Positions 1-62,831 of a DNA stretch of 62,831 nt are shown here, piece after piece; position 1 is the stretch's first letter; every line of letters begins with the position of its first letter. This DNA is from Candidatus Cloacimonadota bacterium (GTDB taxonomy: Bacteria; Cloacimonadota; Cloacimonadia; Cloacimonadales; Cloacimonadaceae). Below the pieces are notes generated by a model that had not been told where the DNA came from, did not search any database, and worked only from the letters and a program-made list of their open reading frames with translations. Location of the stretch: assembly GCA_028706475.1 (NCBI GenBank), contig JAQWBI010000006.1:1-62831 (forward strand). The letters run 5' to 3'. A program made the translations under genes and the position numbers.

Positions 1-2
1 AT

Positions 3-59
3 ATCGAAGAGATGGATAAATCCATATCTGCTCTAAAAGGGTATCGCAAAGCTGGATAA
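3..59 (+). CDS. C-terminal tail of an unidentified gene (partial)
   Basis: An open frame enters from the left edge and ends at TAA (57-59), giving an 18-residue tail that ends LKGYRKAG. The residues are charged and plausible as coding sequence, but the fragment is too short to name. It would be convergent with the tricorn gene, whose stop lies 67 bases further on. It could be a chance open frame. Confidence 0.3.
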   Translation: MEEMDKSISALKGYRKAG

Positions 60-126
60 TGACATACGAACTATTTCTCGCTAGCGACACTCCATTTTCC
101 AAGCACTTAGGTGTAGGAAAGATTAG

Positions 127-3100
127 TTATCTGGAGGCCAGATCGGGTTTATTTGAGAAATCAGGCTTAAGAGGTGGATTCTTCTTGATATCTTCCAGCA
201 CTACTTTGATGGCAGTATCCAATTGCGGATCTTTTCCTTGGGCGTAGTCCTGCGGCATGTTGTCCACTTCGATATCGGGGTCGGTACCATAGTTTTCCAC
301 GCCCCAACCCACATCTTTGAACCAGAAAGAGAATTCAGGTTGAGTAGTGATGGTGCCATCCACCAACCAGTTACGTGGCCAGAAGCCTATCACACCGCCC
401 CAAGTTCGCTTTCCAACCAGTTTTCCCAGCTTCATCAGTTTAAAGGCATGGGAAAAGATGTCGCCATCGCTCCCTGCTGCTTCGTTTGTAAGACACACCA
501 GTGATCCGGCCGGAGCTTCACTGGGGTATGGATCATAGCCAAACCAACGGGTGCAGTCGTAAGCGATGCGTTTGCGTGCCAGCTTTTCCAGCAGCAGAGG
601 TGAAACCGAGCCGCCACCGTTGTAGCGGACATCCACCACCAGTCCTTCAAAATCCAATTCACTCAAGAAATAGCGATGGAATTCCTTCAGTCCTTCTCGG
701 CCCATATCAGGAATGTGGATGTAACCGACTTTCCCTTTGCTCTTCTGGTGAACATATTCGCGATTTGCCTCCACCCAATCCCGATAGCGAAGGGCAGATT
801 CATCTGCTATAGGAGTTACTGTTACCAGCTTCTTGTTGCGTCCCCGAGCATCCGTAACCAACAGCTGAACCTTGGTACCGGCATAATTTACCAGACATCG
901 TTCAGGTGTTTGTTCTGCGCTGAGGTGAATGCCGTTGATCTCTTTTACGATGCTGCCTGCAGGAACGTTTATTCCCAGATCCATCAATGGCGAGCGGCTA
1001 TTGCTTTCCCAAAAATCCCCTTTGATGATGCGGTCTATCTTCCAGCGTTGATTCCTGGCATTAAAGCTCCAATCCACAGCTAATTTGCCCAATGGATATG
1101 ATGGGCCCGTACGGTAGTCTCCACCAAATTCGTAACAATGTGAAGTACCCAGTTCGCCCTGCATTTCCCACATCAGATCAGAGAATTCTCCCCTGCAACC
1201 CACTCGTTCTACCAAAGGATAATATAGTTTATACACTCGTTTCCAGTCGATATTGGACATCGTTTCGTTCCAGAAGTAGTACTTTTGCAAACGCCATCCT
1301 TCGCGGAACATCTGTTTCCATTCTTGCAGCGGTTCAATCTCTACTTTAAAGCGGTTCAGGTCTATCCATCCAGTCTCTCTGCCTGGTTTCATCTCCTTGG
1401 GCAGATCACTTTTGGGATCACGTTTGGTAGAGATGATGCGAACCTGTTTATTTGCCCGGATCAGGATCGCCGATCTGTCTATATTGAAGGTATAGGAGTG
1501 TACTCCGGCTAAAAAGAGTTGCTCTTCCATCTTCTCCAGATCATAACAGTAGATATCGACTTGAGTCTCTTGATTTTCGACACGAACCTTTGTATAGTCG
1601 TATTTGAAGTAGAAGATCTTGTTTGGAATGGCAGCCAGGCCTCCCAAATACATTGCTTCAACAGGTATCTCGACGATCCGTTCGCTGATGCCGTCAAAAT
1701 CGATCTCAACCGGTTCTACTTTGGGCTGTTTTTTATCCTTCTTTTTGTCGTCTTTCTGCTCCGGTTTAAGCTCCAGGGCTTTGGGATCAGGATTGAAAGG
1801 AGAGCGGGTTTCCTTTTTGAGTGTGATCAGATAGGGCTTTCTGTCTTTAATAAAGGAAAAGGAAAACTGCATGCTGTCGCTTACCGGCTCAAAAGTGCGG
1901 CTGGATACAAAATACAGATATTTCCCTTCCGGATCAAAGCAGGGATCAAGGTCAAACTTTACAGGATTGGTGATGGCGTGTGTTTCCCGCTTTTGTAAGT
2001 CGTAGATTTTTATTCTGCTTGTAAGCCGGTTTTCCTGGTTTGAATATGCAATCCAGCGACTATCCGGAGACCAGTCGTATCCCTCAATCAAACCGAATTT
2101 GTTTTGATCTATTTTGATCAATTCTTCTGTATCCAGATTCAAGACACACAGTTCATTTCGATGATTCGAGAAGGCGATCCATTTGCCGCAGGGAGAAGGA
2201 ACAAACTCGTAAGGTCTGCCAAAATCACCTTTGAACATTCTGGGCTTGGTTATGGAATCCACAGAACCATAATCCGCCCGGATCGGATACAGCTCAAAAT
2301 GCTCGATATCGCCTTCATCGGACACGGTAAGCATACCTTTATTATTCGGGAGAATGGTGCTGCAATAGTAATGTACGCCTTGCTTTTTGCCATATTGCTG
2401 GATACTGCCTTCCCAGGCTCCTCCGCAAAAGGCTTTACCACGGATGTCCATACAAACCGAACCGGCATCGGGACTGAGAGTGACGCTGTTCATGTACTTT
2501 CCCGGTTCTACAAACTTACGATAAACCTGAACTCTGGGACTACGATATTCGATTTTGATTTTCTTATACTTGTCGCTGGCAACATCCAATGAATAGAGGT
2601 CTCCGCCGGCTTGCCAGACGATGCTTTTACCGTCGGTTTTGGCATTGCGAGCGTAGTAATCTGTATGTGAACTATGTTTGCGGATGTCTTTGCCTTTTAG
2701 ATCTGCGGAATAGATATTGCCGATGCCTTCGTGGTCTGAGATGAAGTAGATTCTATCATTTATCCACATAGGGCAGCTGAGGTTGCTGTTCAGATCCAAA
2801 TACCGGCGAAACTTACCCTTACCATCAGGATCAATCAGAAAATACCCAGCAGTGCCTCCCCGATACCTTTTCCAGCGAGCGGGATCGGTGGTATTACGAC
2901 CCAATACCACACCTTTTGTGCCAAACGCGATACTGAGTGCAGGGCCATAGTTAAGTTTTACCGGTGGCATTCCATCCAGCCCCACTTCCCAAAGAAACAA
3001 CTCACGGATAGTAAATGATCCATAAGTGGTGGCATAAATAATCCTGTCACCTTTCCAGCAAAGCGGGATACAATTGCATCCCTGCCAGGTTAATCGTGTG

Positions 3101-3330
3101 GCTTGCCCACCCTCTGAGGGCATCACATAGATATCGATTACTCGATCTTCCATTCCCATATATGCAATCCATTTACCATCTGGCGAGAGTAATGGTTTAC
3201 GCATCGGACCCAGATTGGAGCTAAGTCTGTGTGCGGTACCACCTTTCAGGGATACAGTCCAAAGATCATCTTCGGAAAGAAAAACTACCTGTCCACCGTT
3301 AACTGTAGGCATCTGATAATAGCCTTGCAT
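127..3330 (-). CDS. Tricorn protease homologue
   Basis: A 1067-residue serine protease of the tricorn family (MEROPS S41), which trims peptides to di- and tripeptides, usually in the cytosol. The N-terminal half holds repeated beta-propeller blades (SPDGKWIAYM-like motifs). A lysine-rich linker lies near residues 540-565, a PDZ domain near 770-870, and the peptidase domain is C-terminal. The catalytic residues are in place: S730-H731 in GTSHCYE, S954-D955 in AAGSDGD, and E1012 in VENYGTDPD. The S954 to E1012 spacing of 58 equals that of Thermoplasma tricorn (S965 and E1023). An upstream in-frame ATG at 3369 exists, but the ATG at 3330 has GGAG six bases before it and is preferred. No signal peptide is seen. 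It stands alone, divergent from the next gene, and fits a peptide- or amino-acid-fermenting lifestyle. Confidence 0.93.
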   Translation of the reverse strand: MQGYYQMPTVNGGQVVFLSEDDLWTVSLKGGTAHRLSSNLGPMRKPLLSPDGKWIAYMGMEDRVIDIYVMPSEGGQATRLTWQGCNCIPLCWKGDRIIYATTYGSFTIRELFLWEVGLDGMPPVKLNYGPALSIAFGTKGVVLGRNTTDPARWKRYRGGTAGYFLIDPDGKGKFRRYLDLNSNLSCPMWINDRIYFISDHEGIGNIYSADLKGKDIRKHSSHTDYYARNAKTDGKSIVWQAGGDLYSLDVASDKYKKIKIEYRSPRVQVYRKFVEPGKYMNSVTLSPDAGSVCMDIRGKAFCGGAWEGSIQQYGKKQGVHYYCSTILPNNKGMLTVSDEGDIEHFELYPIRADYGSVDSITKPRMFKGDFGRPYEFVPSPCGKWIAFSNHRNELCVLNLDTEELIKIDQNKFGLIEGYDWSPDSRWIAYSNQENRLTSRIKIYDLQKRETHAITNPVKFDLDPCFDPEGKYLYFVSSRTFEPVSDSMQFSFSFIKDRKPYLITLKKETRSPFNPDPKALELKPEQKDDKKKDKKQPKVEPVEIDFDGISERIVEIPVEAMYLGGLAAIPNKIFYFKYDYTKVRVENQETQVDIYCYDLEKMEEQLFLAGVHSYTFNIDRSAILIRANKQVRIISTKRDPKSDLPKEMKPGRETGWIDLNRFKVEIEPLQEWKQMFREGWRLQKYYFWNETMSNIDWKRVYKLYYPLVERVGCRGEFSDLMWEMQGELGTSHCYEFGGDYRTGPSYPLGKLAVDWSFNARNQRWKIDRIIKGDFWESNSRSPLMDLGINVPAGSIVKEINGIHLSAEQTPERCLVNYAGTKVQLLVTDARGRNKKLVTVTPIADESALRYRDWVEANREYVHQKSKGKVGYIHIPDMGREGLKEFHRYFLSELDFEGLVVDVRYNGGGSVSPLLLEKLARKRIAYDCTRWFGYDPYPSEAPAGSLVCLTNEAAGSDGDIFSHAFKLMKLGKLVGKRTWGGVIGFWPRNWLVDGTITTQPEFSFWFKDVGWGVENYGTDPDIEVDNMPQDYAQGKDPQLDTAIKVVLEDIKKNPPLKPDFSNKPDLASR

Positions 3331-3671
3331 GATGTCTCCTTCGCAAATTTTAGTGAAGGTGATGCTCATTTTATTGTATTGATTAGGTCAAGCCATTATT
3401 TGCATAGATAAGTGGTATTGAGACTGCTTTGTGGACAAGCATCAACATAATAGATAGAACAATCTCAGGTTTTCAGTAAAAATACTCATACTAAAGGCTG
3501 GTTTGGGATGCAACATTCAAAACACTTGACTCATTCCTGTAGCCGCAATTATTCGGATTTGGGGATAATAATCCAGAGCGATGATGAGCCTGCTATATGC
3601 TATAGATATGCGAGATCGTTCTGCCTTACAGTCTCTGCGCAGTTGGCCAATATCCATATAAGGAATCAACA
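3331..3671. other. Divergent intergenic region
   Basis: About 340 bases between the divergently transcribed tricorn and nuclease genes. It must hold promoters for both. A TTGACT at 3526-3531 is the best -35-like hexamer facing right, but no convincing -10 sits at the right distance. No RNA gene, large repeat or conserved open frame is visible. Confidence 0.5.
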
Positions 3672-4520
3672 ATGCAATATGAAACTAACAAACCTCTGAT
3701 AATGATCAGGAAAGCTTCCGGTCAATTGGAAGCGTTTAACGTTGAGAAGCTAAAAGCATCACTCAAGAATGCCGGAGCAGCGGATGAAGAGATAACTTCA
3801 ATCGTGGATGACATCTCCCAATGGGTGTATGACGGCCTCAGCACAAAGCAGATATATGCCAGAGCATACAGCAATTTCAAGCGCTTGAGTAAAGCTGGGG
3901 CATCGCATTACAAGCTGAAAACAGCGATCATGGAAATGGGTCCCAGCGGCCATCCTTTCGAGGTTTTTATCGGAGAGGTATTCAAACACTGGGGATACAC
4001 AGTGAGAACCGCACTAGTAATGCAAGGAGCGTCTGTTACTCACGAAATGGATGTATTGGCATCCAAAGGCAATGAACTGATCCTGGTGGAATGCAAGTTT
4101 TCTGTAAAACAGGGAAACAGCGTGAGCGTTCAAGTGCCGCTCTATGTTCACTCACGTGTGGAGGACATCGTAGAAAAACTACGCGAAGAAAAGCCCTACA
4201 AGGATAGTAAGTTTGTAACCTGGATAGTTACGAACTCCAGGTTTACTCCGGATTCCGTCCAATACAGTAGATGCAAAGGCATCCAGCTTATGGGCTGGGA
4301 TCATCCCAAATCCAAAGCACTAAAGGATGTCATTGAGAATGAGAAGATATTTCCGATCACCGTCCTCAGTTCGCTAAGTAAAGCTGATAAGACTGCACTG
4401 TTGGCAGACGGTATCGTAACCTGCAAGCAAATCCGGGATAGCAGCGAGAGTATAAAGGGACTGAATCTGAGCCGACAGAAGCTGGATTCTTTGCAAAAGG
4501 AGCTGGAAGCGCTTACTTAA
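3672..4520 (+). CDS. ATP-cone domain fused to a PD-(D/E)XK (Mrr-like) nuclease
   Basis: A 282-residue protein with three parts. Residues about 11-94 match the ATP-cone fold known from ribonucleotide reductases and NrdR (start MIRKASGQLEAF, then T-x-Q-I-Y helix). Residues about 90-220 are a restriction-endonuclease-like domain with GPSGHPFE, then D127 in HEMDVL and E140-C-K142 in LVECKF, the D...ExK metal site. Residues about 228-262 look helix-hairpin-helix-like and may bind DNA. The start has AAGGA seven bases upstream. No methylase or specificity subunit is adjacent, so a classical restriction system is unlikely. A nucleotide-gated nuclease in repair, or a solitary defence gene, is possible. 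Function is inferred from domains only. Confidence 0.8.
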   Translation: MQYETNKPLIMIRKASGQLEAFNVEKLKASLKNAGAADEEITSIVDDISQWVYDGLSTKQIYARAYSNFKRLSKAGASHYKLKTAIMEMGPSGHPFEVFIGEVFKHWGYTVRTALVMQGASVTHEMDVLASKGNELILVECKFSVKQGNSVSVQVPLYVHSRVEDIVEKLREEKPYKDSKFVTWIVTNSRFTPDSVQYSRCKGIQLMGWDHPKSKALKDVIENEKIFPITVLSSLSKADKTALLADGIVTCKQIRDSSESIKGLNLSRQKLDSLQKELEALT

Positions 4521-4757
4521 ACCCAAAATGGAGTTCAATTGCGGGGTGGTAACTATGCAAGCCAAAGCCACATATTGACTTTATTAACAGAAGCAGATAG
4601 CAAAGGTGGTTGGAACTCTAGGATAATATTTGGGTAAACTGAAGTAGATTCTACCATATCTGAACGGTTGGATGGCTGTCATTTTGAAAAAGAACTTGAC
4701 GGATATTTGCTAGCAAGCTTGCGTGAAAAGAAAACTAAGTAATTATGGAGCATATAG

Positions 4758-5962
4758 ATGGCTACTACTCCCCGTGGAGAGAGATTGATCATTGCCCTAG
4801 TTGGCAAACGTAATGCGGGTAAATCCAGCCTGATCAACGCTCTGGTAGGACAGGAAATCGCAATAGTCTCGGAGGTTCCCGGCACTACTACTGATCCCGT
4901 TGACAAGCATTATGAATTGCTGCCCTTGGGCCCTGTTACTTTTTATGATACAGCCGGAGTGGACGATGAAGGCGACTTGGGCAAAAAACGCGTGGCTGCC
5001 ACCCGCAAGATCCTCTACCGGGCAGATATCGTGATCTTTGTAAGCGACGGAGCTCCATTCTCAGATAGTGAATTGCAGATGCTTGACCGAGTGCAGGAAA
5101 TGGAAATTCCACTGTTGATGACCTTCAATAAAGCCGATTTATACGATACAGACTCCCAAAACATAGAATACTGCAGCCTGCGGAACATTCCTTCTGTACA
5201 TGTAAGTGCAAAGGAGAAACGCGGCATTGATGAAGCCAAGAATCTATTAGTGCGTCTGGCACCCAAACATCTTAGCGAAAACCGTGTCCTGCTAGGGGAT
5301 ATCATTAAACCCAAAGCCAAAGTGGTATTGGTGTGCCCCATCGACAGCGCTGCACCCAAGGGTCGCCTTATCCTGCCGCAAGTTCAAGCTATCCGCGATA
5401 TCCTGGATCATGACGCACAAGCCATCGTAGTAAAAGATACTGAACTGAAAGACGCTCTGGCCATGATGAAAGAACCCCCGGATCTGGTGGTTACGGATTC
5501 ACAAGCCTTAGAGCAAGTAAACCGGGATACTCCTGAAGGGATAGAACTAACCACGTTTTCCATCCTTTTCGCTCGTTATAAAGGAGAGCTGGACATCCTG
5601 CTAAGCGGTACAAATCAGATAGATAATCTTCAGAATAGGGATAAAGTCCTGATTGCGGAGGCTTGCTCCCATCATGTGCAAAAGGACGATATTGGAAGAG
5701 TAAAACTACCGAGGTGGATATCCAACTATAGTAAGAAAGACATTACTTTCGATACTTATGCTGGGCACGACTTTCCCGATAATCTGGAAGACTATGCTTT
5801 ATGCATCCACTGCGGAGGTTGTATGATAAACGTTGCGGAAATGAATCGTAGAATAGTGGAATGCCATCGCCGGGGAGTACCTATTACAAATTATGGGCTA
5901 GCCATCTCCAAAGTTATGGGTAATTTCGACAGAGCTATAGCTCCACTGATGAGGGTGAAACA

Positions 5963-5966
<4 letters not shown>
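4758..5966 (+). CDS. hydF: [FeFe]-hydrogenase H-cluster maturation GTPase HydF
   Basis: A 402-residue HydF, the scaffold GTPase that receives the di-iron precursor from HydE/HydG and passes it to apo-hydrogenase. The GTPase domain is N-terminal: P-loop GKRNAGKS at 16-23, TTTDP switch I at 43-47, DTAG at 64-67, NKAD at 124-127. The C-terminal domain carries the iron-sulfur ligands: C303-x-H305 and H351-C352-x-x-C355, the family's CxH...HCxxC pattern. The start has GGAG seven bases upstream. It heads a run of genes that overlap by one to four bases. HydE, HydG and the hydrogenase itself are not in the window, so they must be encoded elsewhere. Its presence implies hydrogen metabolism. Confidence 0.96.
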
Positions 5967-10075
<4,109 letters not shown>

Positions 10076-10076
<1 letters not shown>

Positions 10077-11164
10077 TGCGAAAGCTTGACCGTTATATCC
10101 TGCGCGAGTTTCTTCGCACTTACTTTATTATCTTCTTCAGCTTTGCCGTAGTCTTTATCGTGATTGATGTGGTAGACAATCTCCCCCGGCTCTTAAAAGC
10201 AGGGGCTACTTTTGATCTCGCCATCACTTACTACCTGTTACGCTTGCCTTATCTGATTGTACTCACCTCCCCCGTAACTGTGCTTCTGGCCGGTTTGTTC
10301 ATGATGAATGGCCTGGCAAAGCATAATGAATCTGTAGCAATCCGCGCTGCAGGAATCAGCATCAAACGCTCCATGCTACCCTTATTCGGAGTAGGATTGC
10401 TGATCTCTATTGCCATTGCAGCCATGGGCGAGTATCTGTTGCCTTATGCTGAGACTCAGCGTAACGTGGTTTACAATGTAAAGATTAAGGGAGAGCAACC
10501 TGACGATCAGATGTTAAAAGCCCGGATTCACTATCGGGGAGACGACAACGACTTCTATTACTTTGGTTTCTTTGATGGTTACAAAAATACATTGAGAGTA
10601 ATCGACCTTACCAAAGTGGACTTTGATAACAATGAGATCACAGAGAAAGTGAGTGCATCCAGCGCTTTGTGGAATGGTGACAATTGGGAACTCATTGAAT
10701 GTGATATCAGGCGTTTCTCCGGGGGTAAGCAGGTGTATTCCAAGTATTACCCCAGTACCACGATGCCTATCCTGAATGTAGAACCACAGGATTTTATCCG
10801 CATCACAAAGAAGACTCTTTCGCTGGACTTTCTGGAGCTATGGGATTACATTGGCAGATTGCAGAAAATGGGCGAAGATGCCAGCCGGGAGATTGTGGAT
10901 CTTCACATGAAACTGGCATTCCCCCTCACAAATCTGATCGTGATCTTCTTCTTCATCCCAATTGCCACATCGAATGTGCGCAGCAAGGGACGCGGCTGGG
11001 TGTTTATGCTGGGATTGGTGGTATGTTTTGCCTATCTGATTGTGGTACAGGTAAGTCAGAGTCTGGGGTATAATGGGGTGATTCCGCCAGTCTGGGCTGC
11101 ATGGGCTCCAAATCTGTTTTTTTGCCTCTTGGGCTTCGTATTCCTGCATAAAGCCGAGATCTGA
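10076..11164 (+). CDS. lptG: LptF/LptG-family permease, second of pair
   Basis: A 362-residue partner of the preceding permease: N-terminal helices (TYFIIFFSFAVVFIVIDVV), a periplasmic beta-rich domain and C-terminal helices with the family pattern PLTNLIVIFFFIPIA. It forms the heterodimeric membrane part of LptB2FG; the ATPase LptB is not in the window. Start and previous stop share a base (TGATG), implying coupled translation. An outer membrane containing LPS or a related glycolipid follows from the pair. Confidence 0.88.
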
Positions 11165-12177
11165 TGAGCATAGCCCAAAACCGCGATATAGCTATAGCTT
11201 TCTCGAAGTATCAAAGGGCGCGAAACGCCGCGGGAATATGGCTGGACTATCGTCGCTCTTTGTTTCATAAGAGGGTGATCATCAATCACTTTCCGCCAGC
11301 ATTGATGATAGAGCCTACGAACATTTGTAATCTGCATTGCCCCCTCTGTCCCAGTGGTAACAACAGTCTGAAGCGTCCGCGGGGCATGTTGTCCATCCAA
11401 AGCTTCCGCACCATAGTAGATGAGGTTTATCGTAAAGTGGGAATGCTGATTATGTGGAATCAAGGCGAGCCTTTCTTGAATCCGGATTGCATCTCAATGT
11501 TGCGCTACGCCTCTTCCAAAGAGCTATATACTATGATATCCACCAATGCCAGCCTGAATCTGGATGCCAAAGCGATTGTTCAAAGCGGACTCAACAAGAT
11601 TATCATCTCAATGGACGGCATCACCGAGACCACATACAATCAATACCGGGTAAACGGCAATTACAATCTGGTGTTGGAAAACATGAAAGCCTTGGTAAAA
11701 GCAAAGCGGGATTTGCATTATGGAAACCCTCAATTAATCTGGCAATTCATCGTAATGAAGCAAAACGAACATGAGATCGCACAGGTAAAACAAATGGCAA
11801 AGGAAGTCGGAGTAGATAAGCTGGAGTTTAAATCTGTGCAGATTTACACTGAGGATGATCTTGTCTTTTTGCCATCCGATCATCGTATGAGCAGATACAT
11901 AGCCGAAGGAAAGCACTTTGAGCTGAAAACCAGGTTATTGAACCGTTGCCGCAGACTTTGGACCCAGCCCGTGATCAACTGGGATGGAGAACTATGCATT
12001 TGTTGCTATGATAAAGACTTACAGTTCAATATCGGGATTGTATCTGAGCATAGCTTCAAAAGCCTGTGGCAAGGTAGCGCCATGAACGAAATACGCGGAC
12101 AGATCCTGCAGGATCGCAGCAAGTATGAGATCTGCAGAAATTGCGGGGAGGGAATCGTTCAAAAGCTGCAGGTGTAA
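11164..12177 (+). CDS. Radical SAM protein with SPASM-type C-terminal domain
   Basis: A 337-residue radical SAM enzyme. The [4Fe-4S] motif is C55-x3-C59-x2-C62 in ICNLHCPLC, with the GE motif later in NQGEPF. The C-terminal third has further cysteines (GELCICCYDKD and YEICRNCGEG), typical of a SPASM/twitch domain binding auxiliary clusters. Substrate is unknown. SPASM proteins modify peptides or proteins, or act on sugars and lipids, and its place behind lptFG leaves an envelope role possible. It shares a base with the lptG stop (TGATG) and is the last gene of the operon. Confidence 0.85.
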   Translation: MSIAQNRDIAIAFSKYQRARNAAGIWLDYRRSLFHKRVIINHFPPALMIEPTNICNLHCPLCPSGNNSLKRPRGMLSIQSFRTIVDEVYRKVGMLIMWNQGEPFLNPDCISMLRYASSKELYTMISTNASLNLDAKAIVQSGLNKIIISMDGITETTYNQYRVNGNYNLVLENMKALVKAKRDLHYGNPQLIWQFIVMKQNEHEIAQVKQMAKEVGVDKLEFKSVQIYTEDDLVFLPSDHRMSRYIAEGKHFELKTRLLNRCRRLWTQPVINWDGELCICCYDKDLQFNIGIVSEHSFKSLWQGSAMNEIRGQILQDRSKYEICRNCGEGIVQKLQV

Positions 12178-12268
12178 AGATGCCAGCAGGCACCACCATG
12201 CTCTGTTACCAGCCATTCTGCCAAGTCCTTGATAATACGCTGTCATACTGCAACCAATACTAAAATAA

Positions 12269-12299
12269 TTGACATAATAGCCCAATCCGTTTTTATGAC
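12269..12299 (+). promoter_or_regulatory. Candidate sigma-70-type promoter for secA-topA
   Basis: A perfect TTGACA at 12269-12274 is followed, 19 bases on, by TATGAC at 12294-12299 (four of six consensus positions). It lies about 65 bases before the secA start in an otherwise featureless gap. The spacing is slightly long, so this is a suggestion only. Confidence 0.4.
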
Positions 12300-12365
12300 T
12301 GTCAGGGTAAATTGAAGTTCGGATATCCACCCTGTTTTCGTACGGACTATCATAAAGGAAGAACC

Positions 12366-15300
12366 ATGCTCGAAAAGATTCTTAGGAAAATATTCGGAGA
12401 TAAATCCAGTCTGGACCTCAAGCGCTACGAACCGCTTGTGGCAGAGATAAATGATATCTACAAAGGCTTGTCACAATACGAAGACGAGCAATTGATTGAT
12501 CGCGTTACTGAGATCAAGACCGAGATCCAAGATAAATTAGCTCCCGCCCGCCGCGAATTGGAGGCCTTACGTGAAGCGTTCAGAGAGGCCACAGAAGATT
12601 CGGAACGCAACAATATCGACAATCAGATAGACAGCCAGCAGAAGAAACTGAAAGAACTGAATAAGGCAACTCTGGACGAATACCTGCCTGAAGTCTTTGC
12701 CATCGTGAAGGATACATGTCGCAGAATGGTAGGCAAGGAATTCATGGTGAAAGGCAATCCCGTCCGCTGGAACATGGTACCTTTTGATGTGCAATTAATC
12801 GGGGGTATGGTGTTGCACGACGGCAAGATAGCAGAGATGGCCACTGGTGAAGGAAAGACCCTAGTAGCCACGCTTCCCTTGTTTTTGAACGCCCTGCTTG
12901 GACGCGGAGCTCACCTGGTAACCGTAAACGACTATCTGGCCAGCCGTGATGCGGAATGGATGAGTCCCATCTTCAACTTCCATGGCCTCACTGTGGGTTG
13001 CATCACCACCGGTATGGATCACGAATCCCGCCGCGAAGCCTATGCTGCTGATGTTACTTATGGTATGAATAGTGAATTTGGCTTCGACTATCTTCGGGAC
13101 AATATGGCGGTTAGCCCCAATCAATTGGTACAGAGAGATTTCTATTTTGCCATAGTTGACGAAGTGGACAGCATCCTGATTGACGAAGCCAGAACTCCGC
13201 TGATCATTAGCGGACCCATTGCTCAAGATAAGAATTTTTATCATGAACTGAGACCCGGCATTTCCGCCGTAGTCCAAGCCCAAAATACCTTGATAAACCG
13301 CTTCCTCAGCGAGATTAGAGAAGACCTGAAAGAGGACAATCCCAATGCTTCAGACAGTCGACTGGCACGTAACCTCTTGCTGGTAAAGCGTGGCGCTCCA
13401 AAGAACAAGGCATTTCAGAAGCTGATGCAGGATGCATCGCTGAAGCGCCTGGTTCAAGACACTGAAGGCATCTACCTGCGCGACAAAAAGATGACTGAAC
13501 TGGATGATTTGCTTTTCTTCATAGTTGAAGAGCGCCAGAACAGCGTTGACCTTTGCGAAAAGGGGCGGGATATGCTTAGCCGCAAAGACCCCGATTTGTT
13601 TGTCGTCCGCACACTTGACGATATTCTGGGTGAGATTGATGCCAAAGAGGGTATCCCGGAAGAGGTCAAAGCACGTGAACGTGAGATTGCCACCGGCCAC
13701 TTCATGGATAAGAGCGAAATGCTGCACAACATCAACCAACTACTAAAAGCCTTTACTTTGTTTGATAACAATCAGGAATACGTGGTAATCGACAACAAGG
13801 TGATTATCGTGGATGAGTTCACAGGACGCCAGATGCCCGGGCGCCGTTTTTCTGACGGTCTGCATCAAGCTTTGGAAGCCAAAGAAAACGTTGCCATCGA
13901 AGCCGGAACGCAGACCTTTGCCACCATTACGCTGCAAAACTACTTCCGCATGTTTGAAAAGCTCGCCGGTATGACTGGAACGGCCGTTACGGAAGAAGCC
14001 GAGTTTATGGAGATATACAAGCTTCCGGTTGTTGCTATTCCCACCAACGTCCCCGTCACACGCATTGATCACGACGACGACATCTATCTCACCAAAAACG
14101 AGAAATACCAGGCTATTATCGATGAGATAATTTACTGGCACAAGCAGAAAAAACCCGTATTGGTCGGTACAGTTAGCGTGGAAGTATCCGAAATACTCTC
14201 CCGCCTCCTGCGCCGTCACGGAATTGCCCACAACGTGCTAAACGCCAGGCAACATCAGAGGGAAGCGGAAATCATCACCATGGCAGGTTCTCCCGGTGCC
14301 GTTACCATCGCCACAAATATGGCTGGCCGCGGAACTGACATCAAGCTGGGAGAAAGTGTAGTAAGCCAGAGTGTGGAGAGCTACCGAGACCTCACCAAAT
14401 CACGCACGAAAGAACATCCTTATGGATTGCCTTTGGACGGTCTTCATGTGATAGGCAGTGAACGCCATGAAAGCCGCAGAATTGACCGCCAGCTTCGCGG
14501 TCGTGCCGGGCGCCAGGGGGATCCGGGAACATCCAGATTCTATCTCTCTCTGGAAGATGACTTGATGCGTCTCTTTGGCAGTGACCGCATGGCTCCATTG
14601 ATGCAGAGAATTGGACTAAAACAAGGTGAAGCCATCCGGCATCCTATGATGACCAAAGCTGTGGAAAAAGCTCAGACCCGAGTGGAAGAGCACAACTTTG
14701 AGATCCGCAAAAACCTGATCAAATACGACGAAGTGATGAATCAGCAACGCGAGGTAATATACAGCTATCGGCGTAGCGTATTGAAGGGCTACAATCTCAA
14801 AGGCGAGATCCAGGAAATGATCCATGAAACCATCGACCGCGTAGTAAATGACGTCTGCGCTGCCTCCCAGTACCCCGAGGAATGGGAATTGGGAAGGATT
14901 TGCAGCTATTTCAAGGTATTGAACATCAGCTTTCGGGTAGAAGACCTGGATAGCGATCACCTGAATCAGGAACTGCTGCTGAACACACTCTACGATATTG
15001 CCGATGAAGCTTATGAACGCAGAGAAAGGCAATTTGGCGAAGAGATTATGCGTGATATCGAACGCCGATCGCTCCTGGAAGTAGTGGACAGCGAATGGCG
15101 CGATCATCTGCACGAAATGGATCTTCTAAAGGAAGGTGTATATCTGAGATCATACGCCAATAAAGACCCCCTGATAGAGTACAAAAAGGAGAGTTTCGCT
15201 CTCTTTGAAGGGCTCATCTCCCGCATCCAGGAAAACGTTACCAAACGCGTTTACACCACCTATCTCCTCACCCGGGAGCAGATGATGGATATGCAGGATA

Positions 15301-15527
15301 TGCTGAAGGGCGCAAATATGACGCATGAAGCAGTGAATAGTTTTATTAACAACCGGGAACAAGATTACACCAGCTCTGCTACCCCTCCTCCGGAATTTGG
15401 CGGAACAGAAATGAAGATCCGTCCGGTTCAGGTAGCACCCAAAATTGGGCGTAATGATCCCTGTCCCTGTGGAAGCGGTAAGAAATACAAAAAATGCTGT
15501 GGCATCCACGAGCAAGAGGATAACTAA
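12366..15527 (+). CDS. secA: Preprotein translocase motor ATPase SecA
   Basis: A 1053-residue SecA, which drives proteins through SecYEG. Walker A is TGEGKT with K164; [14 protein letters not shown] is the DEAD-type Walker B region; [10 protein letters not shown] is the motif VI arginine-finger region. The C terminus is a SEC-C zinc tail, [13 protein letters not shown]. It is about 150 residues longer than E. coli SecA because of an N-terminal charged coiled-coil insertion (about residues 60-105) and an insertion after the DEAD motif (about residues 295-370), similar to those in Bacteroidetes-type SecA. An in-frame ATG at 12312 is rejected because the ATG at 12366 has AGGAAG upstream and gives the standard N terminus [11 protein letters not shown]. 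The topA ATG follows the stop directly. Confidence 0.97.
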
Positions 15528-17747
15528 ATGGCAAAGAATCTGATAATTGTAGAATCTCCCGCCAAAGCACACACTATCAGTAAGTTCTTACAAAACCAAT
15601 ATACAGTAAAAGCCTCCATGGGGCACATTCGAGACCTTCCTGATCATGACTTGGGAGTGGATGTCGAGCATGATTTCAAACCCAGTTATGTAACCGACAA
15701 AAAGAAAAGCAAGGTAATAAAAGAGCTAAAAGAAGCAGCCGAAAAAGCGGATACCATCTATCTTGCCAGCGACCATGACCGTGAAGGAGAAGCAATTGCC
15801 TGGCATCTTAGTAAGGTTTTGGACAAAGAAAGTAAGGGTAAATCGCTGTATCGCATAGTGTTCAACGAGATCACGTCAAAGGCTATTGCCACTGCCATAT
15901 CACAGCCAGGGAGCATAGACATCGCTAAAGTAGATGCCCAACAAGCCCGCAGAGTTTTAGACAGAGTGGTAGGATACAGCATCTCTCCCCTTTTATGGAA
16001 AGTGATCGCAAAAGATCTCTCTGCCGGCAGAGTACAATCTGTAGCGTTACGCATCATATGCGAACGAGAAGCTGAGATAAACGCCTTCGAGCCCAAAGAG
16101 TTCTGGAAGATTGAGGCCGATTTCTGGCGTGATGACCTGCCTAAGTTCAAAGCAGGATTGGAAAAAGTAAAAGGCAAGAAGATAACAGTGGCAAATCAGG
16201 ACGAAGCCGAAATCATAGCAACGAGCCTGAAAAACCAGGATGCCGTGCTGGAATCCATCACCCGCAAAACCCGCAGCGTAGAGCCTCCGCCTCCTTTTAT
16301 TACCAGCACATTGCAACAGGAAGCATCCAAGATACTCGCATTTCAGGCTCAGAGAACGATGAGCATTGCCCAGGAACTATATGAAGGGATTGATTTGGGT
16401 GGTGACAGCAGCGGTTTAATCACATACATGCGTACCGACAGCACTCGCATCTCCGATGAAGCGATTGCAGCGTGCAAAGAGCTTATCTCTCAGCGTTTTG
16501 GGGATGACCTGCTACATACTGGAACCAGGGTGTACAAAAGCAAGCAAGGCGCTCAGGATGCTCATGAAGCCATCCGCCCCACAGACCCCTTCAAGACTCC
16601 AGAGAGCTTGCAGGCACATCTCAACAATGATCAGCTAAAGCTTTATACACTCATCTGGCAACGCTTTATTGCTACTCAAATGAAGAGTGCCAAAGTCTTG
16701 GCGACCACCGCTGTGATCAGCATCGGCGAAGCAAGCTTTGGCGCTACTGGAAACCATATCAGCGAAGAAGGCTTTTTAAAATGTTATTCCCATGTGAACA
16801 TCCCTTTGGGAGAAAAAATCAGTAAAGATTATAGCAAGAATGACTCTCTGGAACACAGTGCATTACGTAGATCTCAGCACTATACCAGTCCACCTTCGCG
16901 CTATACGGAAGCTTCGCTCATCAAGGAACTGGAAGCCAAAGGAATTGGCAGGCCTTCCACCTACGCCAGCATTATCAGCACCATCCGCAACCGCAAGTAT
17001 GTGAACATGGAGAAAAAGGCATTTGTCCCCACTCCTCTGGGCAAAGACGTAAATAGTTTTCTTACCGACAAGTTCGACAGTCTGTTCAATGTGAAGTTCA
17101 CTGCTGACATGGAAGACAAGCTGGATGAAGTGGAATACGGCAAAGTGGTATGGCATGACCTAGTAAAGAAGTACTATCAGGATATGCAATCCCTCATTGC
17201 CAAAGTGGATGTGAAGAAAGAAAAGCAAGCAATGATCCAGGAGACTGGTATCATCTGTGATGTCTGCAAGGTAGGCAAGATGGTAATCAAACGCTCGCGC
17301 AGTGGTGAATTTCTCTCCTGTGACCAATATCCCAAGTGCAAGAACAGTAAAAGCTTCACCAGGGATGCCGACGGCAAGATCAAGATACTGGTACCCCCCA
17401 CTTTGGATGAGAAATGTCCGGAATGCGGTAATCCATTGGTGGAGCGAACCGGAAAATTCGGCGCTTTCATTGCTTGTAGCACATATCCCAAGTGTAAATA
17501 TTCACGTCCCAAAACCCTTGGTATCGTATGCCCGGATTGCCAGAAAGGCGAAGTGGTAGCACGTCGCAGCAAAAAAGGCAGCCCCTTTTATGCCTGCTCC
17601 CGCTATCCCGATTGTAAGTGGATTTCAAACGATAAACCGGTGGCTCAAAGCTGTCCCAATTGCGGAAACCATTATTTATCGGAAAAGTACAGCAAAGACA
17701 AGGGGCACTATCTGCAATGCCCAAAATGTAAACACATCCTGGATTAA
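15528..17747 (+). CDS. topA: DNA topoisomerase I
   Basis: A 739-residue type IA topoisomerase that relaxes negative supercoils. The Toprim domain is at the N terminus (IVESPAKA, and ASDHDREGEAI with the acidic metal site). The active-site tyrosine is Y300 in LITYMRTDS. The C-terminal 170 residues hold four Cys4 zinc ribbons: CDVC/CDQYPKC, CPEC/CSTYPKC, CPDC/CSRYPDC and CPNC/CPKC. Length is normal for a topA with zinc repeats. The ATG begins immediately after the secA stop, with GAGGAT in the secA tail as a probable ribosome site. Confidence 0.97.
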   Translation: MAKNLIIVESPAKAHTISKFLQNQYTVKASMGHIRDLPDHDLGVDVEHDFKPSYVTDKKKSKVIKELKEAAEKADTIYLASDHDREGEAIAWHLSKVLDKESKGKSLYRIVFNEITSKAIATAISQPGSIDIAKVDAQQARRVLDRVVGYSISPLLWKVIAKDLSAGRVQSVALRIICEREAEINAFEPKEFWKIEADFWRDDLPKFKAGLEKVKGKKITVANQDEAEIIATSLKNQDAVLESITRKTRSVEPPPPFITSTLQQEASKILAFQAQRTMSIAQELYEGIDLGGDSSGLITYMRTDSTRISDEAIAACKELISQRFGDDLLHTGTRVYKSKQGAQDAHEAIRPTDPFKTPESLQAHLNNDQLKLYTLIWQRFIATQMKSAKVLATTAVISIGEASFGATGNHISEEGFLKCYSHVNIPLGEKISKDYSKNDSLEHSALRRSQHYTSPPSRYTEASLIKELEAKGIGRPSTYASIISTIRNRKYVNMEKKAFVPTPLGKDVNSFLTDKFDSLFNVKFTADMEDKLDEVEYGKVVWHDLVKKYYQDMQSLIAKVDVKKEKQAMIQETGIICDVCKVGKMVIKRSRSGEFLSCDQYPKCKNSKSFTRDADGKIKILVPPTLDEKCPECGNPLVERTGKFGAFIACSTYPKCKYSRPKTLGIVCPDCQKGEVVARRSKKGSPFYACSRYPDCKWISNDKPVAQSCPNCGNHYLSEKYSKDKGHYLQCPKCKHILD

Positions 17748-17752
17748 GCTAT

Positions 17753-19027
17753 ATGCACATTGGTGATGGAATCCGCAGCGCACTTGTAAGCATCGCTTCG
17801 CACAAGATGCGCAGCTTCCTTACCACAATCGGCATTGTGATCGGTGTGATAGCGGTGGTTACAATGTTTTCCAGCGTATATGCGCTAAAAGATCTGATCA
17901 ACAAAAACATGGAAGGAATGGGCTGGAATTTCTCCGTGATCATCGCCCCTGCCGGAGCCAGCCTTGGGCACACCAATCAACGTTCTGCCGTAGAAACAAA
18001 GCGGCGGGCGGTACAATTGGTCAATCCGGTTGATCTTGACGATTATTTCGCCCTGAAAAATGAACTGGATTACAAAGGCATCTACGGCATGGTGGAATCC
18101 AGCAGCCTGCAACGCATTGGTAATGAAGACAATTATGTAACCGTGAAAGCTACGGAAAACTACTTTTTTACAAACAAAAACTACAACCTTGACCACGGAC
18201 GGATGTTTAGCCCGATCGAAGCTGAAGAAGGACTTCCAGTTGCGATTTTAGGATATAAATACGCAGAAAAATACTTTCCAGATTCCAATGCCTTGGGAGA
18301 ACAACTGGTTATCGGCGATCATCGATACCGGGTGATTGGAGTTTTGGGCTCGGACAAGCTGAACAGTAGCGGTGGCATGAATTTTAATACCTGGGAACGG
18401 GATCGTGAGTTGCAGGCAGTTTATGTACCCTTGAAATATGGTAGTTACCGGTTTACAACCGGAAAACAGGTTCACGTAATCTACCTTCAGGCCCACAATG
18501 CCAAATCATTCGAGACCATGAAGGCCAAAGCTCGTCAGATTCTACTTTCCCGCCACAATATGTATCCCAATTTTACTTTCATGGATATCGGGGCGATGAT
18601 GTTGAACATTTCTTCCGAGATCGATAATCAGATGAAGAAATGGAACATCACCCTATCTGCGATTGCCTCAATCTCATTGATCGTAGGTGGAATCGGACTG
18701 TTTTCCACTCTGCTGATCTCAATCCAGGAACGTATGACCGAGATCGGCATCCGCAAAAGCATCGGTGCCACCGAACATGATATCTTCTTCTATTTTATCT
18801 TCGAAGCTATCGTATTGGCTTTACTCGGTGCTATCACGGGGATATTGATCGCTTGGGCTCTAGTCTCAGGCATCGGAAAAGTATTACATTTCCCTCTCTA
18901 TCTGCCCTTGTCAGGAGTACTGCTCGGACTTTTCTTTTCCCTGTTGATCGGCTTTATCTCAGGTTTGTTTCCCGCCATCAAAGCCTCTCGCATCGATCCC
19001 ATCAAAGCTATCTACTATTTGGATTGA
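17753..19027 (+). CDS. ABC transporter permease, MacB/FtsX family
   Basis: A 424-residue membrane protein with the MacB layout: one N-terminal membrane helix (residues about 20-43, TTIGIVIGVIAVVTMF), a periplasmic domain of about 230 residues, and three C-terminal helices of the FtsX domain (SLIVGGIGLFSTLLISI; ERMTEIGIRKSIGA is the conserved cytoplasmic loop). Such permeases work with a separate ATPase in mechanotransmission or lipoprotein and peptide export. No ATPase gene lies next to it. The start is only five bases after the topA stop, and its ribosome site is weak. Confidence 0.85.
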   Translation: MHIGDGIRSALVSIASHKMRSFLTTIGIVIGVIAVVTMFSSVYALKDLINKNMEGMGWNFSVIIAPAGASLGHTNQRSAVETKRRAVQLVNPVDLDDYFALKNELDYKGIYGMVESSSLQRIGNEDNYVTVKATENYFFTNKNYNLDHGRMFSPIEAEEGLPVAILGYKYAEKYFPDSNALGEQLVIGDHRYRVIGVLGSDKLNSSGGMNFNTWERDRELQAVYVPLKYGSYRFTTGKQVHVIYLQAHNAKSFETMKAKARQILLSRHNMYPNFTFMDIGAMMLNISSEIDNQMKKWNITLSAIASISLIVGGIGLFSTLLISIQERMTEIGIRKSIGATEHDIFFYFIFEAIVLALLGAITGILIAWALVSGIGKVLHFPLYLPLSGVLLGLFFSLLIGFISGLFPAIKASRIDPIKAIYYLD

Positions 19028-19149
19028 AGTTTACTATCACTGGCACACGTTCAGTATATTGGTGAGGGACTTGGACTCTTTATCCCATTACAATTCTCCA
19101 ATATCTCTTCCAGTTGAACGAACCCTCTACTTTAGGCTGTGGTGATGTA

Positions 19150-19207
19150 GATATAATGCTGTTATCAAGCAGTGCTCACTCGATGATAACCCGATGATAT
19201 CTGCTTC
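19150..19207 (+). repeat. 58-bp dispersed intergenic repeat, copy A (core flipped)
   Basis: First of three 58-bp copies (others at 45043-45100 and 60171-60228). Layout: 11-base left flank GATATAATGCT, a 30-base core with GTTATC/GATAAC arms (19161-19190), four bases, then TGATATCTGCTTC. Relative to copies B and C the flanks are in the same orientation, but the core is reverse-complemented (27 of 30 bases match copy B when flipped, 20 of 30 when not). Confidence 0.75.
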
Positions 19208-19415
19208 GGCACTGCTACAGGCAAAGAGGATGAATAGCACACTGATAACGCTGATCGAGCGGAATCACGCAGATTTTTATGTTGGGAGGATTACCGGTAA
19301 AGCCCGGAGAGCGAAACTGATCATAGCGAGTGTGCGAAGCGAAGCGGAGCCCCTCGATAAATGCGCAATAATACGCATGAAGCCCTTCATGGGCGACAAC
19401 ATCAGGTATGCATGG

Positions 19416-19473
19416 ATTTCAAAGAGGCCTAACTGTCTTTGAACCGACCTCATGCTATGCGGCTCTTTGAAAT
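19416..19473. repeat. Inverted repeat, 11-bp perfect arms
   Basis: ATTTCAAAGAG (19416-19426) and CTCTTTGAAAT (19463-19473) are exact complements 36 bases apart. No uridine tract follows, so it is not a typical terminator. Role unknown. Confidence 0.55.
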
Positions 19474-19831
19474 TTTGTGATCGATCAAAACAATTTCGCG
19501 ATTGAGGAAGTCAGTTGTAGAATTAGTCTTAAAAGCAGAGTATATCAAGCTGGTTGAGTTCCAATGCTCTATCTGGGAGAAACGGAGTTGCACGACTTAT
19601 CTCGCAGTGTTTCTGATAACTAACCCGGACTATGCAATCAAAGAGTATCCCAAAGACATCCTGAGCGGGGCTTGGGTAGTGTTCAGGTTGTTCTTGAGGT
19701 GCATTTGAGAAATTGACCTGCTTGAGCATACAAAGGGGCTCTGTCCCGTCCAATTTGATGTTACGTGCCTTCGTGAGGGGTAACATTTGATATCAGCACA
19801 TTGATACATCAGGAGAGGTGCAATAACGGGA

Positions 19832-19924
19832 ACGCACCAGAGGCACGAGGTACAAGGCTTAGCATCGGAATGCTACGGTACGAATTCCGATTTTCCGCTT
19901 TCAAAACGCACTAGAGGTACGAAG
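19832..19924 (+). repeat. Degenerate 19-base direct repeat
   Basis: ACGCACCAGAGGCACGAGG (19832-19850) recurs as ACGCACTAGAGGTACGAAG (19906-19924), three mismatches, 74 bases apart. It could be a protein-binding pair or leftover of a small duplication. Confidence 0.4.
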
Positions 19925-19990
19925 AACACAACGCAGCAACTTCTGTTCTTGACATCTTTTAAAACCATAACAGTTTTGCACTCAAGCCGA

Positions 19991-20096
19991 GTATTCATGG
20001 CTAAACCTGTTTACGGCAAGCATGAATACCGATAGGGTATGGCGGGAAACGGCCATGCCTCCCACTGGAAAGGCTGACGGTATCTATCCGTCCGCC
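19991..20096 (+). ncRNA. Structured 5' leader RNA, candidate riboswitch
   Basis: Three consecutive stems lie just before the lipoprotein gene. The first is GTATTCATG/CATGAATAC (19991-19999 with 20021-20029, 9 bp). The second is GGTATGGC/GCCATGCC around loop GGGAAACG (20036-20059). The third is GGC-GACGG/CCGTC-GCC with one mismatch (20072-20096). Single-stranded CCTCCCACTGGAAAGG joins the last two, and the GGAGG ribosome site of the gene follows 14 bases later. The downstream TonB receptor, the GGGAA loop and the CACTGG segment recall cobalamin riboswitches, but the canonical B12 box is not found. Class assignment is therefore open. Confidence 0.45.
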
Positions 20097-20123
20097 TCCA
20101 ATAAAAATATGGAGGTTACTACC

Positions 20124-20939
20124 TTGAAAAAGTACTTATTTGTACTGTTTGCCATCGCTCTCTTGCTGAGCATCAGCGCTTGCAGCGAGAAAGACAACGG
20201 CACCGATGCTGAGATTTTGGGCTATCTTCTTGATCAATTCATCGATACTGCCCAGGTGCAAGAAATCACAGATCCTACAGAAGAAGATCCCACAGACTTT
20301 AGAGATCTCTACAATTATGAAATCGTTGCCTCGGACGGTTTCAGCCCCAGAGACCGTGAAGAGACAGCGGGATATGACTTGGACTGGTCAGTCTTCAAGA
20401 CCGGGTTCATGGTGCCTTCAAACCAATTGAGAACCATGTTCTTTGATGACACCACACCCGGAGCTTTCGAAGTGAAGAATGCCACCACAATTCGCCTGTA
20501 TCGTCGCATCGTAGTGGTAGACAGCTTGGGAAATTCCCATTATAAAGAGCTTGGGAAATTGCCCGTTTACACTGTCACAAACTATGATGGAGTGGATGAA
20601 GAGGCAATTAAACTAAGCGACCTGCTAAGCGATCACAGCGGATACACTACCATCTCTCTGATGGCTTCAGATGGTTATAGTAAAGACTACACTCCCGAAC
20701 AGATAGCTGACGGATACTATCTGTTACAAAGTGAAAGGACTACTTTCCCATCTTTTGAAGAATTGCCGAACAATATGAAGAAATTCAAGTATATCGACCG
20801 AATCAAGGTTGATATGGATTTTGGGACAGATATTCCTTTGTACATGAATGCCGACAATGATAAAGCTGATATCAGCTTTACCTTCCCCGCTCAATATGAC
20901 GGTTTTACTGGACAAGTAGTGGAACTGGGAGAAGATTGA
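20124..20939 (+). CDS. Lipoprotein partnered with TonB receptor, unknown function
   Basis: A 271-residue predicted lipoprotein. The start is TTG at 20124, eight bases after GGAGG (20111-20115). The in-frame ATG at 20109 overlaps that ribosome site and is rejected, as is the ATG at 20022 inside the leader RNA. The signal peptide is MKKYLFVLFAIALLLSISAC, with the lipobox cysteine at residue 20. The mature part has two ASDG(F/Y)S motifs, about residues 75 and 185, suggesting a duplicated beta domain like the molybdopterin-oxidoreductase-type fold found in some uptake proteins. That resemblance is weak. It overlaps the receptor gene by four bases, so it probably acts as an extracytoplasmic ligand-binding partner. 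Confidence 0.75.
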   Translation: MKKYLFVLFAIALLLSISACSEKDNGTDAEILGYLLDQFIDTAQVQEITDPTEEDPTDFRDLYNYEIVASDGFSPRDREETAGYDLDWSVFKTGFMVPSNQLRTMFFDDTTPGAFEVKNATTIRLYRRIVVVDSLGNSHYKELGKLPVYTVTNYDGVDEEAIKLSDLLSDHSGYTTISLMASDGYSKDYTPEQIADGYYLLQSERTTFPSFEELPNNMKKFKYIDRIKVDMDFGTDIPLYMNADNDKADISFTFPAQYDGFTGQVVELGED

Positions 20940-22792
20940 AGAGAATAATCCTGATCAGCATGGGTCTATTTCCCATGCTGATCTTTTCTGTTAGAAGCGA
21001 ATCCGATTCGCTGAAGCAGTATCATTTGCATCCGGTTAGGGTAATTGCCGAGGGACCTCAAGCCAGCATCGGATCCATTAGCAGTATCCAAAAGCCGAAA
21101 AACAGCGACAGCATCTCCGAAGCCATCAAGCTAAGTCCAGGTCTCAATATCAGTTACGGTTCCCGTGATGAGAGTAATCTGAAGATACGCGGCTTTCGTA
21201 AGAACGAGAACTTGATAATGATCGATGGCAGACCTCTGAATAGCGGATATTTCGGCAATGTGGACCTCTCAAAAATCCTGATCGACGATATTGCCGAGAT
21301 CCGCATTGTAAAAGGACCTGCCAGCGCCATGTATGGCACATCGACCATGGGTGGAGTGGTGAATCTGATCAGCAGCAAAGACGCCTATCGCCTTGCTCTG
21401 GAAAGCAAACTATCCCGCAATTTGGTGAACTCCCAGAGGATATCTTCAGCTCAGAGATTGGGAGATTTTCGCTACAAGTTCAGCATCATGCGGGATGAAC
21501 GCAGGCCTTATCCGCTATCCGAAGATTTTGAGCCCACAGTGTTTGAGAATGGAAAGCTAAGGGATCATAACTATCAAAGCAGTTGGCAAATGGATGCAAT
21601 CGGCGATTGGCTGGTGAATGATCTGCATGAAATGAGTGTAAACCTGGGTTATACTACTATACCATATAAAGAGATCCCTTCATCCATATATATTTGGGAT
21701 TATGGCACTTACAAGGATTGGTACAGGGCAAATGCAAGCTTGGGCATGGATTTCTTTAGCTCGCTAAGCAGCAACGTACGCGGGCAAGTATATTTCGACG
21801 CTGCGGGTGATACTTTCGAACGTTTTCGAGACGCTAGCCATCAAATTCCTGAATTGTCCTCACGTATGGAATCCTTCAATATCGGTCTTGCCCCTGTGTA
21901 TGAACATAGAGCCAGGGGAGTATGGAATACCGGTAGCAGGATGGAGTACCGAAAGATAAAGCGAAAAGATGACAACAACTATCGCGAGTGGACACACAAT
22001 CATGCGCTGGTGGGCAGTGTATTCTCCCAGTATGAAGCGGACATCAACGCTGCGCTTAGCTACACTCTCAGCCTGGGCATCGCTTTCTTTGGACATAGTA
22101 AATCTGAACAGGTCAGGTTTCATCCGGAACCTTCGGCTGCCATCATCTGGAATCATCAAGACAACGTAAGCACTATGCTTTCACTGGGGATAAACAGCTC
22201 CATACCCACGATGCGCCAGTTGTTTTCTGCAGAAAACGGAAATCCAGATCTGAAAGCATCTTCAGCCAGAAAAGTAGAACTGAGTCACAAACGCAATCTG
22301 GGCTCAAGGGTCATGCTGGATACAAGTGTTTATTTCAACGATGTGCGCAATCTGATCGATAGAACCAACAATCGTTATGAGAACATTTATAAGCACCAAA
22401 GTTATGGCGGAGAAATCTCTTTAAACTGCAATATAGCTGAGATTTGGGATGCTACATTGCAGTATTCCCTTTTACAAAACCGGGGGGATTACAAGCTTAG
22501 CGACAGCGCTCCTCATAGTATGGAGCTGCTCAATAGGATTCAGCTTCCCTGGGATTTTGTACTGCACTGCAACTCCGAATATCGCAGTAAGCGGGATTCT
22601 CAGGACAGTATAGAACAATTTCATTCGCTGCCGGCGTATTTTGCTCATGAGATCGGTATCCAAAAGAAATGGCGTAACTTTGAGATACAATTTGCCCTAC
22701 AAAACATCCTCGATGAGAACTACCAAACCGAATATGGCTTTCCAGCACCGGGAAGAGACTTTAGTCTGCGGCTTAAATACATACTGAGATAA
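20936..22792 (+). CDS. TonB-dependent outer-membrane receptor
   Basis: A 618-residue receptor with a signal peptide (MKRIILISMGLFPMLIFSVRS), an N-terminal plug domain (about 45-150: NLKIRGFRKNENLIMIDGRP; AEIRIVKGPASAMYGTSTMGG) and a C-terminal beta-barrel ending LRLKYILR with a terminal aromatic/hydrophobic pattern. The length resembles BtuB-sized vitamin or siderophore receptors. It starts at TTG in a TTGA overlap with the lipoprotein stop, with GGGAG just upstream. Regulation by the leader RNA at 19991-20096 is likely because the two genes form one short operon closed by the terminator at 22983-23025. Ligand is unknown. Confidence 0.9.
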   Translation: MKRIILISMGLFPMLIFSVRSESDSLKQYHLHPVRVIAEGPQASIGSISSIQKPKNSDSISEAIKLSPGLNISYGSRDESNLKIRGFRKNENLIMIDGRPLNSGYFGNVDLSKILIDDIAEIRIVKGPASAMYGTSTMGGVVNLISSKDAYRLALESKLSRNLVNSQRISSAQRLGDFRYKFSIMRDERRPYPLSEDFEPTVFENGKLRDHNYQSSWQMDAIGDWLVNDLHEMSVNLGYTTIPYKEIPSSIYIWDYGTYKDWYRANASLGMDFFSSLSSNVRGQVYFDAAGDTFERFRDASHQIPELSSRMESFNIGLAPVYEHRARGVWNTGSRMEYRKIKRKDDNNYREWTHNHALVGSVFSQYEADINAALSYTLSLGIAFFGHSKSEQVRFHPEPSAAIIWNHQDNVSTMLSLGINSSIPTMRQLFSAENGNPDLKASSARKVELSHKRNLGSRVMLDTSVYFNDVRNLIDRTNNRYENIYKHQSYGGEISLNCNIAEIWDATLQYSLLQNRGDYKLSDSAPHSMELLNRIQLPWDFVLHCNSEYRSKRDSQDSIEQFHSLPAYFAHEIGIQKKWRNFEIQFALQNILDENYQTEYGFPAPGRDFSLRLKYILR

Positions 22793-22982
22793 TCCTCCCA
22801 TAAGCTTGATAAGCAGCTTTCCAAAGGCTATTACGCCAACTATCAACATAGCTATTGCGTGAAATGCAGTGATTCTCTATGTAGAGATGAATCCTGGAGA
22901 GGACGAGTAGAAAAACTATGAAAGCAACACCAGAAGCAGAAACTGATCTCTATTCCCTAGTAAGATAAACCTCAATTTAGTA

Positions 22983-23025
22983 AACAGGACAGGCAGTCTC
23001 AGGATTGCTTGTCTTGTTTTGTTTT
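22983..23025 (+). terminator. Rho-independent terminator of the lipoprotein/TonB operon
   Basis: A 16-bp stem (22983-22998 with 23003-23018, paired throughout with a few G-U pairs) around loop TCAG, followed by TTGTTTT. It is 190 bases past the receptor stop and is the clearest terminator in this part of the window. Confidence 0.85.
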
Positions 23026-23146
23026 CAGCAGATGCTGCCACATTACTCAGTCTCTGTTGTAATAAAAGCTCTCATTCAAACATGTACTCCCTATAGGCTA
23101 ACCCGCTCTCTTTGGTAAATGGCTCTCATTATTATGCTCATATTGC

Positions 23147-23243
23147 ACATAGTCTGATTTTTCCTTTTGAACAAACAAGCCGGATTTTACCCTGTTATCT
23201 GACAATTTCCCATCTCTCAGAAGCACAATATCGCTTATCTAAT
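23147..23243 (+). repeat. 97-bp perfect direct repeat, copy 1
   Basis: Identical over 97 bases to 24755-24851, beginning ACATAGTCTGATTTTTCC and ending TATCGCTTATCTAAT. It ends directly before the TGACA...TTTGGCAA array. Flanking bases differ on both sides, so the limits are sharp. Confidence 0.95.
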
Positions 23244-23246
23244 TAT

Positions 23247-23472
23247 GGGGTGACAGGGAGTTTGGCAAGAGATATATTAGTGTTAAAAGTGGTGCAAAGG
23301 TGCTATAATAAAGGGGAATACCACTGAAACCAGGGGTGACAGGAAGTTTGGCAAAAAACGGGGGAAATGGAGGTTGAGTGACAACAATTTGGCAAAAACA
23401 TAGCGGTGAGGTGAGTGACAACAATTTGGCAAAAACTGATAATCAATGGGATTTGCCAAAAGTTTGGCAAAA
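23247..23472 (+). repeat. Tandem TGACA-n-TTTGGCAA motif array with terminal palindrome
   Basis: GGGGTGACAGGGAGTTTGGC-AA at 23247-23268, GGGGTGACAGGAAGTTTGGC-AA at 23333-23354, TGACAACAATTTGGCAAAAA at 23379-23398 and the same at 23416-23435, then TTTGCCAAA-AG-TTTGGCAAA at 23452-23471. TGACA start-to-start spacings are 86, 42 and 37 bases. Irregular spacing and about 20-base units suit a multi-site transposase-binding end better than CRISPR or a simple tandem repeat. Confidence 0.7.
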
Positions 23473-23498
23473 CATGGGTAAGATATACCCCATGCCAG

Positions 23499-23765
23499 TT
23501 AAAACGTGTTTCTGCACCGAGGGCACACTATCTTGCCACCGAGTATAGCATAGTAGAATATGCCAGGGATCAAGAATAACAAAAGCAACACACAGCCTAT
23601 AACATTGCTGGCAGCACCGGCATAAGTGTTCTTTGTTCCTGAGTATCCACAACGTGGACAAGTTATCGTGACCGCCTTATCCTTTTTGAGATTCTCCTTG
23701 TGACTATAGACAAGTACAACGACAATTACGACAATGACTGACACTATTTGAATGACTTCTTCCAC
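23499..23765 (-). CDS. Small membrane protein with paired CxxC zinc ribbon
   Basis: An 88-residue protein: N-terminal membrane helix (about 5-20, IVSVIVVIVVVLVYS), then CPRCGYSG, a second helix (about 57-72, IGCVLLLLFLIPGIFYYA), then CPRCRNTF. The two CPRC pairs could form one zinc ribbon across the membrane loop. The start is GTG with GAGG six bases upstream. It begins 11 bases after the repressor stop on the same strand, so it is probably co-transcribed with the repressor, as accessory lysogeny genes often are. Function unknown. Confidence 0.7.
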   Translation of the reverse strand: MEEVIQIVSVIVVIVVVLVYSHKENLKKDKAVTITCPRCGYSGTKNTYAGAASNVIGCVLLLLFLIPGIFYYAILGGKIVCPRCRNTF

Positions 23766-23776
23766 TATAAACCTCG

Positions 23777-24430
23777 CTATATGTATTTGCGAAGCACAGC
23801 GACCAGGCGTCCGATTATCTTAATGTCGGGGCTGTGCTCATCGTATTCAATGATTGGGTGGGTGGGGTTGACCGGTACAAGCAGACAGCGTTTGCACCGG
23901 TGATCATAGACCAGACGTTTGATCAATAGACCATCAACTGAACGGAAGGCGCAAAAGTATCCATTGTAATCCACATCAAACTGCCAGCCGGATATGATGG
24001 CATAATCTCCGGTATGCAGCTCTGGTTCCATTGACACCCCATTAACGCGAAAGCAGTAAAAGGGGCCTGGGATGTTAGTGATCGCTTCGCTGGGGATAGA
24101 AATGGATTCGGTGGGTTCGAGGTCTTCAGCTTCAATGCCAATGCCGGCTGCGATATCTGCATATACCGGGATGGTGAGGACTCCGGCTCCAGGGGGATTC
24201 TCGCGCGCGTGCGTACTATTAAACATGTCACCCTTGCCGGTGATGAGCCAGTTGAGATTAACATTGTAGATTTCGCTTATTCGTTTTAAGGCGTCGATTG
24301 ATGGGCGGTATCCTGGCCGATTAAACCAATCGGACACGTTCCCCTGAGACAATCCGAGCTGCTCGGCAAACTTTTTTTTGCTAAGTTTGAGTGAGCTTAA
24401 CAGCTCATTTAGCAGCATCTTATAATCCAT
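23777..24430 (-). CDS. Phage-type repressor: XRE helix-turn-helix plus S24 (LexA/CI) peptidase
   Basis: A 217-residue repressor. Residues about 5-65 form a helix-turn-helix (KKFAEQLGLSQGNVSDWFNR). The C-terminal half is an S24 self-cleavage domain with Ser in NGVSMEPELHTGDY and Lys in GLLIKRL as the dyad. An Ala-Gly pair in ADIAAGIG is a candidate self-cleavage site, so induction by RecA filaments (SOS) is plausible. The ATG at 24430 follows AGGA by six bases; a TTG one codon upstream is possible. It faces a Ner/Cro-like gene across shared operators, the classical lysogeny-switch arrangement. Confidence 0.88.
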   Translation of the reverse strand: MDYKMLLNELLSSLKLSKKKFAEQLGLSQGNVSDWFNRPGYRPSIDALKRISEIYNVNLNWLITGKGDMFNSTHARENPPGAGVLTIPVYADIAAGIGIEAEDLEPTESISIPSEAITNIPGPFYCFRVNGVSMEPELHTGDYAIISGWQFDVDYNGYFCAFRSVDGLLIKRLVYDHRCKRCLLVPVNPTHPIIEYDEHSPDIKIIGRLVAVLRKYI

Positions 24431-24442
24431 CAATCATCCTTC

Positions 24443-24495
24443 ATAACGCTAAAGCGTTATATTCTGCTTGACAGGATACGCTCATGCGTTATCTT
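24443..24495. promoter_or_regulatory. Switch region: two operators and the Ner-like promoter
   Basis: Operator 1 is the perfect palindrome ATAACGC-TAAA-GCGTTAT (24443-24460). Operator 2, GATACGCTCATGCGTTATC (24475-24493), is the same site with one base missing in the left arm. TTGACA (24468-24473), 16 bases, TATCTT (24490-24495) forms a rightward promoter that operator 2 covers. The repressor, the Ner-like protein or both probably bind the ATAACGC/GCGTTAT half-sites. Confidence 0.75.
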
Positions 24496-24533
24496 GTCCA
24501 CATATGCAAACAAGATAATGTAATGGAGTTCAG

Positions 24534-24920
24534 ATGTCAAGGAAAAAGGATACTCAAGACCCGAGGCCGACAGGCAAACAGATCCGCAAGGCTCTGATAG
24601 ATATTGATCAGACCCCCATGGATCTGGCAAAAGCGATGGGAGTCAGCGCATATTACATTCGCGAAATATACGCTGAGCGGAGAGCTGCCAGAGATATGCG
24701 CAAAAAGATCGCGGCATACCTGGCCACGCAATACCGACGCTATGGCTACCCCTTACATAGTCTGATTTTTCCTTTTGAACAAACAAGCCGGATTTTACCC
24801 TGTTATCTGACAATTTCCCATCTCTCAGAAGCACAATATCGCTTATCTAATCCACTGCTATTCATAATAGTTAAGTACATATCCCATAGAAATATGAGAA
24901 AAAAGATAATTAAATCTTGA
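24534..24920 (+). CDS. Ner/Cro-like helix-turn-helix regulator, C terminus fused to repeat DNA
   Basis: A 128-codon frame whose first 75 or so residues look like a small phage DNA-binding protein (TPMDLAKAMGVSAYYIREIY is the helix-turn-helix). The ATG has GGAG seven bases before it and lies downstream of the promoter at 24468-24495. From residue 75 on the frame is translated from copy 2 of the 97-bp repeat and beyond, the same peptide seen in copy 1 outside any gene, so the natural C terminus has been lost. The stop lies inside the dcw promoter. Truncated but possibly still functional. Confidence 0.65.
   Translation: MSRKKDTQDPRPTGKQIRKALIDIDQTPMDLAKAMGVSAYYIREIYAERRAARDMRKKIAAYLATQYRRYGYPLHSLIFPFEQTSRILPCYLTISHLSEAQYRLSNPLLFIIVKYISHRNMRKKIIKS
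24755..24851 (+). repeat. 97-bp perfect direct repeat, copy 2
   Basis: Exact copy of 23147-23243. It interrupts the Ner-like frame and lies only about 65 bases before the dcw promoter. The identity of all 97 bases indicates a recent duplication or a site under ongoing exchange. Confidence 0.95.
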
Positions 24921-24960
24921 CAAGAAAAGTAGGATGTCATATAGGTGTCACAGGATGTCA
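24917..24960 (+). promoter_or_regulatory. dcw promoter with three MraZ-type direct repeats
   Basis: TTGACA (24917-24922), 17 bases, TATAGG (24940-24945) forms a good promoter about 120 bases before mraZ. Three copies of AGG(A)TGTCA overlap and follow it, with TGTCA at 24935, 24946 and 24956, that is 11 and 10 bases apart, about one helical turn. Known MraZ operators are short direct repeats at 10-bp period over the mraZ promoter, so autorepression by MraZ is a reasonable inference even though the motif differs from TGGGN. Confidence 0.7.
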
Positions 24961-25065
24961 TAATATCTCAGATAAATTCAAAAAGTCTCAAAATAGGAAG
25001 CGCTGATACTAAGAAAACGCAAGCGCAACTCAGATTAGGTTCAAACAGCAGAAAAAGGAAAGACC

Positions 25066-25506
25066 ATGTCCGGTGAATTTTTAGGTATCTTCGAAAACTC
25101 AGTACACAAGCAGCGCGTGATTATTCCGGCCAGTTTCAAGAAGAAATTCGCAGAAACAGCCATGCGCTCGGTTGTGGTTACCATGGGGCCTTCAAACACC
25201 ATCGCCATCTACCCTCTCGATAGCTGGAAAAGCACTTTGGAACGCCTGAAAGAAGGTGACGAAAGAGCAAAAAGACTGCGTACTCAACTGATCGATTTTG
25301 CGATGATGGAACAAGAACTGGAAGGACCCGGTAGAGTGAGGATTCACGAATTGCTTTTGAATGAAGTAGGGATCGAAGACAGCGTGATCATCAAAGGCGA
25401 GGGGCATTATATTTCCTTGTGGAATCCTGAAATCTACGCCAAGGTTCGGCAGAGCAAGCTGAAAGCTCATCGCGATACTTTCACCAGTGAGGACTACCAA
25501 CTGTGA
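25066..25506 (+). CDS. mraZ: Division/cell-wall cluster regulator MraZ
   Basis: A 146-residue MraZ with two SpoVT/AbrB-like halves: residues 1-75 (FLGIFENSVHKQRVIIPASF) and 76-146 (GRVRIHELLLNEVGI). MraZ is an oligomeric DNA-binding repressor of its own cluster. The start has AAAGGAAAG upstream. It opens the dcw cluster and overlaps rsmH by four bases (GTGA). The candidate binding repeats are at 24931-24960. Confidence 0.95.
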   Translation: MSGEFLGIFENSVHKQRVIIPASFKKKFAETAMRSVVVTMGPSNTIAIYPLDSWKSTLERLKEGDERAKRLRTQLIDFAMMEQELEGPGRVRIHELLLNEVGIEDSVIIKGEGHYISLWNPEIYAKVRQSKLKAHRDTFTSEDYQL

Positions 25507-26438
25507 GCAGTTACCATGAACCGGTAATGCTGCAATCCTGTATGGATTATCTAAATCTTCAGAAGGGCAAGATCTATGTGGATGCCACTTTAGGCGGTGG
25601 TGGACATGCACTGGCCATGTATCAAAGAGAGTCCGGTATCCGGTTATATGGTTTTGATCAGGATGAAGAAGCGATAAATGCTGCCACGAAGCGTTTGCAA
25701 GGTTATTCTCCGGTTCTTATAAAAGCGAATTTCCGGGATTTGCGCACTCAACTAGCATATAATAAGGTAAAGGGGATAGATGGCATACTCTTTGATCTGG
25801 GTGTAAGCTCGCACCAATTGAACGAGACTAAGCGTGGTTTTAGTTTTGACCGGGAAGCAGAACTGGATATGCGTATGGATCGCGAAGCAGAACTGAGCGC
25901 ACAGCAGATTGTGAATGAATACAGCTATGAAGAGCTGAAAAGAATCTTCAAAGAATACGGTGAAGAGCAATCTGCTGGCAGAATCGGTAGGGCTATCGAA
26001 CGCTACAGAGCTGAACGCAGGATCAATACCACTACAGAGTTGGCGGGGATCATCGAGACTGTTGTAGGTTCAGGCAGCAAAGAATCTTTGAAAACGAAGG
26101 TCAGAATCTTCCAAGCTTTAAGAATCTGCGTAAACGATGAATTGAACGCTTTGTCCGGTGCCTTGGATGATGCCGTCAATCTGCTGAATCCCGGAGGAAG
26201 GATTGTGGTGATGAGTTACCACTCTCTTGAAGACCGCATTGTAAAAAACACGTTCAAACTTGCGGAGCAAGATTGCATCTGCCCTCCGGCCATCATCAAC
26301 TGTGTATGTTCCCACTATAGCAAACTAAAGATACTTACCAGGAGACCGATAACAGCCGGTCCCGAAGAAATAGCATCAAATGTCCGCTCGCGCAGTGCTA
26401 AGCTGAGAGCGGCAGAAAAGAAATGGGGGAAAAAATGA
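25503..26438 (+). CDS. rsmH: 16S rRNA (cytosine-1402 N4) methyltransferase RsmH
   Basis: A 311-residue SAM-dependent methyltransferase (formerly MraW) acting on C1402 in the 30S decoding site. The SAM motif DATLGGGGHA lies at about 23-32. GILFDLGVSSHQLN and VMSYHSLEDRIVK are family signatures. The start is GTG overlapping the mraZ stop. It precedes ftsL as in most dcw clusters. Confidence 0.96.
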   Translation: MSSYHEPVMLQSCMDYLNLQKGKIYVDATLGGGGHALAMYQRESGIRLYGFDQDEEAINAATKRLQGYSPVLIKANFRDLRTQLAYNKVKGIDGILFDLGVSSHQLNETKRGFSFDREAELDMRMDREAELSAQQIVNEYSYEELKRIFKEYGEEQSAGRIGRAIERYRAERRINTTTELAGIIETVVGSGSKESLKTKVRIFQALRICVNDELNALSGALDDAVNLLNPGGRIVVMSYHSLEDRIVKNTFKLAEQDCICPPAIINCVCSHYSKLKILTRRPITAGPEEIASNVRSRSAKLRAAEKKWGKK

Positions 26439-26791
26439 GAGGAAAAATAATCGTTCTGATTATCCTTGTAGTCATATGCGGATTTTTTAGTTTTTTCAAC
26501 AACAACAAAATTGTAAGCTACACGCGTCGTTTATCGAACGTGGAAAAGACTTTCAACGCGGAGAAGAACATTAATACCGAACTTTTGGTGGAACATGATG
26601 ATCTACGCAGCGGACGTCACATCGCTTCTCTGGTAAGGGTGGAGATGAGCCAGTTCATTCCCGATAATGAGCAGGGCAGCATCATCTATGTACACGAGCC
26701 CTCTCCCAGCCAGGAAGCGGACTCTTATTGCATTATCGATCTTATCGCCACCAGAGCGGAAGCAAAGAACGTAACCATCATGCTTGATTGA
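26435..26791 (+). CDS. ftsL: FtsL-like division protein
   Basis: A 118-residue bitopic protein in the ftsL position. One membrane helix (about residues 3-20, GKIIVLIILVVICGFFSFF) is followed by a periplasmic helical segment with heptad character (about 25-60). The in-frame ATG at 26435 overlaps the rsmH stop (ATGA) and has GGGGG five bases upstream, so it is preferred to 26423. FtsL sequence is poorly conserved and naming relies on topology and position between rsmH and ftsI. The C-terminal part is longer than typical and unexplained. Confidence 0.7.
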   Translation: MRGKIIVLIILVVICGFFSFFNNNKIVSYTRRLSNVEKTFNAEKNINTELLVEHDDLRSGRHIASLVRVEMSQFIPDNEQGSIIYVHEPSPSQEADSYCIIDLIATRAEAKNVTIMLD

Positions 26792-26795
26792 TGCC

Positions 26796-28973
26796 ATGCG
26801 CTCTCGCTTTTACTTGTTGATTGTTCTCTTTGGTGCTGCCGCTCTGTTATGGAGCGTATACCTCTTTGGTATCCAGATTATGGATCCCTTCAATTTTGCT
26901 CACCTCAGACGCGTCCGTTATACACCCCGCAAAGAAATCCTCATCCCCCGAAGAGGCGGAATATACGATGCAAAAGGCAATTTGCTGGTCTCCAGTGTGA
27001 GCTATTACCAGTTGGACATCGATCGCGCTGCTGTAAACACATGGGCGAAGCGGAAGGAAATCAGCCAGAAAGAGGCTTTTCAGATGATTGCCACTGTAAT
27101 CGGCGATAATAGCAACATCAGTAAAGATACAGTTCTGAAGCGGCTGAATCTGGGTAGTAAAAATTCGTCAATTCAGATAAGTAATCGCATCAGTGAAGCC
27201 GAATTGGATCAACTGATCCAGGGCTTTAAGGAACAGAAATTACCAGGATTGATCCATAATTTTGCCTCCATGCGCAGAATCTATTCCAAGGGATCTTTGG
27301 CTGCCAGGCTGATGGGAGCCGTTAATGAAGCCTCAAACGGTTATGATCCCATGACCGATAGCAAGTCCTTGTACAAGCTTTCCGGTATATGTGGCATCGA
27401 AGCTACATACGACAAAGTGCTCTCCGGAGAATACGGATGGCGCGAGATAGTTCTGGATGCAAACGGTAATCGCGTACCTTACCCTGATCTGCATGAGAAG
27501 AAACCAAGAAACGGAAATAACCTTTACCTTACTATAGATACAAACATCCAAGAGATAGTGGAAAACGTACTTTATGAAGGCGTAGAAAAGTATGGCGCCG
27601 CTCATGGTGGTGCAGTGGTGATGGACCCGAAAACCGGCAGAGTACTTGCTTTGGCAGGAGTCTCGAACCAAGATAAAAGCGATGATCCAAATATGGTGAG
27701 AGCAAAATCCAACATCCCCGCCAGCTTCATGTTTGAACCGGGAAGCACTCTAAAACCCATCAGTATGTTGCCCGCATTGGAGTACAAATTGGTGAAGCCA
27801 AACGAGAGAATTGAGTGTGGCCGCTACCAGGTGGGAAGACGTGTAATCACCGATACACATAATTATGGTGCCCTTACTCCCCGTGAAATCATCTCCAAAT
27901 CCAGTAATGTGGGTGTGGCAAAGCTTGCTGAACGCACGGGCAAGACCCGTTTGTACGAGGAGTACATCTCCATGGGCTTTGGCCAGAGAAGCGCTTTAAA
28001 TCTGTTTGGTGAATCCAGCGGTATCTTTGCAAAGCTGGAAAATTGGGATGGGTACTCTCTTCATTCGCTAGCTTTTGGACAGGCGATCTCTGTTACGGCC
28101 ATTCAGCTTGCCGCTGCTTACAGCGCAATTGCAAACGGCGGGAAGATGATGAAACCGATGATAGTCGATAGTTTTCGTGACGACAATGGCGAAATAATCG
28201 ATTCTTTCGAGCCATCGGTACTGCGGCAGGTATCTTCTAAAGCTGCTTGCGATACCATGCTTTCCTATATTCAGGACGTAGTGGATGACGGTACGGCTAC
28301 CCACATCAAAATGGATTACATCAGTGTAGGCGGCAAGACTGGTACCGCGGAAAAGAATGTGGAAGGTACTAGAGGCTACTCCGGTGGCAAATACAACGCT
28401 GTCTTTGCCGGGATGTTTCCAATGGAAGATCCTCAGATGGTAGTAGTAGTATTTTACGATGAGCCTTCACATTATTATCGCTTTGGTTCCATGAGTGCCG
28501 CTCCCTCGTTCAAGAAGATAGTAGAGAATGTGTTGTTTATGCCCGATTGCCAGATACTGCCTTATAATGAACGGTTGCTACAGACTTCGTTGAAGATGCC
28601 AGATTTGATCAATATGAGCATTCAGGATGCAGAGTGGAGCTTGAACCGCTTTGGTTTCCTATACAAAATTGAGGGACCGGACAGTGCATCAGTTGTGATC
28701 GATCAATTCCCCAAGGCTGGAATATCTGTGGACAAGAACCATCCCATAACTTTGAAACTTGGTAAAAGCAAGGATAAACGTGGAGAAGAAAGCCTGGCCG
28801 CGACCATTATGCCAAACTTGGTGGGTATGACCTTGCGCAAGGCTGTGAAAACTGCTTCCGATCAGGGAGTTCCGGTAAAGATTATCGGCTCCGGAGTGGT
28901 ACGCAAACAGTCCTTGCTGCCTGGCTCCCGCATCACCGGTTCCGGTGTTTGTACTCTGGAGGCTTCAATATGA
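26796..28973 (+). CDS. ftsI: Septal transpeptidase FtsI (PBP3/SpoVD type) with PASTA domains
   Basis: A 725-residue class B penicillin-binding protein that cross-links septal peptidoglycan. There is one N-terminal membrane helix (about 5-25), a dimerisation domain, then the transpeptidase motifs S317-T-L-K320 in EPGSTLKP, SSN in KSSNVGVA, and K514-TG in GGKTGTAEK. Two PASTA domains close the protein (MPDLINMSIQDAE and MPNLVGMTLRKAV). An upstream TTG at 26784 would overlap ftsL by eight bases; the ATG four bases past the ftsL stop is taken, but neither has a clear ribosome site. It overlaps murEF (ATGA). Confidence 0.93.
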   Translation: MRSRFYLLIVLFGAAALLWSVYLFGIQIMDPFNFAHLRRVRYTPRKEILIPRRGGIYDAKGNLLVSSVSYYQLDIDRAAVNTWAKRKEISQKEAFQMIATVIGDNSNISKDTVLKRLNLGSKNSSIQISNRISEAELDQLIQGFKEQKLPGLIHNFASMRRIYSKGSLAARLMGAVNEASNGYDPMTDSKSLYKLSGICGIEATYDKVLSGEYGWREIVLDANGNRVPYPDLHEKKPRNGNNLYLTIDTNIQEIVENVLYEGVEKYGAAHGGAVVMDPKTGRVLALAGVSNQDKSDDPNMVRAKSNIPASFMFEPGSTLKPISMLPALEYKLVKPNERIECGRYQVGRRVITDTHNYGALTPREIISKSSNVGVAKLAERTGKTRLYEEYISMGFGQRSALNLFGESSGIFAKLENWDGYSLHSLAFGQAISVTAIQLAAAYSAIANGGKMMKPMIVDSFRDDNGEIIDSFEPSVLRQVSSKAACDTMLSYIQDVVDDGTATHIKMDYISVGGKTGTAEKNVEGTRGYSGGKYNAVFAGMFPMEDPQMVVVVFYDEPSHYYRFGSMSAAPSFKKIVENVLFMPDCQILPYNERLLQTSLKMPDLINMSIQDAEWSLNRFGFLYKIEGPDSASVVIDQFPKAGISVDKNHPITLKLGKSKDKRGEESLAATIMPNLVGMTLRKAVKTASDQGVPVKIIGSGVVRKQSLLPGSRITGSGVCTLEASI

Positions 28974-31768
28974 TAGACCAGTTACTGAAGCTTTACAGAT
29001 CACATTCGATCCTGATCAAGAGCGATATCAGAGGGAATGGAAACTTGCCCAGACCGGTGACCGACAATAGAGATTTGCAAGCGGGAGATTGCTTTATAGC
29101 CATAAAAGGCGCGAATTTCGATGGTCATGACTTCATCTCCACAGCAAGGCAAAATGGAGCGGCATTCTGCATCGGACAGACCGAGGCAGCTCAGATCGTG
29201 GTAAGCGACAGCCGCAAAGCTACCGCATTGTACGCCAAACTGTACTATGGAGACCCTTCAGCAAAGATGAGTATCTTTGGAGTTACAGGAACCAATGGGA
29301 AGACTACAACATCATTAATGATGTATCAGATGCTGTTGCAGAAAGGTATCAAAGCCGCATGGATAGGCACTTTGGGGTACAAGATACTGAATCAGGATTT
29401 TCCCACCAAACATACCACACCAGATATCCTGCAACTAAACGAAATCTTCAAGCAAATGCTGGACAATGGGATCAGTCATGTAGTAATGGAGGTTTCTTCA
29501 CATGCATTGGCATTGGATAGAGTATATGGTGTGGCATTTCGGTATTGCCTGTTCACAAATCTCAGCCGTGATCATCTGGATTTCCATAGAGACATGGACG
29601 ACTATTTTGAAGCTAAGTATATGCTTTTCGAACGAGCAGCGAAGAACTCTGCCTGGAGCATTATCAATCAGGACGATCCTTATGGCCAAATGATCCTGGA
29701 TCGTGTAAAAGAAGCCGAAGGCAACTGTCTCAGTGTGGGCAGGCATAGTGAAGCAGATATCAATATTACGGATGTGAGTATAGCCTTGGAGGGCTCGCTT
29801 TTCTCCTTGATTTTGAAGTCTGGAAGTTCTTGCCGGATTACCAGTCCCCTGGTGGGCGAATTTAACGTAGATAACCTGTCCCTGGCTTGTGCGGCGTTAT
29901 TAGCATCCGGTATCGAACTGGATGAATTACCAGAATTATGTGTGGCACTCAAACCAGTAAGGGGTAGGATAGAATCTGTACCCAATCAACATGGGATTGG
30001 GGTGTTTATAGACTACGCGCACAGTCCGGATGCCATCAATAATGTGCTAAAAAGCATTGAGAAGATGCCGCATGGACGGATCATCACAGTGTTTGGAGCA
30101 GGCGGAGACCGCGATAAGGGTAAGCGGCCCCTGATGTTAAAAGCGGCACTAAGCTACAGCGATACCGTGATAGTGTGTGATGACAATCCCCGCACAGAAA
30201 ACCCCGATGCCATTATCCGCGACATTGTATTAAACAGTGATTGGGCATTGCCATGGTGGATAATCCGGGATCGAAGAATTGCCATTGCAGCGGCAGTCAG
30301 GCTTGCTGTTCCCGGAGACATCGTTCTTATCTGCGGAAAGGGGCATGAGACCTATCAGGAAATTGAAGGAATCCGTTATGATTTTGATGATCACCTGGTA
30401 GCACAATCTGCATTGGAGAACATCCCATTATACAAGGAAGAGGATGAATTGATCCTTCCCCTGGATCCGCTTTTGATAAAGCTCTTGCTGGGTGATACTC
30501 CTCAGGAAACCGGATATACAAAAGCTCAGTACTATCGTTATGTATCGACCGATAGTCGCTCCATCAAGCCAGGCAGTGTCTTTTTCGCCATCAAGGGAGA
30601 CAGCTTCGATGGCAACCGCTTTGTGGACAATGTATTGGCGGATCCTGACAACATGGCAGTGGGTAGCATTGATACTATATATGAAGAGCATTATATCAGG
30701 TGCGATAATCCCGGGAACGTGATGGCAGAGATCCTGCGCAAGTATCTGCAAATGTTTGATCTTTTTAAAATAGCACTCACGGGATCGACAGGCAAGACCG
30801 GAACCAAAGAACTGATATCCCAGATCCTGGCATCGCGTAAGAAGGTTTTGAAGACTGCCAGAAATGAAAACAACCTGATTGGGCTTTGTAAGACTATCCT
30901 GCGGGTGGAGCCCGATCATCATTATGGAGTCTTTGAGATCGGCACCAATCACTTTGGAGAAATCGCTCAATTGGCGGATACAATAATGCCGGATGCAGGC
31001 ATTATCCTGAATATCGGGCCCTCTCACCTGGAGTATTTTGGCGATGAAAACGGGGTCTTCAAAGAGAAATGCGTTCTCTTCCACCGGGCTCTAAACTTGC
31101 GCCTTTACCCCGCCGATGACGAACGCTTTGCTCCATATAAAAATGATGGAATCTCGGTAGGTTATTCTCCAGATGCAGATTATGCCATCAGCGATGTGCA
31201 TGGACACCAACAAGGTATGCGCTTTAGACTTAATAACGACAAATGGATAATTCCCTACAAGGCTCCATACTATGTGATAAATTCAGCTTTTGCCATAGCC
31301 TTGGCACAATCTCTGGAATATGACAATCAAGAGATACAGCAAGCGATACTAAAAGAGATCAAGCTGGATATGAGAATGCAAATCGAAAAGCTCCACGAAG
31401 GATTTCTAATAGTGGATTGCTACAATGCAAATCCGGTATCGATGCGGTCTGCACTGGAGTTTTGGCACGATCTTCATCCCGAAATGCCTCACTTCGCGAT
31501 CTTGGGAGATATGCTGGAATTGGGCGCCAGCGCAGAGATGTATCACCGCATGATTGGGGCAATCATCGCCGATAGCGACGAGCAAGATGTCTATAGCGTG
31601 GGAGATTATTCCCGCTATTTTCAGAATGACAGTTCCAAGCACTTCAACAGCACTGAAGAGTTGATGGCAGCTTTACCTCTCTTCCCCAAAAATGCTGTTA
31701 TCCTGGTGAAAGCATCCCACGGTATTCACCTGGAGAGAATACTGCCGCGCCTGAGAGGAGAAGCCTGA
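28970..31768 (+). CDS. murEF: Fused MurE-MurF ligase
   Basis: A 932-residue single frame joining two Mur ligases. The MurE half (about 1-475) has P-loop TGTNGKTTT with K111 and the D405-N-P-R408 motif that selects meso-diaminopimelate. The MurF half (about 490-932), which adds D-Ala-D-Ala, has its own N-terminal substrate domain (VSTDSRSIKPGSVFFAIKGD) and P-loop GSTGKTGT with K609. No stop or start separates them; the linker is short and acidic (YKEEDEL). The ATG at 28970 overlaps the ftsI stop and follows GGAGG by eight bases, so the upstream TTG is rejected. One polypeptide would catalyse two consecutive steps of UDP-muramyl-pentapeptide synthesis in the cytoplasm. Confidence 0.95.
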   Translation: MIDQLLKLYRSHSILIKSDIRGNGNLPRPVTDNRDLQAGDCFIAIKGANFDGHDFISTARQNGAAFCIGQTEAAQIVVSDSRKATALYAKLYYGDPSAKMSIFGVTGTNGKTTTSLMMYQMLLQKGIKAAWIGTLGYKILNQDFPTKHTTPDILQLNEIFKQMLDNGISHVVMEVSSHALALDRVYGVAFRYCLFTNLSRDHLDFHRDMDDYFEAKYMLFERAAKNSAWSIINQDDPYGQMILDRVKEAEGNCLSVGRHSEADINITDVSIALEGSLFSLILKSGSSCRITSPLVGEFNVDNLSLACAALLASGIELDELPELCVALKPVRGRIESVPNQHGIGVFIDYAHSPDAINNVLKSIEKMPHGRIITVFGAGGDRDKGKRPLMLKAALSYSDTVIVCDDNPRTENPDAIIRDIVLNSDWALPWWIIRDRRIAIAAAVRLAVPGDIVLICGKGHETYQEIEGIRYDFDDHLVAQSALENIPLYKEEDELILPLDPLLIKLLLGDTPQETGYTKAQYYRYVSTDSRSIKPGSVFFAIKGDSFDGNRFVDNVLADPDNMAVGSIDTIYEEHYIRCDNPGNVMAEILRKYLQMFDLFKIALTGSTGKTGTKELISQILASRKKVLKTARNENNLIGLCKTILRVEPDHHYGVFEIGTNHFGEIAQLADTIMPDAGIILNIGPSHLEYFGDENGVFKEKCVLFHRALNLRLYPADDERFAPYKNDGISVGYSPDADYAISDVHGHQQGMRFRLNNDKWIIPYKAPYYVINSAFAIALAQSLEYDNQEIQQAILKEIKLDMRMQIEKLHEGFLIVDCYNANPVSMRSALEFWHDLHPEMPHFAILGDMLELGASAEMYHRMIGAIIADSDEQDVYSVGDYSRYFQNDSSKHFNSTEELMAALPLFPKNAVILVKASHGIHLERILPRLRGEA

Positions 31769-32871
31769 TGTTGTATCACCTTCTATACCCTTTAGCCGAT
31801 TACTCGATCATTTTCAACGTGTTTCGTTATGTAACCTTTCGCTCCATCGGTGCCTTTATTACAGCGCTAGTCTGCACCTTACTCTTTGGTCCGCCTTTCA
31901 TACGGATGCTAAAAAGGAAATCAGCAGTAGAAAGCATCGATGAAGATATGCCTGAGAAGCACAGGATAAAAGCAGGAACACCTACGATGGGAGGTTTAAT
32001 CATCTTGGTAGCAATGTTGGTGGCTTCCCTGTTTTGGAACATCCTGACCAACTCCGCCATCCTGATGATGTATCTGAGTACCGTATGGCTTGGTGTTCTG
32101 GGATTTTTGGATGATTACCTGAAGAACTTTGTAAAAGCAAAGAAAGGCCTGATCCCAAAGTATAAGCTCTGGGGGCAAATATCCATAGCTCTCATCCTCA
32201 CCTTGGCCATATACTACAGTTCATCTCCGGCAGATCAGATCACAAACTTGCAGATACCCTTCTTTAAGAACCTGATCCTGCCTCTGGGCTGGCTCTTTAT
32301 TCCTTTCGTGGTGTTCATGATCACAGGTAGTTCAAACGCGGTTAATCTCACCGATGGTCTGGACGGTTTGGCTGCCGGAACCTTGGCTTTATCTGCCTTG
32401 GGACTGGGTATCATGAGCTATCTGAAAGGCAACTTCATCACAGCAGACTATCTGAATCTGGAGTACATCTATAATGCCGGTGAACTCACGGTTTTCATAT
32501 CCGGCATGATGGGAGCACTGATCGGTTTTCTGTGGTACAATAGCTATCCCGCACAAGTGTTTATGGGTGATACCGGATCACTGGCTTTGGGTGGCATTTT
32601 GGCTGTGATATCCGTTCTATTGAAAGAGCAGATTTTCCTGGTCATCATCGGCTTTATATTCGTTGTGGAGACTTTCAGCGTGATCTTTCAAAGATACTGG
32701 TTCAAATATACTAAAAGAAAGTATGGTGCAGGGCGCAGATTATTCTTGTGCGCGCCCATTCATCATCACTACGAATTGAAGGGCATCCACGAGACCAAGA
32801 TTGTGATCCGTTTCTACATTGTGGCAATCCTGCTGGTCGCCATTGGTTTGAGCACTATTAAACTTCGATAA
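31768..32871 (+). CDS. mraY: Phospho-MurNAc-pentapeptide transferase MraY
   Basis: A 367-residue polytopic enzyme that makes lipid I. Family motifs are seen in order: GTPTMGG (about 70-76), DDYLKN (about 115-120), NLTDGLDGLAAG (about 192-203), MGDTGSLALGG (about 266-276) and the HHHYELKG loop (about 331-338). About ten membrane helices are visible. It shares one base with murEF (TGATG). Length is typical. Confidence 0.97.
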   Translation: MLYHLLYPLADYSIIFNVFRYVTFRSIGAFITALVCTLLFGPPFIRMLKRKSAVESIDEDMPEKHRIKAGTPTMGGLIILVAMLVASLFWNILTNSAILMMYLSTVWLGVLGFLDDYLKNFVKAKKGLIPKYKLWGQISIALILTLAIYYSSSPADQITNLQIPFFKNLILPLGWLFIPFVVFMITGSSNAVNLTDGLDGLAAGTLALSALGLGIMSYLKGNFITADYLNLEYIYNAGELTVFISGMMGALIGFLWYNSYPAQVFMGDTGSLALGGILAVISVLLKEQIFLVIIGFIFVVETFSVIFQRYWFKYTKRKYGAGRRLFLCAPIHHHYELKGIHETKIVIRFYIVAILLVAIGLSTIKLR

Positions 32872-32881
32872 AGGACTACTA

Positions 32882-34228
32882 ATGTTTAACACCTCAGTGA
32901 AGTATGGCATATTGGGTTTGGCACGCAGTGGCATAGCAGCCGCATACAAGATCAAGGATTTGGGCGGAAAAGCCTTCTTGAGTGAACTCTTACCTGCAGA
33001 AAAGATCGAATCCTCTGAAGCATTAACCCGGGATTTCGAATGCGAATTTGGCGGGCATAGCGACAGACTTCTGGAACTTGATACATGGATTGTGAGCCCG
33101 GGTATCCCCCTGAATGCACCTATTATTAGAAAAGGCAGACAAAAGGGAATCAAGCTGATCTCTGAGATCGAGTTCGGCTGGCAGATAAAAGCCCCAGATA
33201 GCCAGGTGATAGCAGTAACCGGATCGAACGGGAAAAGCACTACCGCTTCACTGATCTATCATGTCCTCAAGAATTCAGGAAGGAAGTGCATCCTGGCTGG
33301 TAACATCGGAGATGCTTTTTGCTCCTTCCCCATTCATAAACCCGGAATTGAGTACATAGTGCTGGAAATCAGCAGCTTTCAGCTAGATATCATCACCAGT
33401 TTTGCTCCACATGTGGCAGTCCTCTTGAATCTCAGTCCAGATCATTTAAACAGATACAAAAGCTTTGGTGATTATTGTAACAGTAAAATGCGTATCTTCC
33501 GCTATCAGACGGCACAGGATTTCGCTGTGCTGTACCTTGATTCCGAAGAAATTGTGCGCCGGTCAGACAATCTAAAAGCTTGGAAATTATACTTTAGTAA
33601 AGAGGCAAAGAACGCTCCCGCACATCTAGACGGCAAGTTCATCCATTTAGGAGAATACCAGATGTCCATATTCGAACTTCCTATAAAGGGTCCTCACAAT
33701 CATCTGAATGCAATGGCAGCACTGCTTTGCGCTCAGGCACTGGAAATGGATATCCCCTCCGTGATGCAGAACATGAAGTCTTTCCAGGCTTTACCACATC
33801 GTCTGGAGTATGTAGAGAGTGTAAACGGAGTAAATTTCTACAACGATTCCAAGGCCACAAACACTGATTCCGTTCGCTGTGCTTTGGAATCCTTCGATCG
33901 TCCAATCCGCATAATATTAGGTGGCTCGGATAAAGGAGAGGACTACGCTCAGATTACACAGAACCTTCAGGAGCATGTCATCAGAGCGTATATAACCGGA
34001 GAATCGCGTTATAAAATGCAGCAAGCATGGCTGGGGAAAGTACCCATGGTCTTGGTTGACGATTTCGAAGACTGCATCCACATGGCTTTCGAAGAGGCCA
34101 CAATTGGGGAGAATATCGTGCTTAGTCCTGCATGTGCCAGCTATGATAAGTTCAAGAACTTTGAACAACGGGGCGATACATTCAAGGAAATCGTAAGGAA
34201 ACTGAAACGTGAAAAGGAACAGGCTTAG
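32882..34228 (+). CDS. murD: UDP-MurNAc-L-alanine:D-glutamate ligase MurD
   Basis: A 448-residue Mur ligase adding D-glutamate. The N-terminal Rossmann domain begins YGILGLARSGIAA; the P-loop is TGSNGKSTTAS (about 113-123); FYNDSKATN and the C-terminal IILGGSDKGEDY are MurD signatures. A ribosome site AAGGAC lies six bases before the ATG. The 3' end overlaps ftsW by 20 bases. Confidence 0.96.
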   Translation: MFNTSVKYGILGLARSGIAAAYKIKDLGGKAFLSELLPAEKIESSEALTRDFECEFGGHSDRLLELDTWIVSPGIPLNAPIIRKGRQKGIKLISEIEFGWQIKAPDSQVIAVTGSNGKSTTASLIYHVLKNSGRKCILAGNIGDAFCSFPIHKPGIEYIVLEISSFQLDIITSFAPHVAVLLNLSPDHLNRYKSFGDYCNSKMRIFRYQTAQDFAVLYLDSEEIVRRSDNLKAWKLYFSKEAKNAPAHLDGKFIHLGEYQMSIFELPIKGPHNHLNAMAALLCAQALEMDIPSVMQNMKSFQALPHRLEYVESVNGVNFYNDSKATNTDSVRCALESFDRPIRIILGGSDKGEDYAQITQNLQEHVIRAYITGESRYKMQQAWLGKVPMVLVDDFEDCIHMAFEEATIGENIVLSPACASYDKFKNFEQRGDTFKEIVRKLKREKEQA

Positions 34229-35351
34229 TACCTACATCGTCGGTTTCGACCGCACTATATTTCTATGCTATCTGGCTTTGTGCCTGGTGGGCTTGATCGT
34301 GATGGTGGACATCACATCCGTACAAAGCTCGATGGCATATTTCTATCGTCATCTTATCTTTATTGGCATATCTGCTACAGTTGCCATCTTCATTCTCTAT
34401 TTCATTGATCTGCCCAAACTGCGTTTCACTAATACCTGGTTGGTGTATTTGGCCATAGTAATGCTGGTATGGGTGCTTGTAAAAGGCTCGACCATCAAGG
34501 GGGCAACGCGCCAGATCAACTTCGGTCTGTTCAGTTTTCAACCCTCATTCTTCGCCCGCATTGCTCTGGTTTTCTTCTATGCCAATGTTCTGGACAAAAA
34601 GCAACAACTACTGAGAGATACCAAAAGTATCCTACACTTTCCGTGCAATTTCCCGGAATTAACCTTGTTGACCGCTATAGTCTTCATCCTTATATTGATA
34701 GAAAAGCATCTTTCAGCTATCATTATCGGTGGAATGGCATTGATAGGAATGCTTTTCTATGCAGGCATCCGCAAACGCATCCTACTGGTCATCCTGGGGC
34801 TGGGTCTTGTATCAGGACTACTGATTATCACCCAAGGCGATAGTTTCCGTATGCAGAGAATGAGAACTTATAAAAAGTACAGTCTATTCTTTCCAGAGCG
34901 AGATCTCTCCGATTCCGATAGTGCGGATTATCAGGTACGGGAGAGCCTTACCGCTCTCACCAGTGGTGGTTTTCTGGGTACCGGTCTTGCCCGTGGACGT
35001 GCTAAACATTATTATCTACCGGAAGCACGTACAGACTATGTGTTTACCATCATCGGCGAAGAGACCGGATACCTTGGTGCTATGATCGTATTTCTCCTGC
35101 ACACCACACTCTTTTTTGCCAGTCTGATAATGGCTGAGAAACAGGATAGCAACTATCTAAAATTCCTCGCTGCCGGTATGGCAATGAACATATATTGTAA
35201 TGTGTTGGTTAATACAGGCGTGGCTATGAGCATTCTTCCGCCCACGGGGAACACACTTCCCTTCATCAGCTATGGCGGTAGCGCTCTACTGATGGACAGT
35301 ATAGCTGTAGGGGTAATCCTGAATATCAGTGCGCAAAGGAGGACTTTGTGA
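34209..35351 (+). CDS. ftsW: Septal glycosyltransferase/lipid II polymerase FtsW
   Basis: A 380-residue SEDS protein with about ten membrane helices. It polymerises lipid II at the septum together with FtsI. The conserved loop region (DYQVRESLTALTSGGFLGTGLARG and EARTDYVFTIIGEETG) and the C-terminal LPFISYGGSALLMD are present. Position between murD and murG supports FtsW rather than RodA. The start is GTG with AAGGAA eight bases upstream, inside the murD tail. Confidence 0.93.
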   Translation: MKRNRLSTYIVGFDRTIFLCYLALCLVGLIVMVDITSVQSSMAYFYRHLIFIGISATVAIFILYFIDLPKLRFTNTWLVYLAIVMLVWVLVKGSTIKGATRQINFGLFSFQPSFFARIALVFFYANVLDKKQQLLRDTKSILHFPCNFPELTLLTAIVFILILIEKHLSAIIIGGMALIGMLFYAGIRKRILLVILGLGLVSGLLIITQGDSFRMQRMRTYKKYSLFFPERDLSDSDSADYQVRESLTALTSGGFLGTGLARGRAKHYYLPEARTDYVFTIIGEETGYLGAMIVFLLHTTLFFASLIMAEKQDSNYLKFLAAGMAMNIYCNVLVNTGVAMSILPPTGNTLPFISYGGSALLMDSIAVGVILNISAQRRTL

Positions 35352-36400
35352 GATTTGCTTTCGGTGCTGGTGGAACCGGTGGGCACATTGTGCCTGCAAT
35401 AGCCCTGGCAAGAGAATTGAAGTCCCGGGGTCACGAATGCATCTTTATCGGCAATGCTTCCAGTATGGAAGAGCGCCTGGCACAGAAGCATAGTCTTTCT
35501 TTCTTCCCTATCAAAGTGCAAAAGCTGTACCGCAGTCTGAATCCAGACAATCTACTCTTTCCCTATTATCTGGCAGGAAGCATATTGAAATCCCGCAGAA
35601 TTCTGAAGGATGAACACATAGACGGCGTCATCACAACCGGAGGATTTGTATCCGGACCAGTAGCTATTGCCGCCATTAGCCATAAAGTGCCCTGTTTTCT
35701 TCACGAAAGCAATTCCTATCCTGGACTCACCACCAGGTATTTGTCCAGATACCTTCACCGCACCTATATATCGTTTGAACAGAGCCGTCCTTACCTTCCA
35801 AAAGCAAAGCTTAAGAACTTTGGCATACCCATCCTGGAGTCCGTGCGGGATACCGGATTCAGTTTGACTACTCTTGGTTTGAAAGATGATCGACCCACAA
35901 TATTGATTTCTGGAGGTTCACAAGGCTCACTGGCAATTAACAGCGTAGTGTCCAGTGTCGTAGGTGAATTGCTAAGTAGTGGATGGCAGATCCTCTGGCA
36001 AACTGGAAGCCTGACCTACAAGCAATTCTATAAACAGCATAATGGCAAAGAAGGTTTGTATATCTTTGATTTTAACAGTGAACTGAGTAATATGATGAAG
36101 AAGGTGAATCTTGCAATAACTCGTGCTGGAGCCATGACCATCGCCGAATTGGAAGCAGCGGCGTTGCCTGCGATTCTGATACCTCTACCCACCGCAGCGG
36201 AAAACCATCAGTATTACAACGCACTGGCACAAAAGAACAAGGGAGTGGCGGAACTATTGGTACAGAGTGAACTGAACCCACAGAACCTCTTGGCAACTAT
36301 AAAAAAAGTTGAACCGGATAAACTTCGTAAGGCTCTGCTTGCGTTGCCTGCAAACACGGCAACTGAGCAGATAGTAACGGATATTCTAAGCTTTTACTAA
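35348..36400 (+). CDS. murG: Lipid II-forming GlcNAc transferase MurG
   Basis: A 350-residue GT-B enzyme attaching GlcNAc to lipid I on the inner membrane face. The N-terminal GAGGTGGHIVPA glycine loop, ISGGSQGSLAIN hinge region and TRAGAMTIAELEAAALPAILIPLP donor-binding segment are family signatures. It starts with GTG overlapping the ftsW stop by four bases. Length is typical. Confidence 0.96.
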   Translation: MRFAFGAGGTGGHIVPAIALARELKSRGHECIFIGNASSMEERLAQKHSLSFFPIKVQKLYRSLNPDNLLFPYYLAGSILKSRRILKDEHIDGVITTGGFVSGPVAIAAISHKVPCFLHESNSYPGLTTRYLSRYLHRTYISFEQSRPYLPKAKLKNFGIPILESVRDTGFSLTTLGLKDDRPTILISGGSQGSLAINSVVSSVVGELLSSGWQILWQTGSLTYKQFYKQHNGKEGLYIFDFNSELSNMMKKVNLAITRAGAMTIAELEAAALPAILIPLPTAAENHQYYNALAQKNKGVAELLVQSELNPQNLLATIKKVEPDKLRKALLALPANTATEQIVTDILSFY

Positions 36401-36409
36401 GGAGAAGTT

Positions 36410-37804
36410 ATGCTTGGCAGAACCAAAAAGATACACTTCATCGGAATTGGCGGCATCGGTATGAGCGGTATCGCAGAATTCCTCTTCAACCAGGGACTCG
36501 AGATTAGCGGCTCCGACATGAAGATGACCGAACTCACGCGTCACTTGGAAGACCTTGGCATCCAAGTAACTGAGGGTCACGACCCTACAATAATTGAGAA
36601 CGCCGACGTGGTAGTAAAATCCTCTGCGGTAAAAGATGACAATCCGGAGATTGTAGCAGCCAAAGCAATGAAGATACCGGTTATTCGCAGGGCAGAAATG
36701 CTGGCTGAGATCACCCGCATGAGCTTCTCAATCGGTGTATCCGGTACACATGGCAAGACCACTACCACTTCCATGGCAGGATTGGTGCTGGAAGCTGCAG
36801 GATTGAATCCCACCATCATCGTAGGCGGCAAAGTAAAGAACTTCGGTTCGAACAACGTAATGGGCTCTGGAAAGTACATTGTGGTGGAAGCCGATGAATA
36901 CGATCACAGCTTTCTCTCGCTCTCTCCTTGTATCGCTGGCATTACAAACGTAGATGAAGATCATTTGGATTGCTACCGCAATCTGGACGACATCAAGGGA
37001 GCTTTCATAGAATATGCGAATAAAGTACCATTCTTTGGTAGCGTGATCGCTTGTCTGGACGATCCCGGAGTGCAATCCATTCTCCCGGAGATAAACAAAA
37101 AGATCGTAACCTACGGACTTTCCCGACAAGCAGATGTGCAGGCTTTAAACATTGTAATGAAAGACTTTCAGGCAAGCTATGATCTCTCTTACAAGGGTTA
37201 CAAGCTTGGGCGTATCTCCATGAATGTTTCCGGAAAGCACAACATCCAAAACTCCCTACTTGCTGCCTCCATAGGTTTGGAACTGGATCTGCCCTTTCAT
37301 AGCATCCAGGAAGGTATGGCTGCTTTCAATGGAGTTTACCGTCGTTTTGAACTGAAAGGAGAAGCCCAGGGCATAACCGTTTATGATGATTACGCTCACC
37401 ATCCCACCGAGATTATGGCGACCTTAGAAGGTTTTAAAGATAGCGTTGACCGTCGCATTGTCGCCTTGTTTCAACCCCATCTTTTCTCTCGCACCCGTGA
37501 TCTCTATGAGAAATTTGGCAAAGCATTCTTCAGTTGTGACTGTCTGATCCTTGCTCCGATTTATCCAGCCCGAGAATTGCCCATCCCTGGAATCAGTTCC
37601 AAACTCATCGCTGATGTTGCCATTCAAAGCGGTCATCATCAGGTACACACTATCGAAGATAATGACAAGATAGTGGATGAAACCATAGCATTATTGAAGC
37701 AGGATGACATCTTGATCACCATCGGGGCAGGCAACATCTGGCAATACGGTGAAGAAATCCTCAACAAACTTAAGAAAATAGTTGACACAAACAGTAAGGA
37801 CTAA
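36410..37804 (+). CDS. murC: UDP-MurNAc:L-alanine ligase MurC
   Basis: A 464-residue Mur ligase adding the first residue of the stem peptide. Features: N-terminal FIGIGGIGMSGIAEFL, P-loop GTHGKTTTTSMAG (about 111-123), EADEYDHSFL and the VYDDYAHHPTEI segment. A strong ribosome site AAGGAG precedes the ATG. The order murG-murC-ftsQ is normal, but murB and ddl, which often sit here, are absent from the window. Confidence 0.97.
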   Translation: MLGRTKKIHFIGIGGIGMSGIAEFLFNQGLEISGSDMKMTELTRHLEDLGIQVTEGHDPTIIENADVVVKSSAVKDDNPEIVAAKAMKIPVIRRAEMLAEITRMSFSIGVSGTHGKTTTTSMAGLVLEAAGLNPTIIVGGKVKNFGSNNVMGSGKYIVVEADEYDHSFLSLSPCIAGITNVDEDHLDCYRNLDDIKGAFIEYANKVPFFGSVIACLDDPGVQSILPEINKKIVTYGLSRQADVQALNIVMKDFQASYDLSYKGYKLGRISMNVSGKHNIQNSLLAASIGLELDLPFHSIQEGMAAFNGVYRRFELKGEAQGITVYDDYAHHPTEIMATLEGFKDSVDRRIVALFQPHLFSRTRDLYEKFGKAFFSCDCLILAPIYPARELPIPGISSKLIADVAIQSGHHQVHTIEDNDKIVDETIALLKQDDILITIGAGNIWQYGEEILNKLKKIVDTNSKD

Positions 37805-37891
37805 AAAAGTAGTAAGTTATGAGCTTTTTACTTTTTCTGAACAAATCTATAGTAAAACTCTAACTACATTAAATAACAATAAGGTATCTAG

Positions 37892-38647
37892 ATGAAAGAA
37901 AGAAAGCGCAGAGGAAACAGCAGGTATTACCTATATTTTAGCCTATGTATGCTTGCAGTTATGGCTGTGGGCTACGGCTGTTGGTATGCCCTGCGCCATC
38001 TGCCCTTTTTTGAAGTAGATCAGATTATTGTGGAAGGTAATACTGCAGTCCCGGATTCCTTGATCATATCGCAATGTGAGTCTTATGTGGGTATGAATCT
38101 CTTCAGGGTACCTAAGAAAGAGATCAAAAACAAGCTCGGTAAAATCTCCCGCATCAAGAGCTTAAAAGTTAAGCGCCATTTACTGAGCACCATCGAGATC
38201 CAAATCAACGAACGCAAAGGTATACTATATGTAAAAAGCTTTGAAGGTGACCTCTATCCAATCGACACAGAAGCCATTGTGCTGGAGCGTTATGGTAAAG
38301 TGTACCAAGAAGATATCCCAATATATAGTTCATACTACACAGACAATCAGCTGAAGGCTGGAGTAAAGCTGGCAAAGCCAGATTTGAACAGGATACTGAA
38401 GACCCATCTTATGATAATGCAACAGGCTCCGGATTACCTCCCTATTATTTCCGAATACTATATGATAGATAATACCATAAACATCATCGACGCCCGCTAC
38501 GGCACCCGCATCATTCCGGGGGAAACAGACTTTTCAGACCAGCTGAGGCGCTACCAGTTCGTACAGGACAACGGCAATATTTCCCGCCGCAGTGTAGTGG
38601 ACCTCCGTTATGACAACCAAGTAGTTGTAAAGGCAGGAGACAAATGA
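37892..38647 (+). CDS. ftsQ: Division protein FtsQ/DivIB
   Basis: A 251-residue bitopic protein with a basic N terminus (MKERKRRGNSR), one membrane helix (about 14-32), a POTRA domain (about 36-105, FFEVDQIIVEGNTAVP) and a C-terminal beta domain. It links FtsA/FtsZ-recruited proteins with FtsL in the divisome. Sequence is divergent, but position and topology are characteristic. The gap of 87 bases after murC is the largest within the cluster and AT-rich. It overlaps ftsA (ATGA). Confidence 0.88.
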   Translation: MKERKRRGNSRYYLYFSLCMLAVMAVGYGCWYALRHLPFFEVDQIIVEGNTAVPDSLIISQCESYVGMNLFRVPKKEIKNKLGKISRIKSLKVKRHLLSTIEIQINERKGILYVKSFEGDLYPIDTEAIVLERYGKVYQEDIPIYSSYYTDNQLKAGVKLAKPDLNRILKTHLMIMQQAPDYLPIISEYYMIDNTINIIDARYGTRIIPGETDFSDQLRRYQFVQDNGNISRRSVVDLRYDNQVVVKAGDK

Positions 38648-39915
38648 AGCATACCATTATTACCGCCTTGGATATCGGCTCCACTATGGTGAGAACGATC
38701 ATCGCCAAGACACTTGCCAACAATCGTTTGGAGGTTTTGGGAATAGGGCAGTGTCCTTCTGCTGGCATCCAGCGGGGCATTGTAAAAGATATACAGGCCC
38801 TTTCCGACCAGATCGCCAAATGTATTGAAGAAGCCGAAAAAGCCGCAGATACCGACGCGATAAACATATATGCAAACATTACCGGAGACCATATCCGCAC
38901 TCAGTTGGGAGACGGCAGAATCTCGATCCCTTCGGATACCCCAAATGAACCGGGAGAGATCAGTCTGGAGCATGTGGAACAAGTGATTGATGACGCCAAG
39001 AACAGTGTAAAAATCCAGAAGGGATTTGAACGTCACAAGATCCTGCATGGCATCCCGCATGATTACATCATAGATTCTCAGGACGATATACGCAATCCCG
39101 TAAACATGAGCGGATTTCATCTAACTGCAAAGGTGCTTACGATACTCTCCGAACTTACTCCAATGCGAAACCTCAGTAAATGCATCGAACTCGCCGGTTA
39201 CGAGATGGATCCGGATAATTATGTGCTCAGCCATGTCGCCTTGAGTAACAGTGTTTTATCGGAGGATGAACGCCGGTTGGGTGCTATTCTGATGGATATA
39301 GGCGGAGGCACTTGCGATATATCGATCTACAATCGTGGAGCCTTGGAAAAAGTAATCGTGATTCCCATGGCTGGTGCATCCATCACCGAAGATCTGGCCA
39401 TCGGGCTTAAAACCACTATTGCAAGTGCTGAATATATCAAAACCCAATTTGGTAACGCGATCGCCAGTGAAATTGACCAATCTCTGGAGATTGACGTGGA
39501 AGGCATAAGCGGTAGAGCCGGAACTAGAAGGCCACAATACCTCGTAAGCCATGTTATCCAGCACAGAGTAGAGGAGATACTAGCTTTGTGTTACAATCGC
39601 AGTAAAGACTATTATACACCAGAATTGGTGACTGCCGGAGTAATATTATCCGGTGGTAGCGCCAATCTACAGGGCATCGATAAAGCGATAAACAACGCTT
39701 TCAACCTGCAGGTAAAGATCGCAAAACCGGATTTGTCCCGCCTGGAAGGTATGACCTCAAGACTGGATGATCCCGGCTTTGCCACAGCAGTAGGCATACT
39801 CTATTTCGCATCTGAGTTTGAACATGAACCTCAGGCCCGCAGTTTTAATCTCGGAAACCTGGGTAACAGCAAATTTGTAGATACAATTAAAAAAATATTT
39901 AAAGACTTCAGCTAG
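38644..39915 (+). CDS. ftsA: Actin-like division protein FtsA
   Basis: A 423-residue FtsA that tethers FtsZ to the membrane. Actin-fold motifs are present: phosphate 1 ALDIGSTMVR (about 8-17), phosphate 2 LMDIGGGTCDISIYN (about 217-231), and adenosine motif VILSGGSANLQGID (about 334-347). The C terminus ends in an amphipathic helix (SKFVDTIKKIFKDF), the membrane anchor. It overlaps ftsQ by four bases and precedes ftsZ by nine. Confidence 0.96.
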   Translation: MKHTIITALDIGSTMVRTIIAKTLANNRLEVLGIGQCPSAGIQRGIVKDIQALSDQIAKCIEEAEKAADTDAINIYANITGDHIRTQLGDGRISIPSDTPNEPGEISLEHVEQVIDDAKNSVKIQKGFERHKILHGIPHDYIIDSQDDIRNPVNMSGFHLTAKVLTILSELTPMRNLSKCIELAGYEMDPDNYVLSHVALSNSVLSEDERRLGAILMDIGGGTCDISIYNRGALEKVIVIPMAGASITEDLAIGLKTTIASAEYIKTQFGNAIASEIDQSLEIDVEGISGRAGTRRPQYLVSHVIQHRVEEILALCYNRSKDYYTPELVTAGVILSGGSANLQGIDKAINNAFNLQVKIAKPDLSRLEGMTSRLDDPGFATAVGILYFASEFEHEPQARSFNLGNLGNSKFVDTIKKIFKDFS

Positions 39916-39924
39916 GGGGAACCA

Positions 39925-41115
39925 ATGATTGAATTTGACGAAAGACCGGCACAAGTAGGAACCAACATCAAGATTATAGGAGTTGGCGGAGCAGGCGGAA
40001 ACGCCATAAATGCCATGATCGAAAACGAGCTGGGCGGTGTGGAATTTATTGCCGCAAATACTGACATCGATGATCTATCCAAAAGCAAAGCCAAGATGAA
40101 ACTGCAACTGGGAAAGAAGCTCACCCGTGGCTTGGGAACCGGGGCCAACCCTGAAGTAGGCTCGCGTAGTGCCGAAGAATCCAAGGACGACATTAAATCC
40201 AACCTTGATGGCGCAGATATGATCTTCCTGGCCGCTGGAATGGGCGGAGGTACTGGTACCGGAGCTACTCCAGTTATCGCCAAGATCGCCCGTGAAATGG
40301 GCATTCTAACTCTTGGAATAGTAACCACTCCTTTCCCCTTTGAAGGGAAAAAGCGCGAGGAAAACGCAGATCATGGCATTCGTCACCTTAGTGAATATGT
40401 GGATACCCTGATCGTGATACCAAATGATAAACTGTGTGAGATATATGGCAATGCCACGCTTAAGACCGCTTTCAATAATGCCGATAATGTGCTCTACGAA
40501 GCTGCCAAAGCGGTTAGCGACATCATCACCATCACTGGTTTCATCAATGTGGATTTTGCAGACGTGAAAGCTGTGATGCAGAATATGGGTTATGCTTTGA
40601 TGGGGACAGGATTAGCCGAAGGTGAGAACCGTGCCATCAATGCCGCACGCCTTGCCATCAGCAACCCGCTGCTTTCGGATGTAAGTCTTTCTGGATGCCA
40701 ATCCCTGCTTTTGAACATCACTTGCGGAGAGGACATCTTGATGAACGAATTTGCCGATGTATCCAATGTGATTGTAAATGAAACCGGAAAAGGCGCTAAC
40801 ATCATTATGGGCGCAATTTTGGATCCCAATATGACTGGCAAGATCTCCGTAACCATTATTGCTACTGGACTTGAGAAGGAGAATTTGAGCGGTAAAGTAG
40901 TAGATTTTCCTAGTTTTGAAAGTCCTAAAGTTGAAAATATGAAACCAGACATATCGGCTACTTCCATTGAAGACGATGTAAAAGACATCTTCAGAACTCT
41001 GGGAATAAACAAGAATACTGAGGAAGAAAAGAGCGTTTCTGCCGGAGCTAACGATACAAATAGGATTAAAGCTCTGCGCACAGATGTTCCCAGCTTTTTA
41101 AAAGCTCTGGATTAG
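39925..41115 (+). CDS. ftsZ: Tubulin-like division GTPase FtsZ
   Basis: A 396-residue FtsZ forming the cytokinetic ring. IIGVGGAGGNAINAM is the nucleotide-binding start; the tubulin signature GGGTGTG is at 107-113; the T7 loop NVDFADVKAVM is present. A disordered linker leads to the C-terminal peptide DVPSFLKALD, equivalent to the FtsA-binding tail. GGGGG precedes the ATG. It ends the dcw cluster and is followed by two hairpins. Confidence 0.98.
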   Translation: MIEFDERPAQVGTNIKIIGVGGAGGNAINAMIENELGGVEFIAANTDIDDLSKSKAKMKLQLGKKLTRGLGTGANPEVGSRSAEESKDDIKSNLDGADMIFLAAGMGGGTGTGATPVIAKIAREMGILTLGIVTTPFPFEGKKREENADHGIRHLSEYVDTLIVIPNDKLCEIYGNATLKTAFNNADNVLYEAAKAVSDIITITGFINVDFADVKAVMQNMGYALMGTGLAEGENRAINAARLAISNPLLSDVSLSGCQSLLLNITCGEDILMNEFADVSNVIVNETGKGANIIMGAILDPNMTGKISVTIIATGLEKENLSGKVVDFPSFESPKVENMKPDISATSIEDDVKDIFRTLGINKNTEEEKSVSAGANDTNRIKALRTDVPSFLKALD

Positions 41116-41133
41116 TTCCTAATCTCTGCAGGA

Positions 41134-41156
41134 ACAACTCTCCCCCCAAGAGTTGT
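41134..41156. terminator. First hairpin after ftsZ
   Basis: ACAACTCT (41134-41141) and AGAGTTGT (41149-41156) pair perfectly around loop CCCCCCA. No uridine tract follows on either strand, so it is probably an accessory stem to the stronger terminator 20 bases further on. Confidence 0.5.
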
Positions 41157-41174
41157 ACTGCGAATCCAAAACCA

Positions 41175-41213
41175 AAGGATCTTCGGTAACCCCCTGCCGG
41201 AGATCCTTTTATT
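41175..41213 (+). terminator. Rho-independent terminator of the dcw cluster
   Basis: A 12-bp stem AAGGATCTTCGG (41175-41186) with CCGGAGATCCTT (41197-41208), one G-U pair, loop of ten, then TTATT. It lies between convergent ftsZ and the pseudokinase gene and may serve both strands. Confidence 0.85.
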
Positions 41214-41237
41214 GTGAGAGTTTTATCCACTTGAACC

Positions 41238-43637
41238 TTACTTGCTGCGAACCACTCTAAAACCAATATAGGATGTCTTGGAAAAGGGCTTTGCGTATAG
41301 CCTGGCAGTATTACGTAATAGAGTATCGTTATGATACCATGAGCCTCCCCGGATTACTTTGTCCGTTCCAGTCTCAGGGCCTAGATAATGATTTGATATC
41401 CTATGGCTATAAGGTGCATACCAGTTCCAGACCCATTCAAAGACATTGCCGCTCATGTCGTATAAACCCAGTGCATTAGCTTTTTTTGAGCCCACCTTAT
41501 GGCTTTCAGCCCCAGAATTTTGAGCATACCATGCCACTTCCGGAGCAATGTTTGAGCCGCTGTACAGCGAGAAGTCCATACCGTCTCCCCCCTTTGCGGC
41601 AAACTCCCATTCCGCTTCTGTGGGCAAGCGATATCCGTTTGCTTCAAAATCGCAGACAATTTCAGCTCCCAGGTAGTCATAAGCCGGAGATAGCCCATCC
41701 TTCAGGCTCTTGGCATTACAGAACTCAATAGCATCGTAGAAAGACACATTCTCCACCGGCAGATCATCGCCCTTAAACAGCGAAGGGTTGTTTTCGAACA
41801 CCATTTTCCACTGCTTCTGAGAGATCTCAGTAGCACTGATCATAAATGACTTCAGCGGAACTGTAAGCAGAGGAAATTCGTCTGCTTCGGCATCAGGGCC
41901 GATACTCCCCATGATCAATGTGTCAGCAGGGACAAGCAGCATCTCGATTGGATGATTTTCTGCTAACTCTTGCTTCAAAATTTCTTCTATCTCAATATCC
42001 GGTTCCGGGCTTATAAAACTGGGTCTTTCCCTCAAGAGAACATATTGCACCAGAACATACAAACCAATCAAGAGGCTCATAATCATCAATATCCGAAAGG
42101 TTTTCTTCATAGAACCGATGTCAAGATGCTCTTCTTCCTGAATCTCGATAGGTTCATACTTTACTGTGTGCTTATTCTGGACAGAAGGTACATCATCCTG
42201 TTTGGGAACCACTTCGGGTTCTGGTTTCACAGAACTCAGATGGTCCTGCTCCTTGGGAAGCAGTGGTTCTGAAACAACCATCTCCGGTGCGATGTTTTCT
42301 ATTTCGATGTTCTCTACTGCTGTCTCATCCCCAAAGCTCTGCTCATCAAGGATATGATTCGGTGCAGGCATGCTTTCTGCCGGTGCATCCAGAGATTCTT
42401 TTAGAGCCTCAAATATGGGCTTTTCTTCTTCACTTGGCTCCAGAGAGGGTTGTAACGGTTGTTCTTCGATTTGATCTTCTAAAATTTCTGGGACAGGCGG
42501 TATCAGTTCTGTTTTAGCAAGGATGGCAGCTATCAAGGCCGGATCTGGTTCCGGGGGACGGAGGGGAGATACTACAACCGCTTCAGGGATAAGCTCTTCC
42601 CCGGGATTTGGAGATACATTCATCTCAGCTTCAGCTTTGGCCAATATTTGTGAGATCAGGGTGCCATCAGGTTCAGGTGCGATAAAGGGAGATATCTGTA
42701 TAATTTCTATTTCGGGTTCATCAGGGGAATCATCTTCCGCTGGATGCTCGATGGTGGTATTCTCTGCAGCCGTGCTTTGATCTTCTGGAGCTTCATCTTG
42801 AGTCTCGCCTGACGTTTCTGGAAATGCCCAATCATAATCCGGCATTTCATTTTGCAACAACTCAAGCAAAGCTTTGGGATTCTCTGTGCGTTCATAGGGA
42901 TCCAGCTTTAGGCAACTCAATAGAATGCCATACAGCCAATCCGGCATCCTCCCCATTCCCGGCAACTGTATTGCCCTGCTGAAGCTTTGATGCTTTTGTT
43001 CTTCGGGCGAGCTAAAACTATCCAGTTTCCAGGGCAGTTGTCCGCACATTGCCTGATACACAATCACTGCCCAGGAATAGAGATCAGAATTGCTATGAGA
43101 CCGGGTAGTATTAAAGATCTCCGGAGCTACATAAAGGATCGGCAGAGGATACTTGAAATTACCCTCCGAGTGCTTCCATGCCGGTCGATTCTTACCGAAC
43201 CCGATCAGCTTTGGATTACCGGATGAATCTATCACAATATTGTATGGATTCAGGTTTTCGTGTACCAATCCCCGCTCTTCCGCATATATCAAAGCAGCTA
43301 AAATACCTTTTGCCCAGGCAAGAACTTCGCTTACTTCCGGTTGTCTGTTTGACAGGATTTCACCCAGAGCCTTACCCTCTGCAAACTCGGCAACGAGATA
43401 AACTCCCAGCCCTTCTTCGAAGCATCCGATAGTTCTACGGATGTTTGGATGCTCCAGGTTCAGTGCTTGTGTTGCTTCTGATTTCAGGCTTTCCGCAAGG
43501 TTTCTATCGGTAATCTGAGCAGGATCTTGAGTTTTTATCAATACCTGTTTGCCATCGCTGATTCTGCTTGCTTTATATAGCAGAAAGCGTCTGGAGTGAT
43601 GCAGTGTGTCCGAAATGTTGTAACTATTTAGTGCCAT
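41238..43637 (-). CDS. Membrane pseudokinase fused to an FGE-sulfatase (SUMF1-like) domain
   Basis: A 799-residue protein. Residues about 5-275 form a Ser/Thr kinase fold: K35 in VLIK, E54 of helix C, APE at 171-173, D185 in DLYSWA. The catalytic loop reads H126-E-N128-LNPYN instead of HRDxKxxN, and the DFG motif reads G146-F-G, so both catalytic aspartates are gone. Residues about 275-505 are a Pro/Glu-rich, acidic, low-complexity linker with repeated EPDxxLI motifs. One membrane helix spans 515-535. Residues about 565-799 are an FGE-sulfatase domain (GYRLPTEAEWEFAAKGG, YDMSGNVFEWVWNWY, RGGSWYH, YIGFRVVR). The kinase part should face the cytoplasm and the FGE part the periplasm. Such FGE domains are often binding or structural modules rather than true formylglycine enzymes. 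It overlaps hutI by 14 bases. Confidence 0.88.
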   Translation of the reverse strand: MALNSYNISDTLHHSRRFLLYKASRISDGKQVLIKTQDPAQITDRNLAESLKSEATQALNLEHPNIRRTIGCFEEGLGVYLVAEFAEGKALGEILSNRQPEVSEVLAWAKGILAALIYAEERGLVHENLNPYNIVIDSSGNPKLIGFGKNRPAWKHSEGNFKYPLPILYVAPEIFNTTRSHSNSDLYSWAVIVYQAMCGQLPWKLDSFSSPEEQKHQSFSRAIQLPGMGRMPDWLYGILLSCLKLDPYERTENPKALLELLQNEMPDYDWAFPETSGETQDEAPEDQSTAAENTTIEHPAEDDSPDEPEIEIIQISPFIAPEPDGTLISQILAKAEAEMNVSPNPGEELIPEAVVVSPLRPPEPDPALIAAILAKTELIPPVPEILEDQIEEQPLQPSLEPSEEEKPIFEALKESLDAPAESMPAPNHILDEQSFGDETAVENIEIENIAPEMVVSEPLLPKEQDHLSSVKPEPEVVPKQDDVPSVQNKHTVKYEPIEIQEEEHLDIGSMKKTFRILMIMSLLIGLYVLVQYVLLRERPSFISPEPDIEIEEILKQELAENHPIEMLLVPADTLIMGSIGPDAEADEFPLLTVPLKSFMISATEISQKQWKMVFENNPSLFKGDDLPVENVSFYDAIEFCNAKSLKDGLSPAYDYLGAEIVCDFEANGYRLPTEAEWEFAAKGGDGMDFSLYSGSNIAPEVAWYAQNSGAESHKVGSKKANALGLYDMSGNVFEWVWNWYAPYSHRISNHYLGPETGTDKVIRGGSWYHNDTLLRNTARLYAKPFSKTSYIGFRVVRSK

Positions 43638-44892
43638 ATCTCTGCGTGCTAAAAACTGTTTTTCCCCTTTTCAATACTCTGAGGATGTGAGAAGAGCCCA
43701 GATGGTAAGGAATGAAGTTCAGTCCGGGAATATCCCACATGATGATGTCCGCAAGTTTTCCCGCTTCCAAAGAGCCAATACTGCCCTGTCTGTCCAAAGC
43801 ACAAGCGGCATTGATTGTAGCCGCACACATGGACTCAGTGGGGCTCATTCCCATCTGTAGCGATGCCAGGCTCATGGTAAGAGCCATACTATCACAATTG
43901 CAGCTTCCCGGATTGTAATCCGTTGCGATAGCTACGGGTAGACCACTATTGATCATATCACGGGCACGGGCGTAAGTCTTTGATCTCAGCGAAAACAGAG
44001 TCGCTGGTAAAAGCACCGGTACTACACCGGCTTCCTTCATCAGCTTGATCCCAATATCCGAACAAGCCCCCAGATGATCTGCGGAGATACAGCCCATTTC
44101 CGCTGCAAGCTCTGCACCGCCAATGGCCTCGATCTCATCCGCATGCATTTTTAATTTCATGCCAGCAGCCTTGGCTTTGCTCATTACTCTCCGGGATTCA
44201 TCGATGCTATAGACGTGTGCCTCGGTGAAGATATCGCAAAACTCCGCAATTCCCTGTTCTGCAACCGCAGGGATCATCTCGTCGGTGAGTAACCTTAGGT
44301 AGGTTTCATGATCGTTCTTGTATTCCGCCGGATACTCATGAGCACCCATAAAGGTCGCAACAATATCGATGGGAAGAGTCTCGTTCAAACGCTTGATCGC
44401 TTCCAATTGTTTCAGTTCGCTCTCGGTATCCAGCCCATAACCGCTCTTGGCCTCCAGGGTCGTAGTACCCAGTTCAATCATACGTTTAATTCGAGGTAAG
44501 GAAAGCTCCACCAATTCATCAACCGATGCTGCTCTTACCGAAGCTATACTGCTGCGAATCCCACCTCCGGCCAAGGCTATTTCCACGTAGCTTTTTCCAG
44601 CAAGACGCATAGCAAATTCATCTTCTCGAGTGTGTACGAACACTGGGTGGCTATGACTATCCACAAAACCGGGGCTAATGAAGCAACCCTTGGCGTCTAT
44701 TGCCTCATCCCAGTTGTATTTAGCTTCTATTTCAGCGCTGGAACCAATCTCGACGATCACTCCGTCGTGGATTGCGATACCTGCGTTTTTCAGGATTCCG
44801 GCATCATTCATCTCTGCGCCATATTTGCCCTTGTGAGCGCTTTGCATGGTAGCTATTTGCCCGGCATTTATTATTATGGTATCTACTTTCAT
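43624..44892 (-). CDS. hutI: Imidazolonepropionase HutI
   Basis: A 422-residue amidohydrolase that opens 4-imidazolone-5-propionate to N-formimino-L-glutamate, the third step of histidine degradation. Metal ligands are in SHSHPVF; KSGYGLDTESELK, KMHADEIE and ATDYNPGSCN are family motifs. An in-frame upstream start at 44916 is rejected because the ATG at 44892 has AAGGAG eight bases before it. Other hut genes are not in the window. It supports amino-acid fermentation. Confidence 0.96.
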   Translation of the reverse strand: MKVDTIIINAGQIATMQSAHKGKYGAEMNDAGILKNAGIAIHDGVIVEIGSSAEIEAKYNWDEAIDAKGCFISPGFVDSHSHPVFVHTREDEFAMRLAGKSYVEIALAGGGIRSSIASVRAASVDELVELSLPRIKRMIELGTTTLEAKSGYGLDTESELKQLEAIKRLNETLPIDIVATFMGAHEYPAEYKNDHETYLRLLTDEMIPAVAEQGIAEFCDIFTEAHVYSIDESRRVMSKAKAAGMKLKMHADEIEAIGGAELAAEMGCISADHLGACSDIGIKLMKEAGVVPVLLPATLFSLRSKTYARARDMINSGLPVAIATDYNPGSCNCDSMALTMSLASLQMGMSPTESMCAATINAACALDRQGSIGSLEAGKLADIIMWDIPGLNFIPYHLGSSHILRVLKRGKTVFSTQRYGTK

Positions 44893-45042
44893 AAGATTAC
44901 TCCTTCTTTCCAGCAAGGCTTTTCATCTGCTGAAAATCCGTCAAGGTCTTTGCCAGAACCGATGATGTAAACCTGGTTTGAACTACTTTTACCACTCTGT
45001 CGCCCCATACTCCCTCCCTATACATTATCCGGTGCTGAATCT

Positions 45043-45100
45043 GATATAAAGCTGTCATGATCGAGTGAACACTGCTTGATAACGGGATGATATCTGCTTC
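45043..45100 (+). repeat. 58-bp dispersed intergenic repeat, copy B
   Basis: Same layout as copies A and C: GATATAAAGCT, a 30-base core (45054-45083) with GTCATGA and TGATAAC arms, four bases, then TGATATCTGCTTC. It lies between hutI and the substrate-binding lipoprotein gene. Similarity to copy C extends further right (GAACAA followed by GGGG). Confidence 0.75.
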
Positions 45101-45132
45101 ATGGTACGTTGAACAACAGGGGGACAACAGGG

Positions 45133-46191
45133 CTAGTAACCGCCGAAAATCAACGCCCAGTCATCCAGCCATTCTTCCGTGTGTTCTGCGATCTGAACAT
45201 TGGTCAAGCTGGAATTTACCAGCCAGGGTGAGAGCGGCACACGACTAAAAGCCGTGGGGAGCAGTGTTTTCCGATTTGCAGGGAAAAGCCCCAGTTTATA
45301 CACAATCATCTTCTGAGCAGATTCTCTGAGGATAAAATCCACAAAAGCACCTGCTAAGGCTGGATTTTGGGATTCTTGCAAGATTGCGATACACTCCGAG
45401 TACAAATAGCTTCCCTCACTAAAGACTTTAAAATCCAATTTGCTGGTTTCTTGCATTTGCTCATTCTGCCTGGCTGCCAAAGTGATCAATCCGGGCATCA
45501 TGGTACATTCGCCGCTATTGACGGCAGCCAACGCTTCTGCCTGACTGGAATAATTGCGAAATACATTCTTGCGTAATGCCCGCAGCATCTGAGGATAACC
45601 TTCTTTACCGAAAAGAGCCATACACCAGTGCAGCATAGCCCTGCCCGGACCGCTGTGAGAGGGATCTACCATAGCCATCTGATTCAGGTATTTATCGTCC
45701 TGCAACTCACCGAAGGATTTTGGCGCTTCTGCAAGCAACTCACTATTGTAGAGCAAACCCAGGTAAGAAAAGCCGTAGGGAATAAGGCGATAATCTTGAT
45801 CCTCCACGCAATCCCGGTTCATCTCGTCCACTGCTTTGGGTAAATAGGGGCTAAAATGTACTTCCGGATCCAGAAATGCAGAGAATGCCGAAGGAATACC
45901 CAGAACCACGTCCAGACTGTCTGCGGCGTCAATAAAACCCTGAGCAAGCGATGCATGATTTTCGTAGAGTCTTAGCTCTACCTTGCATTTGAGTTCTTTC
46001 TCAAATTCGGGGATAATTGTAGCTTCCAGCCCGGAACTGCGAAACTCTTTGGTAACAGCCAGCCTGAGGAGACCAGACTGCGCAGATTTACTATCTGCGG
46101 ATGCTTGGGGCTCTTCCTTCGTACAAGCAAATTGGAAAAGCAGCAACAATGCCAGAATAAAGGTACCTACATCGATCCGAATAGAATCCAT
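45133..46191 (-). CDS. ABC-transporter substrate-binding lipoprotein (thiamine/iron-type fold)
   Basis: A 352-residue predicted lipoprotein: signal helix FILALLLLFQFAC with the lipobox Cys at 23, then a class II periplasmic-binding fold like the thiamine- and ferric-ion-binding families (VTKEFRSSGLEATIIPEFEKE; GFSYLGLLYNSELL; SGPGRAMLHWCMALFG). The start overlaps the mlaE-like gene by 25 bases. A cognate permease and ATPase of that transporter type are not adjacent. Ligand cannot be assigned, though resemblance to TbpA is the best guess. Confidence 0.75.
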   Translation of the reverse strand: MDSIRIDVGTFILALLLLFQFACTKEEPQASADSKSAQSGLLRLAVTKEFRSSGLEATIIPEFEKELKCKVELRLYENHASLAQGFIDAADSLDVVLGIPSAFSAFLDPEVHFSPYLPKAVDEMNRDCVEDQDYRLIPYGFSYLGLLYNSELLAEAPKSFGELQDDKYLNQMAMVDPSHSGPGRAMLHWCMALFGKEGYPQMLRALRKNVFRNYSSQAEALAAVNSGECTMMPGLITLAARQNEQMQETSKLDFKVFSEGSYLYSECIAILQESQNPALAGAFVDFILRESAQKMIVYKLGLFPANRKTLLPTAFSRVPLSPWLVNSSLTNVQIAEHTEEWLDDWALIFGGY

Positions 46192-46916
46192 GCTACAATA
46201 AAGTCCATAATAAGGATCGCTACAGAGCTGTAAACAACTGTCTGCGTGGTGGATCTACCTACACCCTCAGCGCCTCCATAACTACGATCGCCAAAGAAAC
46301 AAGCCAAAGAAGTGATGATGAAACCGAATACGATGGATTTCAACAAGCCGCTCCATAGATCAAAGGGCTCGAAGTAAGCTCTCATTCCAGTAAAAAACGT
46401 ATGATAATGAAGACCATATCTGAGAAAAGAAAAGTACCAGGCACAGAGGATGCTGATGGCATTGGCAAATATGGTGATCAAGGGAAAAGTCACCACTCCA
46501 GCAAGAATACGTGGCATATACAAGAACTCGTGTGGATTTACATTCATGCTGTGCAGAGCATCGATCTGTTCACTAACCTTCATGGAGCCGATCTCCGCTG
46601 CCATAGCCGCACCGATCTTGCCGGTAAGAACCAGAGCTGTGAGCACTGGTGCAAGCTCTACCATGGTCGATTTTCCGATCAGTACACTTAACAGATTCAG
46701 GGGGATATAACCTTTGGATTGATATACTGCCTGCAGAGCAGTAACCAAACCGGTGAAAGCGGCAGTAAGCATTATCAGAAACAATGAATCGTAACCAATC
46801 CGCTTGAACTGGATCAGGAATTCCAGGCGACGCCTAGGTAAAGCCTTTAATCCGCGCAGACTGCGACCAATGAAGATGCTATACTCACCAATCCCTGCAA
46901 ACAGATCTGCCCACAT
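46167..46916 (-). CDS. MlaE/YrbE-family ABC permease
   Basis: A 249-residue membrane protein of the MlaE family, the permease of phospholipid or sterol-type importers that maintain outer-membrane asymmetry. Five to six helices are seen, with the family segments ALVLTGKIGAAMAAEIGSMKVSEQIDAL and MPRILAGVVTFPLI. The ATPase (MlaF) and the MCE protein (MlaD), normally next to it, are missing here: upstream is dnaB and downstream a binding lipoprotein. Its ATG lies one base after the dnaB stop codon. Confidence 0.88.
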   Translation of the reverse strand: MWADLFAGIGEYSIFIGRSLRGLKALPRRRLEFLIQFKRIGYDSLFLIMLTAAFTGLVTALQAVYQSKGYIPLNLLSVLIGKSTMVELAPVLTALVLTGKIGAAMAAEIGSMKVSEQIDALHSMNVNPHEFLYMPRILAGVVTFPLITIFANAISILCAWYFSFLRYGLHYHTFFTGMRAYFEPFDLWSGLLKSIVFGFIITSLACFFGDRSYGGAEGVGRSTTQTVVYSSVAILIMDFIVAWILFGSM

Positions 46917-46917
46917 A

Positions 46918-48291
46918 TCAGCGGTCTTCGCTCAGATCCAAAGATCTGAACAGGGTATATTCCTTATCAAAACCCAGATCAGTAGAGCCGGTAGAGCCAT
47001 GACGGTTTTTGCCAATGATGATCTCCGCAATACCGGGCTTTTCCGTCTTCTCTGGGTAGTAGTATTCATCGCGATAGATAAACATCACCAAGTCGGCATC
47101 TTGCTCTATAGCTCCAGATTCTCTTAAGTCCGCCAGCCGGGGACGCTTGTCTTCGCGGTTTTCCAGCATTCGGTTCAATTGCGACAGAGCAATCACGGGG
47201 ATCTTCATGTCTTTGGCCAGTACCTTCATTGCGCGAGATATCTCGGAAATCTCCTGTTGACGGTTATCCCTGTCTTTGGTTAGCCCCATCAGTTGCAAAT
47301 AGTCGATCACTATCAGGTCCAAACCTCCCACTTCTGCGGCAAGACGTCGGGTCTTGGCTCGGATATCCAGCGGAGTATTGGTTCCTGATTCATCAATGTA
47401 AATATGTTTTGTGCCCAGTACTTCCGCCGCCTGCATGATTCGGGTCAATTTCTCTTCGTTCATCCCGTAGCCCTTGAGCATGCTATCCATATTGACCTCG
47501 GAGGCAGATGAGAACATCCTCATAATTACTTCATCCGCAGCCATTTCCATGGTAAAAATCGCTACTTTCTTTTTCAGGTTTACTGCTGCATGCGAAGCTA
47601 TGTTCAAAGCCAGAGAAGTCTTCCCCATAGCGGGTCGGGCAGCGATGATAATGAACTGTCCGGGACGGAAACCTCCGGTAAGCCGGTCCAGATCCCCAAA
47701 ACCGCTTCCGATACCGGTAACCGGGGATTTGGTGGAAGCAATCTGGTCGATATTGTGCAGGACTTCATTTGAGATTTGGTCGATCTTTATAAAGCCTTGA
47801 TGATGGGGCAATTCTGCAATGGAAAAGATAGCTTGCTCAGCTTCATCAACTATTGTTTTTACAGGGGAAACAGAGCTATAGCAAGATTCAATGATGCCAT
47901 TGCATGCCACGATAAGGTGTCTCAATAGGGCTTGTTCGGTTACAATGTTCAGGTGATACTCGAAGTTCGCACTGGAGACTACAATGTCTGCAATCTCATT
48001 TATATATGGGATACCGCCAATCTTCTCCAGATGATTGTTTCGCTCCAACCTGTTGATTAGTGTAAGCACGTCCACTTCGATGCCATCGTTGAAAAGCTCA
48101 CAGATGGTTCTGAAGATCAGCTTGTGTGCAGTTCTGGCAAAGAATCCCTCCTGCAGTTTCTCGATGCCTTTGCTAACTACATCAGCATCTATCACCATGG
48201 CAGATAACACTGCGGCTTCGGCATTGATGTCTGAAGGGAGCTTACGCTCGGAAATGCTGCTTGGTTCGCTGTTGTCCTTTCTTTTCGCCAT
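46918..48291 (-). CDS. dnaB: Replicative DNA helicase DnaB
   Basis: A 457-residue hexameric helicase. The N-terminal primase-interaction domain (about 15-115, PSDINAEAAVLSAMVID) is followed by the RecA-like motor with Walker A ARPAMGKTS (about 210-218), LIVIDYLQLM (Walker B) and GKNRHGSTG (arginine finger). No intein or other insertion is seen. It lies 11 bases downstream of coaD on the same strand. Confidence 0.97.
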   Translation of the reverse strand: MAKRKDNSEPSSISERKLPSDINAEAAVLSAMVIDADVVSKGIEKLQEGFFARTAHKLIFRTICELFNDGIEVDVLTLINRLERNNHLEKIGGIPYINEIADIVVSSANFEYHLNIVTEQALLRHLIVACNGIIESCYSSVSPVKTIVDEAEQAIFSIAELPHHQGFIKIDQISNEVLHNIDQIASTKSPVTGIGSGFGDLDRLTGGFRPGQFIIIAARPAMGKTSLALNIASHAAVNLKKKVAIFTMEMAADEVIMRMFSSASEVNMDSMLKGYGMNEEKLTRIMQAAEVLGTKHIYIDESGTNTPLDIRAKTRRLAAEVGGLDLIVIDYLQLMGLTKDRDNRQQEISEISRAMKVLAKDMKIPVIALSQLNRMLENREDKRPRLADLRESGAIEQDADLVMFIYRDEYYYPEKTEKPGIAEIIIGKNRHGSTGSTDLGFDKEYTLFRSLDLSEDR

Positions 48292-48302
48292 ACACTATGC
48301 CT

Positions 48303-48776
48303 CTAGTTAAATTTGGATTTTAGTGCCAGATTCACAGCTGGGGGCACGAAGTCATGAAGATCAGCACCCAATTCTGCCAATTGACGGATCATGGAAGATG
48401 AAAGATACATGTATCGTAAGCTTGGTACCAGGAAGATGGTCTCAATCTCCGGTTTCAACTTCGTGTTCGTAAGGGCCAGCGAAAGCTCATATTCAAAGTC
48501 TGAAACGGCACGAAGACCTCGGATCATTATTCTACTATTCTGTGAATGCGTAAAATCCACAACCAATCCAGAGAAATTGAGTACCTTTACGTTCGAAAGA
48601 TGCGCGCTGGATTGTGTACAAAGCTCCACACGCTCTTCCAGACTAAAGTAATTCTGCTTGGCAGTGTAGTCCGCAACAGCTAGAATAACTTCGTCGAACA
48701 TACGGGAAGCCTTTTCCAATATGTTCAGATGACCCAAAGTAATGGGATCAAAAGTCCCGGGATAAATCGCCTTCAT
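48303..48776 (-). CDS. coaD: Phosphopantetheine adenylyltransferase CoaD
   Basis: A 157-residue nucleotidyltransferase making dephospho-CoA. The ATP-binding motif is PGTFDPITLGHLNIL (6-20, TxGH), and RGLRAVSDFEYE and YLSSSMIRQLAELGADL are family signatures. The start overlaps the pepP stop in ATGA. Together with panC and panD in this window it gives part of the CoA pathway. Confidence 0.97.
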   Translation of the reverse strand: MKAIYPGTFDPITLGHLNILEKASRMFDEVILAVADYTAKQNYFSLEERVELCTQSSAHLSNVKVLNFSGLVVDFTHSQNSRIMIRGLRAVSDFEYELSLALTNTKLKPEIETIFLVPSLRYMYLSSSMIRQLAELGADLHDFVPPAVNLALKSKFN

Positions 48777-49999
48777 TGTTTGGCCTTCATGATCTCTTCC
48801 AGTTCATCGATCTCCTTGGGGATATTTTGGCTAAGTACACAATAGCCTGCCTGAGTAACCAGCACATCGTCTTCAATACGTACCCCGATAACTTCTTCCG
48901 GTATGTATATTCCCGGTTCTACAGTAATCACATTGCCTGGCTCTAAAACTGCCTCTCTGCCACCGACATCGTGAGTATCCATACCCAGGAAGTGACTTAC
49001 GCCGTGCATATAATACTTTGTAACATCTTTGGCTTCTTCGATGAGGCCAAGCTCAATCAGTTCATGGGCAATCAAATCGCGGGTCTTCATCTGCAAATTA
49101 CTGAGCTTCACCCCTGGGGCAATCATCATGATGATTTCCTTTTGCACGCGTAAGACAGCGCTGTAAACTTGTTTCTGGCGTTCGGTGAATGTTCCGCTAA
49201 TGGGAAATGTACGACTGATATCTGCCGAATAGTTCATGTATGAAGCGCCTACATCCATCAAGACCAGATCATTGGGACCTATCTGACATTCATTCTTTTC
49301 GTAATGCAAGGTGGTGGCATTTATTCCCGACGCGATAATAGGAGCAAATCCCCAGCTTTTCAAGCCGCTGCGTTGAATACGGTAAAACAGAATTGCTTCA
49401 AGTTCATACTCCATCATACCGGCCTGAGCGGACTCCAGGATGTCTATAATACCTTTGCCGGTAATGTCTATAGCCCGTTGGAGCTGCACTACCTCCCAAT
49501 CACTTTTAACTTTGCGCAGCGGCATCATGACTTCCGTGATGCACTGAATGGCGATCTGGGGATAACGTTCCCGAACCGGTTGCAGACGGAACATTGCATA
49601 AGAAAGAGGAGCATTTAGCACTTGCTGGCCAATGTTCGAATAGATGCGATAGATAACCGGACAATAATCCGACAAAAAACACTCAAACTCGTCTAAATAC
49701 ATTACATTCCGGATGCCACTAATCTCCGCAGCTTCATCTTTCTCCATCTTTTTACCTTCCCAGACAATGCGATCGGGATCGTTGCGTTGGATAAAAAGAC
49801 ATTCCCTGTTGCCATTTCCTGTCTTCAGCCCAAAATAGATGGCATTGGGGATTTCAAGTCCGGTAAGGTAAAGGAAATTGTTATCTTGTTTATACTTCTC
49901 CAGTTTTGCTTCACGCTCGGCAAAGAGGATTACGGAATCAAACTCCTTCAGCGAATCCAATAGCTTCTCTCTACGTGGGATCACAATCTCTTGCTTCAT
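48773..49999 (-). CDS. pepP: Xaa-Pro aminopeptidase (M24B)
   Basis: A 408-residue metallopeptidase removing residues N-terminal to proline. An N-terminal non-catalytic domain (about 1-165) precedes the pita-bread domain. The metal ligands are D and D in [20 protein letters not shown] in [14 protein letters not shown] in TVEPGIYIP and E in GVRIEDD. ATGs at 50011, 50002 and 49999 are in frame; GGAG lies six bases before the last, so that start is used. It heads the run pepP-coaD-dnaB-mlaE-lipoprotein. Confidence 0.93.
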
Positions 50000-50136
50000 C
50001 ATAAACTCCATATTCAGTATTCTTAGTTCTATGAGTCATTTTTTGGGTAGTGCAGCTTATGTCCAGCAAATTCCTTGCAAGATTTGATGAGCTATTTAGT
50101 AAACTGATCTCAGAGCAGTTGCTACATGCTGGAAGC

Positions 50137-50712
50137 TTAATTCTCCCAAAATAGTTCAACCTGCTGCAGGCAAAGATAGTCCTTTGCTCCAAAATTGAAC
50201 AAGCCCAATGACTGCTTTGGTTTTAGCTCAAAATAATATCCCGAAGCTGAGAACTCCTTGTCATTATAACCGGGGAAGAAATCTGCGATACCGGTAACGG
50301 GGCATTGTATCTTCAGCGGTAGATTGTATGTGGATCCTGAACTGTATTGAATCCTCAATTCCGCACTCAGGCTCATTTTGGGATGGCTCTTCTCGTAATA
50401 TACTCTTATCTTTCTAAGCTTATATTGGTAGTGAGCTGAAGGTAGATCCATTTCCAGCCCGCGATTGGCAGAAAGTGTACAATAACCGGAGTTGCGCTCA
50501 TCAGAGTAAAGCCCGGAGCTAAAGATTTGCTCCATTTTATCACCAATCCCATCCGCATTCATGCCTTTAACTTCCTTGCTGATAAAATCTATGATAGTAA
50601 GTGACTACTGCTTTCCTCTAGCAACATTCGCTCGTGCCAGGCCAGTCTGAGGACCAAGAAAGCAACATAGAATCACTACAAAGTAACATATAATTCTGTG
50701 ATACTTTCTCAT
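50137..50712 (-). pseudogene. Secreted protein gene interrupted by an in-frame amber codon
   Basis: An ATG at 50712 has an excellent ribosome site (GGGAGG, five bases away) and encodes a signal peptide: basic MRKYHR, hydrophobic core IICYFVVILCCFLG, then ARA for cleavage. After 35 codons the frame meets TAG (50605-50607) and then continues open in the same frame for 155 codons to the stop at 50137, ending CLQQVELFWEN. The part after TAG is beta-rich and has no good start of its own, so it belongs to the same gene. No family is recognised. Explanations are a recent nonsense mutation, a sequence error, or readthrough. Without the stop the product would be about 190 residues and periplasmic or outer-surface. 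Confidence 0.7.
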
Positions 50713-50723
50713 GTGAACCTCCC

Positions 50724-51101
50724 AGTTCATAGGTACGAACCTTATTCTGTAAAGTAGAATAACTCATACTCCCGCTTTTGATGTCAAGAAGATTAATCAA
50801 TAACAGAAGAAATGTAATTGAGACAAGTGGAGATATTTCAACAATTCAAGTAAGCTTTGGATGCTGGTGGTAGACGATACCCGTTCCAGTTCTGGATTTG
50901 AAGACTGAGGAGCTACGACATCAGCTGGTTTGGCCGAGAAAACTATAAGCTTTGGACTGATCCAGAATTATATGTTGGGCAGTTATAAAGAATATGTCGC
51001 TGTTTTTGTATCTCCAATTCTGGTTCATGTAAACAGGCGCTAATGACTAGCATCATCAGCGCCACAATTATTCTGGAGACTCTCTGCATCTCACGCTACT
51101 C
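50724..51101. other. Intergenic region between clpX and the interrupted secreted-protein gene
   Basis: About 380 bases. It holds a 7-bp perfect palindrome, TTATTCT-GTAAAGT-AGAATAA (50742-50762), just upstream of the secreted-protein start, which may be an operator; a leftward TTGACA (50787-50782) without a clear -10 at standard spacing; and the clpX terminator at 51036-51063. Bases 50800-51030 show no gene or repeat. Confidence 0.5.
51029..51063 (-). terminator. Terminator of the tig-clpP-clpX operon
   Basis: On the minus strand an 11-bp stem GGCGCTGATGA/TCATTAGCGCC (one G-U pair, six-base loop) is followed by TGTTTAC. The stem is strong and the uridine run short. It lies about 40 bases past the clpX stop. 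Confidence 0.6.
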
Positions 51102-52346
51102 TTATTCGGCTACCGCCTTTGTTTTGGAGCGAACCGGTTTTATAAAGGTGTATACTGGATCGCCTTTATCCAATACAACTTCTTTAGTGATGCGGCAGGT
51201 CTGGATATCGGCACGATCCGGGATGCTGTACATAATTCTCAGCATAAAGCGTTCCATGATTGAGCGCAGTCCTCTGGCTCCGGTTTTTTGGGATAACGCA
51301 ATGCGAGCGATTTCTTTCAGGGCTTCGGTATCAAATCCCAATTGCACCCCATCCATCTCAAACAGCTTTACATATTGCTTGCAGATGGCATTTTTGGGCT
51401 CGGTGAGGATATCAATCAGAGCCTCTTCACTAAGTTCATGTAGAGTGCAGATCACCGGCATGCGCCCGATAAGCTCCGGGATAAGCCCATAACGAAGCAG
51501 ATCCTGAGGACCTGTGAGGTCAAAGATGTTTGTCTCATCCTGCTTGATACCCAAGTCCACATCGAAGCCGATAGCTTTTTTATCAGTACGTTCTTTGATG
51601 ATCTTTTCCAAGCCGAAGAAAGCACCACCAGCAATGAAAAGGATGTTTTTAGTATCGATCTCGATAAATTCCTGTTGCGGGTGTTTACGTCCGCCTTTGG
51701 GCGGTACATTCACCTTGGTACCTTCCAGAATCTTCAAAAGCGCTTGTTGTACGCCTTCACCGGATACATCTCTGGTAATCGACGGAGTCTCGCTTTTACG
51801 GGAGATTTTGTCGATCTCATCAATGTAAACGATACCTCTTTCGGCACGTTCAACGTCATAATCTGCATTTTGCAGCAAGCGCACCAATATGTTCTCCACG
51901 TCTTCACCCACATATCCAGCTTCAGTAAGAGTGGTTGCGTCGCTAATGGCAAAAGGAACCTTCAAAAAGCGGGCAAGCGTCTGAGCGATGAGTGTCTTTC
52001 CGCTGCCGGTGGGACCGATCATGAGGATATTGCTCTTCTCCAATTCGATCTCATCCTTATCGGTCTGGCGGAAAATTCGCTTGTAGTGATTATAGACCGC
52101 TACGGCGATGATTTCTTTGGCGTTATCCTGGCCGATCACGTATTGATCCAGATAGCCTTTAATCTGGCTGGGTAACGGCATTTGGAAGTCTTCCATTTCC
52201 TTATCCTGAGTATTGGCATTTACGATGGTATGGCACATCTCGATGCATTCATCGCAGATATTACCGGCAATGCCACGAATAAGGTTTTTCACATCATCTT
52301 CACTGCGCCCGCAAAAGGAACAGCTCAAGTTTTTATTCTTGTCCAA
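51102..52346 (-). CDS. clpX: ATP-dependent Clp protease ATP-binding subunit ClpX
   Basis: A 414-residue AAA+ unfoldase that feeds ClpP. The N-terminal zinc-binding domain has C10, C13, C32 and C36 ([19 protein letters not shown]). Walker A is GPTGSGKT, Walker [11 protein letters not shown], and the pore loop region GYVGEDVE is intact; LIGRMPV is the IGF-type ClpP-docking equivalent. The start is TTG with AGGAG seven bases upstream. It follows clpP by ten bases. Confidence 0.97.
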
Positions 52347-52356
52347 ACTATTTCTC

Positions 52357-52947
52357 CTATTTTTCGTCTCTGCGTACCAGAATCTCGTCGATGAGACCGT
52401 ATTCCATGGCTTCAGTTGCGCTCAGGAAATAGTCCCGATCAGTATCCATGGCAATCTGATCGATGGATTTGCCTGTATGATTGTGCAGTATCTCATTCAT
52501 TCTACCACGCAGGTATAGGATTTCCTTCGCTTGAATCTCGATATCTGCTGCTCTTCCCTGAGTTCCGCCCCAAGGTTGATGAATCATAATCCGGCTATTG
52601 GGCAAAGCCGTACGTTTACCTTTTGCTCCCGCTGCCAACAATACCGCTGCCATAGAAGCAGCCATGCCGATGCAGATAGTGGAAACAGCAGGCTTAATGT
52701 ATTGCATGGTATCATAGATTGCCAATCCGCTACTGATGCTGCCACCGGGACTGTTGATGTACATATAGATGTCCTTGGACGCATCCTCGCCTTCCAGATG
52801 CAGTAATTGCGCTACGACCGTATTTGCCATTGTATCATCTATACCACCGCCCACAAACACGATTCGGTCTTTTAGCAGCCGGCTGTAGATGTCATAAGCG
52901 CGTTCTCCGCGGCCTACTTGTTCGATCACCATTGGGATATAGTTCAT
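52357..52947 (-). CDS. clpP: ATP-dependent Clp protease proteolytic subunit ClpP
   Basis: A 196-residue serine protease forming the tetradecameric chamber. The catalytic triad S98 (GMAASMAA), H123 (MIHQPWGG) and D172 ([10 protein letters not shown]) is complete. Length is typical. It sits two bases after tig, and the order tig-clpP-clpX is the common bacterial operon for folding and quality control. Confidence 0.98.
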
Positions 52948-52949
52948 TT

Positions 52950-54266
52950 TTACTCCGTTTTAGCTTCGGCATTGTCACTATCAACGGCGACAGCTTCGGC
53001 TTCTGTGATTTCTTCCGGTATCTGTTCAGGCTCAGGAATGAAGAAATGGGCAGTTTCAGCCAACTTACGCAGGATATAGAAGTTCTTCACGCCATTACGG
53101 TATTCATCACCGGAAATCTCGTCTTTGTGCTTTTCTTTGTATGCTTCCACGGTGTTATCCGCAAGAATCGCTTCATGCTTCACATATTCGTCGAACATCT
53201 CGTCGCTAATCTCAATTTCCATCTGCTTGCGTAGCTGGTTCAGGATGTACATAGTCACCATCTCTTGAGAGATCTGCATCCTGTATTGATATTCCAGAAA
53301 CTGATGATACTGCTTGTTTGGATTACGCTGGGCTTCTTGCTGAGCCAAATAACCAATGGTTTTAACCGGAAGCTCAAAGTTGTTGTCCACATAGAGTTTA
53401 TTTACAATGGCGTAGTTTGCCACATCGATGTTTTTATGCTCGTTTGCCAATCTCATATCTTCGGATATTTTAGCGCGCATAGCTGCCATATCGTCAAATT
53501 CCATGTCTTTGGCAAAGTCGTCGTTGAGCTCCGGATACTGCATCCTTTCGATGGAGTTGATCATGATCTTCACGGTGTAATTACTTGCGTTGGGCAGATT
53601 TAAAGAACTGTCCCGAGATACCAGCTTGATATCCATGCCGCTGAGTTCTTTTTCAAAGCTGTCCCCAATCTTTTTACCGATCAATTCCGGCAGAGCTCTG
53701 TGTTCGGGGTACTCTCCGGCAAAGAAGGACGCATTTCTGGTAAGTTCAGAGCCTTCCAGACTGAAGCTGAGCTCTACATTTACATGATCATTTTCGATGG
53801 CTTCATCTGCATCTACTACAGTTCCGTTGTTTTGTTTCAATTCTTCCAAGTATTTATCTACTTCACTGTCCAGCGTGATGGGATTGTAGGGTACATCAAG
53901 GTTGTCCAACTGTTTGAATTCGAGGGTTGGTTCATGCTCGATTTCTATCTTGATCTGCATATCGCAGCCCTTATCCCATTGTACATCTTTCACGTCCGGA
54001 AACAGTAGATAATCGATATCATGTTCTTTAGCGGCTACTTCAAAGTAGTCGTTCACGCTATCTTTCAAGAAGTGATCCTTCAATAGAGTACCATGAGTTC
54101 TTTCGATCAGAGTAAGAGGAGCCTTACCCTTCCTAAAGCCAGGTACATCCACCTGGTTGGCTGCCTTGCGAAGGTACTTTTCCCAAGCTTTGGTGGCGTC
54201 GTCGGCCGGGATTGTGATGTTGATCTCTTTACTTACCGCATTGATGACATTAAATTCTACCTGCAC
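52950..54266 (-). CDS. tig: Trigger factor
   Basis: A 438-residue ribosome-bound chaperone. The N-terminal ribosome-binding domain has [14 protein letters not shown] (the GFRxGKxP signature, about 41-55). The FKBP-like middle domain is divergent, and the helical C-terminal domain carries a Glu/Ala-rich acidic tail. The start is GTG with AAGGAG six bases upstream. It is the first gene of the clp operon and lies 30 bases downstream of tRNA-Leu on the same strand. Confidence 0.95.
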
Positions 54267-54295
54267 TATATTCTCCTTAGATAAATTCCAGCTAA

Positions 54296-54382
54296 TGGTG
54301 CGAAAGAGGGGACTCGAACCCCTACAGGAGTGAACCTACTGGATCCTAAGTCCAGCGCGTCTGCCAATTCCGCCACTTTCGC
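54296..54382 (-). tRNA. tRNA-Leu (anticodon UAG), CCA encoded
   Basis: An 87-base class II tRNA. The acceptor stem GCGAAAG/CTTTCGC is perfect, followed by discriminator A and a genome-encoded CCA. The anticodon arm CTGGA-CTTAGGA-TCCAG shows anticodon TAG. A variable arm (GTAGGTTCACTCCTGT region) and the T loop GTTCGAGTC are present. It reads CUA and, with wobble, other CUN leucine codons. Confidence 0.97.
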
Positions 54383-54510
54383 AATTGACTATAGTTTACT
54401 TATTTATATATGAAATGCCAGTTTTTTGCATGGCCTTGATCTGTCAAGCTTTCGTTAGTATGGTATATATTGATGGAAGATAATGAAACCGGACACTGAA
54501 TAAACAAGAC

Positions 54511-55341
54511 TCAGAGCAACATCATATTGTCGATAAGCCGTGTTTTCCCCACATAGGCAGCGATCAGCATGCGACTGTATTCATCGATGATGTCCACTTT
54601 ACTCAGATCTCCTGCATGGACAATCTCCACATAGTCAACTTTCGCGCCTGCCGCTACGATATCTGCCCTAGCAATATCGATGAGTTCTGAGGCTTTTCGG
54701 CAACCAGCAACAGCAGCGCTCTTTGATTTCAGTAAAGCCTGGGACAGACATAATGCGATTTGGCGTTCATCATTGCTAAGGTACACATTACGGCTGCTTT
54801 TTGCCAAGCCATCAGCTTCTCGCACTATGGGACAACCCACGATACACGTGTTCATATTCAGGTCTTTTAGCATCACGTTTAGGATGGTAAGCTGTTGAAA
54901 ATCCTTCTCCCCCATATACATATAATGCGGTTTGACCAGATTCACCAGCTTCAGCACAATAGTGCATACTCCTCGGAAATGACCGGGACGGCTTGCCCCA
55001 CACAGGATGCCCGACAGCTCACTGACTTCCACCCAGGTGTGGTAAGGCTGAGGATACATCATTTCAGCATCAGGCAGAAACACGTAATCCACACCATGTT
55101 GCTTCAATAGTGCCAGATCCCGGTCAATATCCCGGGGATAACTGGCCAGGTCTTCATTGGGGCCAAATTGGGTGGGATTCACAAAGATAGAAACGATTGT
55201 GATATCGCAGTTCTGGATGGATGCGTCCACCAAGCTCAGATGACCTTCATGAAGGTAGCCCATAGTGGGTACGAAGCCCACTCGTGCTTCTGGTGCATGC
55301 CGAAGGGCCGACATCAGAGCAAGAGAAGTAATTAATTGCAT
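54511..55341 (-). CDS. panC: Pantothenate synthetase PanC
   Basis: A 276-residue ligase joining pantoate and beta-alanine. The ATP-binding PTMGYLHEGHLSLVD (25-39, HxGH) and VSIFVNPTQFGPNEDL, then a KSSRNVYLS loop (KMSKS equivalent), are present. It follows panD by two bases, so the two supply the last steps to pantothenate. CoaD, also in the window, acts later. Confidence 0.97.
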   Translation of the reverse strand: MQLITSLALMSALRHAPEARVGFVPTMGYLHEGHLSLVDASIQNCDITIVSIFVNPTQFGPNEDLASYPRDIDRDLALLKQHGVDYVFLPDAEMMYPQPYHTWVEVSELSGILCGASRPGHFRGVCTIVLKLVNLVKPHYMYMGEKDFQQLTILNVMLKDLNMNTCIVGCPIVREADGLAKSSRNVYLSNDERQIALCLSQALLKSKSAAVAGCRKASELIDIARADIVAAGAKVDYVEIVHAGDLSKVDIIDEYSRMLIAAYVGKTRLIDNMMLL

Positions 55342-55343
55342 GG

Positions 55344-55700
55344 CTAGATAATAGAGTCTACTTTGTTGTTCTCGTTCAGGATCAGGATACGCGGTTTGTG
55401 AGACAGCAATTCAGCATCATTCAATATCCCGTAATTAATCACGATTATCCTGTCACCTACTTGAGCCAGACGTGCTGCAGCGCCGTTGATACCGATCATC
55501 CCACTTCCTCTTTCACCTTTGATGATGTAGGTGCTGAAACGGTTACCATTGGTTATATTGAACACTTCTACACGTTCATACTCGTGCATACCACTGGCTT
55601 CAAGCAGCTCTTCGTCGATTTTTATGCTGCCATTGTAGTTTATATCACACTCTTTCACCGTAGCCCGGTGAAGCTTTGATAGTAGTATCTGCCTTAGCAT
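55344..55700 (-). CDS. panD: Aspartate 1-decarboxylase PanD
   Basis: A 118-residue pyruvoyl enzyme making beta-alanine. G24-S25 in NYNGSIK is the self-cleavage site producing the pyruvoyl group. K9 and Y22 match conserved active-site positions. The frame is open further upstream to 55769, but the ATG at 55700 has GGAG six bases before it and gives the standard N terminus MLRQILLSKLHRATV. Confidence 0.96.
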   Translation of the reverse strand: MLRQILLSKLHRATVKECDINYNGSIKIDEELLEASGMHEYERVEVFNITNGNRFSTYIIKGERGSGMIGINGAAARLAQVGDRIIVINYGILNDAELLSHKPRILILNENNKVDSII

Positions 55701-55891
55701 TTTGGACTCCATTATTTGGTCTTTATTATCACATAAAACTGATATGGAGCTTTTGTCAATGAAAATCAACGATTAAAGTTCAAATGCTTTCTTGTGAATC
55801 TCAGAACCTGGTAATAGAGCTCATCAAATCGGTCATTAATGAAGATGGCTCATTCATGATACACTATCGATCAGGCTCCCATTTAGTTATA

Positions 55892-56995
55892 CTACTTCCA
55901 TTTATAACTGCCTATGCTACCGCGAATGCCATAATAGATAAACTGCAGAGGAAATACAAAGATTTGCGTGAAATAGAGTATCCCCAGATGGGTTTTACGA
56001 ACCAAAACAAGATGGCTTTGTGATATGCACAGTTCCACAATTGATTTCAAGGCTACAATCCCTAGAAGAGCGAGGTTCCCTCTGCCAATAACAAGCATAA
56101 TGATAGCAGCGTAAAACAGAATAAAATAGCAAAACATAAAAGCGGATAAGCGCTTCAAGTATCTGGGATGGTAGCGAAACTTTGAAGCCCGGCGGATATT
56201 CTTGTTGTGTAGTTTGGTGATGCTCTTACCTTCCACGCTCACAACCTGCATGGCTGGGGAAGGATTGTAGTATGCTTCTCGTACATAAGGCATCATCTTC
56301 ATCAAGAGCAGGTCATCGTCACCACTCATAAGGTGGCCGATTCCATTGAATCCTCCAGCTTTATGAAACAGAGTTTTTCGATATACTTGATTACAGGCCA
56401 TGGCTGTGATAGGTTTTCGTTCATATATCCCCGCACCTGCCAAAATATAGTATATACTGCGTTCAAAATTGACCAGGCTCAGATTGCTCTCTCCCACTTC
56501 AGGAATAATGGTGCTGTATCCCAATATGTAATCTGTTTGCGGGCTCATCTGTCGGGAGATCTCTTGTAACCAGGTTTCGGGCAGGATGCAATCTGCGTCT
56601 GTGAAAGCCAGAATATCGTATTTTGCAGTGTCGATTCCTATTTGCAGAGCAGCTTTCTTGCCGATTATCCCATCGGTGTCTTCTGTATAGTCCCGAACCC
56701 GAATATTAAACTGCCCATCCCAGTTTTTTAAAATATCCATACTGTCATCTGTGGAATGGTCGTTTACGATGATGATCTCATAAGGTGCATCAATGGGTAA
56801 CAGCTGTGCCAGAGATGTCAATAAGCGGGGCAGATACTGTGCCTCATTCTTGGCTGCGATAACCACACTGATAGGTTCAGGTGCATGATTCAATGCTGCT
56901 TTAGGTGGTAAACTGCGCCTCATTGAGCGTAGTACCCTCAGCAATACTGTCAGATAAACAACGCTCACAATGGCAAATAAAATAGTAAAGATCAG
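55892..56995 (-). CDS. Membrane glycosyltransferase family 2, probable CTG start
   Basis: A GT2 enzyme of about 367 residues. The catalytic domain has SVVIAAKNEAQYLPRLL, the DxD-type motif FTDADC and a second acidic site SGDDDLLLMK. Three membrane helices lie near the C terminus. The first recognised start is GTG at 56968 without a ribosome site, but the frame stays open upstream with the hydrophobic LIFTILFAIVSVVYLTVLL, which would complete an N-terminal membrane helix. A CTG at 56995 overlaps the dnaX TGA as CTGA, with GAGG five bases before it, so it is the likely start. Acceptor and sugar are unknown; it resembles polysaccharide or glycolipid transferases. Confidence 0.8.
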   Translation of the reverse strand: MIFTILFAIVSVVYLTVLLRVLRSMRRSLPPKAALNHAPEPISVVIAAKNEAQYLPRLLTSLAQLLPIDAPYEIIIVNDHSTDDSMDILKNWDGQFNIRVRDYTEDTDGIIGKKAALQIGIDTAKYDILAFTDADCILPETWLQEISRQMSPQTDYILGYSTIIPEVGESNLSLVNFERSIYYILAGAGIYERKPITAMACNQVYRKTLFHKAGGFNGIGHLMSGDDDLLLMKMMPYVREAYYNPSPAMQVVSVEGKSITKLHNKNIRRASKFRYHPRYLKRLSAFMFCYFILFYAAIIMLVIGRGNLALLGIVALKSIVELCISQSHLVLVRKTHLGILYFTQIFVFPLQFIYYGIRGSIGSYKWK

Positions 56996-58617
56996 ACCAA
57001 CCTCGCTTCTGTTTGTTCAATAAAGCTCTTCAGTTCTGGATTCTCAGCTGCGATATCTTCAATGCTTTTCCGCTTGATCTCCACTTTGCTCGGGGAGTCT
57101 TTTTCTTCCAGCTTCAGATTTACTCTCAGGGCTTTACCAAATACATCGCTGATGATATTCTCTATCCTTTCCAGATGAGCTTTGAGCGCGTTGAAATTGG
57201 TAGCAGTATCCAATTTCAGTGTAATCACAGTATCGGTCATGTTGAGTATTTCAGAAGACTTGAAGGCCAAGCCTGCCAACTGGCTGCTTTTACGAATCCT
57301 CGAAGTCAAATCTGTCCAATTTGCCTTTAGCCCTTCGATAGAGGCTTCGGGACGTGGTAACTCCTTGCTCTGCTCCACGCGTTCTCTTGGTTCAGTGCTT
57401 TCAGCAGACTGTTTCGCCGGTATCTCCTTTCTGGCCGGTTGTTCCCTGGTCGGATATAACTCTGCAGGAGCAGTAATGGTGTGGGAATCTGGGCCACTCT
57501 GTCTGAGGTAGTTGATCAGGCTGCTGATATCATCAATCTCATCCAACCGAGAAAGCTTGATCATAGTGGCTTCGATCAGGAGATAGGGATTGTTGCTTTG
57601 CCGGATATCGTTACGGGTCTGCACCAATTGACTCATGATGTACATCAGGTCGTTTTGACTGAACATATTTGCGACCTCTGTAAATAGAGGTAATTCTTCG
57701 GCGCTAACGTCGTTAATCCGGATACCTAACTTGCATAAGAGAACCAGGCGCAGGAATTCCATCATATTGGCGATGAACTCCTGCAAGTCTGTACCTTCTT
57801 CAAAGATCTGGTGAAGGCTTACGATCAGTTTTTGGGCGTCGTGCTCTTTGATGCGGCACATAAAATCGTAGTAGAGTTGATTTGGGATGATACCGAAGAT
57901 CTGCCGCACTTGAGCAATCTGAATGTCGCTGGCACAGTAGCTAATGGTCTGATCCATCAGAGAAAGAGCATCCCGCATCCCACCGTCTGCTTTACGGGCT
58001 ATTAGGTATAGGGATTCTTCATCTACTTTAATCTCTTCCTTTTCAGCCAGTTCTTTCAAGCGAGCAACAATGGCTTCGATGGGAATACGCTTAAAATCGT
58101 AGCGCTGGCAGCGAGAGATAATAGTAGGCAACACCTTATGTGGTTCGGTAGTGGCAAAGATAAAGATAACGTTTTCCGGAGGTTCTTCCAGAGTCTTGAG
58201 CAGGGCATTGAAAGCGTTTTTGGAGAGCATGTGTACTTCATCGATGATGTAGATCTTGTACTTCGAACCGCTGGCAGCATACAGCAGCTCTTTTTGCAGC
58301 TCCCGGATGTCGTCCACACCGGTATTGCTGGCACCATCTATCTCTATTACATCCGGAGACACTCCAGCAGTGATCTCTGTGCAATTTGTACATATATTGC
58401 AGGGTTGAGTGGTGGGGCCTTCAGTGCAATTCAGACTTTTGGCCATTATTCGTGCCAGGGAGGTCTTCCCCACACCGCGTGGACCAGTAAACAGATAAGC
58501 GTGGGCAATACGTCCGGACGCTATTGCGCTTTGTAGGATCTTGGTAACATGATCCTGTGCATATACTTCAGAGAAGCTTTGCGGGCGGTATTTGCGCGCA
58601 AGTACAATGTAGCTCAT
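56992..58617 (-). CDS. dnaX: DNA polymerase III subunit gamma/tau DnaX
   Basis: A 541-residue clamp-loader ATPase. Walker A is GPRGVGKTS (about 40-48). Four cysteines in NCTEGPTTQPCNICTNC form the zinc module. IIDEVHMLSKNAFNALLKTLEEPP contains Walker B and the SRC motif follows in TIISRCQRYDF. A variable Glu/Pro-rich linker (about 375-415) precedes the C-terminal tau-like domain. ATG at 58617 has GGAGG four bases upstream and gives the usual MSYIVLARKYRPQ. A short A-run near 57100 is not the E. coli slippery heptamer, so a frameshifted gamma form is not supported. Confidence 0.96.
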   Translation of the reverse strand: MSYIVLARKYRPQSFSEVYAQDHVTKILQSAIASGRIAHAYLFTGPRGVGKTSLARIMAKSLNCTEGPTTQPCNICTNCTEITAGVSPDVIEIDGASNTGVDDIRELQKELLYAASGSKYKIYIIDEVHMLSKNAFNALLKTLEEPPENVIFIFATTEPHKVLPTIISRCQRYDFKRIPIEAIVARLKELAEKEEIKVDEESLYLIARKADGGMRDALSLMDQTISYCASDIQIAQVRQIFGIIPNQLYYDFMCRIKEHDAQKLIVSLHQIFEEGTDLQEFIANMMEFLRLVLLCKLGIRINDVSAEELPLFTEVANMFSQNDLMYIMSQLVQTRNDIRQSNNPYLLIEATMIKLSRLDEIDDISSLINYLRQSGPDSHTITAPAELYPTREQPARKEIPAKQSAESTEPRERVEQSKELPRPEASIEGLKANWTDLTSRIRKSSQLAGLAFKSSEILNMTDTVITLKLDTATNFNALKAHLERIENIISDVFGKALRVNLKLEEKDSPSKVEIKRKSIEDIAAENPELKSFIEQTEARLV

Positions 58618-58744
58618 ACTACCTCCACGTTCCATTCTTTTATCACAGCGGATTTAGGCAAGCATTTTCTGCTGGACAAAATACTGAGGGTCTCTAAAGC
58701 TTGAATTATCGAAATAAGTTGCAGATTCCCAAAGGAGGATATCG

Positions 58745-59968
58745 ATGAAGCTCGAAGGAAAAGTGGTCATAGCCCAGGGAGGTGGTCCCACTGCGGTGAT
58801 CAATCAATCCATGGTGGGAGCAGCCTTGGAATCCCGCAAGTTTCCCCAGGTCACCAGAGTATATGGCGCTTTATATGGGGTGCATGGCATTGTTAACGAA
58901 GAGTTTATAGATCTTACTCAGGAGACTACTCACAATCTGGAACAGGTGGCAAACACTCCTTCCAGCGCGTTGCTTTCCACGCGCGATAAACCGGACGAAG
59001 CTTATTGCAAAGAGATTTTTAAGGTACTCAAAGCACACGACGTCCGATATTTCTTCTATATCGGCGGAAATGACTCTTCTGATACAGTGCGCATCGTGAA
59101 TGAGCAGGCACAGCTTGCCGAATATGAATTCCGGGCTATTCACATTCCCAAAACCATCGATAACGACCTTGTCCTCAGTGATCACACTCCTGGATATGGC
59201 TCTGCCGCCAGATTTGTCGCCTCAGCTTTCTCCGGAGTGAATCTGGACAATCGTGCCTTACCCGGTGTGTATATCGGAGTAGTGATGGGACGGCATGCAG
59301 GCTTCCTAACGGCTGCTTCTGCTTTGGGGCAAAAGTATCCAGATGACGGTCCGCATCTGATCTACGTGCCGGAACGCCCCTTCAGTAAAGAGAAATTCCT
59401 GAAGGACGTGAAAGATGCTTACGAGAAAAATGGCCGTTGTATAGTAGCGGTATCAGAGGGTATTGTCGATGCAGACAGCAACCCCATGATCGCAAAGCTT
59501 ACTAAGAATGTGGAGCACGACGCTCATGGTAATGTACAGCTTTCCGGAACGGGAATGTTGGGCGATCTGCTCTGTGATCTTGTACGAGATAACTTGAAGA
59601 TCAAACGCGTTCGCAGCGATACATTCGGCTATCTGCAACGCTCGTTTTTGGGTTGTGTCTCGGATGTGGATCAACGCGAGGCCCGCGAGGTAGGCGAAAG
59701 AGCTGCACACTACGCTCTATGGTACAATCTGGATGGCTCCATATCAATCCAGCGAACCGGTTACTATTCAGTGAACTATCAATTGGAAAAACTCTCTGAT
59801 GTAGCTAGAAAGACACGCCACATGCCGGATAACTTTATTAATACAGAGGGCAACAATGTTACCGACGACTTCCGCTATTATCTGCGCCCGCTTTTAGGAT
59901 CCGGTTATCCCGTCAGCCACAGACTCCGTGCTCCCAGAGTGAGCAAGGTGCTCCACACTGATTCCTGA
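58745..59968 (+). CDS. 6-phosphofructokinase, probably pyrophosphate-dependent
   Basis: A 407-residue phosphofructokinase. GGND at 107-110 has an aspartate (D110) at the position that is glycine in ATP enzymes, and PKTIDND (135-141) carries the lysine typical of PPi-dependent enzymes. VVMGRHAGFLTA is the substrate-binding segment. Both marks favour PPi as phosphoryl donor, a reversible and ATP-saving glycolysis common in anaerobes. A strong ribosome site AAAGGAGG lies seven bases upstream. It is divergent from dnaX and stands alone. Confidence 0.9.
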   Translation: MKLEGKVVIAQGGGPTAVINQSMVGAALESRKFPQVTRVYGALYGVHGIVNEEFIDLTQETTHNLEQVANTPSSALLSTRDKPDEAYCKEIFKVLKAHDVRYFFYIGGNDSSDTVRIVNEQAQLAEYEFRAIHIPKTIDNDLVLSDHTPGYGSAARFVASAFSGVNLDNRALPGVYIGVVMGRHAGFLTAASALGQKYPDDGPHLIYVPERPFSKEKFLKDVKDAYEKNGRCIVAVSEGIVDADSNPMIAKLTKNVEHDAHGNVQLSGTGMLGDLLCDLVRDNLKIKRVRSDTFGYLQRSFLGCVSDVDQREAREVGERAAHYALWYNLDGSISIQRTGYYSVNYQLEKLSDVARKTRHMPDNFINTEGNNVTDDFRYYLRPLLGSGYPVSHRLRAPRVSKVLHTDS

Positions 59969-60088
59969 TCACTGCATGTTAGCATAAAGCCGTTTTTGAA
60001 AGAGCCGGCTTATCTGTGCAAAGACTTCTCCTGTGGTAGGATTTCAGCTCGTGACTCGTCTAGATACGAATGTCGTTTAGCAACTGGG

Positions 60089-60110
60089 CTGCAAAACTCC
60101 AGTTTTGCAG
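60089..60110. repeat. Perfect 22-bp palindrome
   Basis: CTGCAAAACT-CC-AGTTTTGCAG, a 10-bp stem with a two-base centre, between convergent genes. No T-run follows. It could be an operator-like site, part of a terminator stem, or a nucleoid-protein or recombinase site. Confidence 0.55.
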
Positions 60111-60170
60111 ATAATCTACCAAACGGTTCAAAATCTTTATTCCTCCTCTGGATTATCGATACTTGAACCT

Positions 60171-60228
60171 GATATTATCGGGTTATCATCGAGTGAGCAC
60201 AGGATGATAACACCTTGATATCAGCTTC
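60171..60228 (+). repeat. 58-bp dispersed intergenic repeat, copy C
   Basis: GATATTATCGG, a 30-base core (60182-60211) with perfect 9-bp arms GTTATCATC/GATGATAAC, four bases, then TGATATCAGCTTC. It has the best hairpin of the three copies, and its core is in the same orientation as copy B. Confidence 0.75.
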
Positions 60229-60310
60229 AACACTGGATCGAACAAAGGGGAAGAGGAGAATGGTTTAAAAAGCTCCCTCCGGTTGCTGTGGGAATACAGA
60301 GATTGCCACT

Positions 60311-62479
60311 TCATGCTTGAAATGACCCTAGAATACACATAGCTCCCGGAGGCAAGATGATCCCTTCTGCAGATCTACGCGGAGCATTGGTACCGAACAA
60401 TATCTCTCCCGTTCCAGGCATCATTTTATCCTGATTTGCCAGATTGATGGCACAATACAGGCATTCCCTCGCATTATAGCGACGATATGATATCATGCTA
60501 GGACAGCTTCTTATAAACTCGAATTCACCCTCATACAGCAATCTGTGTGCTCTTCTGAAGCGGATCATTTCCTGATAAAAACTACGTAGTTCCACCGCCT
60601 TGGGATCGGCTTCCCAGTCCCAGTTAAAGGGACGGCGATTGTCTGGATCCTTGCCTCCATCCATATAGATTTCATCACCGTAATAGATGTGAGGAATGCC
60701 CACAAAGGTCATCTGAAAGAATATCGCTTGTTTGATTCTGTGGATGTCATCTTCAGCCAAACGCCGTATGCGCAGCGTGTCATGCGAGCCCACCAGGTTC
60801 ATCATCACACGGTTTGCATGTGCCGGATAAGCCGCCAATCCCTCTTCTATCTTTAGTTTAAACTCCTTGGCGCTACACAGCTTTTGCACAAAGAATTCCA
60901 AAACCGGATTCTTAAAATAGGCATAATTCATCACGGAATCAAAGTACTTTTCGCTAATCCAGGCCTGGGCATTGCTCCATATCTCACCTACCAGCCAGGC
61001 ATCAGGTTTCAAAGCTTTCATGCGCTCCCGAAACAGTTGCCAAAACCACCAGGGTACCTCATCCGGTACATCCAATCGAAAGCCATCCATCCCAATCTCG
61101 GATATCCACCACGATGCTGCATCCAGGATGTGATTCACCAGATCCCAATTGACCTCTGCATTATTGATATCACGGATGTAGTTTTCAAAGGGATGTTGCC
61201 GCAAGAAGTCATAGTTCAGATCCGGCATATCCTTGATACCCCACCAGCATTGATAGTAATCCCGTGGTTTAAAATCCGGGGGCAATGGCTCCGGTAAAGG
61301 CCACTTGTACCAATCGTACCAATGCCAATAGGGGGAATCCGGACCCTTTTCAACCGTATCTCTGAACGCCCAGAAAGCTTCACCGCTATGATTGAATGCT
61401 ACATCCAGAATGATTCTGATACCTTTATCATGCGCAAGTACCACCAACTTCTGAAGTTCCGATACGCTTCCAAAATGTGGATCCAGCTTCTTAAAATGGG
61501 CTGCATCATATTTATGATTGGACTTTGCCTCCCATAAAGGATTAAAGTAGATTAGGTTTATACCGGTATCTTCCAGATAATCAAGATGTTGGATTACTCC
61601 TGCAATGTCTCCGCCATAGAATGAATGCCAATCCGGAATACCTTCTTCCTGCCAGGGGCTTTGTTTCAACCCGCTGATATCCCGCCAGTCTTTCACCAGA
61701 TGAAAATATTCACAATGGGGACCAAGCAACTCCCCCGCTTTGGGTTTGATCTTGTTACTCTGATAATAGCTCTCGCTGAAGTCCGGATCATTCTTTGGAT
61801 CACCGTTGCAAAAGCGATCCGGAAAGATCTGATAAGCGATGGAAGATTTCAGCCACTCCGGGATTTCGAACACAGGCCAGGATGAGGGATCCACCATTAG
61901 CGGAGACACCTCTTCTTTGTGTTGAACAAAGCCTTCCAAACCTAAATAGACAGCATTCTTCCCATGCTTGATGTGGACATGGAAACGTCGTGGGCGCTCA
62001 ATTGGAATCTGCCGGTGCCAGATCATCAAACCGCTGCTTCGGCCAAGTGGATACAAGTTCAGTTCCTGATCCGAAAATATCAGCGAAATCTCATCTGCCA
62101 GGCCAGCATACCAACTGAAACGCAGTTCCAATGCATCCGGAGCCGGACGATAACAATTGATAAACGAACGAGCATCCTGCCCGGAAGCCGCTTCCAAAGC
62201 CTCTTCCCAGTTTTGTGCTGATTTTTCCTCTTCCACCACAACGATAGAATTGAAACCACCGAAAGGATCTGCTTCCAGCAGCTTGTTCGCAGGATCCGTC
62301 TTCCAGACCCCGTCTATGATGTATTTATAGCGATAGCGCCCTGGTTTCAGGTCAAAATCAATCAGGTACAGTCCGCCAAAGTCTTGCAGAGATAGTATTT
62401 TCCAGTGAGTGAAGTCTCCTGCAATGCCGACTTCGTATCTGCCCGCGGTCAATGCCTGATAGCTGAATCTCACGTGCAT
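60311..62479 (-). CDS. GH13 alpha-amylase family enzyme (cyclomaltodextrinase/neopullulanase-like) with CBM48
   Basis: A 722-residue glycoside hydrolase. The N terminus (about 1-80) is a CBM48/isoamylase-N-like module (GIAGDFTHWK, RYRYKYIIDGVW). A second beta domain (about 115-200) resembles CBM34. The GH13 barrel begins SSIAYQIFPDRF. Catalytic residues are D470 (nucleophile, DGFRLDVP), E499 (acid/base, VGEIWSN) and D567 (GSHDTLR). No signal peptide is seen, so it probably acts in the cytoplasm on maltodextrins, cyclodextrins or glycogen branches. It starts four bases after the uvrA stop, so the two may be co-transcribed. Confidence 0.93.
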   Translation of the reverse strand: MHVRFSYQALTAGRYEVGIAGDFTHWKILSLQDFGGLYLIDFDLKPGRYRYKYIIDGVWKTDPANKLLEADPFGGFNSIVVVEEEKSAQNWEEALEAASGQDARSFINCYRPAPDALELRFSWYAGLADEISLIFSDQELNLYPLGRSSGLMIWHRQIPIERPRRFHVHIKHGKNAVYLGLEGFVQHKEEVSPLMVDPSSWPVFEIPEWLKSSIAYQIFPDRFCNGDPKNDPDFSESYYQSNKIKPKAGELLGPHCEYFHLVKDWRDISGLKQSPWQEEGIPDWHSFYGGDIAGVIQHLDYLEDTGINLIYFNPLWEAKSNHKYDAAHFKKLDPHFGSVSELQKLVVLAHDKGIRIILDVAFNHSGEAFWAFRDTVEKGPDSPYWHWYDWYKWPLPEPLPPDFKPRDYYQCWWGIKDMPDLNYDFLRQHPFENYIRDINNAEVNWDLVNHILDAASWWISEIGMDGFRLDVPDEVPWWFWQLFRERMKALKPDAWLVGEIWSNAQAWISEKYFDSVMNYAYFKNPVLEFFVQKLCSAKEFKLKIEEGLAAYPAHANRVMMNLVGSHDTLRIRRLAEDDIHRIKQAIFFQMTFVGIPHIYYGDEIYMDGGKDPDNRRPFNWDWEADPKAVELRSFYQEMIRFRRAHRLLYEGEFEFIRSCPSMISYRRYNARECLYCAINLANQDKMMPGTGEILFGTNAPRRSAEGIILPPGAMCILGSFQA

Positions 62480-62482
62480 CGC

Positions 62483-62831
62483 TTAGACCTTCTTTATTGC
62501 ACTCTTCTTTTTCGGAGGTTTTTCCTCTGCAGCTATCGGCTCGCCCAAGGCAGCCATTTCACGCTCATAATGAACCTTCAGAAATTGCCCTGTGGCGCTG
62601 TCCTTAATCTGCATGATATCTTCCGGACTTCCTTCTGCCAGTATCCTGCCTCCATCCTCCCCGCCTTCAGGACCCAGGTCGATGATCCAATCGGCAGATT
62701 TTATCACATCCAGATTATGTTCGATCACTACCACAGTATTCCCCATCGCAACCAGCTTCTTCAGCACTTTCAGCAGTTTGTTGATATCGTCGAAGTGTAG
62801 TCCGGTAGTGGGCTCATCCAGAAGATACATA
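62483..62831 (-). CDS. uvrA: Excinuclease ABC subunit UvrA, C-terminal end (partial)
   Basis: The last 115 or so residues of UvrA; the gene continues past the right edge. Walker B and D-loop are seen in [15 protein letters not shown], and the H-loop in [29 protein letters not shown], the UvrA-specific ending. A lysine-rich tail ([11 protein letters not shown]) follows. It recognises bulky DNA lesions in nucleotide excision repair. Confidence 0.95.

Follow-up and report, generated by a model that had tools for sequence, protein, structure and literature searches.

The window, by which we mean the whole stretch of 62,831 nucleotides analysed here from a Candidatus Cloacimonadota draft genome, holds a short cassette ahead of mraZ and the cell-division genes. 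From left to right it comprises a motif array, two leftward genes (first the accessory one, then that of an S24 repressor), operators and a rightward Ner-like frame, with a copy of a 97-bp direct repeat at each side. The features of the locus are given below, with G and C numbers standing for related genomes and their contigs.

23147..23243, + strand: copy 1 of the perfect 97-bp repeat, the host left flank, ending with CTAAT; the element terminus starts at 23244
23239..23243, + strand: CTAAT, the presumed 5-bp target, by analogy with ACAAG (G010:C71) and TAAAG (G062), which are placed likewise with respect to TATGGGG
23244..23268, + strand: element left terminus TATGGGGTGACAGGGAGTTTGGCAA, found too in G062 (both ends), in G071 and at the L end of G010
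23251..23470, + strand: transposase-site-like motif array, TGMCAn4-5TTTGGCAA, with equivalents, inverted, at both G010:C71 ends
23499..23765, - strand: accessory gene, 88 aa, with transmembrane segments and two CPxC pairs, no family match
23777..24433, - strand: S24 (LexA/CI-type) repressor, 218 aa, start 24430 or 24433 (PF00717, 1.7e-16; phrog_4, 5.9e-39)
24443..24460, no strand: operator-like perfect palindrome ATAACGCTAAAGCGTTAT
24468..24495, + strand: putative rightward early promoter TTGACA-N16-TATCTT, with a similar box in the same place in G062, G035 and G010
24475..24493, no strand: another operator-like palindrome, GATACGCTCATGCGTTATC, lying within the early promoter and read from the sequence
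24512..24540, - strand: predicted leftward promoter for the repressor, TTGACA-N17-TATCTT, a consensus match only
24534..24755, + strand: Ner-like gene that retains 74 of ~85 phage codons (phrog_1468 'transcriptional repressor', 7e-9)
24743..24755, - strand: right border of the cassette, which inverted reads TAAGGGGTAGCCA and resembles the element terminus
24755..24851, + strand: copy 2 of the perfect 97-bp repeat, left flank continuing into right flank, the empty-site configuration
25066-25506: mraZ (PF02381)

The element starts at 23244, immediately 3' of CTAAT, and the array motif begins at five positions behind it (23251, 23337, 23379, 23416 and 23453). Its clustering is pronounced: TTTGGCAA has six copies in 23261-23463 versus four in the other ~62.6 kb of the window, and TGACANNNANTTTGGCAA has two matches, both at the array and nowhere else in the 2.06-Mb genome, with none for the reversed control pattern. 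Judging by the ends that its relatives share, the TGMCAn4-5TTTGGCAA array is the transposase-site array of a Mu-like element.

No relative of the accessory gene was found in 59 other related genomes searched, and unrelated small genes occupy its position in G010, G062 and G071. The neighbouring repressor retains, in alignment, the AAG that we take to be the cleavage site together with the Ser and Lys that we assign as S24 repressor residues. When we compared it (window 23777-24433) with L044 279-929 and L163 1967-2602, its N-terminal DNA-binding domain proved 87% identical to the G026 repressor and its C-terminal S24 sensor domain 66% identical to the Mu-like repressor of G062. The repressor is therefore a mosaic whose immunity specificity was exchanged sharply, as a whole module.

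The early promoter, TTGACA-N16-TATCTTGTCC, is identical to that of G062 in both hexamers and in GTCC, and boxes of the TTGACA-N16/18-TATCTT(GTCC) type are present in G062, G035 and G010. The frame downstream of it is 62.5% identical to the 85-aa Ner of G062 and 50-55% to that of G035, and its family, phrog_1468, is also matched by the ner-positioned gene of an intact Mu-like relative (2.3e-11). Since the repressor is intact and the promoter matches that of G062, it is plausible that the resident cell expresses the repressor and is thereby immune to phages using the same operators.

Relatives that carry the same end

The sequence-only reading had likened this arrangement to the left end and immunity region of a Mu-like phage, and a search for the array beside MuA/MuB-like genes in related genomes bore this out: the same terminus and array stand on MuA/MuB-bearing elements, the clearest case being contig C71 of the congener G010. 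This contig carries an intact prophage of ~29.8 kb with inverted arrays at both sides and the ends TATGGGGTGACATG... and, inverted, TATCCGTTGCCACG..., and ACAAG stands at each junction (...GCTATTACAAG|TATGGGG and CGGATA|ACAAG|GATTATATC). Inward from its left end, an accessory gene comes first and an S24 repressor second. Next is a short frame, HTH-like by eye, where ner would be expected; it precedes the genes for a MuA-like transposase of 908 aa (phrog_310, 1.2e-56; PF09299) and a MuB/TniB-like ATPase, and deeper in the element are genes for a portal, a terminase, a Mu I protease-like product and a tape measure. G010 has the right terminus once more, as TATCCGTTGCCACGAGGTTTGGCA, at G010:C16:4803-4826 on the minus strand (L165); no array or phage genes adjoin this copy, which may be a solo end or another remnant.

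The nearest immunity region is that of G062, whose prophage is split over two contigs, C439 (L end, accessory gene, repressor and Ner) and C4 (R end); both ends carry identical 25-bp termini, TATGGGGTGACAAGTAGTTTGGCAA, with TAAAG beside each. The terminus TATGGGGTGACA is thus common to elements encoding a MuA-type transposase, adjoining the phrog_310/PF09299 transposase in G010:C71 and recurring in G062 and G071, and it is a bona fide element end in G010:C71 and G062. The target duplication is 5 bp in both (ACAAG in G010, TAAAG in G062); in the window, which is without a right end, CTAAT is assigned by analogy only.

The likeness to G010:C71 covers the first 12 bp of the L end, which are identical, the site arrays, the gene order and the early promoter box, whereas the complete element differs in its unrelated accessory gene, a repressor only 34% identical and a Ner of another type. 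G062 likewise differs in its repressor DNA-binding domain and operators, and in having both ends present. The order of a leftward repressor and a rightward Ner-like gene, which in the window stands behind the left end, is the same in G062, G010 and G035. On G035:C28 the repressor (39% identical) and Ner (55%) lie directly ahead of MuA-like (phrog_310, 3.5e-79) and MuB-like genes; the end motif there is of another type. By eye, this Mu-like prophage (L042/L043) appears to sit between CRISPR-like repeats and cas2-/cas1-looking genes, at ~2039-2310 and 32517-33934.

G026:C17, the first close repressor match, was set aside as a source of a matching left end: its repressor has no L end nearby, and the contig has tail genes and an end motif of another kind. 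There (L044, 279-7230) an inverted repressor and accessory gene directly adjoin tape-measure/tail genes, with a right-end-like array, GGTCACTGATTCCTGCAA, and no left end between repressor and tail genes. Such a layout may reflect a further rearrangement of a Mu-like element, a gene order of its own or a mis-join.

Compared with phage Mu (attL, repressor c, Ner) and the Mu-like D3112/B3 group, the window has the same order of terminus and array, leftward repressor, operators and rightward Ner, and its relatives share with them the MuA-/MuB-like genes that come next and the 5-bp target duplication. It differs in its S24 autoprotease-type repressor, in the accessory gene between end and repressor, in its terminus (TATGGGG, against the TGT reported for Mu-like Pseudomonas phages) and in that only the left 1.5 kb remains. 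Collectively, these comparisons show that a Mu-like transposable prophage contributed the 1.5 kb from 23244 to ~24755, which are precisely its left end.

The remainder of that phage was not found in the host genome. Outside the four small contigs C87-C90, which read N and were left out, we found no MuA-like transposase and no second terminus or right end, there being one end motif only; we therefore rejected the idea that the remainder lies elsewhere in the genome. The cassette thus lacks both the MuA-type transposase and the inverted right-end array of a functional Mu-like prophage. A search of genome contigs returned distant repressors only, phage records gave a single weak repressor match, and in IMG/VR neither the terminus pattern nor the left junction nor Ner was matched, the one match being to a distant repressor. 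In the literature we found no description of Mu-like phages in the host's bacterial family.

The 97-bp repeat and the joint inside ner

The two direct copies of the 97-bp sequence, at 23147-23243 and 24755-24851, are 100% identical, as had been claimed from the sequence, and form the only exact direct repeat of at least 30 bp in the window. They are also the longest exact direct repeat within any of the 58 host contigs examined (880 kb), where the runners-up measure 71 bp (in a repetitive coding region) and 70 bp (a dispersed repeat). We considered the other long direct repeats of the genome as similar artefacts, but they are coding or dispersed repeats, unlike the 97-bp pair. The contig's own first ~127 bp (window 1-127) recur at the ends of ~10 other contigs, a dispersed repeat that breaks the assembly.

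Closer comparison of the borders separates the two copies. To the right of copy 1 stands the element terminus (...GCTTATCTAAT|TATGGGG), to the right of copy 2 host DNA (...GCTTATCTAAT|CCACTG...), which from 24852 continues into the region ahead of mraZ; upstream of the copies the flanks differ from the very first base. Under the 5-bp rule of the relatives the target would be CTAAT and the expected empty site GCTTATCTAATCCACTG, which is exactly what copy 2 reads. Copy 1 therefore flanks the insertion on its left, and copy 2 runs from that flank into the right one with no insertion between. Among the 49 other genomes of the family we found no homologue of the 97-bp sequence and neither an empty-site nor a full-prophage allele of the locus.

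This absence from all other family genomes searched led us to reject the 97 bp as phage or attachment sequence. Nor does the locus resemble site-specific integration with att repeats, since the repeat is host flank abutting a transposon-type terminus; no integrase frame was found in the cassette. The 97-bp repeat is neither an attachment site, nor a terminal repeat, nor a normal target duplication.

The phage-derived segment stops ~310 bp upstream of mraZ. At 24931-24962, also upstream of that gene, the repeated GGATGTCAT / GGTGTCAC / GGATGTCAT may be MraZ operator boxes; they lie downstream of the insert and were left undisturbed.

The Ner-like frame was described from the sequence as cut by copy 2, and this holds: the joint lies near codon 74 of ~85, after which the open frame crosses copy 2 and ends at 24920 as a 128-aa product, with its last ~11 phage residues missing and 54 host-encoded residues fused on. 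Beyond the position of the joint the Ner proteins of G062 and G035 go on with LPR/VPR, so the phage should read CCN after TTA, and microhomology at the joint would amount to ~2 bp at most.

Origin of the remnant

Taken together, copy 1 provides the flank up to the insertion point and copy 2 the same flank onward, so that a prophage junction is joined to an empty-site copy. The 97-bp duplication would then stem either from recombination with an uninfected chromosome or from an assembly error. We consider it very probable that the locus represents the left junction of a Mu-like prophage joined inside ner to an empty-site copy, the remainder having been lost by recombination if the joint is real. 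A real joint has as its simplest routes those that need empty-site DNA in the same cell: a prophage-bearing chromosome would have recombined with such DNA, incoming or from a sister, through an exchange that would have relied on homology towards mraZ but been illegitimate within ner, where the joint allows no more than ~2 bp of microhomology. The transposase, all late genes and the right end would have been lost in this exchange, leaving a grounded remnant with a repressor that could still be produced and would keep newly arriving phages of its immunity group silent. Homology-facilitated illegitimate recombination has been described (PMC3240628), and two further papers describe how imported DNA can cure chromosomal elements (PMC4774983, PMC12637031).

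The same structure could have been created by the assembler, had the sampled population contained both a prophage-bearing and an empty allele: a left prophage branch that broke off in ner would have been connected to the branch of the empty site, and the bacterium would have the full prophage or none. We regard this as possible, with the balance tilted against it. It would account for a structure that is exactly a prophage left junction plus an empty-site allele, with repeat and insertion point coinciding, in a fragmented draft of 90 contigs whose ends overlap by de Bruijn k-mers. These overlaps, however, are 127 bp long, so the final k was probably 127, and a chimera of this kind should leave 127 bp rather than 97. 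The simplest artefact model, in which 97 bp is the assembler's k, fails on the same ground, and a repeat shorter than k requires that 127-mers across the joint came from reads or from earlier-round contigs. Moreover, no comparable structure exists among the 58 contigs and no further phage piece was found in the genome. That the repeat falls below k speaks for real DNA, without proving it.

If the joint is real, routes other than recombination with empty-site DNA in the manner set out above must also be weighed. Virions of Mu carry 50-150 bp of host DNA to the left of the L end. For Mu-like Pseudomonas phages, 50-100 nt of host DNA at virion ends have been reported (PMC4378225), and 97 bp lies within the range of packaged flanks. 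A Campbell-type capture would begin with a virion of the same prophage injected into an empty sibling and broken in ner, whereupon the left fragment (97 bp plus L to the truncated ner) would circularise and recombine through the 97 bp into the empty site. It predicts what is seen, namely a perfect repeat with its right border at the insertion point, loss of R and an end-joined border in ner, and in E. coli duplications are documented to arise when a fragment with degraded ends recircularises and undergoes a single crossover (PMC3240628). It is nonetheless a chain of rare events, and 97 bp fits without proving packaging by this phage; we hold this route to be unlikely, and slightly more so the full proposal of an "accidental vaccination", an immunity cassette acquired by homologous recombination via ~100 bp of host flank packaged at the virion left end. 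Quite improbable too is an aberrant transposition that paired the L end with a pseudo-end at the ner border, so that a mini-element landed in an empty sister at a distance of 96-97 bp from the first target. The inverted right border (TAAGGGGTAGCCA) does resemble the terminus TATGGGGTGACA at a score reached by 5.6e-5 of window sites, but the likeness, 12-13 bp long with one gap allowed, was noticed post hoc, the pseudo-end has no inner TTTGGCAA site and a 25-bp score only in the top 0.5%, and a duplication of ~96 bp is foreign to a phage family that duplicates 5 bp.

Both origins offered by the sequence-only reading fare worse. A family of compact, non-autonomous elements with a repressor switch as their sole cargo, moved in trans by a Mu-like transposase, could claim the bona fide left end and the weak terminus look-alike at the right border; the right-end site array is missing, however, the duplication is 97 bp instead of 5 bp, ner is truncated, and a scan of 50 family genomes for the terminus turned up no other such cassette. 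With the pair of termini and the regular target duplication of a trans-mobilised element missing, we consider this highly improbable. That a prophage flanked by the two repeats was deleted by exchange between them has their perfection in its favour, but we find it scarcely credible: with a family duplication of 5 bp, a lysogen at this site would have only CTAAT twice and no second 97-bp copy, so that such an exchange could not start, and exchange between direct repeats leaves one copy, not two.

That the locus is a left-end remnant of a Mu-like prophage is well supported and places it among known kinds of things; the flank duplication is unusual, with either recombination or artefact as its origin. 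A comparable case is that of 'grounded' prophages, in which a defective prophage is proposed to keep immunity while unable to leave (PMC6379469), and from which the window differs in keeping the left 1.5 kb only, with a duplicated host flank. Should the joint be an artefact, it is a warning on reading prophage remnants from draft assemblies. Should it be real, the length distribution of flank duplications would separate virion-end capture from ordinary recombination, and under virion capture the captured piece would by geometry always be the L end plus repressor, with the repeat length recording the packaging cut. The locus shows a route by which a transposable prophage may be reduced to an immunity switch, and defines the ends, the 5-bp duplication and the immunity region of a Mu-like phage group in the host's bacterial family.
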